Assembly: GCA_002724395.1 (NCBI GenBank)
Contig: PBOR01000043.1
Coordinates: forward strand, 28,740 to 92,739
Direction: 5' to 3'
DNA: 64,000 nucleotides
Source of the DNA: Rhodospirillaceae bacterium
Lineage (GTDB): Bacteria; Pseudomonadota; Alphaproteobacteria; UBA8366
The notes beneath the pieces are model-generated. The model was not told the origin of the DNA, made no database searches, and worked only from the letters and a program-made list of their open reading frames with translations. Below, piece after piece: positions 1-64,000 of the stretch. A program made the position numbers and the translations under genes. The stretch's first letter is position 1; each line of letters begins with the position of its first letter.

Positions 1-318
1 GAAACCTTCCGGCGGCTGGATAGAAAATTCCTTATCAAACGGCAGTAACACCAAATAATCGACTCCAAGCGCAGCCAACAAGCGCGCCTTTTGCTCAACG
101 GTAGTAAGATAAAATGGTTCATCGTGGGGTCGAAAAAATACTCGTGGGTGCGGATCGAACGTAACGACCACCAGCGGACTATTTTGTTTCTTTGCTAATG
201 CCGCCGCTTCGCCAATGACAGCTTGATGGCCGCGATGGACGCCGTCAAAATTACCCAAAACCACGGAACCATTGCGTGCTGAGTTGGGCACCTCTCCAAG
301 GGCTCGAATGATTTTCAT
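1..318 (-). CDS. ribF: Bifunctional riboflavin kinase/FAD synthetase, N-terminal part
   Basis: RibF phosphorylates riboflavin to FMN and adenylates FMN to FAD in the cytoplasm. Only the first 106 codons lie in the window; the gene runs off the left edge. The visible part is the nucleotidyltransferase (FAD synthetase) domain: the hallmark GNFDGVHRGH is at residues 22-31, followed by a VVTFDPHPR-like strand. The start ATG at 318 has a GAGGAAA Shine-Dalgarno on the minus strand. It lies downstream of the MaoC gene on the same strand, about 100 bases away. The family assignment is firm; the C-terminal kinase domain is assumed, not seen. Confidence 0.93.
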   Translation of the reverse strand, partial: MKIIRALGEVPNSARNGSVVLGNFDGVHRGHQAVIGEAAALAKKQNSPLVVVTFDPHPRVFFRPHDEPFYLTTVEQKARLLAALGVDYLVLLPFDKEFSIQPPEGF

Positions 319-419
319 GGTGTTTCCTCATATCGGCACACACTGGCATGCGCCTTACAGACAGATATACAGTCAAACGGGTCTATTTGTAGAGGTGTAA
401 TATAAAAAGGAGGGACTTA

Positions 420-872
420 CTAAGTATCCTCACGCGAAGGCACTAATAACATCGACGTACCTTCCACGACGACCTTATCACCCACCCAACAAACTGATTC
501 CGCAATTACGCGTTTTTTTTCCTGGATAATATCTGAGATAGTGACTTTCGTATTAACTGTCTGCCCAGGCCGAACCGGCGCTTTAAACTTCACCTCTTGA
601 TTCAAATAAACACAACCAGGGCCCGGCAGCTTTGTTCCGAGCACGGTAGAAATGAACACAGCAGTCAACATTCCATGAGCGATACGCCCTTTAAAAATAG
701 ACTCACTGGCAAATTCTTCATTCAAATGCAGCGGGTTATTATCACCCGAGATCCCGGCAAAGATCACGATATCGGTTTCCGTAATAGTCTTCGCGTAGGA
801 TGCTGTCATACCTATTGTCAGGTCTTCGATAAAATAACCATGAAGGTCAGATTGTGGCTGCATCGCATCCAT
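420..872 (-). CDS. MaoC-like (R)-specific enoyl-CoA hydratase
   Basis: A 150-residue single hot-dog domain protein of the MaoC/PhaJ class, which hydrates trans-2-enoyl-CoA to (R)-3-hydroxyacyl-CoA. The hydratase motif is clear: GDNNPLH at residues 43-49 supplies the catalytic Asp44 and His49, and the segment around residues 64-70 (RIAHGML) is also typical. I chose the ATG at 872 because GGAGAG sits about 5 bases upstream; a longer reading begins at a GTG at 887. PhaJ-type enzymes can feed (R)-hydroxyacyl-CoA to polyhydroxyalkanoate synthesis, but the substrate here is not shown by sequence. The neighbour ribF is not functionally related. Confidence 0.85.
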   Translation of the reverse strand: MDAMQPQSDLHGYFIEDLTIGMTASYAKTITETDIVIFAGISGDNNPLHLNEEFASESIFKGRIAHGMLTAVFISTVLGTKLPGPGCVYLNQEVKFKAPVRPGQTVNTKVTISDIIQEKKRVIAESVCWVGDKVVVEGTSMLLVPSREDT

Positions 873-973
873 GAATTCTCTCCACACTTATAAAGTTTTT
901 GCGGTGCAATATAACCTTAAGAATTGCGTAATACAATCAGGCGATCTACATAAGTTTTTGATTTTCCGTTTTT

Positions 974-1198
974 TTAATCAACATTCTTTTCTCTTGCCTC
1001 CGCCTCACGGACAATAGTCCAACGCTCTTTTTCGCTTTTTTTGTGCCACTGCGCAATTTCTGGCAAGGTACGAAAACAACCCAAACAAAAACCTGTGGTC
1101 CCATCAATATGACAGACTCCTATGCAGGGTGAGGGGCAGGAGCTGTTTCCAGATTTCAGTTCCGGTCTCGTCTTTTGGGTTGGTTTAGGGGGCAACAT
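974..1198 (-). CDS. DUF1289 family cysteine-rich protein
   Basis: A small protein of 74 residues (92 if the upstream ATG at 1252 is used). The DUF1289 signature is present: [12 protein letters not shown] followed by [16 protein letters not shown], giving five clustered cysteines likely to bind a metal or Fe-S cluster. The start at 1198 has an AGGA five bases upstream, better spaced than the purine run at the longer start. The biochemical role of the family is unknown. It points away from the MFS gene at 1455. Confidence 0.8.
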
Positions 1199-1360
1199 TA
1201 GGTTCCTGCTTTTCGCTAAAATAACTGGCCGGTGGATGTGCGGCAAGATCATATCCCCTTAACCAAATCGCGCCGATGCACCAATACCGCCTGCGGAAGT
1301 GATTCGATATTTTCTTTAGTATTTATCAAATCCATTATCAGCCCAAAGCTTGTCTTTTTT

Positions 1361-1400
1361 GCGATACTATTTGACAGTGTATCGCAAGGCCACCGATAAA
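1361..1400 (+). promoter_or_regulatory. Promoter with palindromic operator for the MFS gene
   Basis: TTGACA at 1371-1376 and GATAAA at 1395-1400 are 18 bases apart, a reasonable sigma-70 promoter. The -35 box lies inside a perfect inverted repeat, GCGATAC (1361-1367) and GTATCGC (1379-1385). A transcript would start near 1407, about 47 bases before the ATG at 1455. A repressor bound to this dyad would block RNA polymerase; no dedicated regulator gene is adjacent. Confidence 0.5.
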
Positions 1401-1454
1401 CCTAAAGACATTATACTTTCTAATAAGCCCGGCGGCGTTAAAAAGGCATTACCA

Positions 1455-2696
1455 ATGAAACGTGACAAATCAAATTTCTTTTTCCTCAATCTGGGACATT
1501 TCTTTGATCATTTTTTAATCCTAATTTTTGCTACCGTCGCAGTTGCTTTAGCTGTAGACAGGCGCGTTGATATCCCCGGTGTAGCAACCGAGTGGGGATT
1601 GAAGTATTCCGAATTTATTCCTTTTGCGACCGCCGGGTTCGTAGCATTCGGCGTGTTTTCTATCCCGGCCGCCTGGCTTGCCGATAAATGGAGCCGTCCA
1701 GGTATGATTGCCGTATTTTTCCTCGGTATAGGCGCTGCAACCATGCTCGCAGCCCTCGCACAATCACCCTTGCAACTCGGCGCCGCTGTATTTTTAGTTG
1801 GCATGATGGGCGCGATTTATCATCCTGTGGGTTTAGCCATGGTAGTACAAGGCAAGGTAAATACCGGTGTTCCTGTCGCGGTAAACGGTATTTTCGGTAA
1901 TCTTGGTGTCGCCGCTGCCCCCTTGGTTACCTTACTCCTAATCGAATTTTATGGCTGGCGAGCAGCCTTTTTCATTCCCGGTGCTATATGTTTCGTCACT
2001 GGCATTGCTTATGCGCTTTTTTTGAGGGCAGGACCGGATGTTGAAGAAGTCTCAGCTGAGAAAAAAGCAGCGATTGATGCGGCTGTTTTGGACCTAGATC
2101 GCAAAACTCTAATTCGCGTCTTTGGCATTATTTTTTTTACCGCCGCTATTGGTAGCTTCATTTTTCAAAGTACTACCTTCGCATTGCCGAAGATTTTTGA
2201 TGAACGGCTTGCCGGATTTGCTACCAGCGGCTCCGAAGTAGGAATGTGGGCCTTCATCGTCTTTGCGATTGCCTCTATCGCTCAATTGGCCGTAGGCTAC
2301 ATGGTCGATCGCTACTCGGTACGTTACGTCTTTGCGTTCGTAGCGTTCACACAAACCGTATTTTTTGCTCTGATGCTGAATTTGACCGGCATAAATGCCT
2401 TGATCGTAGCAGTCGGCTTCATGCTGGTGGTTTTCGGCCAAATCCCTATTAATGACGTATTGGTAGGTCGAGTTGCCAAGAGCGAGTGGCGCGCTCGAGC
2501 ATTCTCTGCACGCTACATCATCACCTTCGCAGTAATGGCTACAACAATCCCCGCGCTCTCTTACATTCACAGTTCATGGGGTTTTACAAGACTATTCCTG
2601 CTAATGGCGGCGGGCGCAGCCATCATCTTTTGTACGGTACTTTTCCTACCTCATACGCGCGCCGCGCTGAAATCTAAAGAAACTGCCGCCGACTAG
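1455..2696 (+). CDS. MFS transporter
   Basis: A 413-residue inner-membrane carrier of the major facilitator superfamily with about twelve hydrophobic segments in two halves joined by a charged cytoplasmic loop (near residues 195-220). The loop between helices 2 and 3 carries a LADKWSRPGM stretch, matching the MFS motif A region. The frame is open upstream to 1350, but the promoter at 1371-1400 and the poorly hydrophobic extra residues make ATG 1455 the better start. The substrate cannot be read from the sequence. Confidence 0.85.
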   Translation: MKRDKSNFFFLNLGHFFDHFLILIFATVAVALAVDRRVDIPGVATEWGLKYSEFIPFATAGFVAFGVFSIPAAWLADKWSRPGMIAVFFLGIGAATMLAALAQSPLQLGAAVFLVGMMGAIYHPVGLAMVVQGKVNTGVPVAVNGIFGNLGVAAAPLVTLLLIEFYGWRAAFFIPGAICFVTGIAYALFLRAGPDVEEVSAEKKAAIDAAVLDLDRKTLIRVFGIIFFTAAIGSFIFQSTTFALPKIFDERLAGFATSGSEVGMWAFIVFAIASIAQLAVGYMVDRYSVRYVFAFVAFTQTVFFALMLNLTGINALIVAVGFMLVVFGQIPINDVLVGRVAKSEWRARAFSARYIITFAVMATTIPALSYIHSSWGFTRLFLLMAAGAAIIFCTVLFLPHTRAALKSKETAAD

Positions 2697-2835
2697 GATA
2701 AAATAATTTAGTCCCTACGGAGCACTTGCAGCCTATCAGGCCTGATCTGGACGAATCTGTAGCTTAGGTAGCCCAAACCGAAGGTTGACCGCAAAAATGA
2801 TCCGTAAGGTTGAAGCGCGCGGATTGTAGGAGTAC

Positions 2836-4722
2836 TTAGCGTCTACGCCCAGCGACGACCCGCTTAGACCGACCTATTTCAGCATCACCATTATCTTCAT
2901 CAAAAAGGTCAGCCAACTGATCCATCATGGTGCCACCCAGTTGATCTACATCGACGATGGTTACCGCACGGCGATAATAACGCGTCACGTCATGGCCTAT
3001 GCCAATAGCAGCAAGTTCAACAGGCGAACGCTGTTCAATATATTCGATAACGTCTCTTAAATGACGCTCCAGGTAATTACCGGGATTAACCGATAGGGTA
3101 GAATCATCAACCGGGGCACCATCAGAAATCACCATGAGAATTCGCCGTTGTTCGGGACGTCCCACTAGGCGGTCGTGTGCCCACATAAGGGCCTCGCCAT
3201 CGATATTCTCCTTAAGCAATCCCTCACGCAGCATTAGACCAAGATTCTTTCGAGCACGACGCCAAGGTGCATCGGCAGCTTTGTAAATGATATGCCGAAG
3301 GTCATTAAGGCGACCCGGGTTGGCAACCTTACCGTCGTGTATCCACTTTTCGCGGCTTTGCCCCCCCTTCCAGGCGCGCGTAGTAAACCCCAGAATCTCA
3401 ACCTTCACCCCACAACGCTCAAGTGTCCGCGCCAGAATATCAGCGCTCATAGCCGCTATCGTAATCGGACGCCCTCGCATGGAGCCTGAATTATCAATCA
3501 GCAGTGTCACAACCGTATCGCGAAACTCCATATCATGCTCGATCTTAAAGGACAGTGGATACAGCGGATTAGTAATCACCCGATCTAGGCGGCTTGTATC
3601 TAACAGTCCTTCTTCCAGGTCGAATTCCCATGAGCGCATTTGCTTTGCCATCAACCGCCGTTGCAAGCGATTGGCAAGCTTGCCAATCATACCTTGTAAA
3701 TTAGTCAACTGCTGATCGAGCATTTGGCGGAGCCGGTTCAGTTCTTCCGTATCACAAAGCTCATCGGCGGGTATAACTTCGTCATGTTGCTCGGTAAACG
3801 CCGTATAGAAAGGTTCGCGTGGTACATTAGAGAGATCATTCTGAGGGCGCCATGGCGTGCCCGGCTCACCTTCCTCGTCACTACCCGGTGAAGGCATCAT
3901 ATCATCATCACCATCTTCGGGCATCATATCGGAAAATTCTTCTTCACCACCTGCTTGCTCCATCGCATCCGCCATGGCTTCGGCATTCTCATCAGACGCG
4001 CCATCAGAATCTTGATCAGAATCGCTTTCGGAATCACTATCATCCTGGTCCTCGTCACCAGATTCTGGATCGCCATCTTCAGGGGTTTCCATAGAAATTT
4101 CTATTTCCAGGTCCTGAATAAGTTGGCGAACAGTCTCTCCGTAACTGACCTGATCCTCAATGCGGTCATCCAGGTCTCCCAAGATTTGCCCAATGCGCTC
4201 CTTGAGCCAAGGCTTCCACAATTCGCAAACTTTTTCGGCCGCTGGCGGCGGCGGCGCACCTGTCAAATGCTCCCTTACCATCATACGAACCGCATCGGGC
4301 ATGGTAGCCTCTGTGCGATCAGTAACCCTATGCAAACCCTGGCGGCGATAACGATCTTCATGCATCGCAGTCAAGTTTTCACTGAGACCAACCATTTTTC
4401 GCGCTCCCAGCGCTTCACAGCGGGCCTCTTCTAAGGCTTCATAGAGCATGGGGGCCACTTCACCGCCCGGCCTATTCTTAGCATGGGCCGCAGCATCGTG
4501 GTGACGAAGTTTTAACGCCATGGCGTCGGCTTCACCACGCACATTGGCAACTTCATCAGCTGGAAGGTCACGGCTAGGAAAAGGCAATCGCGCACGTTCG
4601 CCACTCAAGCCCGGCGGTTCATTGGAATAAGCGACCTCGATATCATCGCGTTCAGCAATCGCCCGCAGAGCTGCCCCTGTGGCTTGCTTGAACTGTTCTA
4701 CGGGAGATCCATTATCGGTCAT
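2836..4722 (-). CDS. cobT: Cobaltochelatase subunit CobT
   Basis: CobT is part of the ATP-dependent CobN-CobS-CobT complex that inserts Co2+ into hydrogenobyrinic acid a,c-diamide in aerobic B12 synthesis. The 628-residue length is normal. An N-terminal helical part is followed by a very acidic linker (about residues 213-288, rich in D/E/S) and a C-terminal von Willebrand A-like domain with the MIDAS motif DNSGS at 410-414. It lies 22 bases downstream of cobS on the same strand, so the two are surely co-transcribed. CobN is not in this window. The product fits the B12-dependent mutase at 51.9 kb. Confidence 0.96.
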
Positions 4723-4744
4723 CGCCTAATCAAACACTCAGCAG

Positions 4745-5749
4745 TTATGAAACGGCGGGCAAAACAGCGCTTTCAGGCAATTCAGCTCCGAAACAACGCT
4801 GATAATATTCCGCCAAAATGGGCCTTTCTGTCTCATCGCATTTGTTAAGAAATGTCATCCGAAACCCAACACCGATATCCTCAAAGATCTCCGCATTTTC
4901 AGCCCATGTGATAACGGTCCTGGGTGACATAACGGTTGAGATATCTCCATTCATAAAACCAGACCGACTAAGGTCAGCGCATGCGACCATAGCGCTGATT
5001 TTTTCTTTACCGACCTTATTGTCGTAGGCTGGTGATTTTGCCAGCACGATCTTAACTTCTTCTTCATGCGGCAAATAGTTCAGCGTGGTGACGATACTCC
5101 ACCGGTCCATTTGGCCTTGGTTAATTTGCTGTGTCCCGTGATAAAGGCCGGTAGTGTCGCCCAGGCCAACCGTGTTTGCGGTAGAAAACATACGGAAATA
5201 CGGATGAGGTCGAATGACCTTACTTTGATCGAGCAATGTAAGCTTACCGTCAACTTCTAGTACACGCTGGATGACAAACATAACGTCAGGTCGTCCTGCA
5301 TCATATTCATCGAAACAAATTGCGCAGGGACTTTGCAAGCACCACGGTAAAATACCTTCGCGAAACTCGGTAATCTGTTTGCCTTCACGTACCACGATAG
5401 CATCTTTACCAATTAAGTCGATGCGGCTGATGTGACTGTCCAAATTTACACGGATACATGGCCAATTAAGGCGGGCTGCAACCTGTTCCACATGGGTAGA
5501 TTTTCCAGTACCGTGATATCCCTGAATCATGACACGTCGGTTATGGGCAAACCCCGCGAGGATCGCCATCGTAGTTTCGAAATCGAAAACATAAGCGTCA
5601 TCGATATCAGGAACATATTCGGATCGCTTCGAGAAGGCGGGCACCTTCATTTTAGAATCGAGACCGAAAACTTTCTTTACAGACACTTCAGTATCAGGCG
5701 CGTCCAATTCGTGCGCCCGAGCACGCTCTTCTACAATTGCTTTGGCCAT
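4745..5749 (-). CDS. cobS: Cobaltochelatase AAA+ subunit CobS
   Basis: CobS is the MoxR-like AAA+ ATPase that, with CobT, forms a ring-shaped chaperone powering CobN. It has 334 residues. Walker A is GYHGTGKST at 77-85, Walker B FDEYD at 146-150, and the sensor-1 region lies around [11 protein letters not shown]. The N-terminal 45 residues carry the CobS-specific segment before the AAA+ core. It precedes cobT in the same operon and follows the J-domain gene by 62 bases. Start ATG 5749 has GGAAAG upstream. Confidence 0.96.
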
Positions 5750-5811
5750 GGGGTATTTACTTTCCGATTCTTGCGCCGCTAAAAATATCTATCCTGAGGA
5801 TATGATAAAGA

Positions 5812-6381
5812 TCAGGAAGGCACGATTTTTTTTAATGCAGCATAGGCTTGGTTGATTTCCTTCAGCCGGTCCTCAGCGGCGGGGTCGCCCCCGTTAACAT
5901 CAGGATGAAGCTGTTTTACGAGATCCTTATAACGCGATTTCAATTCGGTCAAGGTTATCGGCGGCTTGATTCCCATAATGCTAAAACTCCGTCGCACTGC
6001 AACATCAAAAGTTTCGCAATCCGGTTTAGCCTCCGCCTCCGGTCCTGCATCTTTAAATATTCCAAATGCATCATTAAACACGGCATGCATAAACTGTGTT
6101 CGGGGGTTCTTGATACCCCCTCCCATCGGCCAACTCGGCCGCCGCCAGACAGTGTCATTACGGATTTCTGCCTCTATTTCTGGTTCCTTCATGCCGGAAT
6201 AATAATTCCATGCACGGTTATACTCCCGGACATGATCGAGACAGAACCAGAAAAACTCATTTAGCCGATCACGTGCCTTCGGAGCACGATGAAGTCCGGT
6301 CCTTGAGCAATCCGGATGATCGCACAGCCGGGGCGGGGGCGATTTTGCATCCACCTCTAATAATTTATCTTTACGTCTCAT
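5812..6381 (-). CDS. J-domain protein with C-terminal DnaJ domain
   Basis: A 189-residue protein in which the J domain is at the C-terminus (about residues 134-187), with the HPD motif at 159-161 that stimulates DnaK ATPase. The N-terminal part has Cys20, Cys25 and Cys48 with nearby His residues (CDHPDC and WFCLDH), suggesting a small metal site. Alphaproteobacteria commonly place this gene next to cobS/cobT and bolA, but a specific role in cobaltochelatase folding is only inference. Confidence 0.88.
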   Translation of the reverse strand: MRRKDKLLEVDAKSPPPRLCDHPDCSRTGLHRAPKARDRLNEFFWFCLDHVREYNRAWNYYSGMKEPEIEAEIRNDTVWRRPSWPMGGGIKNPRTQFMHAVFNDAFGIFKDAGPEAEAKPDCETFDVAVRRSFSIMGIKPPITLTELKSRYKDLVKQLHPDVNGGDPAAEDRLKEINQAYAALKKIVPS

Positions 6382-6462
6382 TATTTTATTATGGTGACCC
6401 TAGTATGGCACGACAAACGATGAGATTTTAAAAGTCTAGCCATTATTAAATAGGAATCAAAG

Positions 6463-6729
6463 ATGAGAGTTGCAGAAATCATAAAAAATAAACTAGAGAA
6501 GCTTGAACCGGCCTTATTAGAAATCATTGATGAGTCTCACTTGCATGCCGGGCATGCCGGTGCGCGTGACGGCGGCGAAAGTCATTTTCGCGTCAATATC
6601 GTCTCCGAAGTTTTTAATGATTTAAATCGCGTCGCAAGGCAAAGAATGATTTACGAAATTCTATCGGAGGAATTAGAAGGTCCCATACACGCATTGGCGT
6701 TAAGCACAAAAACGCCCGCCGAAGAATAA
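6463..6729 (+). CDS. bolA: BolA family protein
   Basis: An 88-residue BolA-fold protein. The conserved H-x-G-H pattern (SHLHAGHAGARDGGESHFRV, residues 25-44) and the invariant late block LEGPIHALAL are present. BolA proteins pair with monothiol glutaredoxins to handle [2Fe-2S] clusters and influence iron and stress responses. It starts divergently from the J-domain gene, with an AGGA-type Shine-Dalgarno upstream. No glutaredoxin gene is adjacent here. Confidence 0.93.
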   Translation: MRVAEIIKNKLEKLEPALLEIIDESHLHAGHAGARDGGESHFRVNIVSEVFNDLNRVARQRMIYEILSEELEGPIHALALSTKTPAEE

Positions 6730-6786
6730 TGCAAGGCTCGTTTGTTCTTAACCCGCTTCTTCAAATATAGTTGGACTTGTGTCCGC

Positions 6787-7353
6787 TTAGGCCCCCGTAT
6801 AATGGTCTGGGTATTCCTGTTTTACTACCTCGCCTGTCTCACTAAAGGCATAGCAAGTATTGAGCTGCGGCGGCTTGCCGGTTTTCGGAGCAGGTCGCGG
6901 TTTGCCAGAAATACGACTTTCCCTGAGTTTTGCACCGTAGATGGTTTGATATGCTGTTGTCGCCATTGGCTTCAATAATTCCCGCAAATGGGTGCAGCCA
7001 TGTATGCCACCAACCCGCTTATGCACCTCACGGGTCCAACCAGCCCCAATTTTTAGGCCTACTAATTTTTCATAGTTGGCGGTAATTTCGGGACAAATTG
7101 CAAAGGGTGCAGCATCGGTTACAGCCTCAACTTCCTTAATCTCAAGGCCTTCGGTCATCGAAAGCCGTAACCACATATGATGGACAGGTTCGCCAGCGGC
7201 AATATGTCCGCGGTTTTGATTTGGGAAACTATAAGGCTTAGTATCAGTGAGATGGCCTTCGATATCCCACAATCCATCTTTCCGAAGATACCCAACACAT
7301 TCGATTCTGCGCGTATGCATTAATTTCCTTGGCCTTGGCGATGACAGGGGCAT
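6787..7353 (-). CDS. DUF2889 family protein
   Basis: A 188-residue protein matching DUF2889, a family of unknown function common in Proteobacteria. Typical features are the N-terminal MPLSSPRPR and HTRRIECVGY segment, DGLWDIEGHLTDTK, a central PFAICPEI stretch, and GGIHGCTHLREL. I chose ATG 7353 because family members begin at this MPLS and GGAG lies about 6 bases upstream; the frame is open to 7389. It is followed on the minus strand by nothing related. Confidence 0.82.
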   Translation of the reverse strand: MPLSSPRPRKLMHTRRIECVGYLRKDGLWDIEGHLTDTKPYSFPNQNRGHIAAGEPVHHMWLRLSMTEGLEIKEVEAVTDAAPFAICPEITANYEKLVGLKIGAGWTREVHKRVGGIHGCTHLRELLKPMATTAYQTIYGAKLRESRISGKPRPAPKTGKPPQLNTCYAFSETGEVVKQEYPDHYTGA

Positions 7354-7436
7354 CGGACACTCCATTGATATTCTAGAAAATCTGGGCAAGGTTCAAGCTG
7401 CATAGTATGGAAGCACATACTGATTACCGTCAAGCG

Positions 7437-8723
7437 TTAGGGCACCGCAACCGGCATACGTTTTGGCGGCGTGACGCGTAATAGGCTAATTTGGTGACGT
7501 TGGCGTCGCAAAACCTCGAAACGGAATCCATGGAATTGAAATACTTGACCTGCCTTAGGTATGCTGCGCGCCTCATACAAAACAAGGCCTGCGATAGTGG
7601 CAGCTTGCTCATCAGGCAAGTTCCAATCAAAGTCACGCGCCAAATCACGGATTGTGACCGATCCCGCAACAATATAACTGCCATCTGACTGCGGCCGCAC
7701 GCCCCGAAAAGCTCTATCATGCTCATCTTCGATTTCGCCGACGATTTCCTCAAGTATATCTTCGAGCGTTACGATGCCCAACATGGCGCCATACTCATCC
7801 ACCACTAAAGCGAAATGCTCGCGCCGCTCACGAAAAGCCTGCAGCTGCTCCAACAATGTAGTAGTGTTAGGAATAAACCACGGATCACTGGCGAACTCTG
7901 CTATATCAATTGAGTCGAAATCAACGTTACCTGCCCTAACTGCGCGCAGCATTGCCTTTTCATGGACAATGCCGACTATATTATCAGGTTCTTCACGGAA
8001 CAGGGGCAACCTGGTGAAGCGGCTTTCTAAAATTGCCTCTACGAGGTTTTCCATCGGCGTATCAGCATCTAGCATTTCTACATTGCGGCGGTGAGTCATC
8101 ACTTCATCCACCTCAACTTCGTCCAAATCAAGAATGCCTCGGAGCATTTGCTGCTCTTGACGCAATTCCGGTTCCGGTCCTGTATGCAAAGCAATCGCGC
8201 CGCGCAGCTCCTCTTCGCGCTCTTTATTAGGCTGTTCTGATAGAAGATGAACGCCGAATAATTTTAAAAAGAACTCAACCGTGAAGTGAATACTGGAAGT
8301 CAAAGGTGCCAACAAAACGACAATCCAGCGCATAAGCGGGGCAACAGCCAACGCCATTCGATCCGCATGGGTCAACGCATAACTTTTCGGCATAACCTCC
8401 GCAAATATAACTACAAGCAAAGTCATTCCAAGAGTCGCATATAAAACCCCCGGCTCGCCGTATATTTCAAGCAGAATGCTTGTCGCCAGAGCGGACGCGA
8501 GAATATTAACCAGATTATTACCTAGCAAAATTGCGCCAATTAGTTTTGATTTGCGTTGGTGCAGTGCCAAAACGATCTCAGCACGGCGGCTATTTTGCCT
8601 AACAAGCTCATGCATTCTAGGATTAGATGCAGCAGTTAACGCGGTCTCCGAGCCTGAGAAAACCGCCGATACCACCAATAATATGCCAATACCGCCTATA
8701 ATTAGAATATGTTCGCCGCTCAT
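7437..8723 (-). CDS. CNNM/CorC-HlyC type membrane protein with CBS domains
   Basis: A 428-residue inner-membrane protein of the UPF0053/CorC family: DUF21 transmembrane domain (about residues 1-190, several hydrophobic helices), paired CBS domains (about 200-330, including DEYGAMLGIVTLEDILEEIVGEI), and a C-terminal CorC/HlyC domain. The CNNM relatives export Mg2+ or Co2+; a direct transport role for this one is inferred from family only. Its ATG overlaps the aroB stop by 4 bases (ATGA), so translation is coupled to aroB. Confidence 0.9.
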   Translation of the reverse strand: MSGEHILIIGGIGILLVVSAVFSGSETALTAASNPRMHELVRQNSRRAEIVLALHQRKSKLIGAILLGNNLVNILASALATSILLEIYGEPGVLYATLGMTLLVVIFAEVMPKSYALTHADRMALAVAPLMRWIVVLLAPLTSSIHFTVEFFLKLFGVHLLSEQPNKEREEELRGAIALHTGPEPELRQEQQMLRGILDLDEVEVDEVMTHRRNVEMLDADTPMENLVEAILESRFTRLPLFREEPDNIVGIVHEKAMLRAVRAGNVDFDSIDIAEFASDPWFIPNTTTLLEQLQAFRERREHFALVVDEYGAMLGIVTLEDILEEIVGEIEDEHDRAFRGVRPQSDGSYIVAGSVTIRDLARDFDWNLPDEQAATIAGLVLYEARSIPKAGQVFQFHGFRFEVLRRQRHQISLLRVTPPKRMPVAVP

Positions 8724-9835
8724 AATGCGCCCCCGTCCTCCAAAACTCCGACAAGTATTTCGTGTGCCACATCACTGCTTAAAAATGCCTCACCAATTGA
8801 ACGAGCTAACACAAATGTGATGGTTCCGTCGGTCACTTTCTTGTCTTTACCCATATGACCCAACAAAGCTTCTACGCTCCACTTCACACCTGGCCGATCC
8901 ACAGTGGAAACAGGCAATCCGACCTGGCGCAAATGCTCGCGAACGACCGATACAGCATCTGATGGACAGTGCCCCAAACGTGCAGATAAATCGAATGCCA
9001 TAACTGTACCGATTGCAACCGCTTCCCCATGAAGCAAAATATCACTGTAGCCGGCCTCTGCTTCCAACGCATGGGCAAATGTATGGCCGAAATTCAATAA
9101 TGCTCGGCGCCCGATTTCTTTCTCATCCTCTGCGACTATAGCGGCTTTGGCTTTACAGCTTGTTACCACAGCGTATTGCTGTGCCAACATATCACCTCTG
9201 CACAGCGATAAACCGTTTTCCTGCAGCCACTCAAAAAACGCTGTATCGTCGATCAGACCGTATTTCAACACCTCAGCATATCCAGCTTGTAATTCTCGTT
9301 CGGGCAATGTTTTGAGTGCCTGAATATCGCAGAGAACCAATCGCGGCTGATGAAAAGCGCCTATTAAGTTTTTCCCGTGAGCAGTGTTGATTCCAGTTTT
9401 GCCCCCAACCGAGCTATCAACTTGCGATAACAGCGTCGTTGGGATTTGGATGAAGTCGAGCCCCCTTAAGAGAACTGCTGCGGCAAACCCAACAATATCA
9501 CCAATGACGCCGCCGCCAAGCGCCACTAAAGTGGTGCCCCGCTCAATCCCAGCTGCCAGGATAGATTCGGCCAACATCTGAAAATTGGCAAAATCCTTAG
9601 TGCTCTCTCCAGCTGGTAGAATAATCGTTTTGTGCGCAATACCACCCGCATCAAAGGATGCTTCCAACATATGAACGTAAAGCGAGGCAACATTCGTGTC
9701 GGTCACAATTATAACCCTCGGATGACGCAAAAAAGGCGCGAAAAAAGAACTGCTACGCGCTATTAAATTTTCTCCCACTATGATGTCATAACTGCGTTTA
9801 CCGAGCGCAACAGGAACTGTGACGTCGTCAATCAT
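8720..9835 (-). CDS. aroB: 3-dehydroquinate synthase
   Basis: AroB converts DAHP to 3-dehydroquinate, the second step of the shikimate pathway, using NAD+ and a divalent metal. It has 371 residues, the usual length. The NAD-binding/active site block GGGVIGDIVGFAA, the lysine-rich VDSSVGGKTGIN, and the metal ligands in GHTFAHALE and HGEAVAIG are all present. It starts one base after the aroK stop, giving the widespread aroK-aroB pair, and overlaps the CorC-like gene. Confidence 0.96.
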   Translation of the reverse strand: MIDDVTVPVALGKRSYDIIVGENLIARSSSFFAPFLRHPRVIIVTDTNVASLYVHMLEASFDAGGIAHKTIILPAGESTKDFANFQMLAESILAAGIERGTTLVALGGGVIGDIVGFAAAVLLRGLDFIQIPTTLLSQVDSSVGGKTGINTAHGKNLIGAFHQPRLVLCDIQALKTLPERELQAGYAEVLKYGLIDDTAFFEWLQENGLSLCRGDMLAQQYAVVTSCKAKAAIVAEDEKEIGRRALLNFGHTFAHALEAEAGYSDILLHGEAVAIGTVMAFDLSARLGHCPSDAVSVVREHLRQVGLPVSTVDRPGVKWSVEALLGHMGKDKKVTDGTITFVLARSIGEAFLSSDVAHEILVGVLEDGGAL

Positions 9836-9836
9836 C

Positions 9837-10382
9837 CTACTTCTCTTTTTTTAAATAATTCCGCACCGCACCCAGAACTTGACCAACCATCTCCTCTGGC
9901 GGACCATCAGTACTAATCACGGTTATATCCGCTTCCGCATATACGGGATATCGCTGATTCACAAGTCCCTCCAAGGTAACTTTTGGGTTTGATGTTTTTA
10001 AAAGAGGGCGTGTATCACGCCGGCTAACACGACGCCAAAGAGTTTCCAAATCCGCTTTGAGCCAGACAGAGATACCGCTTTGAGAAATTTCCTTGCGCGT
10101 TCCCGCATCCATAAACGCACCACCCCCAGTGGCCAAGATACCGACCGATCCGCCTAACAAACGTTTAATTACCCGGCGCTCACCATCACGAAACGCATCC
10201 TCGCCATAATTTTGAAAAAAATCCGCTATTGAGCACCCCGCTGCTTTCTCGATTTCTAAATCAACGTCGGTGAAAGGAACCATCAGTTTGGCCGCCAAAC
10301 GTTTGCCGATGACGGTTTTACCCGCTCCCATCATACCGACCAGTACCAGGGGTTTAGCCAGTTTCAATTCTGCATCAGTCAT
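9837..10382 (-). CDS. aroK: Shikimate kinase
   Basis: AroK phosphorylates shikimate at O3 with ATP. With the start at 10382 the protein has 181 residues: P-loop GMMGAGKT at 16-23, the DVD shikimate-binding motif near residue 38, FRDGERRVI and GGGAF further on, and the lid RRDTRPLL. ATG 10382 is preferred because AGGA lies 5 bases upstream; an in-frame ATG at 10403 has its purine run too close. First gene of the aroK-aroB-corC-like operon. Confidence 0.95.
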   Translation of the reverse strand: MTDAELKLAKPLVLVGMMGAGKTVIGKRLAAKLMVPFTDVDLEIEKAAGCSIADFFQNYGEDAFRDGERRVIKRLLGGSVGILATGGGAFMDAGTRKEISQSGISVWLKADLETLWRRVSRRDTRPLLKTSNPKVTLEGLVNQRYPVYAEADITVISTDGPPEEMVGQVLGAVRNYLKKEK

Positions 10383-10532
10383 CGCGATCCTGTTGCGCCT
10401 CATCTTTCCGATGAATAAAAATACCCTTGCCTTTAACTACAATTTGCAACACTCACTATATAAGATATGCCAAGATACCGGGCATCCTTGGCCCAAATGG
10501 TCATACACATCATAGACGATAAGCGTTGAAGA

Positions 10533-10673
10533 ATGGCACGATTGACGAAATTCATTTTTATCCTACTTTTTTTGGTAATCTTAGCGGGCGGCTTTTTTTT
10601 GACAACATGGGATTTTCCATCCCCGGCGAAGGAAGTCGAAAAAGTAATAGACGATAAACGGTTCCCGAAATAA
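10533..10673 (+). CDS. Small single-pass membrane protein (46 aa)
   Basis: A short open frame with a clean ATG and TAA. The product has a positively charged start (MARLTK), one strongly hydrophobic helix (about residues 7-25), and a hydrophilic tail ending DDKRFPK. I recall near-identical small proteins encoded between aroK and xerD in related alphaproteobacteria, which is the main reason to call it; this is memory, not a search. The positive-inside rule places the tail in the periplasm. Function unknown. Confidence 0.7.
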   Translation: MARLTKFIFILLFLVILAGGFFLTTWDFPSPAKEVEKVIDDKRFPK

Positions 10674-10716
10674 GTGTTGGTGAACAGAGCTAACGACAAT
10701 AGCGAGGGTTTCTAAA

Positions 10717-11628
10717 ATATCCCGCCACCTTGAAACTTTCCTCGAATTATTGCTAGCCGAACGCGGTGCAGCTGATAACACTATCCATGCCTATCGTAGG
10801 GACCTCGAAGAATTTCTGAAATACTGCAACAGCCACTCTATAGACGAGCTTAATGCCAATACTGAGGACATTCGCACCTATATGGCGATACTTTCAGAGC
10901 GCGGCCTCTCTTCAGCGACAAGCGCTAGGCGTCTGTCGTCCCTGAAACAGTTTTTTAGGTTCCTCTATGCCGAAAATTTTCGCTCCAAAGACCCAACCGC
11001 GATCATTGATGCTCCCAAACAAGGCCGTGCACTGCCAAAGATACTTAGCGAAGAGGAAGTGTCACTCCTACTGGAAGCCGCAGCAAAAGATTTTTCTCAC
11101 GAAGGAGTGCGGCTCAAAGCTTTGTTGGAACTGCTTTATGCAACAGGAATGCGGGTATCCGAACTCGTTTCTCTGCCTAACAACGCGCTGCCCGATAACA
11201 GAAAAATTATTTTGGTCCGAGGCAAAGGCGACAAAGAGCGACTTGTGCCCATTGGAGAACCAGCAAAAACCGCTCTGGCTAAATATAAAACCGTCCGCCA
11301 ACATTATCTGAAGAAAAACCAGACTTCGCCATGGCTGTTCCCGTCCGCGGCAAAACAGGGCCATTTAACTCGACAACGCTTCGGTCAGCTTTTAAAGGAG
11401 CTGGCACGTGCAGCAGGAATCAATCCGGCAAAAGTAAGTCCTCACGTGCTGCGCCACGCCTTCGCTAGCCACTTGCTGAACCATGGTGCAGACTTACGCG
11501 TCGTTCAGCAAATGCTGGGACATGCAGATATTTCGACTACACAAATTTATACACACGTACTAGACGAGCGTTTGAGAAAACTGGTAGCAGAGAACCACCC
11601 CCTAGCGCAGACTAAAGGAGCTAAATAA
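10717..11628 (+). CDS. xerD: Tyrosine recombinase XerD (apparent ATA start)
   Basis: XerD with XerC resolves chromosome dimers at dif. Catalytic residues are all seen: Arg in TGMRVSEL, Lys in GKGDKERLVP, HVLRHAF, and LGHADISTTQIYTH with the nucleophilic Tyr. The first canonical in-frame start is TTG at 10750, but that removes the first SAM-like helix (HLETFLELLL) that the family needs. Upstream the only suitably placed codon is ATA at 10717, with GAGGG about 8 bases before it; a TGA at 10681 closes the frame. From ATA the protein is 303 residues, normal for XerD. Either a rare AUA start is used or an ATG was mutated or misread. Confidence 0.9.
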   Translation: MSRHLETFLELLLAERGAADNTIHAYRRDLEEFLKYCNSHSIDELNANTEDIRTYMAILSERGLSSATSARRLSSLKQFFRFLYAENFRSKDPTAIIDAPKQGRALPKILSEEEVSLLLEAAAKDFSHEGVRLKALLELLYATGMRVSELVSLPNNALPDNRKIILVRGKGDKERLVPIGEPAKTALAKYKTVRQHYLKKNQTSPWLFPSAAKQGHLTRQRFGQLLKELARAAGINPAKVSPHVLRHAFASHLLNHGADLRVVQQMLGHADISTTQIYTHVLDERLRKLVAENHPLAQTKGAK

Positions 11629-11705
11629 CAACGCGGCTATTCATTTTCTTGATTCAAAAGCTGTGTTACCTAAACATTTAACACTAAGCAGTAACGCCAA
11701 ACGCC

Positions 11706-12662
11706 ATGAACACATTTCTGGATTTCGAACAACCGATTGCCGAGTTGGAAGGCAAAGTTGAGGAATTACGCCATCTTTCCAGAGGCGATGAGATTAATAT
11801 TGTCGATGAGGTAGGCAAGCTGCAGGAGAAGGCCCAAAAGCTCCTGGCACAAACCTATGAGAAACTCACGCCATGGCAAAAGGTCAAGGTTGCGCGTCAT
11901 CCGGGACGACCCCACTGCAACGATTATGTATTCGGATTAATCGAAGATTTTACGCCACTCGCTGGTGACCGCAATTATGGAGAAGACAAAGCCATCATGG
12001 GCGGGCTAGGCCGTTTTCGTGGCCAAGCCTGTGTAGTTATTGGTCAAGAGAAAGGTGCCAATACTGATGAACGCGTTGCTCATAATTTTGGCATGGCGCG
12101 CCCCGAAGGTTATCGTAAGGCGGCTCGCCTAATGGCCTTAGCTGACAGGTTTACTCTGCCCATCATTACATTCGTCGATACACCCGGCGCCTATCCGGGG
12201 GTTGGGGCGGAAGAACGGGGACAAGCGGAAGCTATCGCTAGCTGCATTAATAAGAGCCTCAATATCAAAGTACCAATCATAAGTACGGTGATCGGTGAAG
12301 GCGGGTCCGGCGGCGCTATTGCAATCGCCACAGGCGATAGGGTTATGATGCTCGAACACAGCATTTATTCGGTTATTTCACCAGAAGGGTGTGCATCAAT
12401 CCTCTGGCGGAGCGCTGAGGCTTCAGAATCTGCAGCAGAAGCATTACGCTTAACAGCTCAAGATTTAAAATTACACGGTCTCATCGATAAGGTGATCAAG
12501 GAACCATTAGGAGGTGCGCATAGAAACAAAGAAGACACTATTAATTCTGTCGGCAATGCGATTGAAGGTGTCTTGCAAGAACTCATGATACTGGACGGTG
12601 GTAGCCTCAGAGCAAAACGGCGTGAAAAGTTCTTAAAATTGGGGCAAGAGGGGCTAGCATGA
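11706..12662 (+). CDS. accA: Acetyl-CoA carboxylase carboxyltransferase subunit alpha
   Basis: AccA pairs with AccD to transfer the carboxyl group from biotin to acetyl-CoA, the first step of fatty acid synthesis. At 318 residues it is full length. The N-terminal [15 protein letters not shown] helix, [15 protein letters not shown], and the oxyanion-forming [10 protein letters not shown] and EGCASILW segments are typical. The stop overlaps the lipoprotein ATG by 4 bases (ATGA), so the two are translationally coupled. Confidence 0.96.
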
Positions 12663-13333
12663 AAAAGGCGGCTGCAGCCTTAATTCTAATTTTTATCATA
12701 AGTGCTTGCTCCGAAACTGTGGATTCAGTATTCCGTCCCGACTTCGGTATACAGTCGTCCGATCTTCAAAGTTCTAAGAATTACATTCCCCCATCCGCCA
12801 CTGCTCGCGCACGGGCAGAAAAAACAGCAAAAAAAACCGGGACCCCCAAACTAGCACCCGCGCGCAAGGTAGATCCCTATATCCCATCTCTGGGTCAACC
12901 AGTTGGCAACAGCAGCCTTAACGGCAAATCGCCATTGTCACTCCCAACGGCGCTGATGACACCCAGCAAGGTTGATACCTACTACGAACAACAACTCAAG
13001 CTACATCAAGGTAATACGAAACCGAACTCCGCGTCGCCTAGGTCACCACCGAAAGAGCGATCTTGGTTTGGTTTGATTTTCGGAAGTGATGCCCCTACAC
13101 CGCAAGCCAATCCTCCATCGAATTGCTATATCGGCAAATTAACGACGGAGGGCGTATCATGTCAGGCCATGCGCACTCTCAAAGGACGCCTTTTAACGTT
13201 GGGTGGGCCGTTGCGAGGCTTTGGACCTGGCGATGCAGTTTGCGTCTGCGGCCCACTAGCAGAGACATCTTTTTGCCAGCAAGGCACCACGATTTACGTC
13301 GCACAAATCGATACTCGATGCGACAAACCTTAA
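12659..13333 (+). CDS. Putative lipoprotein with Cys-rich C-terminal domain
   Basis: A 224-residue protein with a type II signal peptide: positive start, hydrophobic core, and lipobox IISAC with the lipidated Cys at 17. A long Pro/Ser/Lys-rich linker (about 30-150) leads to a compact C-terminal domain (about 155-222) with six cysteines in a [12 protein letters not shown] ... GDAVCVCG ... [11 protein letters not shown] pattern, which resembles DUF5818-type domains. Likely periplasmic or outer-membrane anchored. Coupled to accA by ATGA overlap, but no functional link is evident. Function unknown. Confidence 0.75.
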
Positions 13334-13419
13334 CTAAAATCGCCGCGAGTCGTCACTTTTGACTACAACCCTCTTAAATTTAAACTCTTATCTCTCCTAG
13401 CAGAAAGGGATAGGCGCCA

Positions 13420-14772
13420 TTGGTTGCCTGGACGCAAATAGGCGGGGCAGAATGGGCCATAGCAATGCATTATACTCAAGACATTTCAGGGTGCGTCAGC
13501 CCTTTAGGTCCCCGTACCAATCTTCTGGAAACGGATTTTGGCGACACCCTAAGTAATACGAGCCGCTCACTCGCTTTTATCAAAGACAGCTATGAAAACG
13601 CTACATTACCGCTTTTCAGGTTACCAGAAGCTCGTGATGATTTAGCTGTTCTTGAGGAAATAGCGCAGCGCTATAGGGAATCCTTTAAAGACGTGATTAT
13701 TCTTGGCACCGGCGGCTCCAGCCTCGGTGGTCGTTGCCTTTATGCCATCGTCAACGAGATCAGTCTGCAATGTGTAGAGGCTCCAAAATTACATTTTATG
13801 GACAATGTGGACCCACATAGCTTTGCTCTTTTGTTTGCGAGCCTCTGCCCAATAACAACCGGATTAATAGTAATCTCAAAATCCGGCGATACCGTTGAAA
13901 CGCTGGCACAACTTAATATCACCATGGCTTGGTTTAAGACCGCCCTTAATGCAGCTGAAATAGCCTCACGAACCGTCTCGCTTGTTGAACCAGGCGACAG
14001 CATGCTGAGGCAAATCGCATCAAAGTGCCAATTTACCACTTTGGACCATGACCCTAATTTAGGAGGGCGATATTCCGCATTCTCCGCCGTCGGCCTTCTC
14101 CCGGCCTTAATCGTGGGCCTTAACGTAAGATCCATACGACAAGGAGCTGCAGACGTTCTCCAAATGTTACTGCAGCGCACTACTCCAGAGACCTGCGCGC
14201 CTGCCATCGGCGCAGCACTCAACGTAGCTCTTCAACAGAAGAGTGCCATAAATAACTCAGTTCTAATGATATACAGCGACCGATTAATTTATTTTGGCCA
14301 TTGGTACCGGCAATTATGGGCGGAAAGCCTCGGCAAAAATGGTCTGGGCACAACACCCATCCCATTTCTCGGCACTGTAGATCAACATAGCCAGCTTCAA
14401 TTATGCCTAGATGGACCAAAAGATAAGTTCTTTACGTCCCTAATGACCGATGTCTCCGTAACGGGAAAAAGCATTGACGCTTCCATATTTGGTGATGTCG
14501 ATATTGGTCCGCTTAACAACCAAACAATGGGTGAATTATTAAAAGCGAGCCAGAAAGGGACCGTGGAGAGCTTAATTAAAAATGGCCATCCGGTTCGCCT
14601 CATTCGCACCAAGGAAGTGAATGAAACGACTTTGGGAGCACTTATGATGCATTTTATGTTGGAAACGATAATCGCCGCCGATTTGATGGGAGTGAACGCA
14701 TTTGACCAACCCGCTGTGGAATCCAGTAAAATTTTAACGCGAGACAACTTGTCGGGAACGAGAAATCGATGA
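13420..14772 (+). CDS. pgi: Glucose-6-phosphate isomerase
   Basis: Pgi interconverts glucose-6-phosphate and fructose-6-phosphate. The protein (450 residues) has the SIS-fold phosphate-binding segments GTGGSSLGGR and SKSGDTVETLA and the downstream catalytic region around SLGKNGLG and DQHSQLQL. It belongs to the shorter ~450-residue form rather than the ~550-residue enterobacterial form. The frame starts with TTG at 13420, with AAAGGG about 11 bases upstream; ATG 13465 is an alternative. Its stop overlaps mutL by 4 bases. Confidence 0.92.
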   Translation: MVAWTQIGGAEWAIAMHYTQDISGCVSPLGPRTNLLETDFGDTLSNTSRSLAFIKDSYENATLPLFRLPEARDDLAVLEEIAQRYRESFKDVIILGTGGSSLGGRCLYAIVNEISLQCVEAPKLHFMDNVDPHSFALLFASLCPITTGLIVISKSGDTVETLAQLNITMAWFKTALNAAEIASRTVSLVEPGDSMLRQIASKCQFTTLDHDPNLGGRYSAFSAVGLLPALIVGLNVRSIRQGAADVLQMLLQRTTPETCAPAIGAALNVALQQKSAINNSVLMIYSDRLIYFGHWYRQLWAESLGKNGLGTTPIPFLGTVDQHSQLQLCLDGPKDKFFTSLMTDVSVTGKSIDASIFGDVDIGPLNNQTMGELLKASQKGTVESLIKNGHPVRLIRTKEVNETTLGALMMHFMLETIIAADLMGVNAFDQPAVESSKILTRDNLSGTRNR

Positions 14773-16562
14773 CTATCCGTCGCCTATCAGAGCAGGTAAT
14801 CAACCGCATTGCAGCTGGCGAAGTAATCGAACGCCCGGCATCCGTCGCAAAGGAGTTAGTAGAAAATAGTATTGATGCGGGTGCCACCCGCATTGATGTT
14901 ACCATACGCGATGGAGGAAAATCGTTGGTTGCAGTGGTGGACGATGGCTGTGGCATGACGGGAGAAGAATTGACGCTCGCAATCAAACGCCACGCCACCT
15001 CAAAACTTGTTGATGACAATCTCCAATTAGTCGCAACTCTCGGTTTCCGTGGAGAAGCTTTGCCGTCCATTGCATCCGTGAGTCGCTTCACACTCACCTC
15101 TAGAACAGCAGATGCAGACACAGCTTGGACACTTTCTATCGACGGTGGTGAGCTCGGTGAGGCTATACCTGCCGCGCACCCGAAAGGAACCCGCATCGAG
15201 ATGCGTGATTTATTTTACGCAACACCGGCACGACTTAAATTTTTACGAACAGACAGAACAGAGACTCAACGCATTGCCGAAACTCTTAACCGGCTTGCTA
15301 TGGCTCATCCTGAAATTGCATTCCAACTGACCGCTGAAGATAAAATCAAGTTGAAATATGCCGCGGAGCAAAGCGATCTATTGGACGCAAGGCTAGTACG
15401 CCTAAGTGCTGTGATGGGCCGCGAGTTTGCTGAGAATGCACTAATCATCCATGCAGAACGAAGCGGTACAACACTGACCGGATACGCTGCCGTCCCTACA
15501 CTCAACCGAGCAAACGCAGCATTACAGTTTTTATTCGTCAACAACCGGCCAGTCACAGACAGATTACTAATCGGTGCAGTGCGCGGTGCATATGCGGATT
15601 TTCTCGCACGCAATCGCCATCCTCTGGTTGCTCTTTTTCTCGAAATCGACCCGCGGCTAATTGATATTAACGTCCACCCGGCCAAATCAGAGATTCGTTT
15701 CCGTGATCCAGGTCTCGTACGAGGACTCATTGTCGGCGCATTGAAACACGCCCTCGCCGAGGCCGGACATCGCGCATCAACGACCGTCAGCCAGGCGGCG
15801 CTTGGCGCAGCGCGGCCGGGTATGAGGACTGCAACTCCCTTTGGCTACCGTCCACAAACGCCATCAAACGACCTCCAAGAAAATGTACTAGCCTTCCAAA
15901 CGCCGCTAGACCACGATAACCAGTTGGAACCGGCCGCACGGATAGAGAATACCGTGCTACCCTCCAACGGAACCGATCAAGGATTTCCACTTGGCGCCGC
16001 CCGAGCACAACTCCATGGCACCTATGTCATTGCGGAAACCGAGGATGGTTTGGTGATTGTTGATCAACATGCAGCCCATGAAAGGTTAATCTATGAGCAA
16101 ATGAAAAATGCGTTGGCAAATAGCGGCATTCAACGTCAAGGGTTATTGATCCCCGAGGTCGTGGAGTTGGAAGAAACCGCGGTTACGCAGTTAATCGACC
16201 GCTCCACAGAGCTTGCTGAATTAGGATTGGTACTCGAAGGCTTTGGCGAAGGCGCCGTAGTCGTACGCGAAGTACCGGCGTTACTTGGCACTATCGATGT
16301 ACAAAACCTAGTCAAAGATCTAGCGGCTGAACTGGTGGAGCTGGGTGATAGTTTCGCGCTGAGGGAAAAACTTTCTGAAGTTTGTGGGACAATGGCATGC
16401 CATGGCAGCGTGCGGGCTGGACGCCTGTTAAATGGTACAGAAATGAACGCATTATTACGCGAAATGGAAATTACGCCTCACTCAGGCCAATGCAATCATG
16501 GACGCCCCACTTATGTAGAACTCAAGCTGGCGGATATCGAAAAATTGTTCGGCCGGCGCTAG
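14769..16562 (+). CDS. mutL: DNA mismatch repair protein MutL
   Basis: MutL couples MutS mismatch recognition to strand incision. The N-terminal GHKL ATPase is intact: ENSIDAGATRIDV, DDGCGM and GFRGEAL. The C-terminal half carries DQHAAHERLIYE from residue 432, the metal-dependent endonuclease motif, plus a terminal GQCNHGRPT block. This MutL is therefore of the nicking type found in bacteria without MutH. It has 597 residues. Translation is coupled to pgi by an ATGA overlap, and the 3' end overlaps rsmD by 4 bases tail to tail. Confidence 0.96.
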   Translation: MTIRRLSEQVINRIAAGEVIERPASVAKELVENSIDAGATRIDVTIRDGGKSLVAVVDDGCGMTGEELTLAIKRHATSKLVDDNLQLVATLGFRGEALPSIASVSRFTLTSRTADADTAWTLSIDGGELGEAIPAAHPKGTRIEMRDLFYATPARLKFLRTDRTETQRIAETLNRLAMAHPEIAFQLTAEDKIKLKYAAEQSDLLDARLVRLSAVMGREFAENALIIHAERSGTTLTGYAAVPTLNRANAALQFLFVNNRPVTDRLLIGAVRGAYADFLARNRHPLVALFLEIDPRLIDINVHPAKSEIRFRDPGLVRGLIVGALKHALAEAGHRASTTVSQAALGAARPGMRTATPFGYRPQTPSNDLQENVLAFQTPLDHDNQLEPAARIENTVLPSNGTDQGFPLGAARAQLHGTYVIAETEDGLVIVDQHAAHERLIYEQMKNALANSGIQRQGLLIPEVVELEETAVTQLIDRSTELAELGLVLEGFGEGAVVVREVPALLGTIDVQNLVKDLAAELVELGDSFALREKLSEVCGTMACHGSVRAGRLLNGTEMNALLREMEITPHSGQCNHGRPTYVELKLADIEKLFGRR

Positions 16563-17134
16563 CCGTCGTTTTCTATCCACCGCAGTAGAACAATTCTAGT
16601 TTTTGACCAGCTCCGGTCGTCCAACACCGAAAACCCTTGCGGTATCTCAAAAGACTCTCGGACATCCATTTCTGCACAACAAAGCGTTTGCCCGTCGATC
16701 CAACCCCGATCAAGCAGGGCCGCAAGAGATATCGGAATTAAATCTTTTCGATAAGGCGGATCTAAGAAAGCCAGGGATGCAGCTTCACTTGTCGATGGCG
16801 GCCGTGTGCCATCCACCTGAAGGACCTGACACGTTTCGGTTTCTTTAAAAATGGATATTGTTTGCATTAGGCCTTCACAGAGAGTTCGAGACTGCTCCAT
16901 GAAAATGCAATGCCGCGCACCACGGCTTAGTGCCTCGAGACCGAGTGCCCCACTACCCGCAAATACATCGAGCACAATTGCATCGTTTAAAATCGAAACT
17001 GTCTCTGGGCCGTGATCTCTATGTTCCAAGATATTGAAGAGCGATTCCCGTACACGGTCGCTTGTCGGACGCACGGCACGCCCAGCCGGGGTAGCGATTG
17101 CACGCCCCTTATGCTTTCCGGCGATAATTCGCAT
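16559..17134 (-). CDS. rsmD: 16S rRNA (guanine(966)-N(2))-methyltransferase RsmD
   Basis: A 191-residue Rossmann methyltransferase. SAM-binding motif DVFAGSGALG is at 56-65 and the catalytic DPPY at 125-128; the N-terminal GKHKGRAIATPAG and RPTSDRVRESLFNIL are RsmD hallmarks. It modifies G966 of 16S rRNA in the small subunit. Its start overlaps the 3' end of the RluB-like gene by 26 bases, so both are on one transcript. Confidence 0.94.
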   Translation of the reverse strand: MRIIAGKHKGRAIATPAGRAVRPTSDRVRESLFNILEHRDHGPETVSILNDAIVLDVFAGSGALGLEALSRGARHCIFMEQSRTLCEGLMQTISIFKETETCQVLQVDGTRPPSTSEAASLAFLDPPYRKDLIPISLAALLDRGWIDGQTLCCAEMDVRESFEIPQGFSVLDDRSWSKTRIVLLRWIENDG

Positions 17135-17873
17135 GACGTTTAGGTTTCGAAAATTTTACGCCGGTTTGCTCTGCAACGACACGTTGCGATACTTCTTCAA
17201 CTGCCCCGCGTGGCAACTTTCCAAGCGGAAATGGACCGAAGCCGGTACGAATAAGGCGGTTAACGCGCCATCCAAAATTTTCACACAACTTCCGAATTTC
17301 GCGGTTCTTGCCTTCCTTTAGCGCCATGGCTAACCATGCATTCGCTCCAGTTTGGCCCTCCTTCTCAACCTCGACCGGCGCATACCGAACACCCGCAACA
17401 GTTATACCTTTCCGCATAGATCCCAATTCATCCTCTTGAACGCGACCGTGTACGCGGACTCGATAGCGACGAGTCCACCCAGTAGATGGCAATTCTAATT
17501 TCCGCGCCAACGCTCCATCATTCGTGAGCAACAGTAATCCCTCCGAATTTAGATCAAGTCGCCCAACGGAAATCACTCGTGGCAGCGAAGCCGGCAACGA
17601 CTCGAAAACAGTGGGGCGACCCTCTGGATCGTGCTGGGTAGTCATTACGCCTACCGGCTTGTGATAGCGCCAAACACGCGTCGACTCAGGCGGTGCGATG
17701 GGGTTGCCATCCACCTCAATACGATTGATCTTCGTGACGGCGAATGCAGGCGATTCTAGGATTTTGCCATCGACAGCGACGCGTCCCGCGGAGATCCAGC
17801 GTTCCGCCTCGCGTCGCGAACACAAACCAGCTCGCGCCATCACTTTTGCAATACGTTCAGGTTTTTCATCCAT
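17109..17873 (-). CDS. rluB: Pseudouridine synthase of the RsuA/RluB family
   Basis: A 254-residue rRNA pseudouridine synthase. An N-terminal S4 RNA-binding domain (RIAKVMARAGLCSRREAERWI) precedes the catalytic domain with the active-site Asp in GRLDLNSEGLLLLTND, and a late KEGKNREIRKLCENFGW segment. RluB (23S rRNA position 2605) is the best guess; RluE/RsuA relatives share the motifs. The frame is open to 17927, but family members start at the MDEKPERIAK methionine (17873). Upstream gene of rsmD and divergent from tadA. Confidence 0.9.
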   Translation of the reverse strand: MDEKPERIAKVMARAGLCSRREAERWISAGRVAVDGKILESPAFAVTKINRIEVDGNPIAPPESTRVWRYHKPVGVMTTQHDPEGRPTVFESLPASLPRVISVGRLDLNSEGLLLLTNDGALARKLELPSTGWTRRYRVRVHGRVQEDELGSMRKGITVAGVRYAPVEVEKEGQTGANAWLAMALKEGKNREIRKLCENFGWRVNRLIRTGFGPFPLGKLPRGAVEEVSQRVVAEQTGVKFSKPKRHANYRRKA

Positions 17874-17979
17874 ATCAATTGCGGAACTTATGAATTTCCG
17901 AACCTCAGTGCAATCGGTTCGTATCATGATTTATCTCCGTTCTTGACCGTGGCCAAAACAAACGTGCAGTTTCTTTACT

Positions 17980-18447
17980 ATGGACGTACTTGATTCACGA
18001 CATATGGCTATTGCACTGCGGGAAGCCGAAGATGCCGCCTCAAGGGGCGAGGTCCCCGTCGGGGCAGTTATTGTGGACGGGGGCACAAAAGAAATTGTCG
18101 CACGTGCCAGCAATCGAGTTGAACTGCTCAAGGACCCGACCGCTCATGCGGAAATGCAAGCTATTAAGAAGGCATGCGCGGCACTGGGACAAAAACGGCT
18201 GGACCATTGCGACCTTTACGTTACCCTCGAACCTTGCGCTATGTGCGCAAGCGCTATTGCACACGCCCATATCAGACGCCTTTATTTCGGCGCATCCGAC
18301 CCGAAGGGTGGCGCGGTGGAAAACGGTCCACGCTTTTTCGAACAGCCCACCTGCCATCACAAACCTGACGTTTATGGCGGCATTCATGAAAGTGCCGCAG
18401 CAGCACTCCTCATAGATTTTTTCAAAAAAAAACGTTGGCCAGATTAG
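17980..18447 (+). CDS. tadA: tRNA-specific adenosine deaminase
   Basis: TadA deaminates A34 to inosine in tRNA-Arg(ACG). The zinc site is complete: HAE at 56-58 (ligand His and proton-shuttle Glu) and PCAMC at 85-89. Total 155 residues, standard. Close paralogues such as guanine deaminase differ around the active site; the ASAIAHAHIRRLYFGA run favours TadA. Its stop overlaps the purD stop tail to tail by 4 bases. Confidence 0.94.
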   Translation: MDVLDSRHMAIALREAEDAASRGEVPVGAVIVDGGTKEIVARASNRVELLKDPTAHAEMQAIKKACAALGQKRLDHCDLYVTLEPCAMCASAIAHAHIRRLYFGASDPKGGAVENGPRFFEQPTCHHKPDVYGGIHESAAAALLIDFFKKKRWPD

Positions 18448-19727
18448 CCTTCTTCTCGAGCTACAGCACGCCAACCGATATCGCGGCGACAAAATCCATC
18501 CGGCCAATCAATTATGTCTACCGCCTCATAAGCACGTTTTTGCGCTTCCGTAACGCTGTCGCCCAGTGCGGTAACATTCAGAACGCGGCCGCCGACCGCT
18601 TGCAACTCGCCCGTCTCAACCCGCGCCGTTCCAGCATGAAAGACCTTCGTATTAGCCAAGCCATCGGCATCATCCACTTTGCAAATTTCAGTACCTTTCT
18701 CGTAGGACTCTGGATAGCCATTTGCGGCTAAAACAACGCTCAATGCGGTTTGGTCATGCCATCGAAGATCGAAATCCTTTAATTCTTCATCTGCGGCTGC
18801 GACAAGAGCCGACAGCAAGTCTGACTTCAATCGCATCATCAACACTTGACACTCAGGATCGCCAAACCGAACATTAAATTCGATCAATTGCGGTCCATTA
18901 TCCGTAATCATAAGGCCAGCAAACAGAACACCGGTGAACGGCATCCCTTCTGCCTTCATCGCGGTAACGGTGCGCTGAACGATTGTCTCTTCTATTATAA
19001 CGGCCAAGCTATCTGTCATCACCGGTGCAGGACTATAGGCACCCATACCACCGGTGTTTGGCCCTTTGTCACCATCGAACGCCGCTTTGTGGTCTTGCGC
19101 AGAGGCCAGCATTAGCGCGTTCTCACCATCGCAGATTGCGAAAACACTCAACTCCTCACCAGCCAAAAACTCCTCAACAATGATCGAAGCGCCTGCAGCA
19201 CCGAAACGACCACCGACCAATGCAGCTTCAGCCGCCGCCACTGCTTCTTCAATAGACATCGCAACCGTGACGCCTTTTCCGGCTGCGAGACCATCGGCTT
19301 TGACTACGATAGGCGCTCCTTTTTCATAGATGTACGCTGTCGCCTCTGCGACATCGGTAAAGCGCTTATATGCCCCGGTCGGAATATCGTATTTAGCACA
19401 CAATTGTTTGGTGAAGCTTTTGGAGCCTTCAAGTTGGGCGGCCGCCGCCGTCGGACCAAAACATTTTACACCGGCCGAATTTAATCGATCTACCAAACCC
19501 AATACTAAGGGCGCTTCTGGCCCCACGACGACGAAATCGATTTTCTTCGCCGTAACCAGCGTCATTACTCCATCTAAATCCTCGGCGTCTATTTCAACAC
19601 ATTCCGCCACCGCTGCAATCCCCGCATTCCCGGGTGCACAATAAAGTGTTCCGCACAGAGGCGACCCCGAAAGCGCCCAGCAAAGAGCGTGTTCGCGCCC
19701 TCCGGAGCCGATGACTAAAATCTCCAT
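18444..19727 (-). CDS. purD: Phosphoribosylamine-glycine ligase
   Basis: PurD (GAR synthetase) joins phosphoribosylamine and glycine with ATP in de novo purine synthesis. The N-terminal ILVIGSGGREHALCW, central GLAAGKGV and EEFLAGEELS, and PNTGGMGAYSPAP are diagnostic ATP-grasp features. The start is set to ATG 19727 because GGAAGGA sits just upstream and the family begins with this segment; the frame is open to 19760. Divergent from xseA with a short shared promoter region. Confidence 0.96.
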   Translation of the reverse strand: MEILVIGSGGREHALCWALSGSPLCGTLYCAPGNAGIAAVAECVEIDAEDLDGVMTLVTAKKIDFVVVGPEAPLVLGLVDRLNSAGVKCFGPTAAAAQLEGSKSFTKQLCAKYDIPTGAYKRFTDVAEATAYIYEKGAPIVVKADGLAAGKGVTVAMSIEEAVAAAEAALVGGRFGAAGASIIVEEFLAGEELSVFAICDGENALMLASAQDHKAAFDGDKGPNTGGMGAYSPAPVMTDSLAVIIEETIVQRTVTAMKAEGMPFTGVLFAGLMITDNGPQLIEFNVRFGDPECQVLMMRLKSDLLSALVAAADEELKDFDLRWHDQTALSVVLAANGYPESYEKGTEICKVDDADGLANTKVFHAGTARVETGELQAVGGRVLNVTALGDSVTEAQKRAYEAVDIIDWPDGFCRRDIGWRAVAREEG

Positions 19728-19775
19728 TTCATCCTTCCATTTTGCAAAATTCGTCGCCACTACATATCATATCAA

Positions 19776-21278
19776 GTGAAAATCATGACCGACTTTTGCC
19801 CAGATCTACGCGACCCCCAATCCAACCAAGCGGAGTTCACCGTTTCGGAACTTTCGTCTGCGCTCAAACGCACGGTGGAGGATTCATATCGCTATATACG
19901 CGTGCGCGGTGAAATATCTGGATTCAAACGCGCCGCGTCAGGCCATCTTTACATGACACTCAAAGACGAAAGCGCCGTCATAGACGGGGTGTGTTGGAAA
20001 GGGGTCGCAGGTCGTCTGTCGATCATCCCAGAGGACGGTTTGGAAGTAATTGCTTCAGGTAAAATCACGACCTATGCCGCCCGGTCAAAATATCAAATAG
20101 TTATCGAACAAATGGAAGTCGCAGGGGAGGGCGCACTCCTAAAATTGCTTGAAGACCGGCGTAAGAAACTAACCGCTGAAGGCCTGTTCGACCCCGATAG
20201 AAAACAGAACATTCCTTATCTTCCAAGCCGGATTGGAGTTGTCACATCTCCAACAGGAGCTGTAATACGTGATATATTACAGAGACTTACAGATAGGTAC
20301 CCACGGCCAGTCGTCCTGTGGCCAGTTTTGGTTCAAGGGGAATCAGCAGCGCAACAACTGGCCGCCGCCATCAACGGTTTCAATAACCTCCCTAAGGACG
20401 GCCCTGTAGTGAGTCCGGACCTAATAATTGTCGCACGAGGCGGTGGCAGCCTTGAAGATCTATGGGCCTTTAATGAGGAAATTGTCGTTCGTGCGGTAGC
20501 TGCTTCCACCATCCCAATCATATCTGCAGTAGGTCATGAAACAGACACTACCCTAATAGATTTTGCCTCCGACAAACGAGCTGCCACACCAACCGCGGCT
20601 GCAGAAATGGCTGTGCCAGTGCGTACAGAATTACAAACGGCCGTAATGGATCTCAGCCACCGTCAGTTCGCTGCCATGGCACGACAGATTGAAGAAAAAC
20701 GCGTTCGCACGGAAAGTCTAGGACGACTCTTGCCCGACCTTACAACAGTCTTAGCAGGCTATAATCAACGACTCGACAGCGCAATCGAACGATTGTTCGT
20801 CGCCGGAGGTCGTATGATTAGAAATCACAACGGCCATGTTTCGTTACTCAGCCAGCAAATCAAGCCGCCACAACAAATTGTCTTAGAAGGCGAGCGGCGC
20901 CTGACCCGAGAGTCTCAGTCACTTTCAAACAGCGTACAAAGATTTCTCAAAAGTCAGCGAGACCGCCTTAAGGCGTCGGGTGACTTGTTAGAGAGCCTAT
21001 CATTTCAGCGAATCGTCGAACGCGGTTTCACTGTCATCTGGGATAAGTCTGGCAATCCAATCACGTCAGCCACCGCAGCAGAGCCCGGCAAAACCGTCAT
21101 TATTGAATTTGCCGATGGCAAACGCGGCGCGACGATCGCGGGAGCGGATGGCAAAAAAGATGAGCCAGTAGACCCATCGAACCAGTCGCGGAAGAAAAAA
21201 CCCTCTAAAGGGAAGAAAAAACGCCTAATTAAAGCTACAAACATAAGCCGTGAAGGACGCCAAGGAGAACTTCTGTGA
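19776..21278 (+). CDS. xseA: Exodeoxyribonuclease VII large subunit
   Basis: XseA with XseB degrades single-stranded DNA. The N-terminal OB-fold (EFTVSELSSALKRTVE, IRVRGEISGFKRAASGHLYMTLKD) and the catalytic region (GVVTSPTGAVIRDIL, RGGGSLEDLWAFN, SAVGHETDTTLIDF) are all there. 500 residues, with a lysine-rich tail (about 468-490). It starts at GTG 19776 or ATG 19785; neither has a convincing Shine-Dalgarno. The stop overlaps the peptidase gene GTG by 4 bases. The small subunit XseB is not in the window. Confidence 0.95.
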   Translation: MKIMTDFCPDLRDPQSNQAEFTVSELSSALKRTVEDSYRYIRVRGEISGFKRAASGHLYMTLKDESAVIDGVCWKGVAGRLSIIPEDGLEVIASGKITTYAARSKYQIVIEQMEVAGEGALLKLLEDRRKKLTAEGLFDPDRKQNIPYLPSRIGVVTSPTGAVIRDILQRLTDRYPRPVVLWPVLVQGESAAQQLAAAINGFNNLPKDGPVVSPDLIIVARGGGSLEDLWAFNEEIVVRAVAASTIPIISAVGHETDTTLIDFASDKRAATPTAAAEMAVPVRTELQTAVMDLSHRQFAAMARQIEEKRVRTESLGRLLPDLTTVLAGYNQRLDSAIERLFVAGGRMIRNHNGHVSLLSQQIKPPQQIVLEGERRLTRESQSLSNSVQRFLKSQRDRLKASGDLLESLSFQRIVERGFTVIWDKSGNPITSATAAEPGKTVIIEFADGKRGATIAGADGKKDEPVDPSNQSRKKKPSKGKKKRLIKATNISREGRQGELL

Positions 21279-22093
21279 GGTGGTTTCTATTGCTTTTGTG
21301 TTTCGTCGCCACTTCTCCAAAAGCCGGAATGCTGACTCTCAATGGTAAATTTACCCAAGGCGGTTTGGTCATTGGTCAAACCGACCCAGACACAGTGGTC
21401 AAATTCGAAGGCAGACGTATTAGCGCCTCGCCAGAAGGAATCTTTATTATTGGCTTCAACCGTGACGCAAAGCCAACCGCAATCCTCGAATTAATTTACC
21501 GTGACGGCACAAAACGGCGCGAAACGTTAAAAGTCTCAAAGCGGAAATATAAAATTCAGACAATCGACGGCCTACCGACGTTGAAAGTTACACCTCCTAA
21601 AGAAGTAAGAGAGCGTATTAAGCGGGAAACTATTATGATCCGCACCGCGCGTATGTTTGACACGCCGGAAACGCATTTCTTGAAGAATTGGTGGTGGCCC
21701 GCCGTTGGGCCCATTACCGGTGTTTATGGCAGCCAACGGATTTTGAACGGAAAACCTAGTCGCCCGCATTACGGCATCGACATTGCCGCTCCGGCGGGGT
21801 CAGCGGTCATTGCCCCTACATCAGGTATAATACGACTGGCCCATAAGGATATGTATTTTTCCGGCGGCACAATCATCATCGATCACGGCTATGGCCTCAC
21901 CTCCGCTTTTTTGCACTTGAAAAACCTCTCTGTAAAAAAGGGCCAGCGGGTTGAACAAGGTCAAGTAATTGGGACTATCGGTTCCACAGGCCGGTCCACT
22001 GGGCCACATCTAGATTGGCGGATAAACCTGTTCAAACAGCGGCTCGACCCAGCGCTCATCATGCCCCCCATGCCCGACGCTGCAGCTAAATAA
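21275..22093 (+). CDS. M23 family metallopeptidase
   Basis: A 272-residue exported protein with a short hydrophobic leader (residues 1-17), an N-terminal all-beta domain and a C-terminal LytM/peptidase M23 domain. Zinc ligands and catalytic His are visible in RPHYGIDIAAPAG, in LHLKN and in GPHLDWR, so this looks catalytically competent, likely acting on peptide crosslinks in peptidoglycan. The start is GTG 21275, coupled to xseA. The 3' end overlaps lpxK by 8 bases. Confidence 0.9.
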   Translation: MRWFLLLLCFVATSPKAGMLTLNGKFTQGGLVIGQTDPDTVVKFEGRRISASPEGIFIIGFNRDAKPTAILELIYRDGTKRRETLKVSKRKYKIQTIDGLPTLKVTPPKEVRERIKRETIMIRTARMFDTPETHFLKNWWWPAVGPITGVYGSQRILNGKPSRPHYGIDIAAPAGSAVIAPTSGIIRLAHKDMYFSGGTIIIDHGYGLTSAFLHLKNLSVKKGQRVEQGQVIGTIGSTGRSTGPHLDWRINLFKQRLDPALIMPPMPDAAAK

Positions 22094-23054
22094 CCGTTTC
22101 AAGCAATACGTCTATCTGATTGGCATCATCCCATTCAATTTCAACTCGCAAAGGCAGGATATGCGAGCGCAAAGATTCAGGCACTCGCACGAAATCTTTT
22201 TCCGTCGTCACTACAATTAGCCCCGCATCGGAAGCTCGTTTAATAATTGGCTCGATATCTCGGACGTTATAAGGCTGATGATCAGCAAACTCGTGCCTTG
22301 CAGCAAGCTCACAACCAATTTCGCGCAACGTATCAAAAAACTTACTCGGCCGACCTATCCCAGCAAAAGCAATTACCGTTCTGCCGGCAATTTTATTCGT
22401 ATCTCCGACGACTAACCGTGCTCCGACAATAGGTTTTCCCGTCCGGCATATTTCGAATATTCCTTTATTTTCACTCATAGGCCCAACGATGACGACCCCA
22501 TCCGCACGCGCTAAGCCATCTACAATTGGCTCGCGTAAAGGTCCGGCCGGCATCAAACGACCGTTTCCAAATTCATATGCGCCATCCACTACAATCAGAG
22601 AGAGTGTTTTTTCTAAAACCGGATTCTGAAACCCATCATCCATTATGATCGCATCGGCACCGCTTTCCACTGCCGCTAAAGCACCAGCGGACCGGTTCGC
22701 CGAAATCCAACACGGTGCTTGACGAGCAAGTAGCAGTGCTTCGTCTCCAACCTCCGACGCCGAATGCACATCTACATTCACCTTGACTGGCCCTTTTAAA
22801 CTTCCGCCATATCCACGCGTTAGGAAATGCCCTTTCACGCCAAGCGCGAGAAGCCGCTTCTGGATGCCCATTGAAACGGGGGTCTTACCCGATCCACCAA
22901 CGGTCACATTACCAATGCAAAAGACGGGAATGGGTAACGTTTGAGGGGTGACTATCGCGCGTCGCAATTGGGCTAATATCCGCAGAGGCCAACTCGCCGG
23001 GACAAGACACGTAGAGAGTAAGCCGCGCTTTTTCCAAAAATCAGGAGCCCGCAA
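22086..23054 (-). CDS. lpxK: Tetraacyldisaccharide 4'-kinase
   Basis: LpxK phosphorylates the 4' position of the lipid A disaccharide precursor at the inner membrane. A hydrophobic membrane-associated start is followed by P-loop GGSGKT at 53-58 and the DDGFQNP motif; 322 residues, normal. It is the last gene of the lipid A operon, and its start overlaps the waaA end by 14 bases. Confidence 0.95.
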   Translation of the reverse strand: MRAPDFWKKRGLLSTCLVPASWPLRILAQLRRAIVTPQTLPIPVFCIGNVTVGGSGKTPVSMGIQKRLLALGVKGHFLTRGYGGSLKGPVKVNVDVHSASEVGDEALLLARQAPCWISANRSAGALAAVESGADAIIMDDGFQNPVLEKTLSLIVVDGAYEFGNGRLMPAGPLREPIVDGLARADGVVIVGPMSENKGIFEICRTGKPIVGARLVVGDTNKIAGRTVIAFAGIGRPSKFFDTLREIGCELAARHEFADHQPYNVRDIEPIIKRASDAGLIVVTTEKDFVRVPESLRSHILPLRVEIEWDDANQIDVLLETVI

Positions 23055-24336
23055 CGCCGCCTCCTCTCAGGGCTTCGTGCACAGCGGGGGCTATTGCTGC
23101 ATAGACACGATCGACTACGCCCCGATTAGTTTCCGCGACAGCTGCAGCGCGCGCAGTTTGACGTGCTAAAAGCCCGCGGTCCTCGAATAATTCTCGAATA
23201 GCATGGGCTAATTCCTGCGCCGTTCCGACAACTACAGAACCATGACTTGATTCCAATGCAGCTGCAACGGATGAGAAATTCTCCATATCCGGCCCATGGA
23301 TAACAGCACACCCCAGCTGGGCTGCCTCCAAAGGATTGTGCCCACCGTGGCGTGACATACTGCCACCAATATAGGAAATTCGAGCAAGCCTATAAAAAAG
23401 GCCCAACTCCCCTAAAGTATCAGCGATATAAATTGCGGTATCCAATTCGATTCGTTTGCCTGTGGAACGCCGAATGCAATTGTGGCCGCGCTGGGAAAGC
23501 GTCGTTTCGATTTTTACCGCTCGGCTTGGATGCCTAGGAACTATAATCGTCAACAATTCTGGGATATCAGCCAAAAGTGCTGTATGAGCGCTGGATGCCA
23601 GCACCTCTTCCCCCGCATGAGTACTTGCAGCCACCCAAACCGGCCGGGTCCCTATTTCACTTTGCAATGCCTCTAGGTCTTGCTCCACAAACGCGAGAGG
23701 AGCCGCCGAATATTTTAAATTGCCGACACACGAAACATTCATTGCGCCTAAATTCTGCAATAGTTCTGCTTGGTATTCGGTTTGGGCCAAACATAGGCGA
23801 AACCCAGAAATCAAATGTTTGACCATCCCGTCCATTCGTTGCCAAGCACGGAGCGAATTAGCAGACATCCGAGCATTTACTAATAGCGCAGGGATGTCGC
23901 GACGCTTAGTTTCGAAAATAAGATTGGGCCAAAACTCGGATTCTATCCAGATCGCAATATCGGGCTTCCAATGATTTAAGAATCGTTTCACCCATTGCGG
24001 GCAGTCCAAAGGTAGATACTGATGAAATCCCCGGTTAGGTAATCGGTCCTTAAGGTATGAGGCAGACGTTACAGTGCCCGTTGTTACCAATATTCTTAGT
24101 TCCAGATTTTCCGATAGTAATTTTTCAATAAGAATCAATGCCGACTGAGCTTCACCGACACTAGCGGCATGCAGCCAAGCCATTGGCCCTTCGGGCCGCG
24201 ATAGGGAAGCGATCCCTTCACGCTCTCCGATCCGCGTGGCGTCCTCCTTGCCTTTTGCCAATCGGTGGCGGAGCAATAATCGCGCCATAGGCATCGCGAT
24301 TCTCGTAAAACCACGATACAGCGAAAGCCCACTCAT
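23041..24336 (-). CDS. waaA: 3-deoxy-D-manno-octulosonic acid transferase
   Basis: WaaA (KdtA) transfers Kdo from CMP-Kdo to lipid IV-A. An N-terminal membrane anchor and the GT-B fold are seen: GEREGIA with the catalytic Glu, WLHAASVGEAQSA, IWIESEFWPN, and the C-terminal GGSMSRHGGHNPLEAA nucleotide site. 431 residues. It overlaps lpxK by 14 bases and the acyltransferase gene by one base, consistent with a lipid A operon. Confidence 0.95.
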   Translation of the reverse strand: MSGLSLYRGFTRIAMPMARLLLRHRLAKGKEDATRIGEREGIASLSRPEGPMAWLHAASVGEAQSALILIEKLLSENLELRILVTTGTVTSASYLKDRLPNRGFHQYLPLDCPQWVKRFLNHWKPDIAIWIESEFWPNLIFETKRRDIPALLVNARMSANSLRAWQRMDGMVKHLISGFRLCLAQTEYQAELLQNLGAMNVSCVGNLKYSAAPLAFVEQDLEALQSEIGTRPVWVAASTHAGEEVLASSAHTALLADIPELLTIIVPRHPSRAVKIETTLSQRGHNCIRRSTGKRIELDTAIYIADTLGELGLFYRLARISYIGGSMSRHGGHNPLEAAQLGCAVIHGPDMENFSSVAAALESSHGSVVVGTAQELAHAIRELFEDRGLLARQTARAAAVAETNRGVVDRVYAAIAPAVHEALRGGGVAGS

Positions 24337-25058
24337 TAGTTCGATCCAGGCTGGACGCCCTCTGGCGGCGCCGGGTCCGTAGCAGAATTACCGAGCAAAT
24401 CATCCGCCCTATCAGTAATTTTTTGAAGTGTATTCTCAAGCAATAATCGTTTTTCCTCCTTCATTTTAGCATCTGCGGTCTTCGGTACATCGATAGGATC
24501 ACCCCAAATGAACACACCGCGGCAAAAAGGCAAAGGGAGATTAAAACGGTCCCAACTCGAGAAAACTTTGCGCGGACGGCAGGCGTAGGTCAGCGGAATA
24601 ATCGGCACACCGCCCATTATAGCTAGTGAAATTACGCCCTCCTTTGCCCGCATGCGCGGCCCGCGCGGACCATCTGGCGTCACAGCAATCACCTCGCCAC
24701 GACGTAATAACCTGACGATCTCCAATGCGGCGCCGGCCCCACCCCGACTTTTAGAACCCACTACCGTTTTTGCGCCAAAATACCCAATCGAACGACTGAC
24801 CAACTGTCCATCTCTATGTCCGGAGATCAATACATGCACTCGATCCGGATAGCGCCACGCGAGAAACATCATTAATAGGCGACCATGCCAGAAACCAACG
24901 ATGAAAGGTTTTTTTTCCGCCAGCCACCTCTCCGGAAGCTCCTGACCAAGAACTTGCCACCTACCGGTCCAGGCTAATAGCTGCATATATAACGCCACTG
25001 CCAAACCAATAATCCGTTGGGTGGCATTCGAGCGGATGATTAATTTTAAAAACCTCAT
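24336..25058 (-). CDS. DUF374 lysophospholipid acyltransferase-like protein
   Basis: A 240-residue inner-membrane protein of the DUF374 branch of the PlsC/LPLAT superfamily. The catalytic HxxxxD block is replaced by the DUF374 form (GFWHGRLLMMFL with SGHRDG shortly after), and TPDGPRGPRMRAKEGVISLA is typical. Because DUF374 genes sit in lipid A operons, it may acylate a lipid A or Kdo intermediate; this is inference. It lies between msbA-like and waaA with only 1 base of spacing or overlap on either side. Confidence 0.86.
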   Translation of the reverse strand: MRFLKLIIRSNATQRIIGLAVALYMQLLAWTGRWQVLGQELPERWLAEKKPFIVGFWHGRLLMMFLAWRYPDRVHVLISGHRDGQLVSRSIGYFGAKTVVGSKSRGGAGAALEIVRLLRRGEVIAVTPDGPRGPRMRAKEGVISLAIMGGVPIIPLTYACRPRKVFSSWDRFNLPLPFCRGVFIWGDPIDVPKTADAKMKEEKRLLLENTLQKITDRADDLLGNSATDPAPPEGVQPGSN

Positions 25059-25059
25059 T

Positions 25060-26895
25060 TTAAGGCTCTACCGCGTCCACCACCGTCTCATCGGACTTGT
25101 TCAGTGCGGCATTATCTTCGAATTGAATACGGCACAATTGGGCATATAAACCATCATTAGCAAGTAAAGAAGTGTGCGTACCTTGTTCCAAAACAGTACC
25201 TTCGTTCAAAACAACTATTAAATCCGCCTTAGTGACCGTAGACAGACGGTGCGCGATTACCAATGTCGTGCGTCCTGCCATCAATCGACTCAAAGCCGCT
25301 TGAACCTGGCGTTCAGAGGTCGCGTCCAGGGCCGACGTTGCCTCATCTAACAACAGTATCGGCGCGTTCCGAAGCATCGCGCGCGCAATCGAAATACGTT
25401 GCCGTTCACCACCGGAGAGTTTTACTCCGCGCTCACCTACATAGGTGTCATAGCCTTCGGAAAGTTGCATTATAAAATCATGGGCAACAGCGCCCTTTGC
25501 AGCAGCAATAATGTCTTCATCTAAAAAGTCCGGACAGCCATAAGCAATATTTGCCTTAATTGTATCGTTAAAAAGGATAGAATCTTGACTAACAAAGGCG
25601 ATTTGCGCTCGTAATGAATCCAGAGTGACATCCCTCACATCCACGTCGTCGATTTTGACAGCTCCCATTGCAACGTCATAAAAGCGTGGAATCATATTAA
25701 GCATCGTCGACTTGCCAGCGCCGGACGGCCCAACCAAAGCGACAGTCTTACCGGCTGGTATCCTTATATCAATATTTTTAAGGGCGGCTTTCTCATCTTC
25801 ATATGCGAATTCAACATTAACGAACTCAACCTCACCTTCAGTAACGTGTAGCGTTTTTGCATCCGGCTTACTGACTATCGATGGCTTATAATCGATGATG
25901 CTAAATACCCTTTCCGCCGCCGCCATGCCCTGCTGCAAACTCGCATTGAGATTGGCAAGTGCCCGCACCGGCTGATAAGCAACAATCATGGCAAGGAAGA
26001 AAGTCACAAATTGGCCCGCATCGATTGCAAGTGAATTATTAGTACCTTGCGTAATCACGTGATAGCCAGCAAAGCCAAGTATGCCACCACCGGCAATACC
26101 AATCATTAATTCCATGATTGGATATGTGCGCGAGCGGGTACGTCCCGCCTTGTAGTGAAGAGAGAATAGCTCTTCAAATGCGTTCGACGCCCTACCGCGT
26201 TCAAATTCTTCCATTCCATCGGCCTTAACCTGACGCATGCCTTTGAAAACTTCATCCAAAAAACTCGTAATACTACCAATGCGCTGCTGGGTGTGATCGG
26301 AGATCCTTCGCATCCGCTTGCCAATATAAACAATAGGATAGACACTCGCTGGGAAAACAAACAAAACCATAAGAGCCAATTGCCAGTGGGTGTGAAACAT
26401 TACACCTATAAGCACTATGACTTTGAGAAGATCACGACCTATGCCGGTGAAAGACTTGGTCACCGCATCCCGTAAAAAAAGTAAGTCAATCGTAAACCGA
26501 GACATTAATTTACCGGTCGCATCTCCGTGAATATAGGCGAGATCCGCACTGACAATTCGATCAAACATTTCATTTTGCAGCGCAACGTCTACACGCAGGC
26601 CAGTTTTTTGCATCAAAACAGTCTGACCGTAACTCGCAAACCCCTTCACCAAGCATGTAATAAAAAAAAGAATTGGCAATAAAACCGCTTGCTGCCTATC
26701 GCCACCTCGAAGCACATCGTTTATCGCCGGCTCAAGCATCTTGACCTGCCAACCGGTAGCCAATGCCACAACCACCATCAATAAAATCGCCATCGATATC
26801 TTACCCAGATGGTCGCCGAGATAATTTCTCATTATCCGTCCGGCAAGTTCCCATGTAGATTTATTGAATTGGAATTTTGGGGCTTTTTTTGCCAC
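25060..26895 (-). CDS. msbA: MsbA-like lipid A ABC exporter
   Basis: A 611-residue half-transporter with six transmembrane helices (about residues 30-330) and a nucleotide-binding domain: Walker A GPSGAGKST, signature LSGGERQR, Walker B ILLLDEATSALD, and an IAHRLS switch His. MsbA flips lipid A across the inner membrane. The position directly upstream of acyltransferase, waaA and lpxK supports that role over generic drug export. Start is GTG 26895 with GAGG about 8 bases upstream. Confidence 0.9.
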   Translation of the reverse strand: MAKKAPKFQFNKSTWELAGRIMRNYLGDHLGKISMAILLMVVVALATGWQVKMLEPAINDVLRGGDRQQAVLLPILFFITCLVKGFASYGQTVLMQKTGLRVDVALQNEMFDRIVSADLAYIHGDATGKLMSRFTIDLLFLRDAVTKSFTGIGRDLLKVIVLIGVMFHTHWQLALMVLFVFPASVYPIVYIGKRMRRISDHTQQRIGSITSFLDEVFKGMRQVKADGMEEFERGRASNAFEELFSLHYKAGRTRSRTYPIMELMIGIAGGGILGFAGYHVITQGTNNSLAIDAGQFVTFFLAMIVAYQPVRALANLNASLQQGMAAAERVFSIIDYKPSIVSKPDAKTLHVTEGEVEFVNVEFAYEDEKAALKNIDIRIPAGKTVALVGPSGAGKSTMLNMIPRFYDVAMGAVKIDDVDVRDVTLDSLRAQIAFVSQDSILFNDTIKANIAYGCPDFLDEDIIAAAKGAVAHDFIMQLSEGYDTYVGERGVKLSGGERQRISIARAMLRNAPILLLDEATSALDATSERQVQAALSRLMAGRTTLVIAHRLSTVTKADLIVVLNEGTVLEQGTHTSLLANDGLYAQLCRIQFEDNAALNKSDETVVDAVEP

Positions 26896-27545
26896 TCGGG
26901 CACCTCATTCAATCGAGCGAGAGGGGGAATGTGAAGTCCGCCTAATATTTCGCACCGCCTCGTTTAGAGTATTGTCAAGCAATTGCCAAGATTTTGCTTC
27001 ACCGTGGCCAGGCACTGAACTCAGTAATGATCAGCGTATATATTTAAAATCTTCTTTTAGAATGTGTTTCAGGCATTTGAACCTGATTGCCTTTCTAGGC
27101 AGTCAAAATAAGTTTTTCATACTATTATGTGACATGAATAGTCCGTAAACTATAGATCAATACCGAAGATAATTGATCTTCATAATTGACAATATACACG
27201 CTGGAGATGGGATTGTAAGCGTTTCAGAATGCAGCCTTATTGCATAACTTCCAAAATATTATAATTTTAATCCTTTACCCTCGGTTGTTTAACGTATCGT
27301 TTACGCGAAGCGACTAGACAATATTATATGATTATTATAGAGAATTTCATGACGGAAAAGGCGATTACAAAGCTCACGGGAAGACGATTCATCCAATTCA
27401 GAGGAGAGGTTCTGATAACAAATTGTCCCTCATGTCCAAATTTTTTCAAGAAAGAGCCAAAATCCCGCCTAATTACGATATTTGGCACGGTGAATGCATG
27501 TTGTTTTTGAGATGTTAGTCAATGCTCATTTTAGGGTAAAAATAC
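26896..27545. other. 650-base AT-rich intergenic region
   Basis: No convincing gene. It separates the minus-strand lipid A operon from a plus-strand lipoprotein, so promoters for both should lie here, including a TTGACA read on the minus strand near 26973-26978. A 53-codon frame starts at ATG 27349 and contains a CPSC pair, but I do not recognise it and base use is AT-rich. I would not annotate it. Confidence 0.5.
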
Positions 27546-28019
27546 ATGAAATCAATACTTTGCGTCAGCGCTGTTTTGGTTGCCCTCTGCGGCTGCCAGA
27601 CGACAACCGATCGTGACAATAAATTAGCGGCGTCGACAATTTTAGGCGCAGCTACAGGAATCATAATTGCCTCTCAATTCTATGGCTCTGGCTCTAGCGG
27701 GGCTATTGCAAAGATTTTCATCGGTACGGCCGGCGCAATAGGCGGTTATTACCTAGCTCAGGAGCTATTGCCCCCTGAGAAGGAAGCTTTAGCCGAGGCA
27801 GCTTATAAAAGTCTAGAATCTTCAAAAATTGGCGAAACCGTAAGCTGGCATAACGAAGATACAGGAAACTCCGGCACTTTCACACCAACCCGGGAGTTCA
27901 CCGACAAGCGCGGTAGACGTTGTCGAAACTTCAAATCTAGTATTACCGTCAACATGGAAACCGCAAACTCCAAGGCTTCCGCATGCCGAATAACCGATAG
28001 CGCGTGGCGCGCGGTTTAA
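27546..28019 (+). CDS. Surface antigen-like outer membrane lipoprotein
   Basis: A 157-residue lipoprotein with a lipobox LCGC (Cys17). A glycine/alanine-rich segment (about 31-70, TILGAATGIIIAS ... GGYYLAQ) resembles the glycine-zipper of 17 kDa surface antigens. The C-terminal part has the SWHNEDTGNSGTFTP, GRRCRNF and final SAWRAV features of the RT0821-type surface antigen family (COG4520). Probable location is the outer membrane; role unknown. It stands alone between two non-coding regions. Confidence 0.8.
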   Translation: MKSILCVSAVLVALCGCQTTTDRDNKLAASTILGAATGIIIASQFYGSGSSGAIAKIFIGTAGAIGGYYLAQELLPPEKEALAEAAYKSLESSKIGETVSWHNEDTGNSGTFTPTREFTDKRGRRCRNFKSSITVNMETANSKASACRITDSAWRAV

Positions 28020-28039
28020 CTTGCACCTTAATTAATATT

Positions 28040-28074
28040 AAAAAAAAGAATGGGCCGCGCTATTACGCGGCCCA
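28040..28074 (-). terminator. Rho-independent terminator of the small RNA
   Basis: Perfect 9-bp stem, TGGGCCGCG (28051-28059) with CGCGGCCCA (28066-28074) and a 6-base loop. On the minus strand it is followed by TTC and then eight T residues, a strong terminator. On the plus strand no T-run follows, so it does not terminate the lipoprotein gene efficiently. Confidence 0.85.
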
Positions 28075-28108
28075 AGTTTAGGGAGGAAACGCCCAAGAGA
28101 GCGCAGAT
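28040..28108 (-). ncRNA. mmgR: MmgR/alpha-r8 (suhB-family) like small RNA
   Basis: Read on the minus strand, a predicted start near 28107 gives an RNA of about 70 bases. Its first hairpin (28090-28076) is GUUU, loop CCUCCCU, AAAC, exposing an anti-Shine-Dalgarno core. A 9-bp terminator stem and U-run follow. This arrangement matches my recollection of the alpha-r8 family (Rfam suhB; Sinorhizobium MmgR), about 77 bases with a conserved CCUCCC-containing loop, linked to polyhydroxybutyrate granule and phasin control. Promoter dyads at 28118 and 28151 fit that role. Identity is by pattern, without a covariance search. Confidence 0.65.
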
Positions 28109-28113
28109 CTTAC

Positions 28114-28142
28114 AACATTGCGCCGCAGCAAAGCTTGGACAA
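28114..28142 (-). promoter_or_regulatory. Promoter of the small RNA
   Basis: On the minus strand a TTGTCC -35 box (28142-28137) is separated by exactly 17 bases from AATGTT (28119-28114) as -10. The predicted start is about 28107. A YTGC-N3-GCAR dyad (28118-28128) overlaps the -10 box and spacer, where a bound repressor would block transcription. Confidence 0.55.
28118..28128. promoter_or_regulatory. PhaR-type operator 1 (TTGC-N3-GCAG)
   Basis: TTGC-GCC-GCAG. Fits the TGC-rich CTGC-N3-GCAG form described for the PHB regulator PhaR. It lies between the -35 and -10 boxes of the small RNA promoter and touches the -10. Confidence 0.5.
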
Positions 28143-28150
28143 CCTGTATG

Positions 28151-28161
28151 CTGCATTGCAA
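28151..28161. promoter_or_regulatory. PhaR-type operator 2 (CTGC-N3-GCAA)
   Basis: CTGC-ATT-GCAA, 33 bases (about three helical turns) from operator 1 and just upstream of the -35 box, so two bound proteins could sit on the same DNA face. Confidence 0.5.
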
Positions 28162-28226
28162 TATATGACAGGTTATTCCTGGCCGAACAACCCCTCATGT
28201 AACAGAAATAGTAAATTAAAATAATA

Positions 28227-28237
28227 TTGCGCTGCAA
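28227..28237. promoter_or_regulatory. PhaR-type operator 3 (TTGC-N3-GCAA)
   Basis: TTGC-GCT-GCAA, a perfect inverted repeat further upstream (76 bases from operator 2). It may be an auxiliary site or chance. Confidence 0.35.
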
Positions 28238-28352
28238 GAATGCTATGCGCAATACATTGGCTCATAATCTCGGCATGGCGCAACTAAGCCCAAATTTGCG
28301 TCGAGACATAAAATTTTTCTGACGCTATGATCATGAACTTTTCTCAAAGGAC

Positions 28353-28370
28353 CCATAGTGCGAACTATGG
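28353..28370. other. Hairpin with GNRA tetraloop
   Basis: CCATAGT and ACTATGG form a perfect 7-bp stem closing GCGA, a GNRA tetraloop on the plus strand. No T-run follows, so it is not a terminator. It could be a transcript structure or an operator. Confidence 0.4.
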
Positions 28371-28409
28371 AAGCACAATAGACAAAAGACGTTTTTAAGC
28401 CGCTTATTT

Positions 28410-28430
28410 TGCAACTATTAAAGAGTTGCA
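28410..28430. repeat. Inverted repeat TGCAACT-N7-AGTTGCA
   Basis: Perfect 7-bp arms with a 7-base spacer, about 92 bases upstream of the amidohydrolase start at 28522. It could be a regulator site for that gene. Confidence 0.4.
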
Positions 28431-28521
28431 TTGAAGTCCGGCAACAAAAAATCCTTAACCGCTCATCTCAAAAACTAATTACACCTTGGTGAAGACGGGT
28501 TAATCATGCATTCTTCCGCCC

Positions 28522-29754
28522 ATGCGCAACCTAATCATTGATAGTAATAGGCTATGGCAAAGCCTAATGACCATGTCCAAAATCGGAGCTACCGAGAAAG
28601 GGGGCGTCCGTCGATTAACCTTAACTGACCTTGATCGCCAATCACGCGATTTATTTGCAGAATGGGCCTCAGCCTGCGGCTGCACAATGCATGTGGATGC
28701 TATGGGCAATATGTTCGTCCATCGCGCAGGGACTAATGAAGCCTTGCCGCCAGTCATAACCGGTAGCCATTTAGACTCTCAACCAACCGGCGGCAAATTT
28801 GACGGGGCCTACGGTGTGCTAGCAGGCCTAGAGGTGTTGCGTACGCTTAACGAAAACAAGATAGAAACTGAAGCGGCCTTAGAAGTTGTAATGTGGACAA
28901 ATGAAGAAGGCTGCCGTTTTGCACCGGCTTGTATGGGCTCAGCGACGTTTTGCGGTGCCTTCGCACTTGAATATTCTCATGGACGGTCGGATCAAGAAGG
29001 CAAAACCGTCCTCGAGGAACTAAAACGAATTGGCTATCTTGGCGAGGGCTGCGGGGACCGCCCGGTCGGGGCTTATTTTGAGGCTCATATTGAGCAAGGA
29101 CCGATTTTAGAGGCAGAGGGAAAAACCATTGGGGTAGTCACCGGCGCACAATCCCAGCGCTGGTATGAAATTACACTGACAGGCATGGAAGCTCACGCGG
29201 GGCCAACCCCGATGGAACGCCGCAAGGATGCACTAATTAGCGCCGCTAAACTTGTGCAAGAGGTAAATCAAATTGGCTTAGACTTTCAACCAGGCGGCTG
29301 TGCGACGGTTGGCGTACTCGATGTTTTCCCCGCAAGTCGCAATGTTATACCCGGACGAGCCTTCTTAACAGTAGATTTACGGCACCCCAGCGATGCGAAA
29401 CTGGCGAAGATGGATGAAATACTCCGTAACACCGCAGAATCGATCGCGAAAGACGCCGCACTGACCCTTGATCTTGATCAAATCTGGGCCTGCGATGCAA
29501 CTAACTTTGAAAAAAGCTGTATTAACGCCGTACGCAAAGGAGCGAAGGCCGCAGGCTTTAGTCATCGGGATATTATCAGTGGCGCCGGCCATGACGCAAT
29601 GTACGTGGCCCGTATTGCGCCTGCAGCCATGATATTCGTGCCTTGTGAGGGCGGTATTAGCCATAATGAAATTGAAAACGCCACCCAAGATGATTTGGCA
29701 GCTGGTTGTCAGGTATTATTGAACGCAATGCTGGAAAAAGCTGGCACTCATTAA
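28522..29754 (+). CDS. Zn-dependent hydantoinase/carbamoylase family amidase
   Basis: A 410-residue M20-fold amidohydrolase, of the group covering N-carbamoyl-L-amino acid hydrolases, beta-ureidopropionase and allantoate amidohydrolase. The metal ligands are visible in GSHLDSQPTGGKFDG, in TNEEGCRF and in EAHIEQGPILE, with GAGHDAMYVA near the end. The exact substrate is not decided by sequence. It ends 5 bases before the convergent ctaA stop. Function in nitrogen recovery is an inference. Confidence 0.88.
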   Translation: MRNLIIDSNRLWQSLMTMSKIGATEKGGVRRLTLTDLDRQSRDLFAEWASACGCTMHVDAMGNMFVHRAGTNEALPPVITGSHLDSQPTGGKFDGAYGVLAGLEVLRTLNENKIETEAALEVVMWTNEEGCRFAPACMGSATFCGAFALEYSHGRSDQEGKTVLEELKRIGYLGEGCGDRPVGAYFEAHIEQGPILEAEGKTIGVVTGAQSQRWYEITLTGMEAHAGPTPMERRKDALISAAKLVQEVNQIGLDFQPGGCATVGVLDVFPASRNVIPGRAFLTVDLRHPSDAKLAKMDEILRNTAESIAKDAALTLDLDQIWACDATNFEKSCINAVRKGAKAAGFSHRDIISGAGHDAMYVARIAPAAMIFVPCEGGISHNEIENATQDDLAAGCQVLLNAMLEKAGTH

Positions 29755-29759
29755 AAAAC

Positions 29760-30797
29760 TCAGCTCGACGGCGCGGGATAAAGCAGCCTTAAGGAAATGA
29801 CGCCTAGGCAAAACAAAGTAATTGCGCCAAGCTGGTGTAAGACACCAAGTGACACAGGCACGATTAACAGCAAAGTTGAAATGCCAAGTATAACCTGGAA
29901 ACTAGCCACCAGCAGCACTAAGAGCGATATCTTCTTCATGCGCACATCATTTCTCTTCCACATTAAACCAAAGAACCAAATTGCCGCACCAAAAGATGCA
30001 TATGCCAGTATGCGGTGATTAAATTGAGCTGCCGCCGCACTCTCGAAAGGGTTACGCCACCACGAAGAAACCACGAGATAGTCTGCCGGAATAAAGGTGT
30101 TCCCCATTAGCGGCCAGCTATTATAAATTTGGCCGGCGTTAAGCCCTGCAACAAATCCGCCCGACAAAATCGTCACTGAGAACACACTCAAGATCAACCA
30201 GCCGACTGATTTTTCAACTGTCGGCGCGGACTTATCGGGTGACAAAACCAAGCCCATAGCCATCCACAATAGATAGCCGAGAATGCCCATTGCCATACCA
30301 AGGTGGACGACTAGACGATATTGGCTAACATCAGTCCGGTTTACAAATCCACTCTTGACCATCCACCAACCAATGAGCCCTTGCAATCCACCTAGGCAAA
30401 AGAGCATTACTAAGTGTGGAATGAGTGGGCGCTCTATTGCTCGCTTATATAAAAACCATAAAAACGGGATAGCGAATGCGATGCCGATTAACCGTCCCCA
30501 AAGGCGGTGAATATACTCCCACCAGAAAATCTTTTTGAAGGCGGCAAGTTCCATGCCGGCATGCTGTAATCGATATTCCGATGTTTGCCGATAGAGATCG
30601 AAAACCCTTTCCCATTCAGCGTCTGATAAAGGGGGAATGCCGCCAATCAGAGGCCGCCACTCTACCATAGACAAACCGGATTCCGTCAGCCGCGTAGCCG
30701 CACCAATTAGCATCATCACAACAACCATGCCAGCACAGGTGAACAGCCATAGAGCCACAGAATTTCGAGATTTTGACATGGTGTTTGCAGTTGTCAC
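29760..30797 (-). CDS. ctaA: Heme A synthase
   Basis: CtaA oxidises the C8 methyl of heme O to make heme A for cytochrome c oxidase. The 345-residue protein has about eight transmembrane helices, the GAATRLTESGLSMVEWRP loop, the EYIHRLWGRLIG segment (ligand His), and a C-terminal FNHRILAY block with the second heme region. Divergent from cysG. The heme O synthase ctaB is not in the window. Confidence 0.94.
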   Translation of the reverse strand: MTTANTMSKSRNSVALWLFTCAGMVVVMMLIGAATRLTESGLSMVEWRPLIGGIPPLSDAEWERVFDLYRQTSEYRLQHAGMELAAFKKIFWWEYIHRLWGRLIGIAFAIPFLWFLYKRAIERPLIPHLVMLFCLGGLQGLIGWWMVKSGFVNRTDVSQYRLVVHLGMAMGILGYLLWMAMGLVLSPDKSAPTVEKSVGWLILSVFSVTILSGGFVAGLNAGQIYNSWPLMGNTFIPADYLVVSSWWRNPFESAAAAQFNHRILAYASFGAAIWFFGLMWKRNDVRMKKISLLVLLVASFQVILGISTLLLIVPVSLGVLHQLGAITLFCLGVISLRLLYPAPSS

Positions 30798-30908
30798 CCT
30801 AAGTTACGCTTACTTTTAGACAATTGGTGATTGTGTTCCATAACGCTAGCTGACATTTAGCCGCAACTATTTTACGTATTTTAATTGTGGTTTATTTTTA
30901 CAACACTA

Positions 30909-30938
30909 TTGACATGTGGTTTAGATTAATCACATATT
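30909..30938 (+). promoter_or_regulatory. Promoter with dyad for the cysG operon
   Basis: TTGACA at 30909-30914 and CATATT at 30933-30938 (18-base spacer). Inside is an imperfect palindrome, ATGTGGTT (30914-30921) and AATCACAT (30928-30935), one mismatch in eight. A regulator of sulfur assimilation may bind here; the protein is not identified. Confidence 0.4.
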
Positions 30939-30974
30939 TCTGGTGCTATTTATATAAGAATTGGATATTTTGCC

Positions 30975-32387
30975 ATGGATGGGCTTCCCATAGCTTTTCA
31001 GCTCAAAGGACGAGGCGTACTTGTCGTAGGTGGCGGCACTACTGCGCTGCGCAAATTACGGCTTTTAGTGAAAACAAGTGCTGAAATCACCGTTATTGCT
31101 TCTACGCCGGATAGTGATCTGATCTCTTATGCTGCCGAAACGGGACTTACATTAATAAAACGCCAGTTTTCTGCATCTGACCTATCGAATAAAGTAATGG
31201 TTATATCTGCAACGGGCAATCCCAGCCTTGATAATTCGGTCTCAGAAGCAGCAAAAGGAAGGAACATACCTATCAACGTACCTGACCGCCCGGACCTCTG
31301 TACGTTTCATATACCTTCGATTGTCGACCGAGATCCTGTCGTAATTGCGATTTCAACCAGCGGCAATGCGCCCGTGCTTGCAAGACACATCCGCGAAAGA
31401 ATCGAAAAACTATTGCCAAAAAATATTGGTAAACTAGCAAAATTTGCCCGCGAATTCCGCAGCGCCGTAAAATCGATGATCCCCTCTGCCCAAGATCGAC
31501 TAAATCTTTGGGAATCGGTACTGGCAGGGCCAATCGCACAAAAAGTACTCTCGGGTAAAATTACGATGGCGCGCGAAGATATGGTCAAGCTTGTAAACCA
31601 AATTCCCGAAAAAGCTGATCACGGTATCGTTCATATCGTCGGCGTCGGCCCGGGAGATCCAGACCTTCTCACCCTAAAAGCCTTTCGGTTAATGCAGACT
31701 GCGGACGTTATTGTTTACGACCGTCTCATAAGCACAGAAATACTTGATCTTGCCCGCCGTGATGCTGACCGAATATTTGTAGGCAAGTCGAAAGGATATC
31801 ATCACAAGACTCAGGATGAAATTAATCAAATTTTAGCTACAAAAGCTCGTGCTGGTAAGCGGGTCATCCGTCTAAAGGGCGGCGACCCATTTTTATTCGG
31901 CCGGGGTGGTGAGGAAATGAAACATCTACACCAATGCGATATTCCTGTTGAAATAGTGCCCGGCATCACAGCGGCGACAGGTTGTGCGGCCTCCTTAGGT
32001 ATACCGCTAACCCATCGTGGCATCGCCGCTGGGGTTACGTTCATAACCGGACATGGTTTCAACGGTGCGCCGAATATCGATTGGACGGGCCTGTCACGCA
32101 GTGACAATACTATTGTCATTTATATGGGGCTCAGCCGCGCAAGGGAAATTGCGGAAAAGCTTATGACTAATGGTATGAGGTCTAATATGCCCGTTGCGGT
32201 TATTGAGAATGGTACCCGCACCGATGAGCGAACCATTGTAGGTGTTTTAGAAGAACTACCTCAATTAATATCCGAACACGACTTATCAGGACCGTCTCTT
32301 CTAATCATTGGCAAAACTGTTAACGAGATGACAAGCCCAATTTCTCACGATCTATTGTCAGACTTACCCCAAGCAATTGCGGTCTAG
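30975..32387 (+). CDS. cysG: Siroheme synthase CysG
   Basis: Trifunctional enzyme (470 residues). The N-terminal part (to about residue 150) is the precorrin-2 dehydrogenase/sirohydrochlorin ferrochelatase, with GRGVLVVGGGTTALRK as the NAD site. The C-terminal SUMT methylase starts at VHIVGVGPGDPDLLTLKA and contains RLKGGDPFLFGRGGEE and VPGITAATGCAA. It produces siroheme for CysI encoded two genes on. Confidence 0.95.
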   Translation: MDGLPIAFQLKGRGVLVVGGGTTALRKLRLLVKTSAEITVIASTPDSDLISYAAETGLTLIKRQFSASDLSNKVMVISATGNPSLDNSVSEAAKGRNIPINVPDRPDLCTFHIPSIVDRDPVVIAISTSGNAPVLARHIRERIEKLLPKNIGKLAKFAREFRSAVKSMIPSAQDRLNLWESVLAGPIAQKVLSGKITMAREDMVKLVNQIPEKADHGIVHIVGVGPGDPDLLTLKAFRLMQTADVIVYDRLISTEILDLARRDADRIFVGKSKGYHHKTQDEINQILATKARAGKRVIRLKGGDPFLFGRGGEEMKHLHQCDIPVEIVPGITAATGCAASLGIPLTHRGIAAGVTFITGHGFNGAPNIDWTGLSRSDNTIVIYMGLSRAREIAEKLMTNGMRSNMPVAVIENGTRTDERTIVGVLEELPQLISEHDLSGPSLLIIGKTVNEMTSPISHDLLSDLPQAIAV

Positions 32388-32398
32388 CAAAAGGAAAT

Positions 32399-32704
32399 TT
32401 GATGAAGTCTCCTCAAGTGATCACGGCCAATCGTCTAAAGGATGGCGATGTAGTCTACCTGACACCAGAGAATAAATGGAGCGAAAAGATCGATGATGCG
32501 ATTGTAGCTCGTTCAGATGAGGATATCGCTGCCTTTATGATGATTGCAAACCAAGCAATCGAGGATTTAGAGATCATTGGTCCGTATAAATTTAATGTCG
32601 AGTATTCCGGCAAAAAACTTAAACCAATTAGTATGCGTGAAATCATTCGCGCGGCCGGGCCAACAATTCGGCGAGACCTCGGCAAGCAAGCAAGCAAAGA
32701 GTGA
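32399..32704 (+). CDS. DUF2849 family protein
   Basis: A 101-residue soluble protein between cysG and cysI, 11 bases after cysG and 6 bases before cysI. DUF2849 genes are almost always found in this sulfite/nitrite reductase cluster. Opening VITANRLKDGDVVYLT and the following NKWSEKIDDA are typical. Function unknown; a regulatory or assembly role is a guess. Confidence 0.85.
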   Translation: MMKSPQVITANRLKDGDVVYLTPENKWSEKIDDAIVARSDEDIAAFMMIANQAIEDLEIIGPYKFNVEYSGKKLKPISMREIIRAAGPTIRRDLGKQASKE

Positions 32705-32710
32705 TCAGGT

Positions 32711-34369
32711 ATGTACGCGTACGATAGCTTTGATCAAAAACTCATCGACGAACGGGTCGAACAGTATCGTGACCAAGTCGCTCGTAGATTGAGCGGAGAA
32801 CTGACTGAAGAACAGTTCCGCCCCCTTCGTTTAATGAATGGCCTATATCTTCAGCTTCATGCATACATGCTGCGGGTCGCTATTCCCTACGGCACTTTAT
32901 CATCGACGCAAATGCGAAAATTGGCTCACATTGCTAAGGTTTATGACAAGGGCTATGGGCACTTTACCACACGACAGAACATTCAGTACAACTGGCCAAA
33001 GCTCGAGGAGACACCAGACCTACTAGCTGAGCTGGCAGAAGTCGAAATGCACGCCATACAAACAAGCGGCAATTCCTTCCGCAACACGACCTCAGATCAA
33101 TATGCCGGTGCGGCGGCGGATGAGCTGGACGACCCTCGCATTTATTGTGAAATAATCCGACAGTGGTCGACCTTACATCCAGAGTTTTCTTTCCTGCCGC
33201 GCAAATTCAAGATTGCGGTTACCGCCAGCGAAACTGATCGTGCAGCTATTAAAGTGCATGATATAGGCCTAAAAATGGCGAAGAACGCCGAGGAAGAGCT
33301 TGGCTTTCATATCCTCGTCGGTGGTGGTCTCGGCCGTTCGCCATTTATCGGCAAAACTATAAAAGACTTCGTTGCCGAGAAACACTTACTCTCCTATCTG
33401 GAAGCAATCATGCGGGTCTATAACCAGCTTGGACGGCGTGATAATATTTATAAGGCACGGATTAAAATTCTTGTACACGAACGCGGTATCGAAGAATTCG
33501 CTCGCCTCGTGGAAGAAGAGTGGAATCAGATTAAGGATTCAACGCTCGACCTGCCCCCGGAAGAGGTACTCCGCATCAGAGCCCATTTTGCCCCTCCCGC
33601 ATATGAAACCTTAGGCCCGGTCTCAAAGGTAATGGAAGCAAAACAGATTAAAGATCAGGCCTTCGCTAATTGGGTGCGCGCGAATGTGAAGCCGCACAAA
33701 CGGCAGGGCTATGCTATTGCCAACATTTCGCTAAAACCGATAGGCAAGCCTCCGGGCGATGCAACTGACGAACAAATGAATTTAGTAGCTGATCTGGCAG
33801 ATGAGTATAGTTTCGGTGAAATTCGCGTAACACACGAACAAAATCTTGCTCTGGTGAACGTAAAGCAAGACGACCTTTACGCATTATGGCTAATCCTAAA
33901 AGATGCAGAACTAGCGACGCCTAATCTTGGTCTCATTAGTGATATAATTGCCTGCCCTGGGCTCGATTATTGCAATTTGGCTAATGCCCGCTCAATCCCG
34001 GTTTCAGAAAGAATTAGTAAACGCTTCGAAGATCTCGACCGCCAACACAATATCGGAGATCTTAAAATAAAAATCTCAGGCTGTATTAACGCCTGCGGCC
34101 ATCATCATGTGGGACATATTGGCATACTCGGCGTCGACCGAAAGGGTGAAGAATATTATCAGATAACGCTTGGTGGCAGCGCAGATGAGAACGCATCAAT
34201 AGGCAAGATCATCGGCCCCTCTTTTTCTTACGACGAGGTGGTCAACGCGGTTGAAACCTTGGTCACCACTTATCTAGAGTTACGTGACGGGGAAAACGAA
34301 CCCTTCCTTGCTACCTATCGCCGGCTCGGCGAAACTCCATTTAAGAAGGCACTCTATGGCACTAATTAA
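32711..34369 (+). CDS. cysI: Nitrite/sulfite reductase, hemoprotein
   Basis: A 552-residue siroheme/[4Fe-4S] reductase of the CysI/NirA type that reduces sulfite to sulfide. The cluster and siroheme ligands are Cys415 and Cys421 (CPGLDYC) and Cys458 and Cys462 (GCINAC). The N-terminal half contains the usual YGHFTTRQNIQYNW and NSFRNTTSD segments. Ferredoxin is the likely electron donor in the absence of CysJ. Sulfite rather than nitrite is favoured by the neighbours. Confidence 0.9.
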   Translation: MYAYDSFDQKLIDERVEQYRDQVARRLSGELTEEQFRPLRLMNGLYLQLHAYMLRVAIPYGTLSSTQMRKLAHIAKVYDKGYGHFTTRQNIQYNWPKLEETPDLLAELAEVEMHAIQTSGNSFRNTTSDQYAGAAADELDDPRIYCEIIRQWSTLHPEFSFLPRKFKIAVTASETDRAAIKVHDIGLKMAKNAEEELGFHILVGGGLGRSPFIGKTIKDFVAEKHLLSYLEAIMRVYNQLGRRDNIYKARIKILVHERGIEEFARLVEEEWNQIKDSTLDLPPEEVLRIRAHFAPPAYETLGPVSKVMEAKQIKDQAFANWVRANVKPHKRQGYAIANISLKPIGKPPGDATDEQMNLVADLADEYSFGEIRVTHEQNLALVNVKQDDLYALWLILKDAELATPNLGLISDIIACPGLDYCNLANARSIPVSERISKRFEDLDRQHNIGDLKIKISGCINACGHHHVGHIGILGVDRKGEEYYQITLGGSADENASIGKIIGPSFSYDEVVNAVETLVTTYLELRDGENEPFLATYRRLGETPFKKALYGTN

Positions 34370-34847
34370 AAACGGGCAAAGTGCCGTTGATCTTTGGTGT
34401 ACTATCGCGGATCGGGAAACGATTCCTGCCGATGGACCCGTGATTATTAGCTTAAAACGCTGGACCGAGGAAAAGCCATGGCTTAAGGGCCGGCGTGCCC
34501 CGCTTGGCATTTTTCTTCAGGCCGACCAACCACCGGCTATTATCGAAGATGATTTGGACAGGTTCGAAGTCGTCTCTTTGGAATTTCCAACCTTTCGTGA
34601 TGGCCGGGCCTATTCATATGCACGGCTTCTGCGAGAACGCTATTGCTACACTGGTGAGATTCGCGCGGTCGGTGATGTTCTCAGGGACCAGCTTGCATTC
34701 ATGCAACGCTGCGGCATTAATAGCTTTGAGATCGCCGACAACGTTCCTATCGACAAATGGATAAAAGCTATTGGTGAAATTAGTGTTTTTTATCAAACTG
34801 CTACGGATGCACGGCAAACAGCTCTGGACAAACGCCGTAACGCTTAA
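34356..34847 (+). CDS. DUF934 family protein
   Basis: A 163-residue protein of the DUF934 family, linked to sulfate reduction genes. The FPTFRDGRAYSYARLLRERY segment is its hallmark. ATG 34356 overlaps the cysI stop by 14 bases, so translation is coupled. Family members are usually followed by cysH (adenylylsulfate reductase), which is missing here: the next gene is korB on the other strand. Confidence 0.88.
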   Translation: MALIKNGQSAVDLWCTIADRETIPADGPVIISLKRWTEEKPWLKGRRAPLGIFLQADQPPAIIEDDLDRFEVVSLEFPTFRDGRAYSYARLLRERYCYTGEIRAVGDVLRDQLAFMQRCGINSFEIADNVPIDKWIKAIGEISVFYQTATDARQTALDKRRNA

Positions 34848-35872
34848 GCACTCACTGACCAGGTATGGCCAGACCGCAGTAGCTCATTCATTGTTAAAGG
34901 ATCAGCCTTCTCCTTAGCGCGTGCCGCTTGGGCATGCACCGCTTCGACAAAGTCCTGCCCTTCAGCGCAATAAAGCACACCAAGAGCTACGGGAAATTCC
35001 GGCGGCTGCATCGCAGCTAAAAGCATGGCCATAGACCGATTTTTTTCATCATGAATGGCAATGTCCGCTTCAGTGATACCATCCTTTCCAATGGTTACAA
35101 CTTCCAACATCAATGAATTTGGATCTAAGCGGATACCTTTATTTTGCTCCGCACCAAAAATCAGAGGGCTGCCATGATTGAGATGAATTTGCATCTCGGC
35201 AGCAACAGCCTTATCAGTGAAATGACCAAAAACATTGTCATTGTAGACGATGCAATTCTGGAAGATCTCTACAAAGGACGCGCCTTTGTGGGCGTGCGCC
35301 CGCTTTAGCACTACCGGAACGTGCTTTTGCTGCGTATCGACCGCGCGCGCAACAAATTTACAGCCTACGCCAAGCGCTAGTTCTGTTGCCGAAACAGGAG
35401 TATCGATGGAGCCCATAGGTGTTGAAGGAGACCGCGTGCCCACTTTCGAAGTCGGTGAATATTGGCCTTTGGTTAGGCCATATATCTCGTTATTAAATAG
35501 CAGTAAATTGATATCCACATTCCGTCGAAGTACATGCATCGTGTGGTTACCGCCAATGGAAAGACAATCGCCGTCGCCAGATACCAGCCAGACATCCAAT
35601 TCCGGATTGGTAAGCTTAATCCCGGTTGCAAAGGCCGGTGCACGACCATGGATCGTGTGGAAGCCATAGGTCGCCATGTAATAGGGGAATCTCGCCGCAC
35701 AACCAATGCCCGATACAAACACTGTCTTTTCAGTCGGTGTACCAATATCAGCAAGCGCGGTTCGAACGCCTTTTATGATTGCGTAATCGCCGCAGCCTGG
35801 GCACCAACGCACTTCCTGATCCGTGGTTAAGTCTTTCGGTGTTAATTGCTGCGGATCTTTTTGTTCGGTCAT
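34844..35872 (-). CDS. korB: 2-oxoacid:ferredoxin oxidoreductase subunit beta
   Basis: The 342-residue TPP-binding beta subunit. RWCPGCGDY near the start and GDGDCLSIGG with FNNEIYGLTKGQYSPTS form the TPP/Mg2+ site. With KorA it oxidises 2-oxoglutarate (or another 2-oxoacid) to an acyl-CoA and reduces ferredoxin. The start at 35872 has GGAGAG five bases upstream and is one base after the korA stop; longer readings extend to 35935. The 3' end overlaps the DUF934 gene by 4 bases tail to tail. Confidence 0.93.
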   Translation of the reverse strand: MTEQKDPQQLTPKDLTTDQEVRWCPGCGDYAIIKGVRTALADIGTPTEKTVFVSGIGCAARFPYYMATYGFHTIHGRAPAFATGIKLTNPELDVWLVSGDGDCLSIGGNHTMHVLRRNVDINLLLFNNEIYGLTKGQYSPTSKVGTRSPSTPMGSIDTPVSATELALGVGCKFVARAVDTQQKHVPVVLKRAHAHKGASFVEIFQNCIVYNDNVFGHFTDKAVAAEMQIHLNHGSPLIFGAEQNKGIRLDPNSLMLEVVTIGKDGITEADIAIHDEKNRSMAMLLAAMQPPEFPVALGVLYCAEGQDFVEAVHAQAARAKEKADPLTMNELLRSGHTWSVSA

Positions 35873-35873
35873 C

Positions 35874-37742
35874 TTAGCTCTCCACCAGATCTTGAATCGC
35901 CTGTTCAATAGTAGCAATTTTGAAAGGCTGACCATTAATTTGATTTAGGCCGACAGCATCGACCAAATATTCCGAGCGCAATAAAGTACTAAGCTGACCG
36001 TTGTTCATTTCAGGCACCAGCACCTTATCGTAGCTCGTAAGTAGTTCACCAAGATTACGCGGTAGCGGCCAAATATGCCGAATATGAATATGCGATACAT
36101 CCAGGCCATTATCCTGCGAGTTGGCTACTGCTCGTGCAATCGGGCCATATGTGGAACCCCACCCAACAACGGCAATATTGCCACCCACCTTACCCGAATT
36201 AATTTCCTGCTCAGGAATATCGTTAGCTATGTTATTGATTTTCTCAGCACGTATTTTTACCATTTTGTGGTGGTTTTCAGGTTCGTAGGAGATATGACCA
36301 CTGTTGTAATCCTTCTCAATGCCGCCAATGCGATGCTCTAATCCTGGTGTGCCTGGTTTGGCCCAAGCACGGGCAAGGGTCTCCTCATCGCGCAGAAACG
36401 GATGGAAGCCCTCCGTATCTTTATGAAACTGGACCGGGAACGGCTCGTATTCTGCCATATCCGGAATACGCCACGGTTCTGCAGCATTGGCGAGGTAGCC
36501 ATCAGTAAGGAAAATCACCGGCGTCATATATTTTGTCGCCAAGCGTATGGCTTCAATCGCACAGTCGAAACAATCGCCGGGCGATTTAGACGCAATCACC
36601 ACCAGTGGACTATCCGCGTTTCGGCCATAAACAGATTGGAAAAGATCTGACTGTTCGGTTTTTGTTGGCAGTCCAGTTGAAGGGCCAGCCCGTTGCGAGT
36701 TTACAATCACCAGCGGCAGTTCTGTCGAAATTGCTAAACCAATCGCCTCACCCTTCAAGGCTACCCCTGGGCCAGAACTCGAAGTCACACCGATTGCGCC
36801 CGCATAAGAAGCACCAATGGCGGAGCAGGCCGCGGCAATCTCGTCTTCCGCCTGGAAGGTGAGAACATCATATTCCTTCAGCCGGGCCAGCACATGCAGC
36901 AGGGCGGAGGCGGGTGTAATCGGATAAGAGCAAAATGCCATTGGGGCGCTGGCTAATTGTGCGCCGGCAACCAATCCCCAGGCAGCTGCCTCAGTACCGG
37001 TGATGTTACGATAAAGACCAGGCTCTAATTGTGCTGGCGGCACCGCATAGGCACCAATATCATTCGGCATTTCTGCCGTTTCAGCAAACGCATGTCCCGC
37101 ATTCAAAGCTGCTACATTAGCCTTAGCAATTTCAGGCCGGTTTTTAAACTTGGCATTCAGCCAGTCGATAGTTGGTCCACGGTCACGGTCATAGAGCCAG
37201 TAGACCAGGCCAAGCGTCCAGAAATTTTTACACCTAAGGCCTTCCTTACTAGTTAACCCCTGATCTTTAACCGCTTCTAGGGTGTGCTTGGAAATATCGA
37301 TTTTCAGTGTACGAAATTTATCGAGCGTATCATTTTCCAGAGGATTTTCATCAAAGCCAGCCTTTTGCATATTCCGCTTATTAAAGGTGCCGCTATCGAC
37401 AATGATCAAACTTCCAGAAGGCAATTGTTTCATATTAACCTTCAGCGCCGCCGGATTAAAAGCTACTAAAACATCAGCCACATCTCCCGAAGTATTGATA
37501 TTACGCGCGCCGAAATTAATCTGGAAGGCAGACACCCCAAATGTAGTGCCGGCAGGCGCTCGAATTTCAGCCGGAAAGTCCGGGAATGTCGCCAAATCAT
37601 TACCTGCAAGAGCCGTAGTCTCAGTAAACTGGCCGCCGGTAATTTGCACCCCGTCACCCGAATCGCCAGCAAAACGAATAACGACGGATTCTACTTGTTC
37701 ACGCCCTCTTTCTTCGGGCAAAGCTGCACTAACCGCTGCCAT
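35874..37742 (-). CDS. korA: 2-oxoacid:acceptor oxidoreductase subunit alpha (gamma-alpha fusion)
   Basis: A 622-residue fusion: the N-terminal gamma domain (about residues 20-190, with FAGDSGDGVQITGGQF) followed by the alpha domain with the pyrimidine-binding region (ALLHVLARLKEYDVLTFQAEDE, TSSSGPGVALKGEAIG). 2-oxoglutarate is the usual substrate of this two-subunit form. First gene of the korA-korB operon, with AGAGGAT upstream of its ATG. Confidence 0.93.
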   Translation of the reverse strand: MAAVSAALPEERGREQVESVVIRFAGDSGDGVQITGGQFTETTALAGNDLATFPDFPAEIRAPAGTTFGVSAFQINFGARNINTSGDVADVLVAFNPAALKVNMKQLPSGSLIIVDSGTFNKRNMQKAGFDENPLENDTLDKFRTLKIDISKHTLEAVKDQGLTSKEGLRCKNFWTLGLVYWLYDRDRGPTIDWLNAKFKNRPEIAKANVAALNAGHAFAETAEMPNDIGAYAVPPAQLEPGLYRNITGTEAAAWGLVAGAQLASAPMAFCSYPITPASALLHVLARLKEYDVLTFQAEDEIAAACSAIGASYAGAIGVTSSSGPGVALKGEAIGLAISTELPLVIVNSQRAGPSTGLPTKTEQSDLFQSVYGRNADSPLVVIASKSPGDCFDCAIEAIRLATKYMTPVIFLTDGYLANAAEPWRIPDMAEYEPFPVQFHKDTEGFHPFLRDEETLARAWAKPGTPGLEHRIGGIEKDYNSGHISYEPENHHKMVKIRAEKINNIANDIPEQEINSGKVGGNIAVVGWGSTYGPIARAVANSQDNGLDVSHIHIRHIWPLPRNLGELLTSYDKVLVPEMNNGQLSTLLRSEYLVDAVGLNQINGQPFKIATIEQAIQDLVES

Positions 37743-37990
37743 TAGTTCGTATCCTCTTGTTCAGCGCGAAAAATCTGGCTGCACTCTCTGTTGTATTCAT
37801 AAAGCCAACCATTTCTGTATAACCGTACTACCTAGAACTACAAATGTACCGAGGTCCAACTAAGCTTATCCGCGAGACCAACGTATTTAGGCCTTCCGGC
37901 TCAAATGTTAAGTTTACCCCGCCAGTCTAGGGCGGGAATAACGCGCAAAAATGGTACTTTGCGACGTTAATGTCCAGCCTAAAATTATTC

Positions 37991-39292
37991 CTAATCCAGC
38001 ACCGCTAGCATGTCCTCAACGCGGGTGAATTTGCGCCTAGGTGCCCCAGGATTAGCGGCGACCTGTTCCGCTGCATCAATCTTTTGCCAGTCTTCATATG
38101 TTATCCAACGAACACCCTTTTTAATAAGAATTTCTTCGAACGCCGCGCGACCGGGGTTTTTACTTTCTGTGAAATCTTCAAGGATTTGCGCAGCAGCCCT
38201 ATCACCGTCATGTTTGTTGGTGCCAATAACACCGGTCGGACCTCGTCTGATCCAGCCAACCGCATAGACCCCAGGAGCCACTCGGCCGTTTTCATTGACC
38301 GCAATGCCTGCCGAATCATCAAATGGCACGCCGTCGAAAATTTCACCTCGGTAGCCGATGGCGGAAATGACGACGCCACAAGCCACTTCGGTAAACTCAC
38401 CGGTTCCCACTGCACGACCATCTTGCACTTCGGTTTTCTCGAGCCTTACCCCTTTGACCTTTTCATCTCCAAGTACTTCGACTGGATTGGAATAAAATGC
38501 AAAATGTATTCGCTTATCTTTGCCTTCACCCGACGCACCTACAAAAGAGCGCAAACTCTGGAGATTTTTCTCACGCACACGCAAATCTCGTGCATCCATT
38601 TTTTCAGTGATCGAGTCGGGAAGGTGATTGCCGTCCACAACAGGCGCGCAATTTTCCAACTCTCCCATCTCGCGGAGCTCCACATTAGTAAATTTTGCTT
38701 CCACCGGTCCGCGGCGGCCGCACATATAAATGTCTTTCAGGGGGGACGCCTGAATTGCCTCAGACGCGTGGTCTGCTAGATCGGTTGCTGCCATTTCTGC
38801 CGAAGTTTTTGCCAATACGCGGGCACAATCGATAGCTACATTACCGTTACCGACGACTACCACACCCTCAGTATTCAAATCTGGGTCCAGGTCGCGAAAA
38901 TCAGGGTGCCCATTGTACCAACCAACAAAGGCCGCAGCACCAAAAACGCCATTCTTGCCATCTCCCGGCACGCCCAATGGTCGGTCCAACGCCGAGCCTA
39001 TCGCTATGACAACAGCATCATAACAATTCGCAACATCTTCGAAGGTAACGTCCCGTCCAACTTCTATATTGCCATAGTAATTGACTTTCTCATCAAGCGC
39101 GGATCGCTCATAAGCACGCGCGACATTCTTTGTTTTAGCGTGATCAGGTGCAACACCACCACGAATAAGACCGAATGGGCTTGGCAATCGCTCGATAACA
39201 TCAATCTCACAATCTGCTCCTGCCTTTAGTAAAGCACCAACTGTATAAAATGCACTCGGGCCAGACCCGATAATCGCTATTGATAGTGGCAT
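37991..39292 (-). CDS. Ferredoxin-NADP reductase-like flavoprotein (adrenodoxin reductase type)
   Basis: A 433-residue FAD/NADP protein resembling adrenodoxin reductase and FprA. GSGPSAFYTVGALLK is the FAD GxGxxA loop, VVVGNGNVAIDCARVL the NADP site, and CGRRGPVEAKF and GWIRRGPTGVIGTNK are diagnostic. It can move electrons between NADPH and ferredoxin, which fits KorAB and CysI nearby. Strong GGAGG Shine-Dalgarno. A weak hairpin at 37918-37936 follows the stop. MarR is divergent. Confidence 0.9.
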   Translation of the reverse strand: MPLSIAIIGSGPSAFYTVGALLKAGADCEIDVIERLPSPFGLIRGGVAPDHAKTKNVARAYERSALDEKVNYYGNIEVGRDVTFEDVANCYDAVVIAIGSALDRPLGVPGDGKNGVFGAAAFVGWYNGHPDFRDLDPDLNTEGVVVVGNGNVAIDCARVLAKTSAEMAATDLADHASEAIQASPLKDIYMCGRRGPVEAKFTNVELREMGELENCAPVVDGNHLPDSITEKMDARDLRVREKNLQSLRSFVGASGEGKDKRIHFAFYSNPVEVLGDEKVKGVRLEKTEVQDGRAVGTGEFTEVACGVVISAIGYRGEIFDGVPFDDSAGIAVNENGRVAPGVYAVGWIRRGPTGVIGTNKHDGDRAAAQILEDFTESKNPGRAAFEEILIKKGVRWITYEDWQKIDAAEQVAANPGAPRRKFTRVEDMLAVLD

Positions 39293-39622
39293 AGGGCCTC
39301 CCTCCCCGTGTGCAAGCAGCCTAATGCAACGTTACTCTTACGCCAAGCGACAAAAACCTCTGAATTGGTTCCGAGTTACAAAGCCGTGCGGCCTCAATCC
39401 AGCCTAAGATATTAGGGTCCGACCAAAATATCCGTTACAAGATTGTATCATTTCTCTCCAATTGAGGTGCCGCCCCCAATTCTCAAACATTCCAAAAGAT
39501 TACAAGCAACTAGGGAAAGGGCGAACTAATAAACAAATTAAGCAAAACATTTTGCTTTCTTAGCAGGAATAACCGAGAAGGCACTAGCCATCAAAAATAC
39601 GCGATTATAAAATAACGCTATC
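39293..39622. other. 330-base divergent intergenic region
   Basis: It lies between the flavoprotein gene (minus) and the MarR gene (plus). Besides the palindrome at 39540 I see no gene or terminator. Promoters for both directions are expected; I could not place them with confidence. Confidence 0.5.
39540..39557. promoter_or_regulatory. 18-bp palindrome, probable MarR operator
   Basis: AAGCAAAA (39540-39547) and TTTTGCTT (39550-39557) are perfect inverted arms around CA, 66 bases before the marR start. Size and symmetry suit a MarR-family homodimer, so autoregulation is likely, perhaps with control of the divergent flavoprotein. Confidence 0.55.
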
Positions 39623-40120
39623 ATGATTGATCGAAATTCTAACACACCACCATCCAAGACGACTGATTCAGTCAGCCACAACACCGGCTTTTCAATCTGG
39701 CATGTGGTGAACCTATGGCAAAAGATACAGAAAGACGCGCTCTCGCCTTTCGACATGACACCGGTACAATTCTTGCTGATCGCTGGCTTAGCAGAACTTA
39801 GCGAAAATAACATTTCCATCAAACAATCTACGCTTGCGCAACATTGCCGCACCGATACGATGATGACCTCACAGGTAATAAGAACATTAGAGAAGCGCGG
39901 GCTTGTGAGGCGCACCCAACATCAAAAGGATGGTCGTGCCATCGCGGTCCAATTAACCGAATTTGGTCAAAATCAGTTTACGGCTGCAATGCCAGCGGTA
40001 TCTCAAGCCGACGCAAAATTTTTCATCGGCCTTGGCGATCGGGTTGATGAATTTACGGATGCGTTGGCAATGTTAGCCGGCGAGAAGCGTCGCCGACGAG
40101 TAAAAGCTATAGGCCGGTAG
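39623..40120 (+). CDS. MarR family transcriptional regulator
   Basis: A 165-residue winged-helix regulator. The domain order is an N-terminal dimerisation helix, the recognition region LAQHCRTDTMMTSQVIRTLEKRGLVRR, and a wing with the KDGRAIAVQLTEFG signature. The ligand is unknown. The palindrome 66 bases upstream suggests autoregulation. It ends 10 bases from the convergent helicase gene. Confidence 0.9.
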   Translation: MIDRNSNTPPSKTTDSVSHNTGFSIWHVVNLWQKIQKDALSPFDMTPVQFLLIAGLAELSENNISIKQSTLAQHCRTDTMMTSQVIRTLEKRGLVRRTQHQKDGRAIAVQLTEFGQNQFTAAMPAVSQADAKFFIGLGDRVDEFTDALAMLAGEKRRRRVKAIGR

Positions 40121-40130
40121 CCAGCGCATA

Positions 40131-42896
40131 TTAGCCTGCAGCTGCCTTCTCCTTCTCAATACCGAAAAACCCTCGAGTCTCCGCAACCGCTTCAGCCAAT
40201 CCAACAGCTGCAACTTCTATACCTTCGGGAAATGCGCCTAGCAAACGAGACGGTGTCATGGGATCCAACATAACAAACACACCGCGATCATCGGCACGAC
40301 GCACCAAACGACCATAAGCCTGTTTCATCCGAAGCCGAGCAATCATGTCGTCATATTGTTTTTTGCCAAATGCTTGGCGGCGGGCTCGATGCAGTATGGT
40401 TGGTCGTGGCCACGGCACCCTGTCAAAAACAATCAGCCGGAGGCTCTGCCCCGGCACGTCAACACCATCGCGCACCGCATCGGTACCAAGCAAACAAGAT
40501 TCTTCTTCGGCCCGAAAAATATCAATCAGCGTCGCTAGGTTAGACCGGTCTACATGCTGCGCGTATAGCGGCAAGCCGACCTCATCGAACGGGTGAACCA
40601 GACGGCTATGAACCGCGCGCAGGCGACTGATTGCTGTAAATATTCCCAGTGCACCGCCACCGGAAGCGAGAAACAACTCTCGATAAGCTGCCGCCACTTG
40701 GTTGAGATCATCCTTACGGACATCTTTGATAATAAAAATTCGTGTTAGTTTTTCATAGTCGAAAGGAGACGGCACCTCAGTGCGGACTGCGGGATCGGGC
40801 ATATGCACCGCACCCGTGCGCGCTTCGGCAGCCTGCCAATCGGCTTCCATTTCGCCTGTGCCATCCCGCAATGTTGCTGACGTCACCAAAACGCCATGAA
40901 CTGGTGCCGTCACTTGCTCGGCAAACGGCACGGTTGGATCCACCCAATGACGGTGCATCCCCACGTCGAAGTCATGCCCATCGATACGCTCTACACCAAA
41001 CCAATCGACGAAGGCCTCAGGTCGTTCGGAAGCAAGAGTGGCCAGCATAGAGCGCCATGCGGCAAGGCTCATCTCACCGCGATGCTTAATAGAGTGGGCC
41101 ATAGATTCAATACGATTGCGGGTCTGCGTATCTAATTCATCTGCTTTGTCATCCAAACGCATTTCAAGTCCGTGGCGGAGCGATTTCAGCGGCTTCTCAA
41201 TTTTAAATAATGCATCCTCCAACACCGAAGCAGCTTCTAACAAACCGTCCACAGGCTCGCCTATCTCGCATTCTAAATCGTAAGGACCGCGCGCATCGGT
41301 ACAACGCGCATAAGTTTGTCTGCGAACTACAGCCAAAAAGGCTTCTGTTGGACCTACCGATCGGCCCTCGCGGCAACGTTGATGCCAAGAATCACCTGGC
41401 AATCCTCCTGCCGCCTTGAGCACGCTATCCATATGGGCCAGCAGGCCTTTGTCTTCACCAACCAAATCTTCGATCCGCCGCTTAAGTCCCCGCGCACGAC
41501 TCCGTGAACCTCCTTCGCCGCCCCTAAGCCAGCGTCGCAATTCAGCGGTCTCACGTCCACTCAAATAGGCCGAAAAAGTTCCGTCTGCGGCATCAAAAAT
41601 ATGATGGCCTTCATCAAACACTAACCGGGTTGGCGCACCCGGCCCGGCGAAGCGTCCACGTGCGGCCTGGGTCATTACCAAAGCGTGGTTCGCCACCACC
41701 AAATCAGCCCGACGGGCACGACGAATACCTTTCTCAATAAAGCATTTCGCATAATGAGAGCAGCTTGCATAAATGCACTCGCCACGCCGGTCTGTAAGGC
41801 CGACCGACAAGCTACGGCCCACCAAATCTACAAGCCAAGCGGGAAAATCGCCACCGGTCATGCTACCATCGCGGGTGACACACGCCCAGCGTGCCAATAA
41901 CCCAAGCGCGATTGCATCCCGCTTGCGAATAGCTACCCCGCGCACCGCTTCTTCCATGTTCAAAAGGCAAAGATAGTTTTCTCGTCCTTTGCGCACTACA
42001 ACGCGATGCACCTTTTCTTTTTCATCAGGAAATAATCGATCAAGTTCCTGGTCGATTTGATGCTGCAGGTTGCGGGTATAGGTGGAGATCCACACCGATG
42101 CTTCGTTCTTTTGCGCCCAGACACTTGCAGGTGCTAAGTAACCCAACGTCTTGCCGACCCCGGTACCCGCTTCCGCTAGCACGAAATTAGGTCCGCCTGC
42201 ATAATTACGAGCCTGGAATGCACCGGTTGCGGCCGATGCATAATCGGCCTGGCTCGGACGTTCTTCTGCACGAGCACCCAGCAATTCAACTAATCGTGCG
42301 CGCGACTCAGCTGGAGACACAGATTCACTACCCGGCGGGGTGCTCGGCGCATGCTCGGACCACTCCAGGAGGCGGTTCCAAACATCAAGACCATTTCCCG
42401 GCGCTTGTACTTCATTTTGCACTTCATCACCCAGGGCTGACAAAACTGCCGGCGCCCAAGCCCAGCCGCCACGCGCCATAGCCCACGCAACATTAATCAG
42501 ATTTTGAGGCGGCATCTCTCCCAACCTACTAAGCAACTCTAAAACTACCTGACGTAGGCTCGATGCCTCTTCTGCAACTGTTTTAGGCAAAGGTAAATGC
42601 ATAGCGGCCGCCAACCCTTTCGGGGTTGGAATTGTAAAACTGCCAGGGCACACAAAGGCGAAAAGCTCGAGTACATCAAACGCCTCAAATGGGTCTAAGC
42701 CGAGCCGCCCAGAAGTCACCGGCCCGTGGCACAAAATTGGCTTTGCTCCTTGGCAAACCCTTTGGGCTATCACTTTACAAGATAAATCTTCAATCTCACC
42801 ATCGGGTGACAGCCATATTGCGCCAGAAAGGCCGGCTACCAATATAGGCGTTTTGGGGAGGCGAAGAGGGTTTTGAGTAATCATTGACGCTATCAT
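40131..42896 (-). CDS. DinG/XPD-like ATP-dependent DNA helicase
   Basis: A 921-residue superfamily 2 helicase. Walker A is AGTGVGKT, motif II is DEGH (VFDEGHHIF), and the last motif is GTDAVRDGVDVPGQ. Between motif Ia and II the four cysteines (a Cys in the CVTRDG region and ECIYASCSHYAKC) look like the Fe-S cluster of DinG and XPD. The N-terminal 230 residues are a lineage-specific domain. A role in repair of unusual DNA is inferred from family. Confidence 0.88.
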   Translation of the reverse strand: MIASMITQNPLRLPKTPILVAGLSGAIWLSPDGEIEDLSCKVIAQRVCQGAKPILCHGPVTSGRLGLDPFEAFDVLELFAFVCPGSFTIPTPKGLAAAMHLPLPKTVAEEASSLRQVVLELLSRLGEMPPQNLINVAWAMARGGWAWAPAVLSALGDEVQNEVQAPGNGLDVWNRLLEWSEHAPSTPPGSESVSPAESRARLVELLGARAEERPSQADYASAATGAFQARNYAGGPNFVLAEAGTGVGKTLGYLAPASVWAQKNEASVWISTYTRNLQHQIDQELDRLFPDEKEKVHRVVVRKGRENYLCLLNMEEAVRGVAIRKRDAIALGLLARWACVTRDGSMTGGDFPAWLVDLVGRSLSVGLTDRRGECIYASCSHYAKCFIEKGIRRARRADLVVANHALVMTQAARGRFAGPGAPTRLVFDEGHHIFDAADGTFSAYLSGRETAELRRWLRGGEGGSRSRARGLKRRIEDLVGEDKGLLAHMDSVLKAAGGLPGDSWHQRCREGRSVGPTEAFLAVVRRQTYARCTDARGPYDLECEIGEPVDGLLEAASVLEDALFKIEKPLKSLRHGLEMRLDDKADELDTQTRNRIESMAHSIKHRGEMSLAAWRSMLATLASERPEAFVDWFGVERIDGHDFDVGMHRHWVDPTVPFAEQVTAPVHGVLVTSATLRDGTGEMEADWQAAEARTGAVHMPDPAVRTEVPSPFDYEKLTRIFIIKDVRKDDLNQVAAAYRELFLASGGGALGIFTAISRLRAVHSRLVHPFDEVGLPLYAQHVDRSNLATLIDIFRAEEESCLLGTDAVRDGVDVPGQSLRLIVFDRVPWPRPTILHRARRQAFGKKQYDDMIARLRMKQAYGRLVRRADDRGVFVMLDPMTPSRLLGAFPEGIEVAAVGLAEAVAETRGFFGIEKEKAAAG

Positions 42897-43007
42897 AGAG
42901 GACCAAACGCTATTATTGAAAAGCGAAAGCGTGTTGACGCAATGACACGACCTTCATACTGTCCGCCGCTTAACAAAGTTGGTTGGCCCTGAAAGGGGCG
43001 AGGAAAC

Positions 43008-44594
43008 ATGGCAATAGATAAAGAAATAACAGAAAAAGCCAAGGCGTGGCCGTTTGATGAGGCGCGTCGCCTACTTAAGCGCTTAGGCGGCACGGTGCCC
43101 GAGAAGGGCTATGTGCTTTTTGAAACAGGCTACGGACCCTCTGGCCTGCCCCATATTGGTACCTTCGGTGAAGTACAACGTACGACGATGGTGCGGCGCG
43201 CATTTGAGGAAATCAGTGACATACCCACCAAGTTGTTCGCCTTTTCTGACGACATGGACGGGCTCCGAAAGGTGCCTGAGAACGTTCCTAATCAAGAAAT
43301 GCTGACAGAACATCTTTATAAGCCGCTGACAGACATCCCAGACCCTTTCGGAACCCATGATAGTTTTGCCTCCCACAACAATGCGCAGCTCCGAACTTTT
43401 CTTGACGATTTTGGTTTTCAATATGACTTTAAAAGTTCAACGGAATTCTATCGCGGCGGCCTATTCGACAATGCGCTCATACGATTATTGGAAATCTATG
43501 ACGATATCATGGCGATCATGCTACCAACGCTAGGTGCCGAGCGGCGGCAAACTTACAGTCCATTCTTACCCATCTGTCCAGAGACTGGCCACGTATTACA
43601 GGTGCAAGTTTTACAGACTAACGCAGATGACGGCACCATCGTTTATCAACGCGAAGACGGCAAAAAAATTGAGACAACTGTTACTGGTGGAGCATGTAAA
43701 CTGCAATGGAAACCTGATTGGGCGATGCGTTGGTATGCGCTCAATGTAGATTACGAAATGTCTGGTAAGGACCTTATCGATTCCGTTCAACAATCGGGAC
43801 GAATTTGCAAGGCCCTAGGTGGTAGGGTGCCGCAAAACCTTACCTACGAATTGTTTCTAGATGAGAATGGCGAAAAAATTTCCAAGTCGCGGGGCAATGG
43901 CCTTACCATCGACGAGTGGCTTTCTTATGCACCAAAAGAAAGCCTGGCATTTTTCATGTATCAGAAGCCGAAATCAGCGAAGCGGCTCTACTTCGATGTA
44001 ATCCCCAAAAATGTAGACGAATATCTTGCGTTTCTTAGCAAATACCCAGAGGAAGAGTCGGCCCGACAGGCAGAAAACCCTTGCTGGCACATTCATCAAG
44101 GAAAACCGCCAGAGAGCGACATACCACTTAATTTTGCCATGCTGCTGAACCTGGCTAGCGTTTGTAACACTGAAAACAAGGAGGTACTTTGGGGTTTCAT
44201 CTCGCGCTATGCGCCCAACGCCAGCCCCGAAAAAAACCTTATGTTGGATCAATTGGTCGGCTTTGCGATTCGCTATTACCAGGACTTCGTCAAACCGGAA
44301 AAATTCTACCGTGCCCCGAATAAACAAGAAGCAGCTGCATTAGAATCTTTAGCCACTGTCCTAGACGGAACTGCCCCTGATGCCGACGCCAGCGAGTTGC
44401 AGACCCAAGTTTATGAAGTTGGCAAAGAGCATGGGTTCGAAAACCTACGCGATTGGTTTAAAGCCTGTTACGAGGTGTTATTCGGACAAACGCAGGGGCC
44501 GCGTATGGGTTCATTCATCGCGCTTTATGGTGTTGCAAAATCGGCTTCACTGATACGGCGCGCGCTCTCCGGAGAAGATTTAGCAAAAGGTTAA
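43008..44594 (+). CDS. lysK: Class I lysyl-tRNA synthetase
   Basis: A 528-residue class I LysRS, the archaeal-type enzyme used by alphaproteobacteria instead of the class II LysS. The HIGH-type motif is HIGT (PSGLPHIGTFGE) and the KMSKS-type motif is KISKS. A GAGGAAAC Shine-Dalgarno precedes ATG 43008. It stands alone between divergent helicase and convergent hypothetical genes. Confidence 0.95.
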   Translation: MAIDKEITEKAKAWPFDEARRLLKRLGGTVPEKGYVLFETGYGPSGLPHIGTFGEVQRTTMVRRAFEEISDIPTKLFAFSDDMDGLRKVPENVPNQEMLTEHLYKPLTDIPDPFGTHDSFASHNNAQLRTFLDDFGFQYDFKSSTEFYRGGLFDNALIRLLEIYDDIMAIMLPTLGAERRQTYSPFLPICPETGHVLQVQVLQTNADDGTIVYQREDGKKIETTVTGGACKLQWKPDWAMRWYALNVDYEMSGKDLIDSVQQSGRICKALGGRVPQNLTYELFLDENGEKISKSRGNGLTIDEWLSYAPKESLAFFMYQKPKSAKRLYFDVIPKNVDEYLAFLSKYPEEESARQAENPCWHIHQGKPPESDIPLNFAMLLNLASVCNTENKEVLWGFISRYAPNASPEKNLMLDQLVGFAIRYYQDFVKPEKFYRAPNKQEAAALESLATVLDGTAPDADASELQTQVYEVGKEHGFENLRDWFKACYEVLFGQTQGPRMGSFIALYGVAKSASLIRRALSGEDLAKG

Positions 44595-44623
44595 GGTTTA
44601 CCCTGCACTATTCTCATTAGATT

Positions 44624-44884
44624 TCACGAGTTGCTCGATTGGGCCGCAAGGGCAAGCAACTCACGAGCAAACCGGCGCGCTTGCTCCCGCGTATCTTCTT
44701 CGCCAGGCTGCGGCGTGCCTAAGCGCGTAATCAAAGCGTCTACTTCAGCTCCATCGACATTTTGCTTGCGTGCCAGCGCCACAACAATTGCCGCCAACGC
44801 CACAAGACCACCGCTATGATTCTTCAGCATGTTTTCGGTTGCGCCGAAAGCTTTTTGGATTTCTTGAATAAAATTATCGTCCAT
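44624..44884 (-). CDS. Small uncharacterised helical protein (86 aa)
   Basis: An 86-residue, largely helical soluble protein. I do not recognise a family. The start at 44884 (MDDNFIQEI) is chosen because the upstream residues to 44929 look non-coding. The central LVALAAIVVALARK stretch is moderately hydrophobic but short and followed by a charged, acidic turn, so membrane insertion is unlikely. It sits between lysK and the amidase with no operon partner. Confidence 0.55.
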   Translation of the reverse strand: MDDNFIQEIQKAFGATENMLKNHSGGLVALAAIVVALARKQNVDGAEVDALITRLGTPQPGEEDTREQARRFARELLALAAQSSNS

Positions 44885-44954
44885 AAAGAGCATCATAATA
44901 TTGAACGTGTTAATTAGTCTAACATTCATCTCTATTGTCGAGGCAATGTGATCA

Positions 44955-46367
44955 TCATGCCAACAAGGGCGGCGTTCCTAATATATCTTTCGACACGCCA
45001 ATAACAGACTCACATGCGAGCGAAATAGCCAATAACTCCTCATCGGCATTTTTTCTAGCGATGACTTGGAATCCAATTGGTATACCGAATGCATCTCGCC
45101 CTGCTGGCAGACTCAGTGCACACAAATCTAACAGATTAACAACGCTTGTATTTCGTAGGGCAGCCATGTTCAGCCGAAAATATTCTTCCGGCACCGCAAC
45201 CTCTTGCACCGTTGGTGCCGTTATGGGAACGGTGGGACCGACCAAAATATCAACATCATTAAAAATCGTATCTACATCAGACGCAAGCTCTAGTAAGCGG
45301 CTCCGGCGCGAAATATAATCAATCGCTGGGATCGCCTCTATTTTCTCGAATCGCGCAAGCACATTAGGATCAAGAGTCGCCTTCCAATCGGCGAATGTAT
45401 GATTAATAAGGGCCGCAAATTCGGGTGCAGCCAACCCGCCCCGTTCAAAAATTTCTTCAGCCTCGTTGATTGCAGGCACTTCCAAATCGGTTACGATGGC
45501 ACCGGCCTTCTCCAGCAAAATTAATGCCGCGGCCACACTCTCCGCAACGCCTGGATCACACCCATCAAACATGGCCTTGCAAACACCAATACGAAGTCCA
45601 CTAATCCGCCTTGTCCGCATTTTGGTCAGAACTTTATCGAACGTTTCCGTCGTTCCCGGGTCTATAATCGAGAATGCAACAATCGCATCAGAAACATTTC
45701 TTGTAAGGGTTCCCGGCGTGTCCAAACTAGTGCTAAGAGGGACTAGACCATCCGTTGACCAACGGTTTTTTGTAGTCTTCAGGCCGACCGTACCGGTCCA
45801 GCTTGCGGGTACTCGTACCGAGCCCGCTGTATCACTTCCCAACGCCACAAAAGCCGTCCCTTCGCAAATACTTACGCCGGCACCGGAGCTCGAACCACCA
45901 GAGACCCTGTAGGTTTTTCTATCCCAAGGATTACGTGGGATTTCCCAGTGAGGGTTAGTACCAATGCCGCCAAAAGCGAACTCGACCATATTGGTTTTAC
46001 CCATAAATGCCGCACCAGCAGATTTGAGCGCACTCACCACGGGCCCCTCTGCACACCATTCCGCAGGCAAGGCCGTCGGCGAGCCAGCAAAGGTTTGAAA
46101 TCCGTCCAGCCCGAATAGATCTTTAGCAGAAACCGGAATGCCAGCAAATAGGCCCGGCTCCCTTCTAGCTGCTAGAGCGTGGTCTATCGCTATCGCAGAA
46201 GCCAAGGCATTCCCTGGTTGCCATTGACTATAGGCGTTTAGTCGCTCACCAAACACTTCGTTCCGTGAAATTACCTGTTCGAAAATTCCTTGTGCCCGGC
46301 AATTGCCGTTGCGAAGCGCCAGAATGATATGTTCCAGCAACGGTTCATTTACTGTATCGGCACACAT
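44955..46367 (-). CDS. Amidase signature family enzyme
   Basis: A 470-residue amidase with the Ser-cisSer-Lys triad: Lys in VSAKDLFG, serines in GGSSSGAGVS and GSDTAGSVRVPAS. The family covers GatA, allophanate hydrolase (AtzF) and acylamidases; AtzF-like is a possibility but is not proven. ATG 46367 is preferred (AAGGA 7 bases upstream) over 46397. No transamidosome subunits gatB or gatC nearby, so it is not GatA. Confidence 0.88.
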   Translation of the reverse strand: MCADTVNEPLLEHIILALRNGNCRAQGIFEQVISRNEVFGERLNAYSQWQPGNALASAIAIDHALAARREPGLFAGIPVSAKDLFGLDGFQTFAGSPTALPAEWCAEGPVVSALKSAGAAFMGKTNMVEFAFGGIGTNPHWEIPRNPWDRKTYRVSGGSSSGAGVSICEGTAFVALGSDTAGSVRVPASWTGTVGLKTTKNRWSTDGLVPLSTSLDTPGTLTRNVSDAIVAFSIIDPGTTETFDKVLTKMRTRRISGLRIGVCKAMFDGCDPGVAESVAAALILLEKAGAIVTDLEVPAINEAEEIFERGGLAAPEFAALINHTFADWKATLDPNVLARFEKIEAIPAIDYISRRSRLLELASDVDTIFNDVDILVGPTVPITAPTVQEVAVPEEYFRLNMAALRNTSVVNLLDLCALSLPAGRDAFGIPIGFQVIARKNADEELLAISLACESVIGVSKDILGTPPLLA

Positions 46368-46464
46368 CGCAAAATCCTTCAAAAAAAGCCAATTCACATC
46401 TCATCTATAAACCAAGTTCTAAGAGTCTCTAGGCCCTTTTGGCGAATCGGATTAGAGTCGTATC

Positions 46465-46806
46465 ATGTCGATGATCTATCATCTCGCCCAAAAAGCCTAT
46501 TGGGAACCCGCTAAACGATCCGGCCTCTATACGGGCGGGCCCGCCGATGTACGCGATGGCTTTATCCATTTCTCAAGTAATACGCACATAAAAACTAGCG
46601 CATCGTTATATTGTAAAGGGCTGATGGACCTTATGTTGGTTGCAGTAAAGTCGGAGAAGCTCGGCCCCATTTTAAAATGGGAAAGCTCACGAGATGGAAT
46701 ATTCTTTCCCCACCTTTACGGCAGTCTTGACACTACACTTGTTGAATGGACCAAACTTTTGACACTCGGCAAAGACGGCCGGCACAAATTCCCACCGCTA
46801 GATTAA
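46465..46806 (+). CDS. DUF952 family protein
   Basis: A 113-residue protein of DUF952, a small fold distantly related to glutathione-transferase-like or ADP-ribosyl-like folds. Hallmarks are the MIYHLAQKAYWEPAKRSG start, DGFIHFSS and FPHLYGSL. The biological role is unknown. It sits 15 bases upstream of pyrD, so the two are probably co-transcribed. Confidence 0.82.
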   Translation: MSMIYHLAQKAYWEPAKRSGLYTGGPADVRDGFIHFSSNTHIKTSASLYCKGLMDLMLVAVKSEKLGPILKWESSRDGIFFPHLYGSLDTTLVEWTKLLTLGKDGRHKFPPLD

Positions 46807-46821
46807 AAAAATAATAGGACA

Positions 46822-47868
46822 ATGAAATACTCATCCCTTATTCTCCCTCTTCTACACCGCCTGGACCCAGAACGCGCTCACAACCTTACTTTAATAGGAC
46901 TACAACTCGGGCTCGGCCCAGGTCATTTAGAAGCAGATCACCCTTCGCTTGCCATCCAAGTTGCCGGAATCGATTTTCCTAATCCTATCGGCCTTGCAGC
47001 GGGTTTCGATAAGGATGCGCGCGTTTTCAACGCTATGCTTCAAGCAGGGTTTGGCTTTGCTGAATCTGGAACTGTGACACCGAAACCGCAAGCAGGCAAT
47101 CTGAAGCCGCGAATTTTTCGCCTGCCTGAAGACGACGCAGTTATCAACCGGCTTGGGTTCAACAATGGCGGGCTTGATGACTATGCACGACGCATGGCCG
47201 GCCCTAAAGCCGGGATCGTTGGAGCCAATATCGGACGCAACAAAGATTCAGTCGACGCCATAGAAGATTATGTGATCGGCGCGAGACGGATCGCACCCTT
47301 CTGCGACTATCTCACTATAAATATCTCCTCACCTAACACGCCAGGACTCAGAGATTTACAAAGTGCAGATACACTCTCTGCCCTTGTTGCGGCAGTCCAA
47401 TCCGCAGTAACAGAAACTGGAGCAGAACCACCTTTGTTCATTAAGATTGCACCCGACCTAACGGAGACGGATATAGACGACATTGCCGCCGTAGCGATCT
47501 CGTCTGGTATCAATGGTTTGATTGTCTCTAATACCACTATTGGACGACCCAATTTTTTAAAAGGAAACCATAGGGCAGAAAATGGCGGCCTCAGCGGCAA
47601 ACCCTTATTCGCGCCCTCTACCAAAATACTATCGGAAATGTATAAGCGCTGCGCGGGCAAGTTGCCGCTGATTGGTGTTGGTGGTATTTCGTCTGGCGAG
47701 GATGCTTACCGAAAAATACGATCCGGCGCGTCGCTCGTGCAATTATATACCGCACTAGTCTATCACGGGCCGCGCCTTATCACCGATATCAAGCGAGATC
47801 TCGCAAACTTTCTAAAAAGGGATGGATTTAGCACCATTACTGACGCCATCGGCGTCGATGTAAAATAA
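46822..47868 (+). CDS. pyrD: Dihydroorotate dehydrogenase (quinone), class 2
   Basis: The 348-residue membrane-associated PyrD oxidises dihydroorotate to orotate with FMN and quinone. The N-terminal helix (LILPLLHRLDPERAHN) is the class 2 membrane-binding extension. GLAAGFDKDARVFNA, INISSPNTPGLR (the class 2 catalytic Ser), and VSNTTIGRP are clear. It follows DUF952 by 15 bases. Confidence 0.96.
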   Translation: MKYSSLILPLLHRLDPERAHNLTLIGLQLGLGPGHLEADHPSLAIQVAGIDFPNPIGLAAGFDKDARVFNAMLQAGFGFAESGTVTPKPQAGNLKPRIFRLPEDDAVINRLGFNNGGLDDYARRMAGPKAGIVGANIGRNKDSVDAIEDYVIGARRIAPFCDYLTINISSPNTPGLRDLQSADTLSALVAAVQSAVTETGAEPPLFIKIAPDLTETDIDDIAAVAISSGINGLIVSNTTIGRPNFLKGNHRAENGGLSGKPLFAPSTKILSEMYKRCAGKLPLIGVGGISSGEDAYRKIRSGASLVQLYTALVYHGPRLITDIKRDLANFLKRDGFSTITDAIGVDVK

Positions 47869-47954
47869 TTGACAAAGCTTGCCCGAAGGCTCAACGCTGC
47901 GTAACCTCTTGGTGATTCGGCGTTGCGTTAACGGGCTCGAGAAGACAGAATTAG

Positions 47955-49235
47955 ATGTCAAAGCAACAACATACGATTATTTTTGCCTGCTACGCGTGTA
48001 TAGCGCTGATTACCATGTTTGCATTGCCCAGACTAGTATTTGGGCTAGACCATTTTACAGCGATTTTGTTAGGCACCGTCCTGCTTCTCTCCGGTGGCCT
48101 ACTCCATGAAATTTTCACTCGACGGATCAACGAAACACAGGAGATACGCCGCCTCATTATTCTTCGCAATGCTTATAATCAAAACCAAGAAGACCTATCC
48201 CGCAACCGCGATGAACTACGTCGCGTTTATGAAGTTCTTGAACAATTCAACAGCCAAAACGACGGAAAAAAAACAACCGAAGACATTCGAGAGGTAGCCT
48301 CCGAAGTTAAGGTTCTGCATGGTTTGGTTGAACAACTTTATTCATCGGGCAAGGATGAGAAACGCGCCACTACAGTAGATACTTTGGATGAGGACCCAAC
48401 AAAAGCGAACTTAGGAAAACTACCAGCTGTTGGCGGGCGAAAAATTAGTGAACTCAGCGATGACCATATTCTAGAAATCGTGCGAGATGCCCTAAGGCAA
48501 AGCCGCGTTGATCTCTTCCTTCAGCCCATCGTCAGCCTTCCACAGCGCAAGCGTCGGTTCTTCGAAAGCTTCATTCATATGCGTTCAGCAGACGGTGCCA
48601 CCATTACGCCGGACCAATGCATGGGCCTCGCAAAAGAAAAGGATTTAGGTCTCGCCATAGACAACATGTTGCTTTTTAGAAGTATCCAGTTATTAAAAAA
48701 GGCGCAACAACATGATTACTCCACGGCGTTTTTCTGCAACATATCTCCCAATACTTTTTCGGACCGAGAGTTTTTTGGTGATTTTATTGAATATCTCGAG
48801 AGCAACCGAGAGCTTGCACCATGCATCGTTTTTCAATTGGCTCAAGCAGATATGGTCGCCCAAGCGGAAGATGTAACAAATGATTTACAAAGACTCGCTA
48901 GTGTTGGCTATCGACTTTGTATGAACCAAGTTACGGACTTGAATTTCGACCCAAGAGGCTTGGAGGTAAAAGGTTTTCGCTTTGTCAAATTGCGTATCGA
49001 CCGCATTCTCAACACAGACTCCCCGTATTCTGCCGCCGACATTCACTCGATAAAAGAAGAACTCGATGCCGCCAACGTAGACTTGATCATCGAGAATGTG
49101 GAGACTGAGCAAGCGCTTATTGAAATATTAGAATTCAACATTGATCTCGGTCAGGGATTCTTATTCGGTGAACCGCGGCCCAGCAAAGACCCTGTTGCTG
49201 AGAAATTGCCTGAACTCCGAGTAGTATCCGAATAA
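47955..49235 (+). CDS. TipF-like protein: membrane-anchored degenerate EAL domain
   Basis: A 426-residue protein with two N-terminal hydrophobic helices (about 8-27 and 33-52), a coiled-coil region (about 57-100), and a C-terminal EAL domain (about 175-415). Catalytic residues are mostly lost: ESF at 204-206 replaces EAL, QLAQAD at 294-299 replaces the ELTE-type block, NQ at 324-325 replaces the DD pair, while Asn262, Lys345, Glu380 and Gln400 stay. It probably binds rather than cuts c-di-GMP. The layout matches Caulobacter TipF, a c-di-GMP receptor for polar flagellum placement. Confidence 0.8.
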   Translation: MSKQQHTIIFACYACIALITMFALPRLVFGLDHFTAILLGTVLLLSGGLLHEIFTRRINETQEIRRLIILRNAYNQNQEDLSRNRDELRRVYEVLEQFNSQNDGKKTTEDIREVASEVKVLHGLVEQLYSSGKDEKRATTVDTLDEDPTKANLGKLPAVGGRKISELSDDHILEIVRDALRQSRVDLFLQPIVSLPQRKRRFFESFIHMRSADGATITPDQCMGLAKEKDLGLAIDNMLLFRSIQLLKKAQQHDYSTAFFCNISPNTFSDREFFGDFIEYLESNRELAPCIVFQLAQADMVAQAEDVTNDLQRLASVGYRLCMNQVTDLNFDPRGLEVKGFRFVKLRIDRILNTDSPYSAADIHSIKEELDAANVDLIIENVETEQALIEILEFNIDLGQGFLFGEPRPSKDPVAEKLPELRVVSE

Positions 49236-49264
49236 TCCACCCACATATTTTTAATTAAAGACTG

Positions 49265-50131
49265 ATGACAAAACCCATATTTATCGACCATGTTGCCTTG
49301 ATTGCCCATGACTATGATTTATTCATTCTAGACCAATGGGGTGTGCTTCATGACGGAGAACGCGCCCATGATGGTGCAATTGACGCAATGATAGAGATTA
49401 AATCAGCAGGCAAAACCATCATTCTGGTATCCAATTCCTCAAAGCGCGTACCGATCAGCATAAAACGCCTTTTGAGACTTGGCTTCTCATCAGACTTATA
49501 TGATCACATCATCACGTCTGGTGAACTTGCCTGGCAAGCGATGAAGACAAAATCAGATCCGTTATACGAAACTCTGGGACCAAAATGTTTCGTCATTAAC
49601 AAATTTGGTGATTCTGTTTTTCTCGAAGGGCAATCTCTCGAGACCGTTGATATCGTGGAACAGGCAGATTTTCTGTTAGTCGCTGATTTGCCAGAAGAAC
49701 CCATTGAAAGTTTGGAGCCGACCCTAAAAGTCGCAGCCAAACTTGGCCTACCAATGCTATTGCTTAATCCTGATTTTGCTAGCATCAACCCACTGGGAGA
49801 ATTGCACCCCACTCCCGGAATCCTCGGGCGCGCCTATGAGGGATTTGGAGGAACTGTGAAAATTCATGGAAAACCCAATCCAGCCGTGTATGAAACTTGT
49901 TTCAAACTAGCCCCGAGAGCACAAAAAGCAATTGCCATTGGAGATTCGCTTCATCATGACATCGCCGGAGCTAATGGAGCTGGAATCGACTCTATTTTTA
50001 TCACTAGCGGCGTTCATGTCTTCGAGTTGGGAACAGAGCCGGGCAAAGCTCCTACTCAGGAAAAGATTAATACTCTGTGCACGGAGCTAGGCCAATCGCC
50101 CACTTTTTGGAGTCCCAGATTCACTTGGTAA
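49265..50131 (+). CDS. HAD-superfamily IIA phosphatase
   Basis: A 288-residue HAD phosphatase with the NagD-like layout: nucleophile region FILDQWGVLHDG near the start, SNSSKRVP as motif II, and GDSLHHDIAGANGAG as the last motif. It matches the TIGR01459-type alphaproteobacterial subgroup of unknown substrate. It follows the TipF-like gene by 29 bases and could share its transcript. Confidence 0.88.
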   Translation: MTKPIFIDHVALIAHDYDLFILDQWGVLHDGERAHDGAIDAMIEIKSAGKTIILVSNSSKRVPISIKRLLRLGFSSDLYDHIITSGELAWQAMKTKSDPLYETLGPKCFVINKFGDSVFLEGQSLETVDIVEQADFLLVADLPEEPIESLEPTLKVAAKLGLPMLLLNPDFASINPLGELHPTPGILGRAYEGFGGTVKIHGKPNPAVYETCFKLAPRAQKAIAIGDSLHHDIAGANGAGIDSIFITSGVHVFELGTEPGKAPTQEKINTLCTELGQSPTFWSPRFTW

Positions 50132-50244
50132 GGCGGTCGCTCGCATCCAACAAATTCGAATAACCATCAATCTCGTTTAAAAAAACAACCCTCTGACTAA
50201 AGATTGCCGTGCTACTTGGAAGTACGGGGGAGTATACCTGATAA

Positions 50245-51519
50245 ATGCGCTTTGCCTCCAACCTTTCAAAAAAGGTCCCCTTTTTCTACGGATGGATCAT
50301 TGTTGGATGTTCAATGTGTGCCAACTTTTCCCGTCAAGGGTCCGCGGTGGCAACACTATCAGTCTTTGCGGTACCAATGACGAACGAATTCAACTGGTCC
50401 ATGACCGCAATTTCTGGGGCCGTATCGCTGGGCGGAGTGCTCGGCGCGATAGTTTCACCAAAAGTTGGTGTTTTGGTAGACCGCCGTGGTGCCGGCCAAG
50501 TGCTTACTATCGGCACTCTAATGATCGGCGTCAGTATGATTGCGCTTTCAATGACCACCTCGTTGATCTGGTTTTATATCGCGTACTGTCTTGGTCGTAT
50601 GACATTCGCAGGCCCATTTGAGATTGCCAATACTAGCGCTGTCGCAAACTGGTTTATTCACTTACGCGCGCGCGCGATGTCTTTTACAGCGCTTGCTCAC
50701 AGTATCGGCCTAGCCGTTTTTCCAATTGTGGCTTTTGCGGTTATCCATGCCTGGGATTGGCGCGCGGGATGGCTTGCTATCGCAGGTCTCGTCTTGGTGT
50801 TTGGCGTTGTCCCCAATTTATTCCTAATGATCCAGCGCCCAGAAGACGTAGGCCTAAGGCCATATTCGGCTGAATTAAATCTCACTAAACACGCTGATAG
50901 ACCGCGGGCTAAAGAGGTTGAAGAGGAATTAAGCTTCACGCGGAAAGAAGCATCGCAGACGCCAACATTTTGGGTATTAATCGCAATCTCAGTATTTATT
51001 TATCCTGTTCAGGCGGGCATTAGCCTGCATCAGGCACCGCATTATATTAACTGTGGGCTTTCACTTGGCATTGCGGCCACGGCAGTGAGCACTTTTTCGG
51101 TTATGTCAGCCGTCAGCGCTTTAGTTTTTGGACATCTTGAAGCACGATTTGGTGTACGGCGTTGTCTAGCTGTCGCGGCCGCCCTGATGGCTATTGGTGC
51201 TGCATCGATGTTATTGGTGACAAATGCGTGGAATGCTTATCTATCGGCATTCGTATTTGGTGCTGGAATTGGTGGACTGATAGCGCTTTTCCCCGTGGCT
51301 TGGGCAAATTGTTTTGGTCGAAAAAATTTGGGGACAATACGTGGGGTCACATTGCCGGTCCAAACACTTGCCCAAGCGACCGGGCCTCTTCTTTCAGGTA
51401 CGCTGTTTGATTTATCAGGTTCATATACCCTGTCTTTAAGCTTATTTTGTGCCAGCTCATGCGTGGCCAGTATTCTAGCTTTATTTGTCGTCCGGCCTTT
51501 AAAGTCCGTCGGGAATTAA
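50245..51519 (+). CDS. MFS transporter (monocarboxylate/oxalate-formate type)
   Basis: A 424-residue transporter with twelve predicted helices. The early GWIIVGCSMCANFSRQGSA segment and the loop around RPEDVGLRPY resemble the oxalate:formate antiporter/monocarboxylate branch of MFS. Substrate is not decidable here. It ends 340 bases upstream of the methylmalonyl-CoA mutase gene. Confidence 0.85.
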   Translation: MRFASNLSKKVPFFYGWIIVGCSMCANFSRQGSAVATLSVFAVPMTNEFNWSMTAISGAVSLGGVLGAIVSPKVGVLVDRRGAGQVLTIGTLMIGVSMIALSMTTSLIWFYIAYCLGRMTFAGPFEIANTSAVANWFIHLRARAMSFTALAHSIGLAVFPIVAFAVIHAWDWRAGWLAIAGLVLVFGVVPNLFLMIQRPEDVGLRPYSAELNLTKHADRPRAKEVEEELSFTRKEASQTPTFWVLIAISVFIYPVQAGISLHQAPHYINCGLSLGIAATAVSTFSVMSAVSALVFGHLEARFGVRRCLAVAAALMAIGAASMLLVTNAWNAYLSAFVFGAGIGGLIALFPVAWANCFGRKNLGTIRGVTLPVQTLAQATGPLLSGTLFDLSGSYTLSLSLFCASSCVASILALFVVRPLKSVGN

Positions 51520-51859
51520 AAAGCCAGAGAGTTCTATGTAAACAAGTAAAAATTTTTTGCCGTAAGTTTTGTCATTCCATCAGTATTTTTTCCCAGGCTA
51601 AAATATATTCCTATCAATGGGTTAACCTACGAGTCTTTTAGTAAATCTTGTTCGTTCCAAAACCCGCTCAATCGAGGTAGCCTACTTTGCTATTTAAGTA
51701 TTCAGCAGCTTGTTAAATCTTTACGATATTCAGTCATTGCAAATTCACCAGAATATCGCGAAATTAGCCTTCACAAAGCAAAAGTTGCTATAATTACCTT
51801 CGCCCCGTATGAGATTCCGCCTATCAACAGCCAATAGAAAGGGGCATTGAGGATGTCAT
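51520..51859. other. 340-base region upstream of the mutase gene
   Basis: AT-rich, no coding frame. It contains an extended -10 promoter (51786-51794) before the mutase start and no cobalamin riboswitch that I can recognise. No terminator for the MFS gene was seen. Confidence 0.5.
51786..51794 (+). promoter_or_regulatory. Extended -10 promoter of the mutase gene
   Basis: TGC followed by consensus TATAAT (51789-51794), the TGn extended -10 form that can act with a weak -35; the -35 candidate at 51766-51771 (AGCCTT) is indeed poor. The start would be near 51801, about 59 bases before ATG 51860. Confidence 0.5.
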
Positions 51860-54013
51860 ATGGCAAAACAAAAGAAACCAACCCTCGACGACTGGGCAAA
51901 GCGTGCAGATAGCGAAGCGAAAGGCTCCACTGCGGATAATATCGCTTGGAAAACGCCAGAAGGGATAGCGGTTAAGCCACTCTATACTGTTGAAGACTTA
52001 GACACACTCGACCACCTCGACACGATGCCCGGCCTACCGCCTTTTACGCGGGGACCTCGCGCCACCATGTATATAGGCCGGCCTTGGACCGTCCGACAAT
52101 ATGCCGGGTTTTCAACTGCTGAAGCATCCAACGCATTTTATCGAAAAGGGCTCGCCGCAGGCCAAATGGGGCTCTCTATTGCCTTTGATCTAGCAACTCA
52201 TCGCGGCTATGATTCCGATCATCCACGTGTTGTTGGTGATGTAGGCAAGGCCGGCGTTGCGATCGATTCAATCGAAGACATGAAAATCCTGTTTGATGGT
52301 ATTCCGCTTGATCAAATGAGCGTATCCATGACTATGAACGGGGCAGTGCTGCCAATATTAGCTAATTTCATTGTTGCTGGCGAAGAACAGGGCGTCGGGC
52401 CGGGAAAACTATCAGGTACAATTCAAAACGACATCCTTAAAGAGTTTATGGTCCGCAATACTTATATATATCCGCCGGAACCTTCCATGCGGATCGTAGC
52501 AGATATTATAAAATATACTTCCCAGCATATGCCGCGTTTTAACTCTATCTCCATATCCGGCTATCACATGCAAGAAGCAGGCGCTACCTGCGTCCAAGAG
52601 CTCGCCTTCACTTTAGCCGACGGCATCGAATATGTAAGGGCTGCCGCCGCCAAAGGGTTAGACGTGGACACATTCGCCCCTAGGCTCTCCTTCTTCTTTT
52701 GCCTAGGCATGAATTTCTTTATGGAAATCGCAAAACTTCGCGCCGCACGCCTGCTTTGGTCAGAGTTAATGCAAAGAAACTTCAAGCCGAAAGATGAGCG
52801 CTCCCTAATGCTGCGCACCCATTGCCAAACATCGGGCGTGTCACTCACAGAACAAGACCCCTACAACAATATTATGCGGACTACTGTGGAAGCTATGGCG
52901 GGAGTGCTTGGCGGAACACAGTCACTCCACACCAATTCCTTCGATGAAGCATTAGCGCTACCGAGCGAATTTTCATCCCGGATTGCGCGTAATACTCAAC
53001 TGATTTTGCAGGAAGAAACCGGTATTACCAATGTAGTTGATCCCTTGGCTGGCAGTTATTATCTGGAATCGCTGACTGCTAGTGTCACCTCCGAGGCGCG
53101 CAAACTCATCGACGAGGTTGAAGACCTAGGCGGCATGACCAGAGCCATCGAGGCTGGCATGCCCAAACTCCGAATTGAGGAGGCCGCAGCGCGCCGCCAA
53201 GCCCGTATCGACCGAGGCGAAGAAGTGATAGTTGGTGTCAATAAGTATCAGTCTGAAGAGAAAGACAGCGTTGAACTTCTAGACATCGACAATAGCTCGG
53301 TGCGCCTATCCCAAATCGCCCGGTTAGAGAAAATTCGTGCCGATCGAAACACAAGCGCATGCAGCGCAGCACTCAACGCGCTTACCGAAGCTGCACAAAA
53401 CGAAAGTGGTAATCTGTTAGCGCTTGCCATCGATGCGGCTCGGGAAAGGGCCACCGTGGGAGAAATTTCCGACGCGCTGGAGAAATGTTACACCCGCCAC
53501 CGCGCTGTCATTCGGTCCATCTCCGGTGTATACGGCTCAGTATACGAAGGAGACGAAGGCTTCGAAAAAATCCAATCAGAAATCAAAAACTTCCAAACAA
53601 ACGAAGGCCGACGACCACGCATGTTGGTAGTCAAAATGGGTCAGGACGGCCATGATCGAGGCGCGAAAGTTATCGCCTCCGCTTTCGCCGATATCGGCTT
53701 CGATGTGGACATAGGACCGCTGTTCCAAACACCCGATGAGGTGGCAAGGCAGGCCATAGAAAACGATGTGCATGTGATTGGCGTTTCAAGCCAAGCAGCA
53801 GGCCACAAGACCCTTGTCCCTCAGCTCATTGAAAGCCTCAAGGAGCTTGGTAGCGAAGATATCATTACTATTTGTGGTGGGGTCATCCCACCGCAAGATT
53901 ATGAGTTTTTGCAAGAAGCGGGCACGGCAGCCATCTTCGGCCCCGGCACAAACATCCCGGTCGCCGCTAGCGAAATTTTGCAGCTGGTAGCAAGACGGCG
54001 TTTGGCTGCCTAA
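51860..54013 (+). CDS. scpA: Methylmalonyl-CoA mutase
   Basis: A 717-residue adenosylcobalamin-dependent mutase (L-methylmalonyl-CoA to succinyl-CoA). The N-terminal TIM-barrel half carries the substrate-binding region ([22 protein letters not shown] and [15 protein letters not shown]); the C-terminal B12 domain has the D-x-H-x-x-G base-off motif in [11 protein letters not shown] and a GGVIPPQDY loop. No small subunit gene follows, consistent with a homodimer. GAGG about 8 bases before the ATG. It connects with cobST (cofactor) and meaB (protection). Confidence 0.96.
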
Positions 54014-54337
54014 ATGGCATGTTATTGGCTACCAAAATAAAAACCGCTGGGATCATTAAATGTACATCAATTAGGAACGGGCCTCTCGGCTGTGGGTATA
54101 GGCCGGGCATTTACTGATTTGGGAGCAGTTGTCCGTTGCCCTGAAGACACCCGCCCGGTCTCGCCCGTATTGATTAAACCTAACAATAGTTTTGCATATT
54201 GTTTAGTTGATGAAGAGTACGTGATCGACCCATAGCGCTGTTAAGGATAGAGCTAACCAATCAATTATTGAAAATATTACTGAGTGGCCACGGAGATTAA
54301 TATCAACGTAAATTTACAAAACATGGAGAATCAAAAC
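54014..54337. other. Intergenic region downstream of the mutase gene
   Basis: It holds a CoA-transferase remnant (54041-54235) and otherwise no recognisable gene. No terminator for either convergent gene was seen. Confidence 0.5.
54041..54235 (+). pseudogene. CaiB/BaiF CoA-transferase N-terminal remnant
   Basis: A 64-codon open stretch between stops has no ATG at its start. Its residues read PLGSLNVHQLGTGLSA, then RAFTDLGAVVR, the first helices and the Rossmann turn of CaiB/BaiF CoA-transferases (PLxGLxV-x2-LGxGLSA-x-R-DLGA-x-VxR). The rest of a roughly 400-residue family is missing. It appears to be a truncated relic in the 3' flank of the mutase gene. Identification is by eye. Confidence 0.5.
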
Positions 54338-55549
54338 CTAACCACATAACCAGTCTTTCTTTACCTCTTCAAATTTCCCACACGACAACGCGCTCCTGAT
54401 CTCGGACATCAAGCCCACCATAAAAGCAATGTTGTGTTGGGTTAGTAACTGTAGCCCTAAGATTTCATGCGATTTGAACAGATGGTGGATATAGCCGCGG
54501 GAAAAATTTTGGCAGACATAACAATCACACGATTCATCAATCGGTCGTGGATCTTCACGAAACCGCGCATTACGCAAATTAATCCGGAAGCTCTCTACAT
54601 TACGTTTCAACGCCCAGCCATGGCGTGCAATGCGGGTCGGCGTAACGCAATCGAAGGTATCGATCCCCATGGCTACGCCTTCCCAAATATCACGAATGCC
54701 ACCAATGCCTAATAAATGCACTGGTCGTTTGCTTCCAGTTTTGGCAAGCGATCTCATCGCATATTCAATGATGTCGTACATGGCTTCTTTATGGTCACCC
54801 AAACAACCACCGACTGCATGCCCAAAGAAAGGCATAGAGGCAATAGTCTCCGCACCCTGACGGCGCAGATCTTCGTATATTCCCCCCTGCACCACACCAT
54901 ACAAAGCTTGCGTCCCATCATGATGGCGAGCAAATTCCGTAAGACTACGCTTCGCCCAATTATGGGTCAGCATTAGAGATTTTTCTGTATAATCACGATC
55001 TACATGGACCGGCGTGCATTCATCCAGCACGACAGCCAGATCCGGGCGAAGCTGGCGTTGGATCTGAATTGAGGATTCGGGTGTTAACGTATGTTTAGTC
55101 CCATTGCGCGGCGAACGGAATACCGCCCCTTTTTTCGATAATTCCAGTAATAACGGATTACGTCTATTTGGGCGACTACCCTTTATCTCAGAACTTTCCG
55201 TCCCTTGGCCAAGACTAAAGATCTGGAAGCCACCACTATCAGTGAGCATGGGGCCGTCCCAGCCCATAAACTTGTGCAGTCCACCTAATCTCTCCACCAC
55301 ATCGGGACCAGGTTGAATAAGCAAATGATACGTATTAGCTAAAACTATTTCTGCGTTGACCGCCCTCATATCACGAGGGCTCGCACCACGAATAGCTGCC
55401 TTCGTCGCGCAAAAAATAAAGCCCGGGGTCAACAAATCGCCGTGCGGGGTTTGTAACCGTCCAAGCCGTGCACGGCTGTTCGTATCTCGTTTAAGAATGT
55501 CAAAACCGAAACCAGAATAATCCATACTAAGGGGTGCGTTGAGCTGCAT
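54338..55549 (-). CDS. tgt: tRNA-guanine transglycosylase
   Basis: Tgt exchanges G34 for preQ1 in tRNAs with GUN anticodons. The 403-residue protein has LTDSGGFQIFSLG (Asp base), GVVQGGIYEDLR, the nucleophile region GIDTFDCVTPTR, and a C-terminal zinc site (CDCYVC ... HH). It is longer than the usual ~375 residues by a few dozen residues at the N-terminus. ATG 55549 is the first start. Confidence 0.93.
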   Translation of the reverse strand: MQLNAPLSMDYSGFGFDILKRDTNSRARLGRLQTPHGDLLTPGFIFCATKAAIRGASPRDMRAVNAEIVLANTYHLLIQPGPDVVERLGGLHKFMGWDGPMLTDSGGFQIFSLGQGTESSEIKGSRPNRRNPLLLELSKKGAVFRSPRNGTKHTLTPESSIQIQRQLRPDLAVVLDECTPVHVDRDYTEKSLMLTHNWAKRSLTEFARHHDGTQALYGVVQGGIYEDLRRQGAETIASMPFFGHAVGGCLGDHKEAMYDIIEYAMRSLAKTGSKRPVHLLGIGGIRDIWEGVAMGIDTFDCVTPTRIARHGWALKRNVESFRINLRNARFREDPRPIDESCDCYVCQNFSRGYIHHLFKSHEILGLQLLTQHNIAFMVGLMSEIRSALSCGKFEEVKKDWLCG

Positions 55550-55566
55550 AAATAGGACCTTAATCG

Positions 55567-55589
55567 AAAAAGCCCGCCAGAGGCGGGCT
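55567..55589 (-). terminator. Rho-independent terminator of rpmB
   Basis: AGCCCGCC (55571-55578) pairs with GGCGGGCT (55582-55589) around AGA. On the minus strand it is followed by a T-run, 24 bases after the rpmB stop. Confidence 0.85.
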
Positions 55590-55612
55590 CAATTCAGAAT
55601 CTACGAAGAAAT

Positions 55613-55909
55613 CTAAGCTACGGATGCTTTTTCCGTCGCCTTCTGAATACGTCTTTTAAGCCGTTTGGCCTCCAAGGTCAGCTTCCGGTTCGGTGTCCCA
55701 AGTAAATAGGCATCGAGTCCACCCTTATGGTCAATCGTCCTTATAGCGTTGGGTGTAACGCGCAGACGCACCATTTGACCTAACGCATCGCTTAAAATTG
55801 ACGTATTCTGAAGGTTTGGCAAATAGCGGCGCCGGGTTTTATTATGCGCATGACTTACATTATTGCCGGTCAACACACCCTTACCCGTGATCATACAACG
55901 GCGTGACAT
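55613..55909 (-). CDS. rpmB: 50S ribosomal protein L28
   Basis: L28, 98 residues. The opening [24 protein letters not shown] stretch is diagnostic; the C-terminal [20 protein letters not shown] is basic as expected. A GTG at 55921 in frame is less likely than ATG 55909. A strong terminator lies downstream at 55567-55589. Confidence 0.96.
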
Positions 55910-56004
55910 ATCTAAATCCACCTTGGCTAATTAATGACCCGACAGCCGAATGCAGATTCGACTATCTGTAAGGCGAGGTTTGTAAGGCAGCGCCCTGCCA
56001 CCCG

Positions 56005-56994
56005 TCAAGTCGCTTTGCCAACCCGGTAGCGCATAATAATTTTTTTTGCAGCCTCAGACACTGTTAACTGACCGTCCGCGACTGATTTAGTGATTTCACG
56101 CATTTCGTTACTCTGATCCAGTTGTAATCTTATTTCCATCTCTAACCTATCGCGCACCGCATCCCACAACCACGCCTGAGCTTGGGAATGCCGGTTATGT
56201 TCGAAAGCACCATTGGACTGCATCACATTCCGCCATTCGCCAATAAGCCTCCAGGCATCATCAATACCATCACCATTAAGACTGGAACATGCTCTTACCG
56301 GCACAACCCAGTCGTTTGAAGCGGGCCGCAGCATATTTATAGCATTTTGGTAATCGGATACCGCGCGTTCAGCAGCCCTCGCCATCGCACCATCGGCTTT
56401 ATTAACTAATACGATGTCGGCCAACTCAACTATGCCTTTTTTCATTCCCTGAAGTTCGTCACCCCCCCCAGGCAATAAAAGCAACAAGAATAAGTCTGTC
56501 ATGTCTGCCACTGTGGTTTCAGACTGACCGACGCCAACGGTTTCAACAAATATCACATCGTAACCCGCCGCCTCGCAGGCAATCAGCGCCTCGCGACTGC
56601 GATGGCCTACGCCACCCAACCTAATACCTGCCGGTGAAGGCCGGATAAAAGCGTCCGGATGACGGGACAATTCTTCCATGCGGGTCTTGTCCCCCAAAAT
56701 GGAGCCCCCGCTGCGCTTAGACGTGGGATCAATTGCCAGCACCGCAAGCTTATGCTGTAGCGCCAATACATGAAGACCAAATCGTTCAATAAAGGTGGAC
56801 TTGCCGACCCCAGGTACGCCAGAGATACCTATGCGGATTGAATTACCACTGTATGGCAGAAGCGAGGCCAAAAGGATATCGGCGTCGCAGCTATGGTCGG
56901 GGTTGGAAGATTCTAATAGTGTGATGGCCTGAGCGAGAGCGCGCCGATCGCCTTTTCTTACACCAGAAGAAAGTACATCCATATCCTTAGCCAC
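56005..56994 (-). CDS. meaB: Methylmalonyl-CoA mutase-associated GTPase MeaB
   Basis: A 329-residue P-loop GTPase (ArgK/MeaB family) that loads cobalamin and protects methylmalonyl-CoA mutase from inactivation. G1 is GVPGVGKST, with DPTSKRSGGSILGDKTRM, ETVGVGQSE (switch/G3) and NKADG (G4). It lies two genes from the mutase. The start is 12 bases downstream of the GNAT gene on the same strand. Confidence 0.95.
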   Translation of the reverse strand: MAKDMDVLSSGVRKGDRRALAQAITLLESSNPDHSCDADILLASLLPYSGNSIRIGISGVPGVGKSTFIERFGLHVLALQHKLAVLAIDPTSKRSGGSILGDKTRMEELSRHPDAFIRPSPAGIRLGGVGHRSREALIACEAAGYDVIFVETVGVGQSETTVADMTDLFLLLLLPGGGDELQGMKKGIVELADIVLVNKADGAMARAAERAVSDYQNAINMLRPASNDWVVPVRACSSLNGDGIDDAWRLIGEWRNVMQSNGAFEHNRHSQAQAWLWDAVRDRLEMEIRLQLDQSNEMREITKSVADGQLTVSEAAKKIIMRYRVGKAT

Positions 56995-57006
56995 CCTAGA
57001 GACTTC

Positions 57007-57549
57007 TCATTTTGGACCGGTTTCAAGAAGTTTCGCCATAACAATCTCATCCACATAGGTGCCTTCTATATAAAGAGAATGGGTCCGCACGCCTTCAGTT
57101 TTGTAATTCATCGATTGGTAAAGGTTTTTGGCACGTTCATTTCGACTCATAACCGTTAACTCCAACCTATGTAAACCGGCCTGTTGCGCAAAGAACTCTA
57201 AACCTTCCATCAATTTTCGACCAAGCCCATTGCCCGTGTGCGCTTGCAGTACTCCGACGCCAACAGTTGCCGTATAACGATTACGCTCCAATTCACCCCC
57301 CATCACAACAGCCTCCCCAATGGGTTGGTCATCGAACCAAGCTGTGAGCAACAAATGCCGCGGCAATTCCTCAAAACGATCAATGATCAAGCGCATTTCA
57401 TCGACCGACCGCGCCCGCTCAGATGGTCCACGCAAGAAAAAGCTGGTCTCCGCCAAGAGTACCTTACCAAATTCGTATAGTTTCTGGGCATCTCCGCTTT
57501 TTGCAGCGCGGAGCGTGTAACCTTGAGAAAGGTTTGACTTAGAGCGCAT
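57007..57549 (-). CDS. GNAT family N-acetyltransferase
   Basis: A 180-residue protein with the GNAT fold. The acetyl-CoA loop (HTGNGLGRKLMEGLEFFAQQAG) and RNERAKNLYQSMNYKTEG motif B resemble RimI/PhnO-like acetyltransferases. The N-terminal RSSP-like part is unremarkable. Start overlaps the lrp end by 11 bases, and meaB follows 12 bases later, so the three form an operon. Substrate unknown. Confidence 0.85.
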   Translation of the reverse strand: MRSKSNLSQGYTLRAAKSGDAQKLYEFGKVLLAETSFFLRGPSERARSVDEMRLIIDRFEELPRHLLLTAWFDDQPIGEAVVMGGELERNRYTATVGVGVLQAHTGNGLGRKLMEGLEFFAQQAGLHRLELTVMSRNERAKNLYQSMNYKTEGVRTHSLYIEGTYVDEIVMAKLLETGPK

Positions 57550-57988
57550 TACGAGCGGCCTCTATCAACGATTTTTGTTCTGTGACCGTGGATAAAACGA
57601 CGGAGCTTTCTGCCTCGCCGTGTTCGCGGAACCTTTCAATTAATCCCTCCAGGGACTCCACTGAGGGCGCTACCAATTTTATAAGGAAACATGAGTCTCC
57701 TGTTATGTGATGACACTCAAGTACTTCCGGCAATTCCGTTGCCAATCTTCTAATAGCTTGAAACTTAGCTCCCGAACAGCTCAAGCGCAAAAATGCTGAA
57801 ATCGGCAAACCTATTTTGTTACGCTCGAGCTGAACCCTATAGCCAAGCAACACCCCATCTTCTTCCAAACGCCGCACTCTCTCAGCAACCGCTGGCGGAG
57901 ACAGTCCAACCCGACGTGCAAGCGCATTAAAAGACAAACGAGCATCACCCGCCAAAAATTCTAGCAATTGAAAGGATTTTTTATCCAT
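57539..57988 (-). CDS. Lrp/AsnC family transcriptional regulator
   Basis: A 149-residue regulator. The N-terminal HTH (LSFNALARRVGLSPPAVAERVRRLEEDGVLLGY) is followed by a RAM/AsnC ligand-binding domain (ECHHITGDSCFLIKL). It is divergent from the LysE-type exporter at 58140, a common Lrp/exporter pairing, so it likely regulates that gene. Confidence 0.92.
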   Translation of the reverse strand: MDKKSFQLLEFLAGDARLSFNALARRVGLSPPAVAERVRRLEEDGVLLGYRVQLERNKIGLPISAFLRLSCSGAKFQAIRRLATELPEVLECHHITGDSCFLIKLVAPSVESLEGLIERFREHGEAESSVVLSTVTEQKSLIEAARNAL

Positions 57989-58139
57989 TTTAACCTATTT
58001 AGAATATTATTTGTATTTTTTATTTATGATAAAAAACTTTTTTTTACAATTAAATTTTGTTTATTTACTTGTAAACCAATTTTCTTACTATTATTGAAGC
58101 AGCATAAGCTCTGAAAACTGGTTTTGCGGGGAAGCCAAT
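57989..58139. promoter_or_regulatory. AT-rich lrp-lysE divergent promoter region
   Basis: The 151-base gap is very AT-rich and contains an imperfect dyad (GTTTA 58059-58063 and TAAAC 58072-58076). Typical for an Lrp-type multi-site region. No precise boxes could be assigned. Confidence 0.4.
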
Positions 58140-58775
58140 TTGGATTTTGTTTTATTTCTGAAGGCAATCGCTATTGGGTTTGCTATCGCCGCTCCCGTCG
58201 GACCCGTCGCCATGCTTTGCATTCAGCGAAGCTTAAAATCGGGGTGGTGGCCGGGATTCTTCACGGGGATGGGGGCTGCGGCGGCAGATACATTTTATGC
58301 CGCGATCGCAGTTTGTGGTCTCGCGGCCGCCATGACTGCCCTGTTAGATAAATCAACCTGGATTCAGCCAGTATGTGGCATAATTTTAATTGTTATTGGC
58401 ACCTATATTTTTTGCGAGAAACCTGCCCAAAAATCTTCTGAGAAACAGGTCATGAAGGTTCATCACTTGGCCGGCAGTTGGTTCAGCGCTTTCATAATCA
58501 CGCTGTTCAATCCCGCTACGGTTTTGGCCTTTATGGCCATCTTCGGTGGCATCAAGATGGCCGACGCGACTGTCGATCCGATGAGTGGTTTCACAACAAT
58601 TATCGGGGTCTTTGTAGGAGCCGCGGTTTGGTGGACAGGCCTAACGACGGTTGCCGCGGTCTTTCGTCGCCAAATTCAGCCGGGAACCTTGCAGGCCATT
58701 AATCGTTTGATGGGGTTTGTGATTTCTGGGTTTGGTGTTTTTATTACCGTGGATTGGGTAATACCTTTAAGATAG
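58140..58775 (+). CDS. LysE family amino-acid exporter
   Basis: A 211-residue membrane protein with six hydrophobic segments of the LysE/RhtB family. The N-terminal AIAIGFAIAAPVGPVAMLCIQRSL is characteristic. The start is a TTG at 58140 with GGGGAAG about 6 bases upstream. It lies divergent to the Lrp gene, separated by 151 AT-rich bases, the likely Lrp-binding region. Confidence 0.88.
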   Translation: MDFVLFLKAIAIGFAIAAPVGPVAMLCIQRSLKSGWWPGFFTGMGAAAADTFYAAIAVCGLAAAMTALLDKSTWIQPVCGIILIVIGTYIFCEKPAQKSSEKQVMKVHHLAGSWFSAFIITLFNPATVLAFMAIFGGIKMADATVDPMSGFTTIIGVFVGAAVWWTGLTTVAAVFRRQIQPGTLQAINRLMGFVISGFGVFITVDWVIPLR

Positions 58776-58783
58776 GTGTTTTT

Positions 58784-61700
58784 TTATTCATCAGAAACGA
58801 TATCTCTACCAAGCGCCCGACATAACAGAAGATAGAGTTTTCCCACATCAGCGGTCATAAAAGTGGAATGAAGCAAATTTTCCGGGTCAACCTCTAACGA
58901 ATCCTCAAGCAATGTTTCAAAATGATCGAAATAACGCATCACATAGCGGCGCATTTCTTCTTCCCGTTGAACCCTTTCCGCGATCAAAGACGCAGTTGCC
59001 GATGGATGGTTTTTTAAAAGCATGCGCGTGAAAATGCTTCGATCACCTTTCACATATCGCTTCCAATCCGCATCTGGCACCTCTGTATTGAGTAACCTCG
59101 TGAGATCAACGGAGGTGGAATGCAAATCTTCTATGATATAGCGCGCGGTTTTCAGAAACACGTTGCGGCGTCCGGACAAGTCCTGCTCCTTGAGCCGCTC
59201 AGCCTGGTCAGCGGCGTCCGCTGCTGCCTGGCTCAAAACTGCCGCATGCTGATCGAAGCTTGTACTGGCTTCGCTTGTCTTGGCCACCACCTCATCTGTC
59301 GTATTTAGCAAATTAGCTCGATGATGCTCGACTTTCTCAGTCAAACTATCAATTTCTATGCGAGCCTCTGCCGTCGCCTGAACTAATGTTTGAGTTTGAC
59401 GTCCAAGAATATCGCCCACATCACGCACTTGGGTACTTGCTTCTTCACTAGCTTGCCCTAAGTCGCGAGCTTGTTGGCGTAATTTATCCGTTAGCCCCGC
59501 CATCCGCGCAGATAGTTGGTCAGTCTCACCGTGCAGGTTAGCTGTTTGTTGGGTAAAAGCATCACCAATGAGACGCATCCGCTCGGTAGCCTCTTGTGCA
59601 ACACGCATCATCGACTCCGATTCTTTTTGCAAAGCCTCATTATTGTCGCTGATCTGCATACCTGCTTGCAGGGATGCAGATGTTAATCGTTCTGATTGCG
59701 AGTTGAAACGCTCACCTATCTCATTCATCAAGGCTAACCCCTGGTTAAGCGCTTCGTTTACGGCTGATGTTTCTTGCCCAAAGGCCTGTCCCGCTTCGCT
59801 GATGCGCGCACCGACGTCGCCAGCTGCAGAAAGCAGCTGGTTTATTTGTTGTTTCAACATTTCAGCGATCTCCTCGGCCTGCTCGGAGGCTTGTACAGAA
59901 GACTGCTTCAAAATTTTACCGTGCCCCTCAATTTGCGTATCGATTTGCTGGGACCGCTGATGCAAGAAATTAGCGAGCTCCGCTAAATTCTTGCTATCAT
60001 CCGCTAACGCCTCCTTAACATGCCCAACTTGCTCACCAACCTGGGTTGCCGCTTGACTAAGCTCATTGGTATTCTGATGCAGCGCTAGTCGAATTCCCTG
60101 AACCTGTGTTGCGACATCATTCGCCGTATCATTCATATCCTTACCGCTCTCTTTCATGAGTTCAGCAATAGATACCGCTTGAGCAGAAGAACGATCCGCC
60201 GCCTCCTGCAAAGACTGAGCTTGATTAGTAAGTGTGTCAGCCATTGCCTGTGCATGACTCGCAGCAGGCGCTAGCGCCTCGTCAATCTCACTCAAACCAT
60301 CTTGGATCGCGAGCCTTATGTCAGACGACTTACTTTGCAGCAACTCCTCAATATCACGGGACTGTTGCGCAGCATGGTCTGACGCTGATTTTAGATCGTT
60401 CGCTTGTTGGTTCAGAGCGTTCCGCAACGCGTCTGCACGATCTACCGCTGCATCTGTAGACTGACCCAGTGATTGAGCTTGTTCCTCAAACACCTGACCC
60501 ATGGCTTTAACACGCACCACTGTTTCCTCTGAGACTTGAGCCAACTGCTCCGACTGACGCCCAACAGCAGCCTGGACCACCTTGGTTTGCATAGCTACAT
60601 GCTCGGCAATTGCAGACAAATCGCTAGCCTGCGCTCTCATCGCTCCAATCATATTTTCTGTTTCTGCCCCAGAATTTTCCGTCACATTCGCCAAGTTTTG
60701 CGATTGCTCGCTCATCGCGACCGTAAGCTTGCCTATATGCTCTTTGGCCTGCTCAACAGCTGCTTCGATTTGGTGAGCATTGTTTGCGATAGAGTCGCGT
60801 AAACCGAGACTCAGCTCAGACACCTGATCGTCCACCTGAACTTTCAGATCATCCATGCGAAGTTCAGCGGCCTTCAGCAAACTATCGATGCTGTGCACTT
60901 GCTTTTCTAAAGTATCTTCAAGATGAGACGTTACCCCAGCTGTTTGTTGCGCCAATCCATCAGCCATGCGCTCAATACGTTCACCGGTCTGATCAGTCAT
61001 TAACCGTACAGCTTCGGACTGTTCGTCTAACGACTGCCGTAGCTTTCGAGTCAATTGGTCAATCTGATCACGCACCTCGGCAACCACGGTTGTCGATTTT
61101 ACCCCCACTTTTTCAGCCGCGCCCTGCAATCCATCTGTACTGGCCGCCAGTGATTGCTCGACAGCGCTAGATTGTTCAACAGCATTTCGGCTTGCCTCAT
61201 TGAGATTTTTTGAATAACCCTCGAATAACTCCCCGATCTTTTTTGCCTGTTCTGCGGCCCGGTCGGACGCATTGGTTAGGTCGGCGGCTTGGAGTCGAAG
61301 AGACGCATTAACATGATCCGAATGATCAAGGGCCTGCTGAGTGACACGAGCCAGCGCATCGGCTTGACCCGAAATAGTATCTTCAATGGCGACGCGCTGT
61401 TCGTCTAAACGCTCAACGACATCTTTTAGCGATTTGACGTCTCCCATTAACTGGTCACGCATTCGATGAGACTCTTGAGCAGCTTTATCCCCAGCATCGC
61501 CGAGTCCTGCGGTTTGCAACTCAAACGCAGTCATCAACTCCAGTAGGTTAGTAGTCACCTGATCGCTAACTTGACCCAACTCTTCGGTTTGCTTGCGCAA
61601 AAGGTCAGCCACCGGAGCCACACGGTCTTCATATTCTTCCGCTGGAAACGTTCGTAGGTCGAGGTGCCGACGAAGCATCTCGGTATGCCAACGCACATCA

Positions 61701-61993
61701 TGAGAACGACGAAAGTGCGAAATAACAGCCCATAGCATGGCTAAAGGAAGCGCAAATCCGGCCAACAAGGCTCCGGTCTCATGGGGTAAAAATTGCGAAG
61801 GAAAACTCCATCCTAAATTTCGATGAACATAAGAAAAGCAAATTATCACCCACAGTGCCGATGCGGCCAAACCAGCCTGCATGAGCCACTTGGCATGCAC
61901 TTCGGCCCGTTGCGCGGCCTGGCGCAATTTTGCCAAACTCGGACCGGGATCCTCGTGCTTTGCACGACGCAACTCTGTTACATTATCAGTCAT
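58784..61993 (-). CDS. Giant membrane-anchored coiled-coil protein (1069 aa)
   Basis: A 1069-residue protein with a short cytoplasmic N-terminus, two transmembrane helices (about 36-55 and 74-94), about 800 residues of coiled coil built from repeating ~33-36-residue units with regular Gln/Ala/Ser positions (pattern Q-x-x-x-L-x-x-A), and a folded C-terminal domain (about 945-1069). The organisation is like Caulobacter TipN, a polar landmark protein, or other cytoskeletal-type scaffolds, but sequence homology is not established. No domain name is known to me. Confidence 0.85.
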   Translation of the reverse strand: MTDNVTELRRAKHEDPGPSLAKLRQAAQRAEVHAKWLMQAGLAASALWVIICFSYVHRNLGWSFPSQFLPHETGALLAGFALPLAMLWAVISHFRRSHDVRWHTEMLRRHLDLRTFPAEEYEDRVAPVADLLRKQTEELGQVSDQVTTNLLELMTAFELQTAGLGDAGDKAAQESHRMRDQLMGDVKSLKDVVERLDEQRVAIEDTISGQADALARVTQQALDHSDHVNASLRLQAADLTNASDRAAEQAKKIGELFEGYSKNLNEASRNAVEQSSAVEQSLAASTDGLQGAAEKVGVKSTTVVAEVRDQIDQLTRKLRQSLDEQSEAVRLMTDQTGERIERMADGLAQQTAGVTSHLEDTLEKQVHSIDSLLKAAELRMDDLKVQVDDQVSELSLGLRDSIANNAHQIEAAVEQAKEHIGKLTVAMSEQSQNLANVTENSGAETENMIGAMRAQASDLSAIAEHVAMQTKVVQAAVGRQSEQLAQVSEETVVRVKAMGQVFEEQAQSLGQSTDAAVDRADALRNALNQQANDLKSASDHAAQQSRDIEELLQSKSSDIRLAIQDGLSEIDEALAPAASHAQAMADTLTNQAQSLQEAADRSSAQAVSIAELMKESGKDMNDTANDVATQVQGIRLALHQNTNELSQAATQVGEQVGHVKEALADDSKNLAELANFLHQRSQQIDTQIEGHGKILKQSSVQASEQAEEIAEMLKQQINQLLSAAGDVGARISEAGQAFGQETSAVNEALNQGLALMNEIGERFNSQSERLTSASLQAGMQISDNNEALQKESESMMRVAQEATERMRLIGDAFTQQTANLHGETDQLSARMAGLTDKLRQQARDLGQASEEASTQVRDVGDILGRQTQTLVQATAEARIEIDSLTEKVEHHRANLLNTTDEVVAKTSEASTSFDQHAAVLSQAAADAADQAERLKEQDLSGRRNVFLKTARYIIEDLHSTSVDLTRLLNTEVPDADWKRYVKGDRSIFTRMLLKNHPSATASLIAERVQREEEMRRYVMRYFDHFETLLEDSLEVDPENLLHSTFMTADVGKLYLLLCRALGRDIVSDE

Positions 61994-62145
61994 TCAAGGA
62001 CTCTACGCCAAAACGCCTTTCTTGGGAAACGCACCATTTGAAATTCGTTCGACCCCATAAGGGGTTGCCCTTATATCACCGAATTGTTGCAGCTCACGAA
62101 AAAATCTTGCGGTAAAACCTTGAAAACGGTACTAAACAGCCCATT

Positions 62146-62175
62146 TTGTTTAAAGGACCAAAATAGTCCTATATT
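62146..62175 (+). promoter_or_regulatory. Promoter of the suf operon with operator
   Basis: TTGTTT at 62146-62151 and TATATT at 62170-62175 with an 18-base spacer. An inverted repeat AGGAC (62154-62158) and GTCCT (62166-62170) lies inside the spacer, the classic place for a repressor. It probably binds the Rrf2 regulator encoded just downstream. Confidence 0.5.
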
Positions 62176-62212
62176 AAACTATTGAAAAATATTATTTTTG
62201 GAACCGCATACA

Positions 62213-62677
62213 ATGATAAAACTTAGCCGGCTCACTGATTATGGTGTTGTGGTGATGACGCAGATGAACCAAAGCGCTGAACCAGTCACGACGGCACAAG
62301 ATCTCGCCGCTGCGACCGGCTTACCCCTTCCAACTGTAAGCAAGCTATTGAAAAAGCTAGTTAAAAAACGCTTACTTCATTCTCACCGCGGGGTCAAAGG
62401 AGGGTACTCCCTGAGCCGTGCACTTTCTCAAATTACGGCAGCTGAATTCATTGAAGCATTGGATGGGCCTGTCGCCTTGACGGCCTGTGTTGACGGCGCT
62501 GAAGACGCGTGTAACGTCGAATCACTTTGCCCAGTGCGTGGCGGCTGGGACCGCGTGAACCGGTCTATTCGCGCAGCCCTTGAAGAGATTTCGTTGGCCG
62601 ATCTCTGTATGCCCATTGAATTTCCCGATCTTAAGCTCTCAAAACCGACACAGGAAATAAGAACGGAGCACGCGTAA
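62213..62677 (+). CDS. Rrf2 family SUF system regulator
   Basis: A 154-residue Rrf2/IscR-like regulator. Winged-helix [15 protein letters not shown] and [32 protein letters not shown] are characteristic; the C-terminal cysteines ([17 protein letters not shown]) can hold an Fe-S cluster. It matches the SUF regulator type (SufR-like/TIGR02944). The stop overlaps sufB ATG by one base. It senses iron or Fe-S status in family members. Confidence 0.92.
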
Positions 62678-64000
62678 TGTCCGCGACCGCACAAACCGTC
62701 GAACAAGTTAAAGCGCTTGGTGAGAAGTATGAATACGGTTTCTCCACCGATATCGAGTTAGAGCTGGCCCCCAAAGGACTAAGCGAAGATATCGTCCGTT
62801 TCATCTCTGCCAAAAAGAATGAACCCGAATGGCTTTTAGAATGGCGTCTAAAAGCCTATGCCCATTGGCTGACGATGGACGAGCCTCAATGGGCCAAGGT
62901 AGAGTTCCCAGCAATCGATTACCAAGATGCGTTTTACTATGCAGCGCCAAAATCAGATAACGACAAGCCAAAAAGCCTAGACGAAGTCAACCCGACGCTA
63001 CTAGAGACATACGAAAAACTCGGTATACCGTTAAGAGAACAAGAAATGTTGGCTGGTGTCGCAGTGGATGCGGTTTTCGACAGTGTTTCCGTCGCCACGA
63101 CCTATAAGGCCAAACTCGAAGAGCAAGGTATAATTTTTTGCTCTATTTCCGAAGCAGTGCAAAAACATCCAGAGCTAGTGCAAGAATACCTCGGGTCCGT
63201 CGTTCCCTATGGTGACAATAAACATGCATGTTTAAACTCTGCGGTCTTCACAGATGGTTCTTTCGTTTACATTCCAAGGGGAGTGCGCTGCCCTATGGAA
63301 CTCTCCACCTACTTTCGCATCAACGCTGAAAATACTGGGCAGTTTGAACGTACTCTAATTATTGCTGCCGAAGGCTCTTATGTGAGCTATCTAGAAGGCT
63401 GCACAGCGCCAATGCGGGACGAAAACCAATTGCATGCGGCGGTGGTTGAACTCGTTACACTCGACGATGCAGAAATTAAATATTCTACCGTACAAAATTG
63501 GTATCCGGGCGACGAAAACGGTGTCGGCGGCATTTATAACTTTGTAACTAAGCGCGGTGCATGTCGCGGGCTAAATTCAAAAATTTCCTGGACCCAGGTG
63601 GAAACCGGTTCGGCCATAACCTGGAAATATCCAAGCTGCATACTAGAGGGTGATAACTCGGTCGGTGAATTTTATTCTGTCGCTATCACCAACAATTGCC
63701 AACAAGCGGACACCGGTACGAAGATGATCCATTTGGGCAAAAACACGCGCTCCACAATCATAGCCAAAGGCATAGCCGCTGGTCGCTCAGACTCGACCTA
63801 TCGCGGCCAGGTAAAAATTATGCCCGGCGCCGAAAGCGCACGGAACTACACCCAATGCGACAGCCTTCTAATCGGAGACCAGTGTGGCGCACATACGGTG
63901 CCGTATATAGAATCCCGCAACCCGGCAGCGCAAATCGAACATGAAGCGACAACTGCGAAAATTAGCGAGGATCAGCTTTTTTATTGCCGTCAACGCGGGC
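62677..64000 (+). CDS. sufB: Fe-S cluster assembly scaffold SufB, N-terminal part
   Basis: SufB forms the SufBC2D complex that builds Fe-S clusters. About 441 codons are in the window, cut by the right edge of an expected ~490. The N-terminal [45 protein letters not shown] and [18 protein letters not shown] segments are diagnostic. It follows the Rrf2 gene directly (TAATG overlap), suggesting an Rrf2-sufB operon. Confidence 0.96.

Follow-up and report, generated by a model that had tools for sequence, protein, structure and literature searches.

A 64,000-nt stretch of DNA from a Rhodospirillaceae bacterium (hereafter the window) encodes a previously undescribed member of a known small RNA family, alpha-r8/MmgR, on the basis of a covariance match to Rfam RF00519 (suhB/MmgR, alpha-r8) at 28037..28109 of the minus strand, which covers the full model (1-77) and scores 54.5 bits against a cut-off of 41 (E 1.9e-8). 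We consider it probable that this gene, taken as a whole, yields an RNA of ~115 nt that is controlled by PhaR, released by polyhydroxybutyrate (PHB) and able to pair with Shine-Dalgarno sites via the 10-mer UUUCCUCCCU. A broader proposition, which we hold tentatively and with somewhat more doubt than confidence, is that alpha-r8 RNAs form a hard-wired arm of the PHB sensor across Alphaproteobacteria, starting within the PhaR operator, so that the transcribed right half of the operator becomes the 5' arm of a stabilising hairpin outside the family model.

The RF00519 match was the sole one above gathering score when Rfam covariance models were run across the 64-kb window. The original prediction, which had assigned a minus-strand RNA at this place to alpha-r8/suhB and proposed this covariance search as its check, is supported in that assignment, both by the above-cut-off match and by the family 10-mer; taken as a whole it held in part, since the CCUCCCU segment and terminator it described are present while its GUUU/AAAC stem and its promoter proved weaker (see below). 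SorY (RF02651) and BjrC1505 (RF02356), which like the window RNA carry a CCUCCCU segment ahead of a GC-rich terminator, were rejected as families, with scores far under their cut-offs (21.7 bits vs. 111 and 22.9 bits vs. 50, respectively). The parent genome (G000; 3.41 Mb in 75 contigs) carries the RNA on contig C8 and no second copy over the cut-off elsewhere; a match on C16 was rejected as a second copy, as it reached 31.7 bits, below the cut-off, and lacked CCUCCC. RF00519 had matches with E <= 0.001 in 42 of 59 genomes (own included) and over the cut-off in 35, and the corresponding numbers among 142 genomes drawn from the class were 81 and 65. Weak RF00519 matches in four genomes (L135, L136, L137 and L138) have ACGTCTCCCAGACGTGAAGCCTCCCTGTT in common and by their look perhaps represent another CCUCCC-bearing RNA family similar to BjrC1505. 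Conservation within the genus does not set the RNA apart from its surroundings: identity to the same-genus genome G001 was 93.0% for the RNA core, 93.7% for the adjacent lipoprotein gene, 88.9% for the leader holding the 5' hairpin SL0 (see below) and only 75.0% for the promoter stretch, in which the -10 element is identical and the spacer has diverged.

The CCUCCCU segment lies inside UUUCCUCCCU, an exact match to the anti-Shine-Dalgarno pairing segment of the family, at 28080..28089 (read from 28089 to 28080 on the minus strand). Among the 30 loci of relatives, 29 have this 10-mer, as do 25 of 26 additional class loci, and it was unpaired in the fold of a 72-nt strand and partly paired in that of a 120-nt strand. 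Our alignment comprised 34 rows, namely 29 of the 30 loci (L032, which has no 10-mer, was left out) and 5 of 20 extra stretches. The terminator, likewise as predicted, is an intrinsic stem-loop at 28051..28074 (minus strand) whose 10 pairs include 8 G-C pairs; behind it comes TTCTTTTTTT, with a T run that extends to 28040. Six of the eight counted terminator pairs showed change on both sides in the alignment. The 72-nt strand folded better than 200 of 200 shuffles (z -4.45), and RNAalifold on the 34-row alignment predicted the terminator as the sole structure. The short hairpin SL1 of the family model (GCUC-UCUU-GGGC) was placed by the RF00519 alignment at 28091..28102 (minus strand), with 80.6% of the cells of its helix pairing across the 34 rows. 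The weak 5' hairpin and the Rho-independent terminator of alpha-r8 are both present in the window RNA. A GUUU/AAAC stem around CCUCCCU, described in the original prediction, is possible in that 96.3% of cells pair, but it was absent from the minimum-energy and alignment folds and none of its pairs changed on both sides.

It is highly improbable that the element is a mere terminator of the convergent lipoprotein gene, on whose 3' side it lies, and that the Rfam match arose by chance: against this stand the E value of 1.9e-8 over the window, the invariance of GCGTTTCCTCCCT across all 34 rows (which were, however, selected for holding the 10-mer), and a T run that is long behind the stem on the minus strand only. 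In line with the original prediction, no protein frame explains the element: the spanning open reading frame (28028-28252, minus strand) starts with TTG and had no match in a Pfam search, and in G001 two stop codons interrupt the corresponding frame.

Published accounts of family members provide a frame for interpreting its regulation. In S. meliloti (Sinorhizobium meliloti), mmgR is repressed by AniA/PhaR and induced by NtrC (PMC7143759), and an mmgR mutant has elevated PhaP1 and PhaP2 with unchanged levels of their mRNAs (PMC8401924). PhaR sites published for this species follow the motif WNWD2NYGCRNYGCRNH2WNW, and the protein, which PHB granules sequester, has been found to shift the promoter of mmgR (PMC12542648); the Bradyrhizobium PhaR consensus TGCRNYGCASMA agrees with that motif (PMC6201568). 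The window RNA resembles MmgR in its RF00519 score over the cut-off, its 10-mer, its terminator and its PhaR-type promoter box, and differs in a predicted start further upstream and a predicted extra 5' hairpin. No NtrC-type site was found near its promoter, where the only two matches, with four mismatches each and among 185 in the window, are no better than chance. With SisA-D of Caulobacter crescentus it shares a UUUCCUCCCU segment between a weak hairpin and the terminator.

Upstream regions of the relatives' loci contain recurring TTGCnnnGCAA dyads. We scored such sites with a PhaR matrix built from 24 published, gel-shift-tested S. meliloti sites (training scores 14.0-25.8 bits), from which the mmgR site was left out; the held-out mmgR site scored 20.1 bits. 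At least one PhaR-type site of at least 9 bits occurred within 150 nt upstream at 27 of the 30 loci (all but L014, L023 and L031), compared with 0.036 expected per 150 nt from the remainder of the same loci. The pattern recurred in a second set, which took one new locus per family from the top scores of the class search (26 loci, with f8 in both sets) and in which 21 had a site vs. 0.041 expected (the exceptions being L155, L164, L167, L168 and L174). Over the two sets combined, 48 of 56 loci carry a PhaR-type box at the promoter, both sets being best-scoring loci and not random draws. Phasin loci served as a positive control: from 31 loci, 4 cut loci were left out and the window genome's own locus was scored apart, and 25 of the 26 relatives' loci thus scored carry a PhaR-type site. 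In the window genome itself, phaP has three PhaR-type boxes and phaR has one at 9.0, and the negative controls phaC and hfq have none.

In the window, box 1 (ATATATTGCAATGCAGCATAC) at 28146..28166 scored 18.2 bits, rank 2 of 63,980 positions, and is likely an operator of the PHB sensor PhaR, matching the PhaR/AniA site at the promoter that characterizes the MmgR circuit. Two weak PhaR-like boxes, box 2 at 28113..28133 (10.5 bits, window rank 11) and box 3 at 28222..28242 (11.6 bits, window rank 9), fall under the weakest training site (14.0 bits). The window's best PhaR-type box (18.5 bits) lies elsewhere, at 894-914, just ahead of an open reading frame for a MaoC-like hydratase (420-887, minus strand; PF01575), an enzyme that could supply PHA precursors. 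Of 47 genomes that have PhaR, 32 contain a family match over the cut-off, compared with 3 of the 12 that lack it (Fisher p 0.0095, a hand count uncorrected for kinship and completeness). In the three alpha-r8 genomes in which no PhaR gene was found, the locus lacks a box in G008, is boxed in G016 and is boxed by eye in G019.

These boxes bear on where transcription begins. The promoter that we predict, P1, consists of a -35 element TTGTTC (28185..28190) and a -10 element CATATA (28162..28167) on the minus strand, with a 17-nt spacer. At 22 of the 30 relatives' loci the pattern TTGnnn-N17-YAnWWn occurs with the PhaR core right behind the -10 element, at a distance of 7 nt from the start of the -10 in 20 loci and 8 nt in 2; by itself, the promoter pattern has an expectation of 0.033 per 150 nt. 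Because of this conserved register, we predict a start near 28154 and, with the end set by the T run, a full transcript of ~115 nt (28040..28154, minus strand), so that the RNA is probably longer at its 5' end than the ~70 bases of the original prediction. Five loci (L004, L149, L154, L161 and L165) have two PhaR-type boxes at a distance of ~21 nt, one within the spacer between -35 and -10, the other directly behind the -10.

A promoter scan found no minus-strand site at its threshold. A shorter transcript would result from a proximal promoter, TTGTCC-N17-AATGTT at 28114..28142 (minus strand), which was located by sequence and is probably the 17-spaced promoter that the original prediction had in mind. 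It would produce a plain MmgR-like RNA of ~73 nt starting near 28108, with the upstream repeat acting as DNA in the form of a PhaR operator pair. This account, which we consider somewhat unlikely, draws on the existence of the correctly spaced pair, on the description of MmgR as 77 nt (PMC7143759), and on the fact that each PhaR box is a dyad, so that two boxes yield an inverted repeat without any RNA structure. The proximal pair was, however, seen by eye in the window and G001 only, whereas the register of the upstream promoter is fixed across 22 of the 30 loci. With this more widely conserved promoter, also 17-spaced, situated 48 bases upstream of the proximal one, the RNA probably does not begin at 28108. 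The geometry of mmgR allows for an intermediate position: its PhaR site is given a position of 13 relative to the start (PMC12542648), and the review PMC8401924 places a dyad between the -35 and -10 elements. By this analogy the start could be nearer 28133, which would put the 5' arm of SL0 outside the transcript, but in this order the upstream start is favored by a conserved CATATT directly ahead of the PhaR core.

With the start near 28154 that we favor, the RNA would open with an extra hairpin, SL0 (28125..28154, minus strand; arms GCAGCA/UGCUGC), which appears in the folds (arm pairing p 0.013) and shows covariation. As an inverted repeat, SL0 sits between the right half of box 1 and the Rfam 5' end; its 5' arm is a half-site of the PhaR operator, and it is not part of the RF00519 model. 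Over 24 loci, 89.0% of its cells pair (vs. 81.3, sd 1.3, in shuffles), six pairs changed on both sides (vs. 3.3, sd 1.0, with 7 of 500 shuffles reaching six) and 22 cells changed on both sides (vs. 8.5, sd 3.1); versions slid along the alignment gave 16.5-57.5% pairing. These loci comprise all f1 (6) and f3 (11) loci among the 30, 4 f2 loci from the extra stretches (one of them, L142, scoring 34.5 bits) and half of the 6 f4 loci, the f4 rows being misaligned in the alignment and other weak matches left out. Two features of the repeat speak against its being an operator pair that acts purely as DNA: the pair adjoining the operator motif covaries (A-U in 9 rows, G-C in 4, U-A in 3 and C-G in 1), and L023 retains 10 of 10 SL0 pairs without a scoring PhaR box. 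The 120-nt strand folded better than 198 of 200 shuffles. Arm pairing surpassed plain letter shuffles (p <= 0.05) in 19 of 26 boxed relatives and only 6 of 21 class loci, suggesting that support for SL0 is strong in this order and partial elsewhere. We infer from these patterns that the repeat is transcribed as a hairpin.

The genome encodes Hfq, PHA synthase (PhaC), phasin and PhaR. The strength of pairing does not mark phasin out as a target. The duplex of the RNA with the phaP leader reaches -11.2 kcal/mol, an energy equalled or surpassed by 9 of 46 window genes; phasin leaders average -8.8 kcal/mol (n=28, from 31 loci of which 3 without a start were left out) vs. -7.9 for the 46 window genes. 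By duplex energy the phasin leader is unremarkable, and the PHB link put forward in the original prediction, which had proposed phasin and PHB gene leaders for target prediction, rests on the PhaR-type boxes at the promoter and not on leader pairing. Sites complementary to the 10-mer were only slightly enriched (97+75 vs. 73+60 in a reversed control), and 2 of the 30 one-mismatch sites inspected out of 172 (L053 and L057) are Shine-Dalgarno sites before open reading frames of >400 aa.

The absence of a special partner in the phasin leader would fit a general anti-Shine-Dalgarno repressor of nutrient-uptake genes that is nearly constitutive, controlled by a sponge and without any special tie to PHB. 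PMC12559287 describes such an RNA: SisA, an alpha-r8 member whose 10-mer, shared by SisA-D, is identical to that of the window RNA, represses a large set of targets, likely via this 10-mer, and is nearly constitutive, and SisA-D are antagonised by CrfA. We regard this account as unlikely for the window RNA, given that 48 of the 56 alpha-r8 promoters examined have PhaR-type boxes; for Caulobacter sisA-D, the same paper reports no upstream motif in common. A further difference lies in gene neighborhood, as sisA adjoins the FGase gene, while in the window genome FGase is on C41 and the RNA on C8. This linkage is no condition of family membership, and FGase is stated to be a neighbor of alpha-r8 in most species, not all (PMC12559287). 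In our data the 8 loci (from 7 genomes) at which FGase lay within 1 kb of alpha-r8 belong without exception to orders other than that of the window genome.

The window RNA is instead flanked by a convergent gene for a 17 kDa surface-antigen-type lipoprotein (27546..28019, plus strand; PF16998), a 97%-identical relative of which appears in the record 'MAG: Rhodospirillaceae bacterium isolate SAT126', and by a divergent gene for an M20 hydrolase of the allantoate amidohydrolase/N-carbamoyl hydrolase type (28522..29754, plus strand; NF006769 and TIGR01879 over cut-off). Among the 30 loci (with L003, which repeats L021, uncounted), alpha-r8 neighbors include a relative of the lipoprotein in 15, msbA in 10 and ctaA in 8, and the M20 hydrolase is found beside alpha-r8 in the window's own genus only (2 of 30 loci).

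Several phasin loci contain elements reminiscent of the family. In L129 (G030), L130 (G027) and L133 (G024), an alpha-r8-like element with CTTCTTCGG..GTCCTCCCT and a terminator begins no more than 3 nt past the phasin stop codon and scores 29.6-32.5 bits, below the cut-off, as if a sibling RNA came from the phasin 3' UTR; the phasin promoters of L129 and L130 have about four PhaR-type boxes by eye. In L131 (G017), a stand-alone alpha-r8-like element at positions 4012828-4012896 of the contig scores 30.6 bits, has a PhaR-type box by eye and is preceded by phasin and one further open reading frame; the gene behind it is the one that follows phasin in L129 and L130. Phasin 3' hairpin loops resemble the alpha-r8 10-mer in L100 (G005; TTTCCTCCCTCCC) and L126 (G004; TTTCCCTCCCCTCCC), and the phasin of the window genome has no such loop.

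Under our preferred reading of a PhaR-controlled alpha-r8 RNA, PhaR would repress the gene at an operator overlapping P1, and as PHB builds up, granules would titrate PhaR and release the RNA, which, by analogy with described family members, would pair via UUUCCUCCCU with Shine-Dalgarno sites and block translation of a subset of mRNAs, with those of storage-granule proteins predicted among them, presumably with help from Hfq. Since the phasin gene of this genome likewise has PhaR-type boxes upstream, levels of the RNA and of phasin would increase in parallel, with the RNA acting as a brake on the same PhaR regulon; published genetics suggested braking of this kind in S. meliloti.

The family, its 10-mer and the PhaR control of one member (S. 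meliloti mmgR) were already known, and our literature searches, which did not extend to the 2016 phylogeny and 2018 promoter papers, turned up no account of PhaR boxes across the class or of an operator-derived hairpin. The tie between MmgR and PHB is known so far from one rhizobium, and boxes in most sampled loci of the class would make this link an old property of the family, predicting alpha-r8 expression whenever PHB is made. If SL0 is transcribed, the RNA would be longer in this order than the databank model, and probes or expression constructs that begin at the Rfam 5' end would lack a portion of the molecule. If the broader proposition is true, one stretch of DNA would combine three roles, those of repressor site, transcription start and RNA structure.
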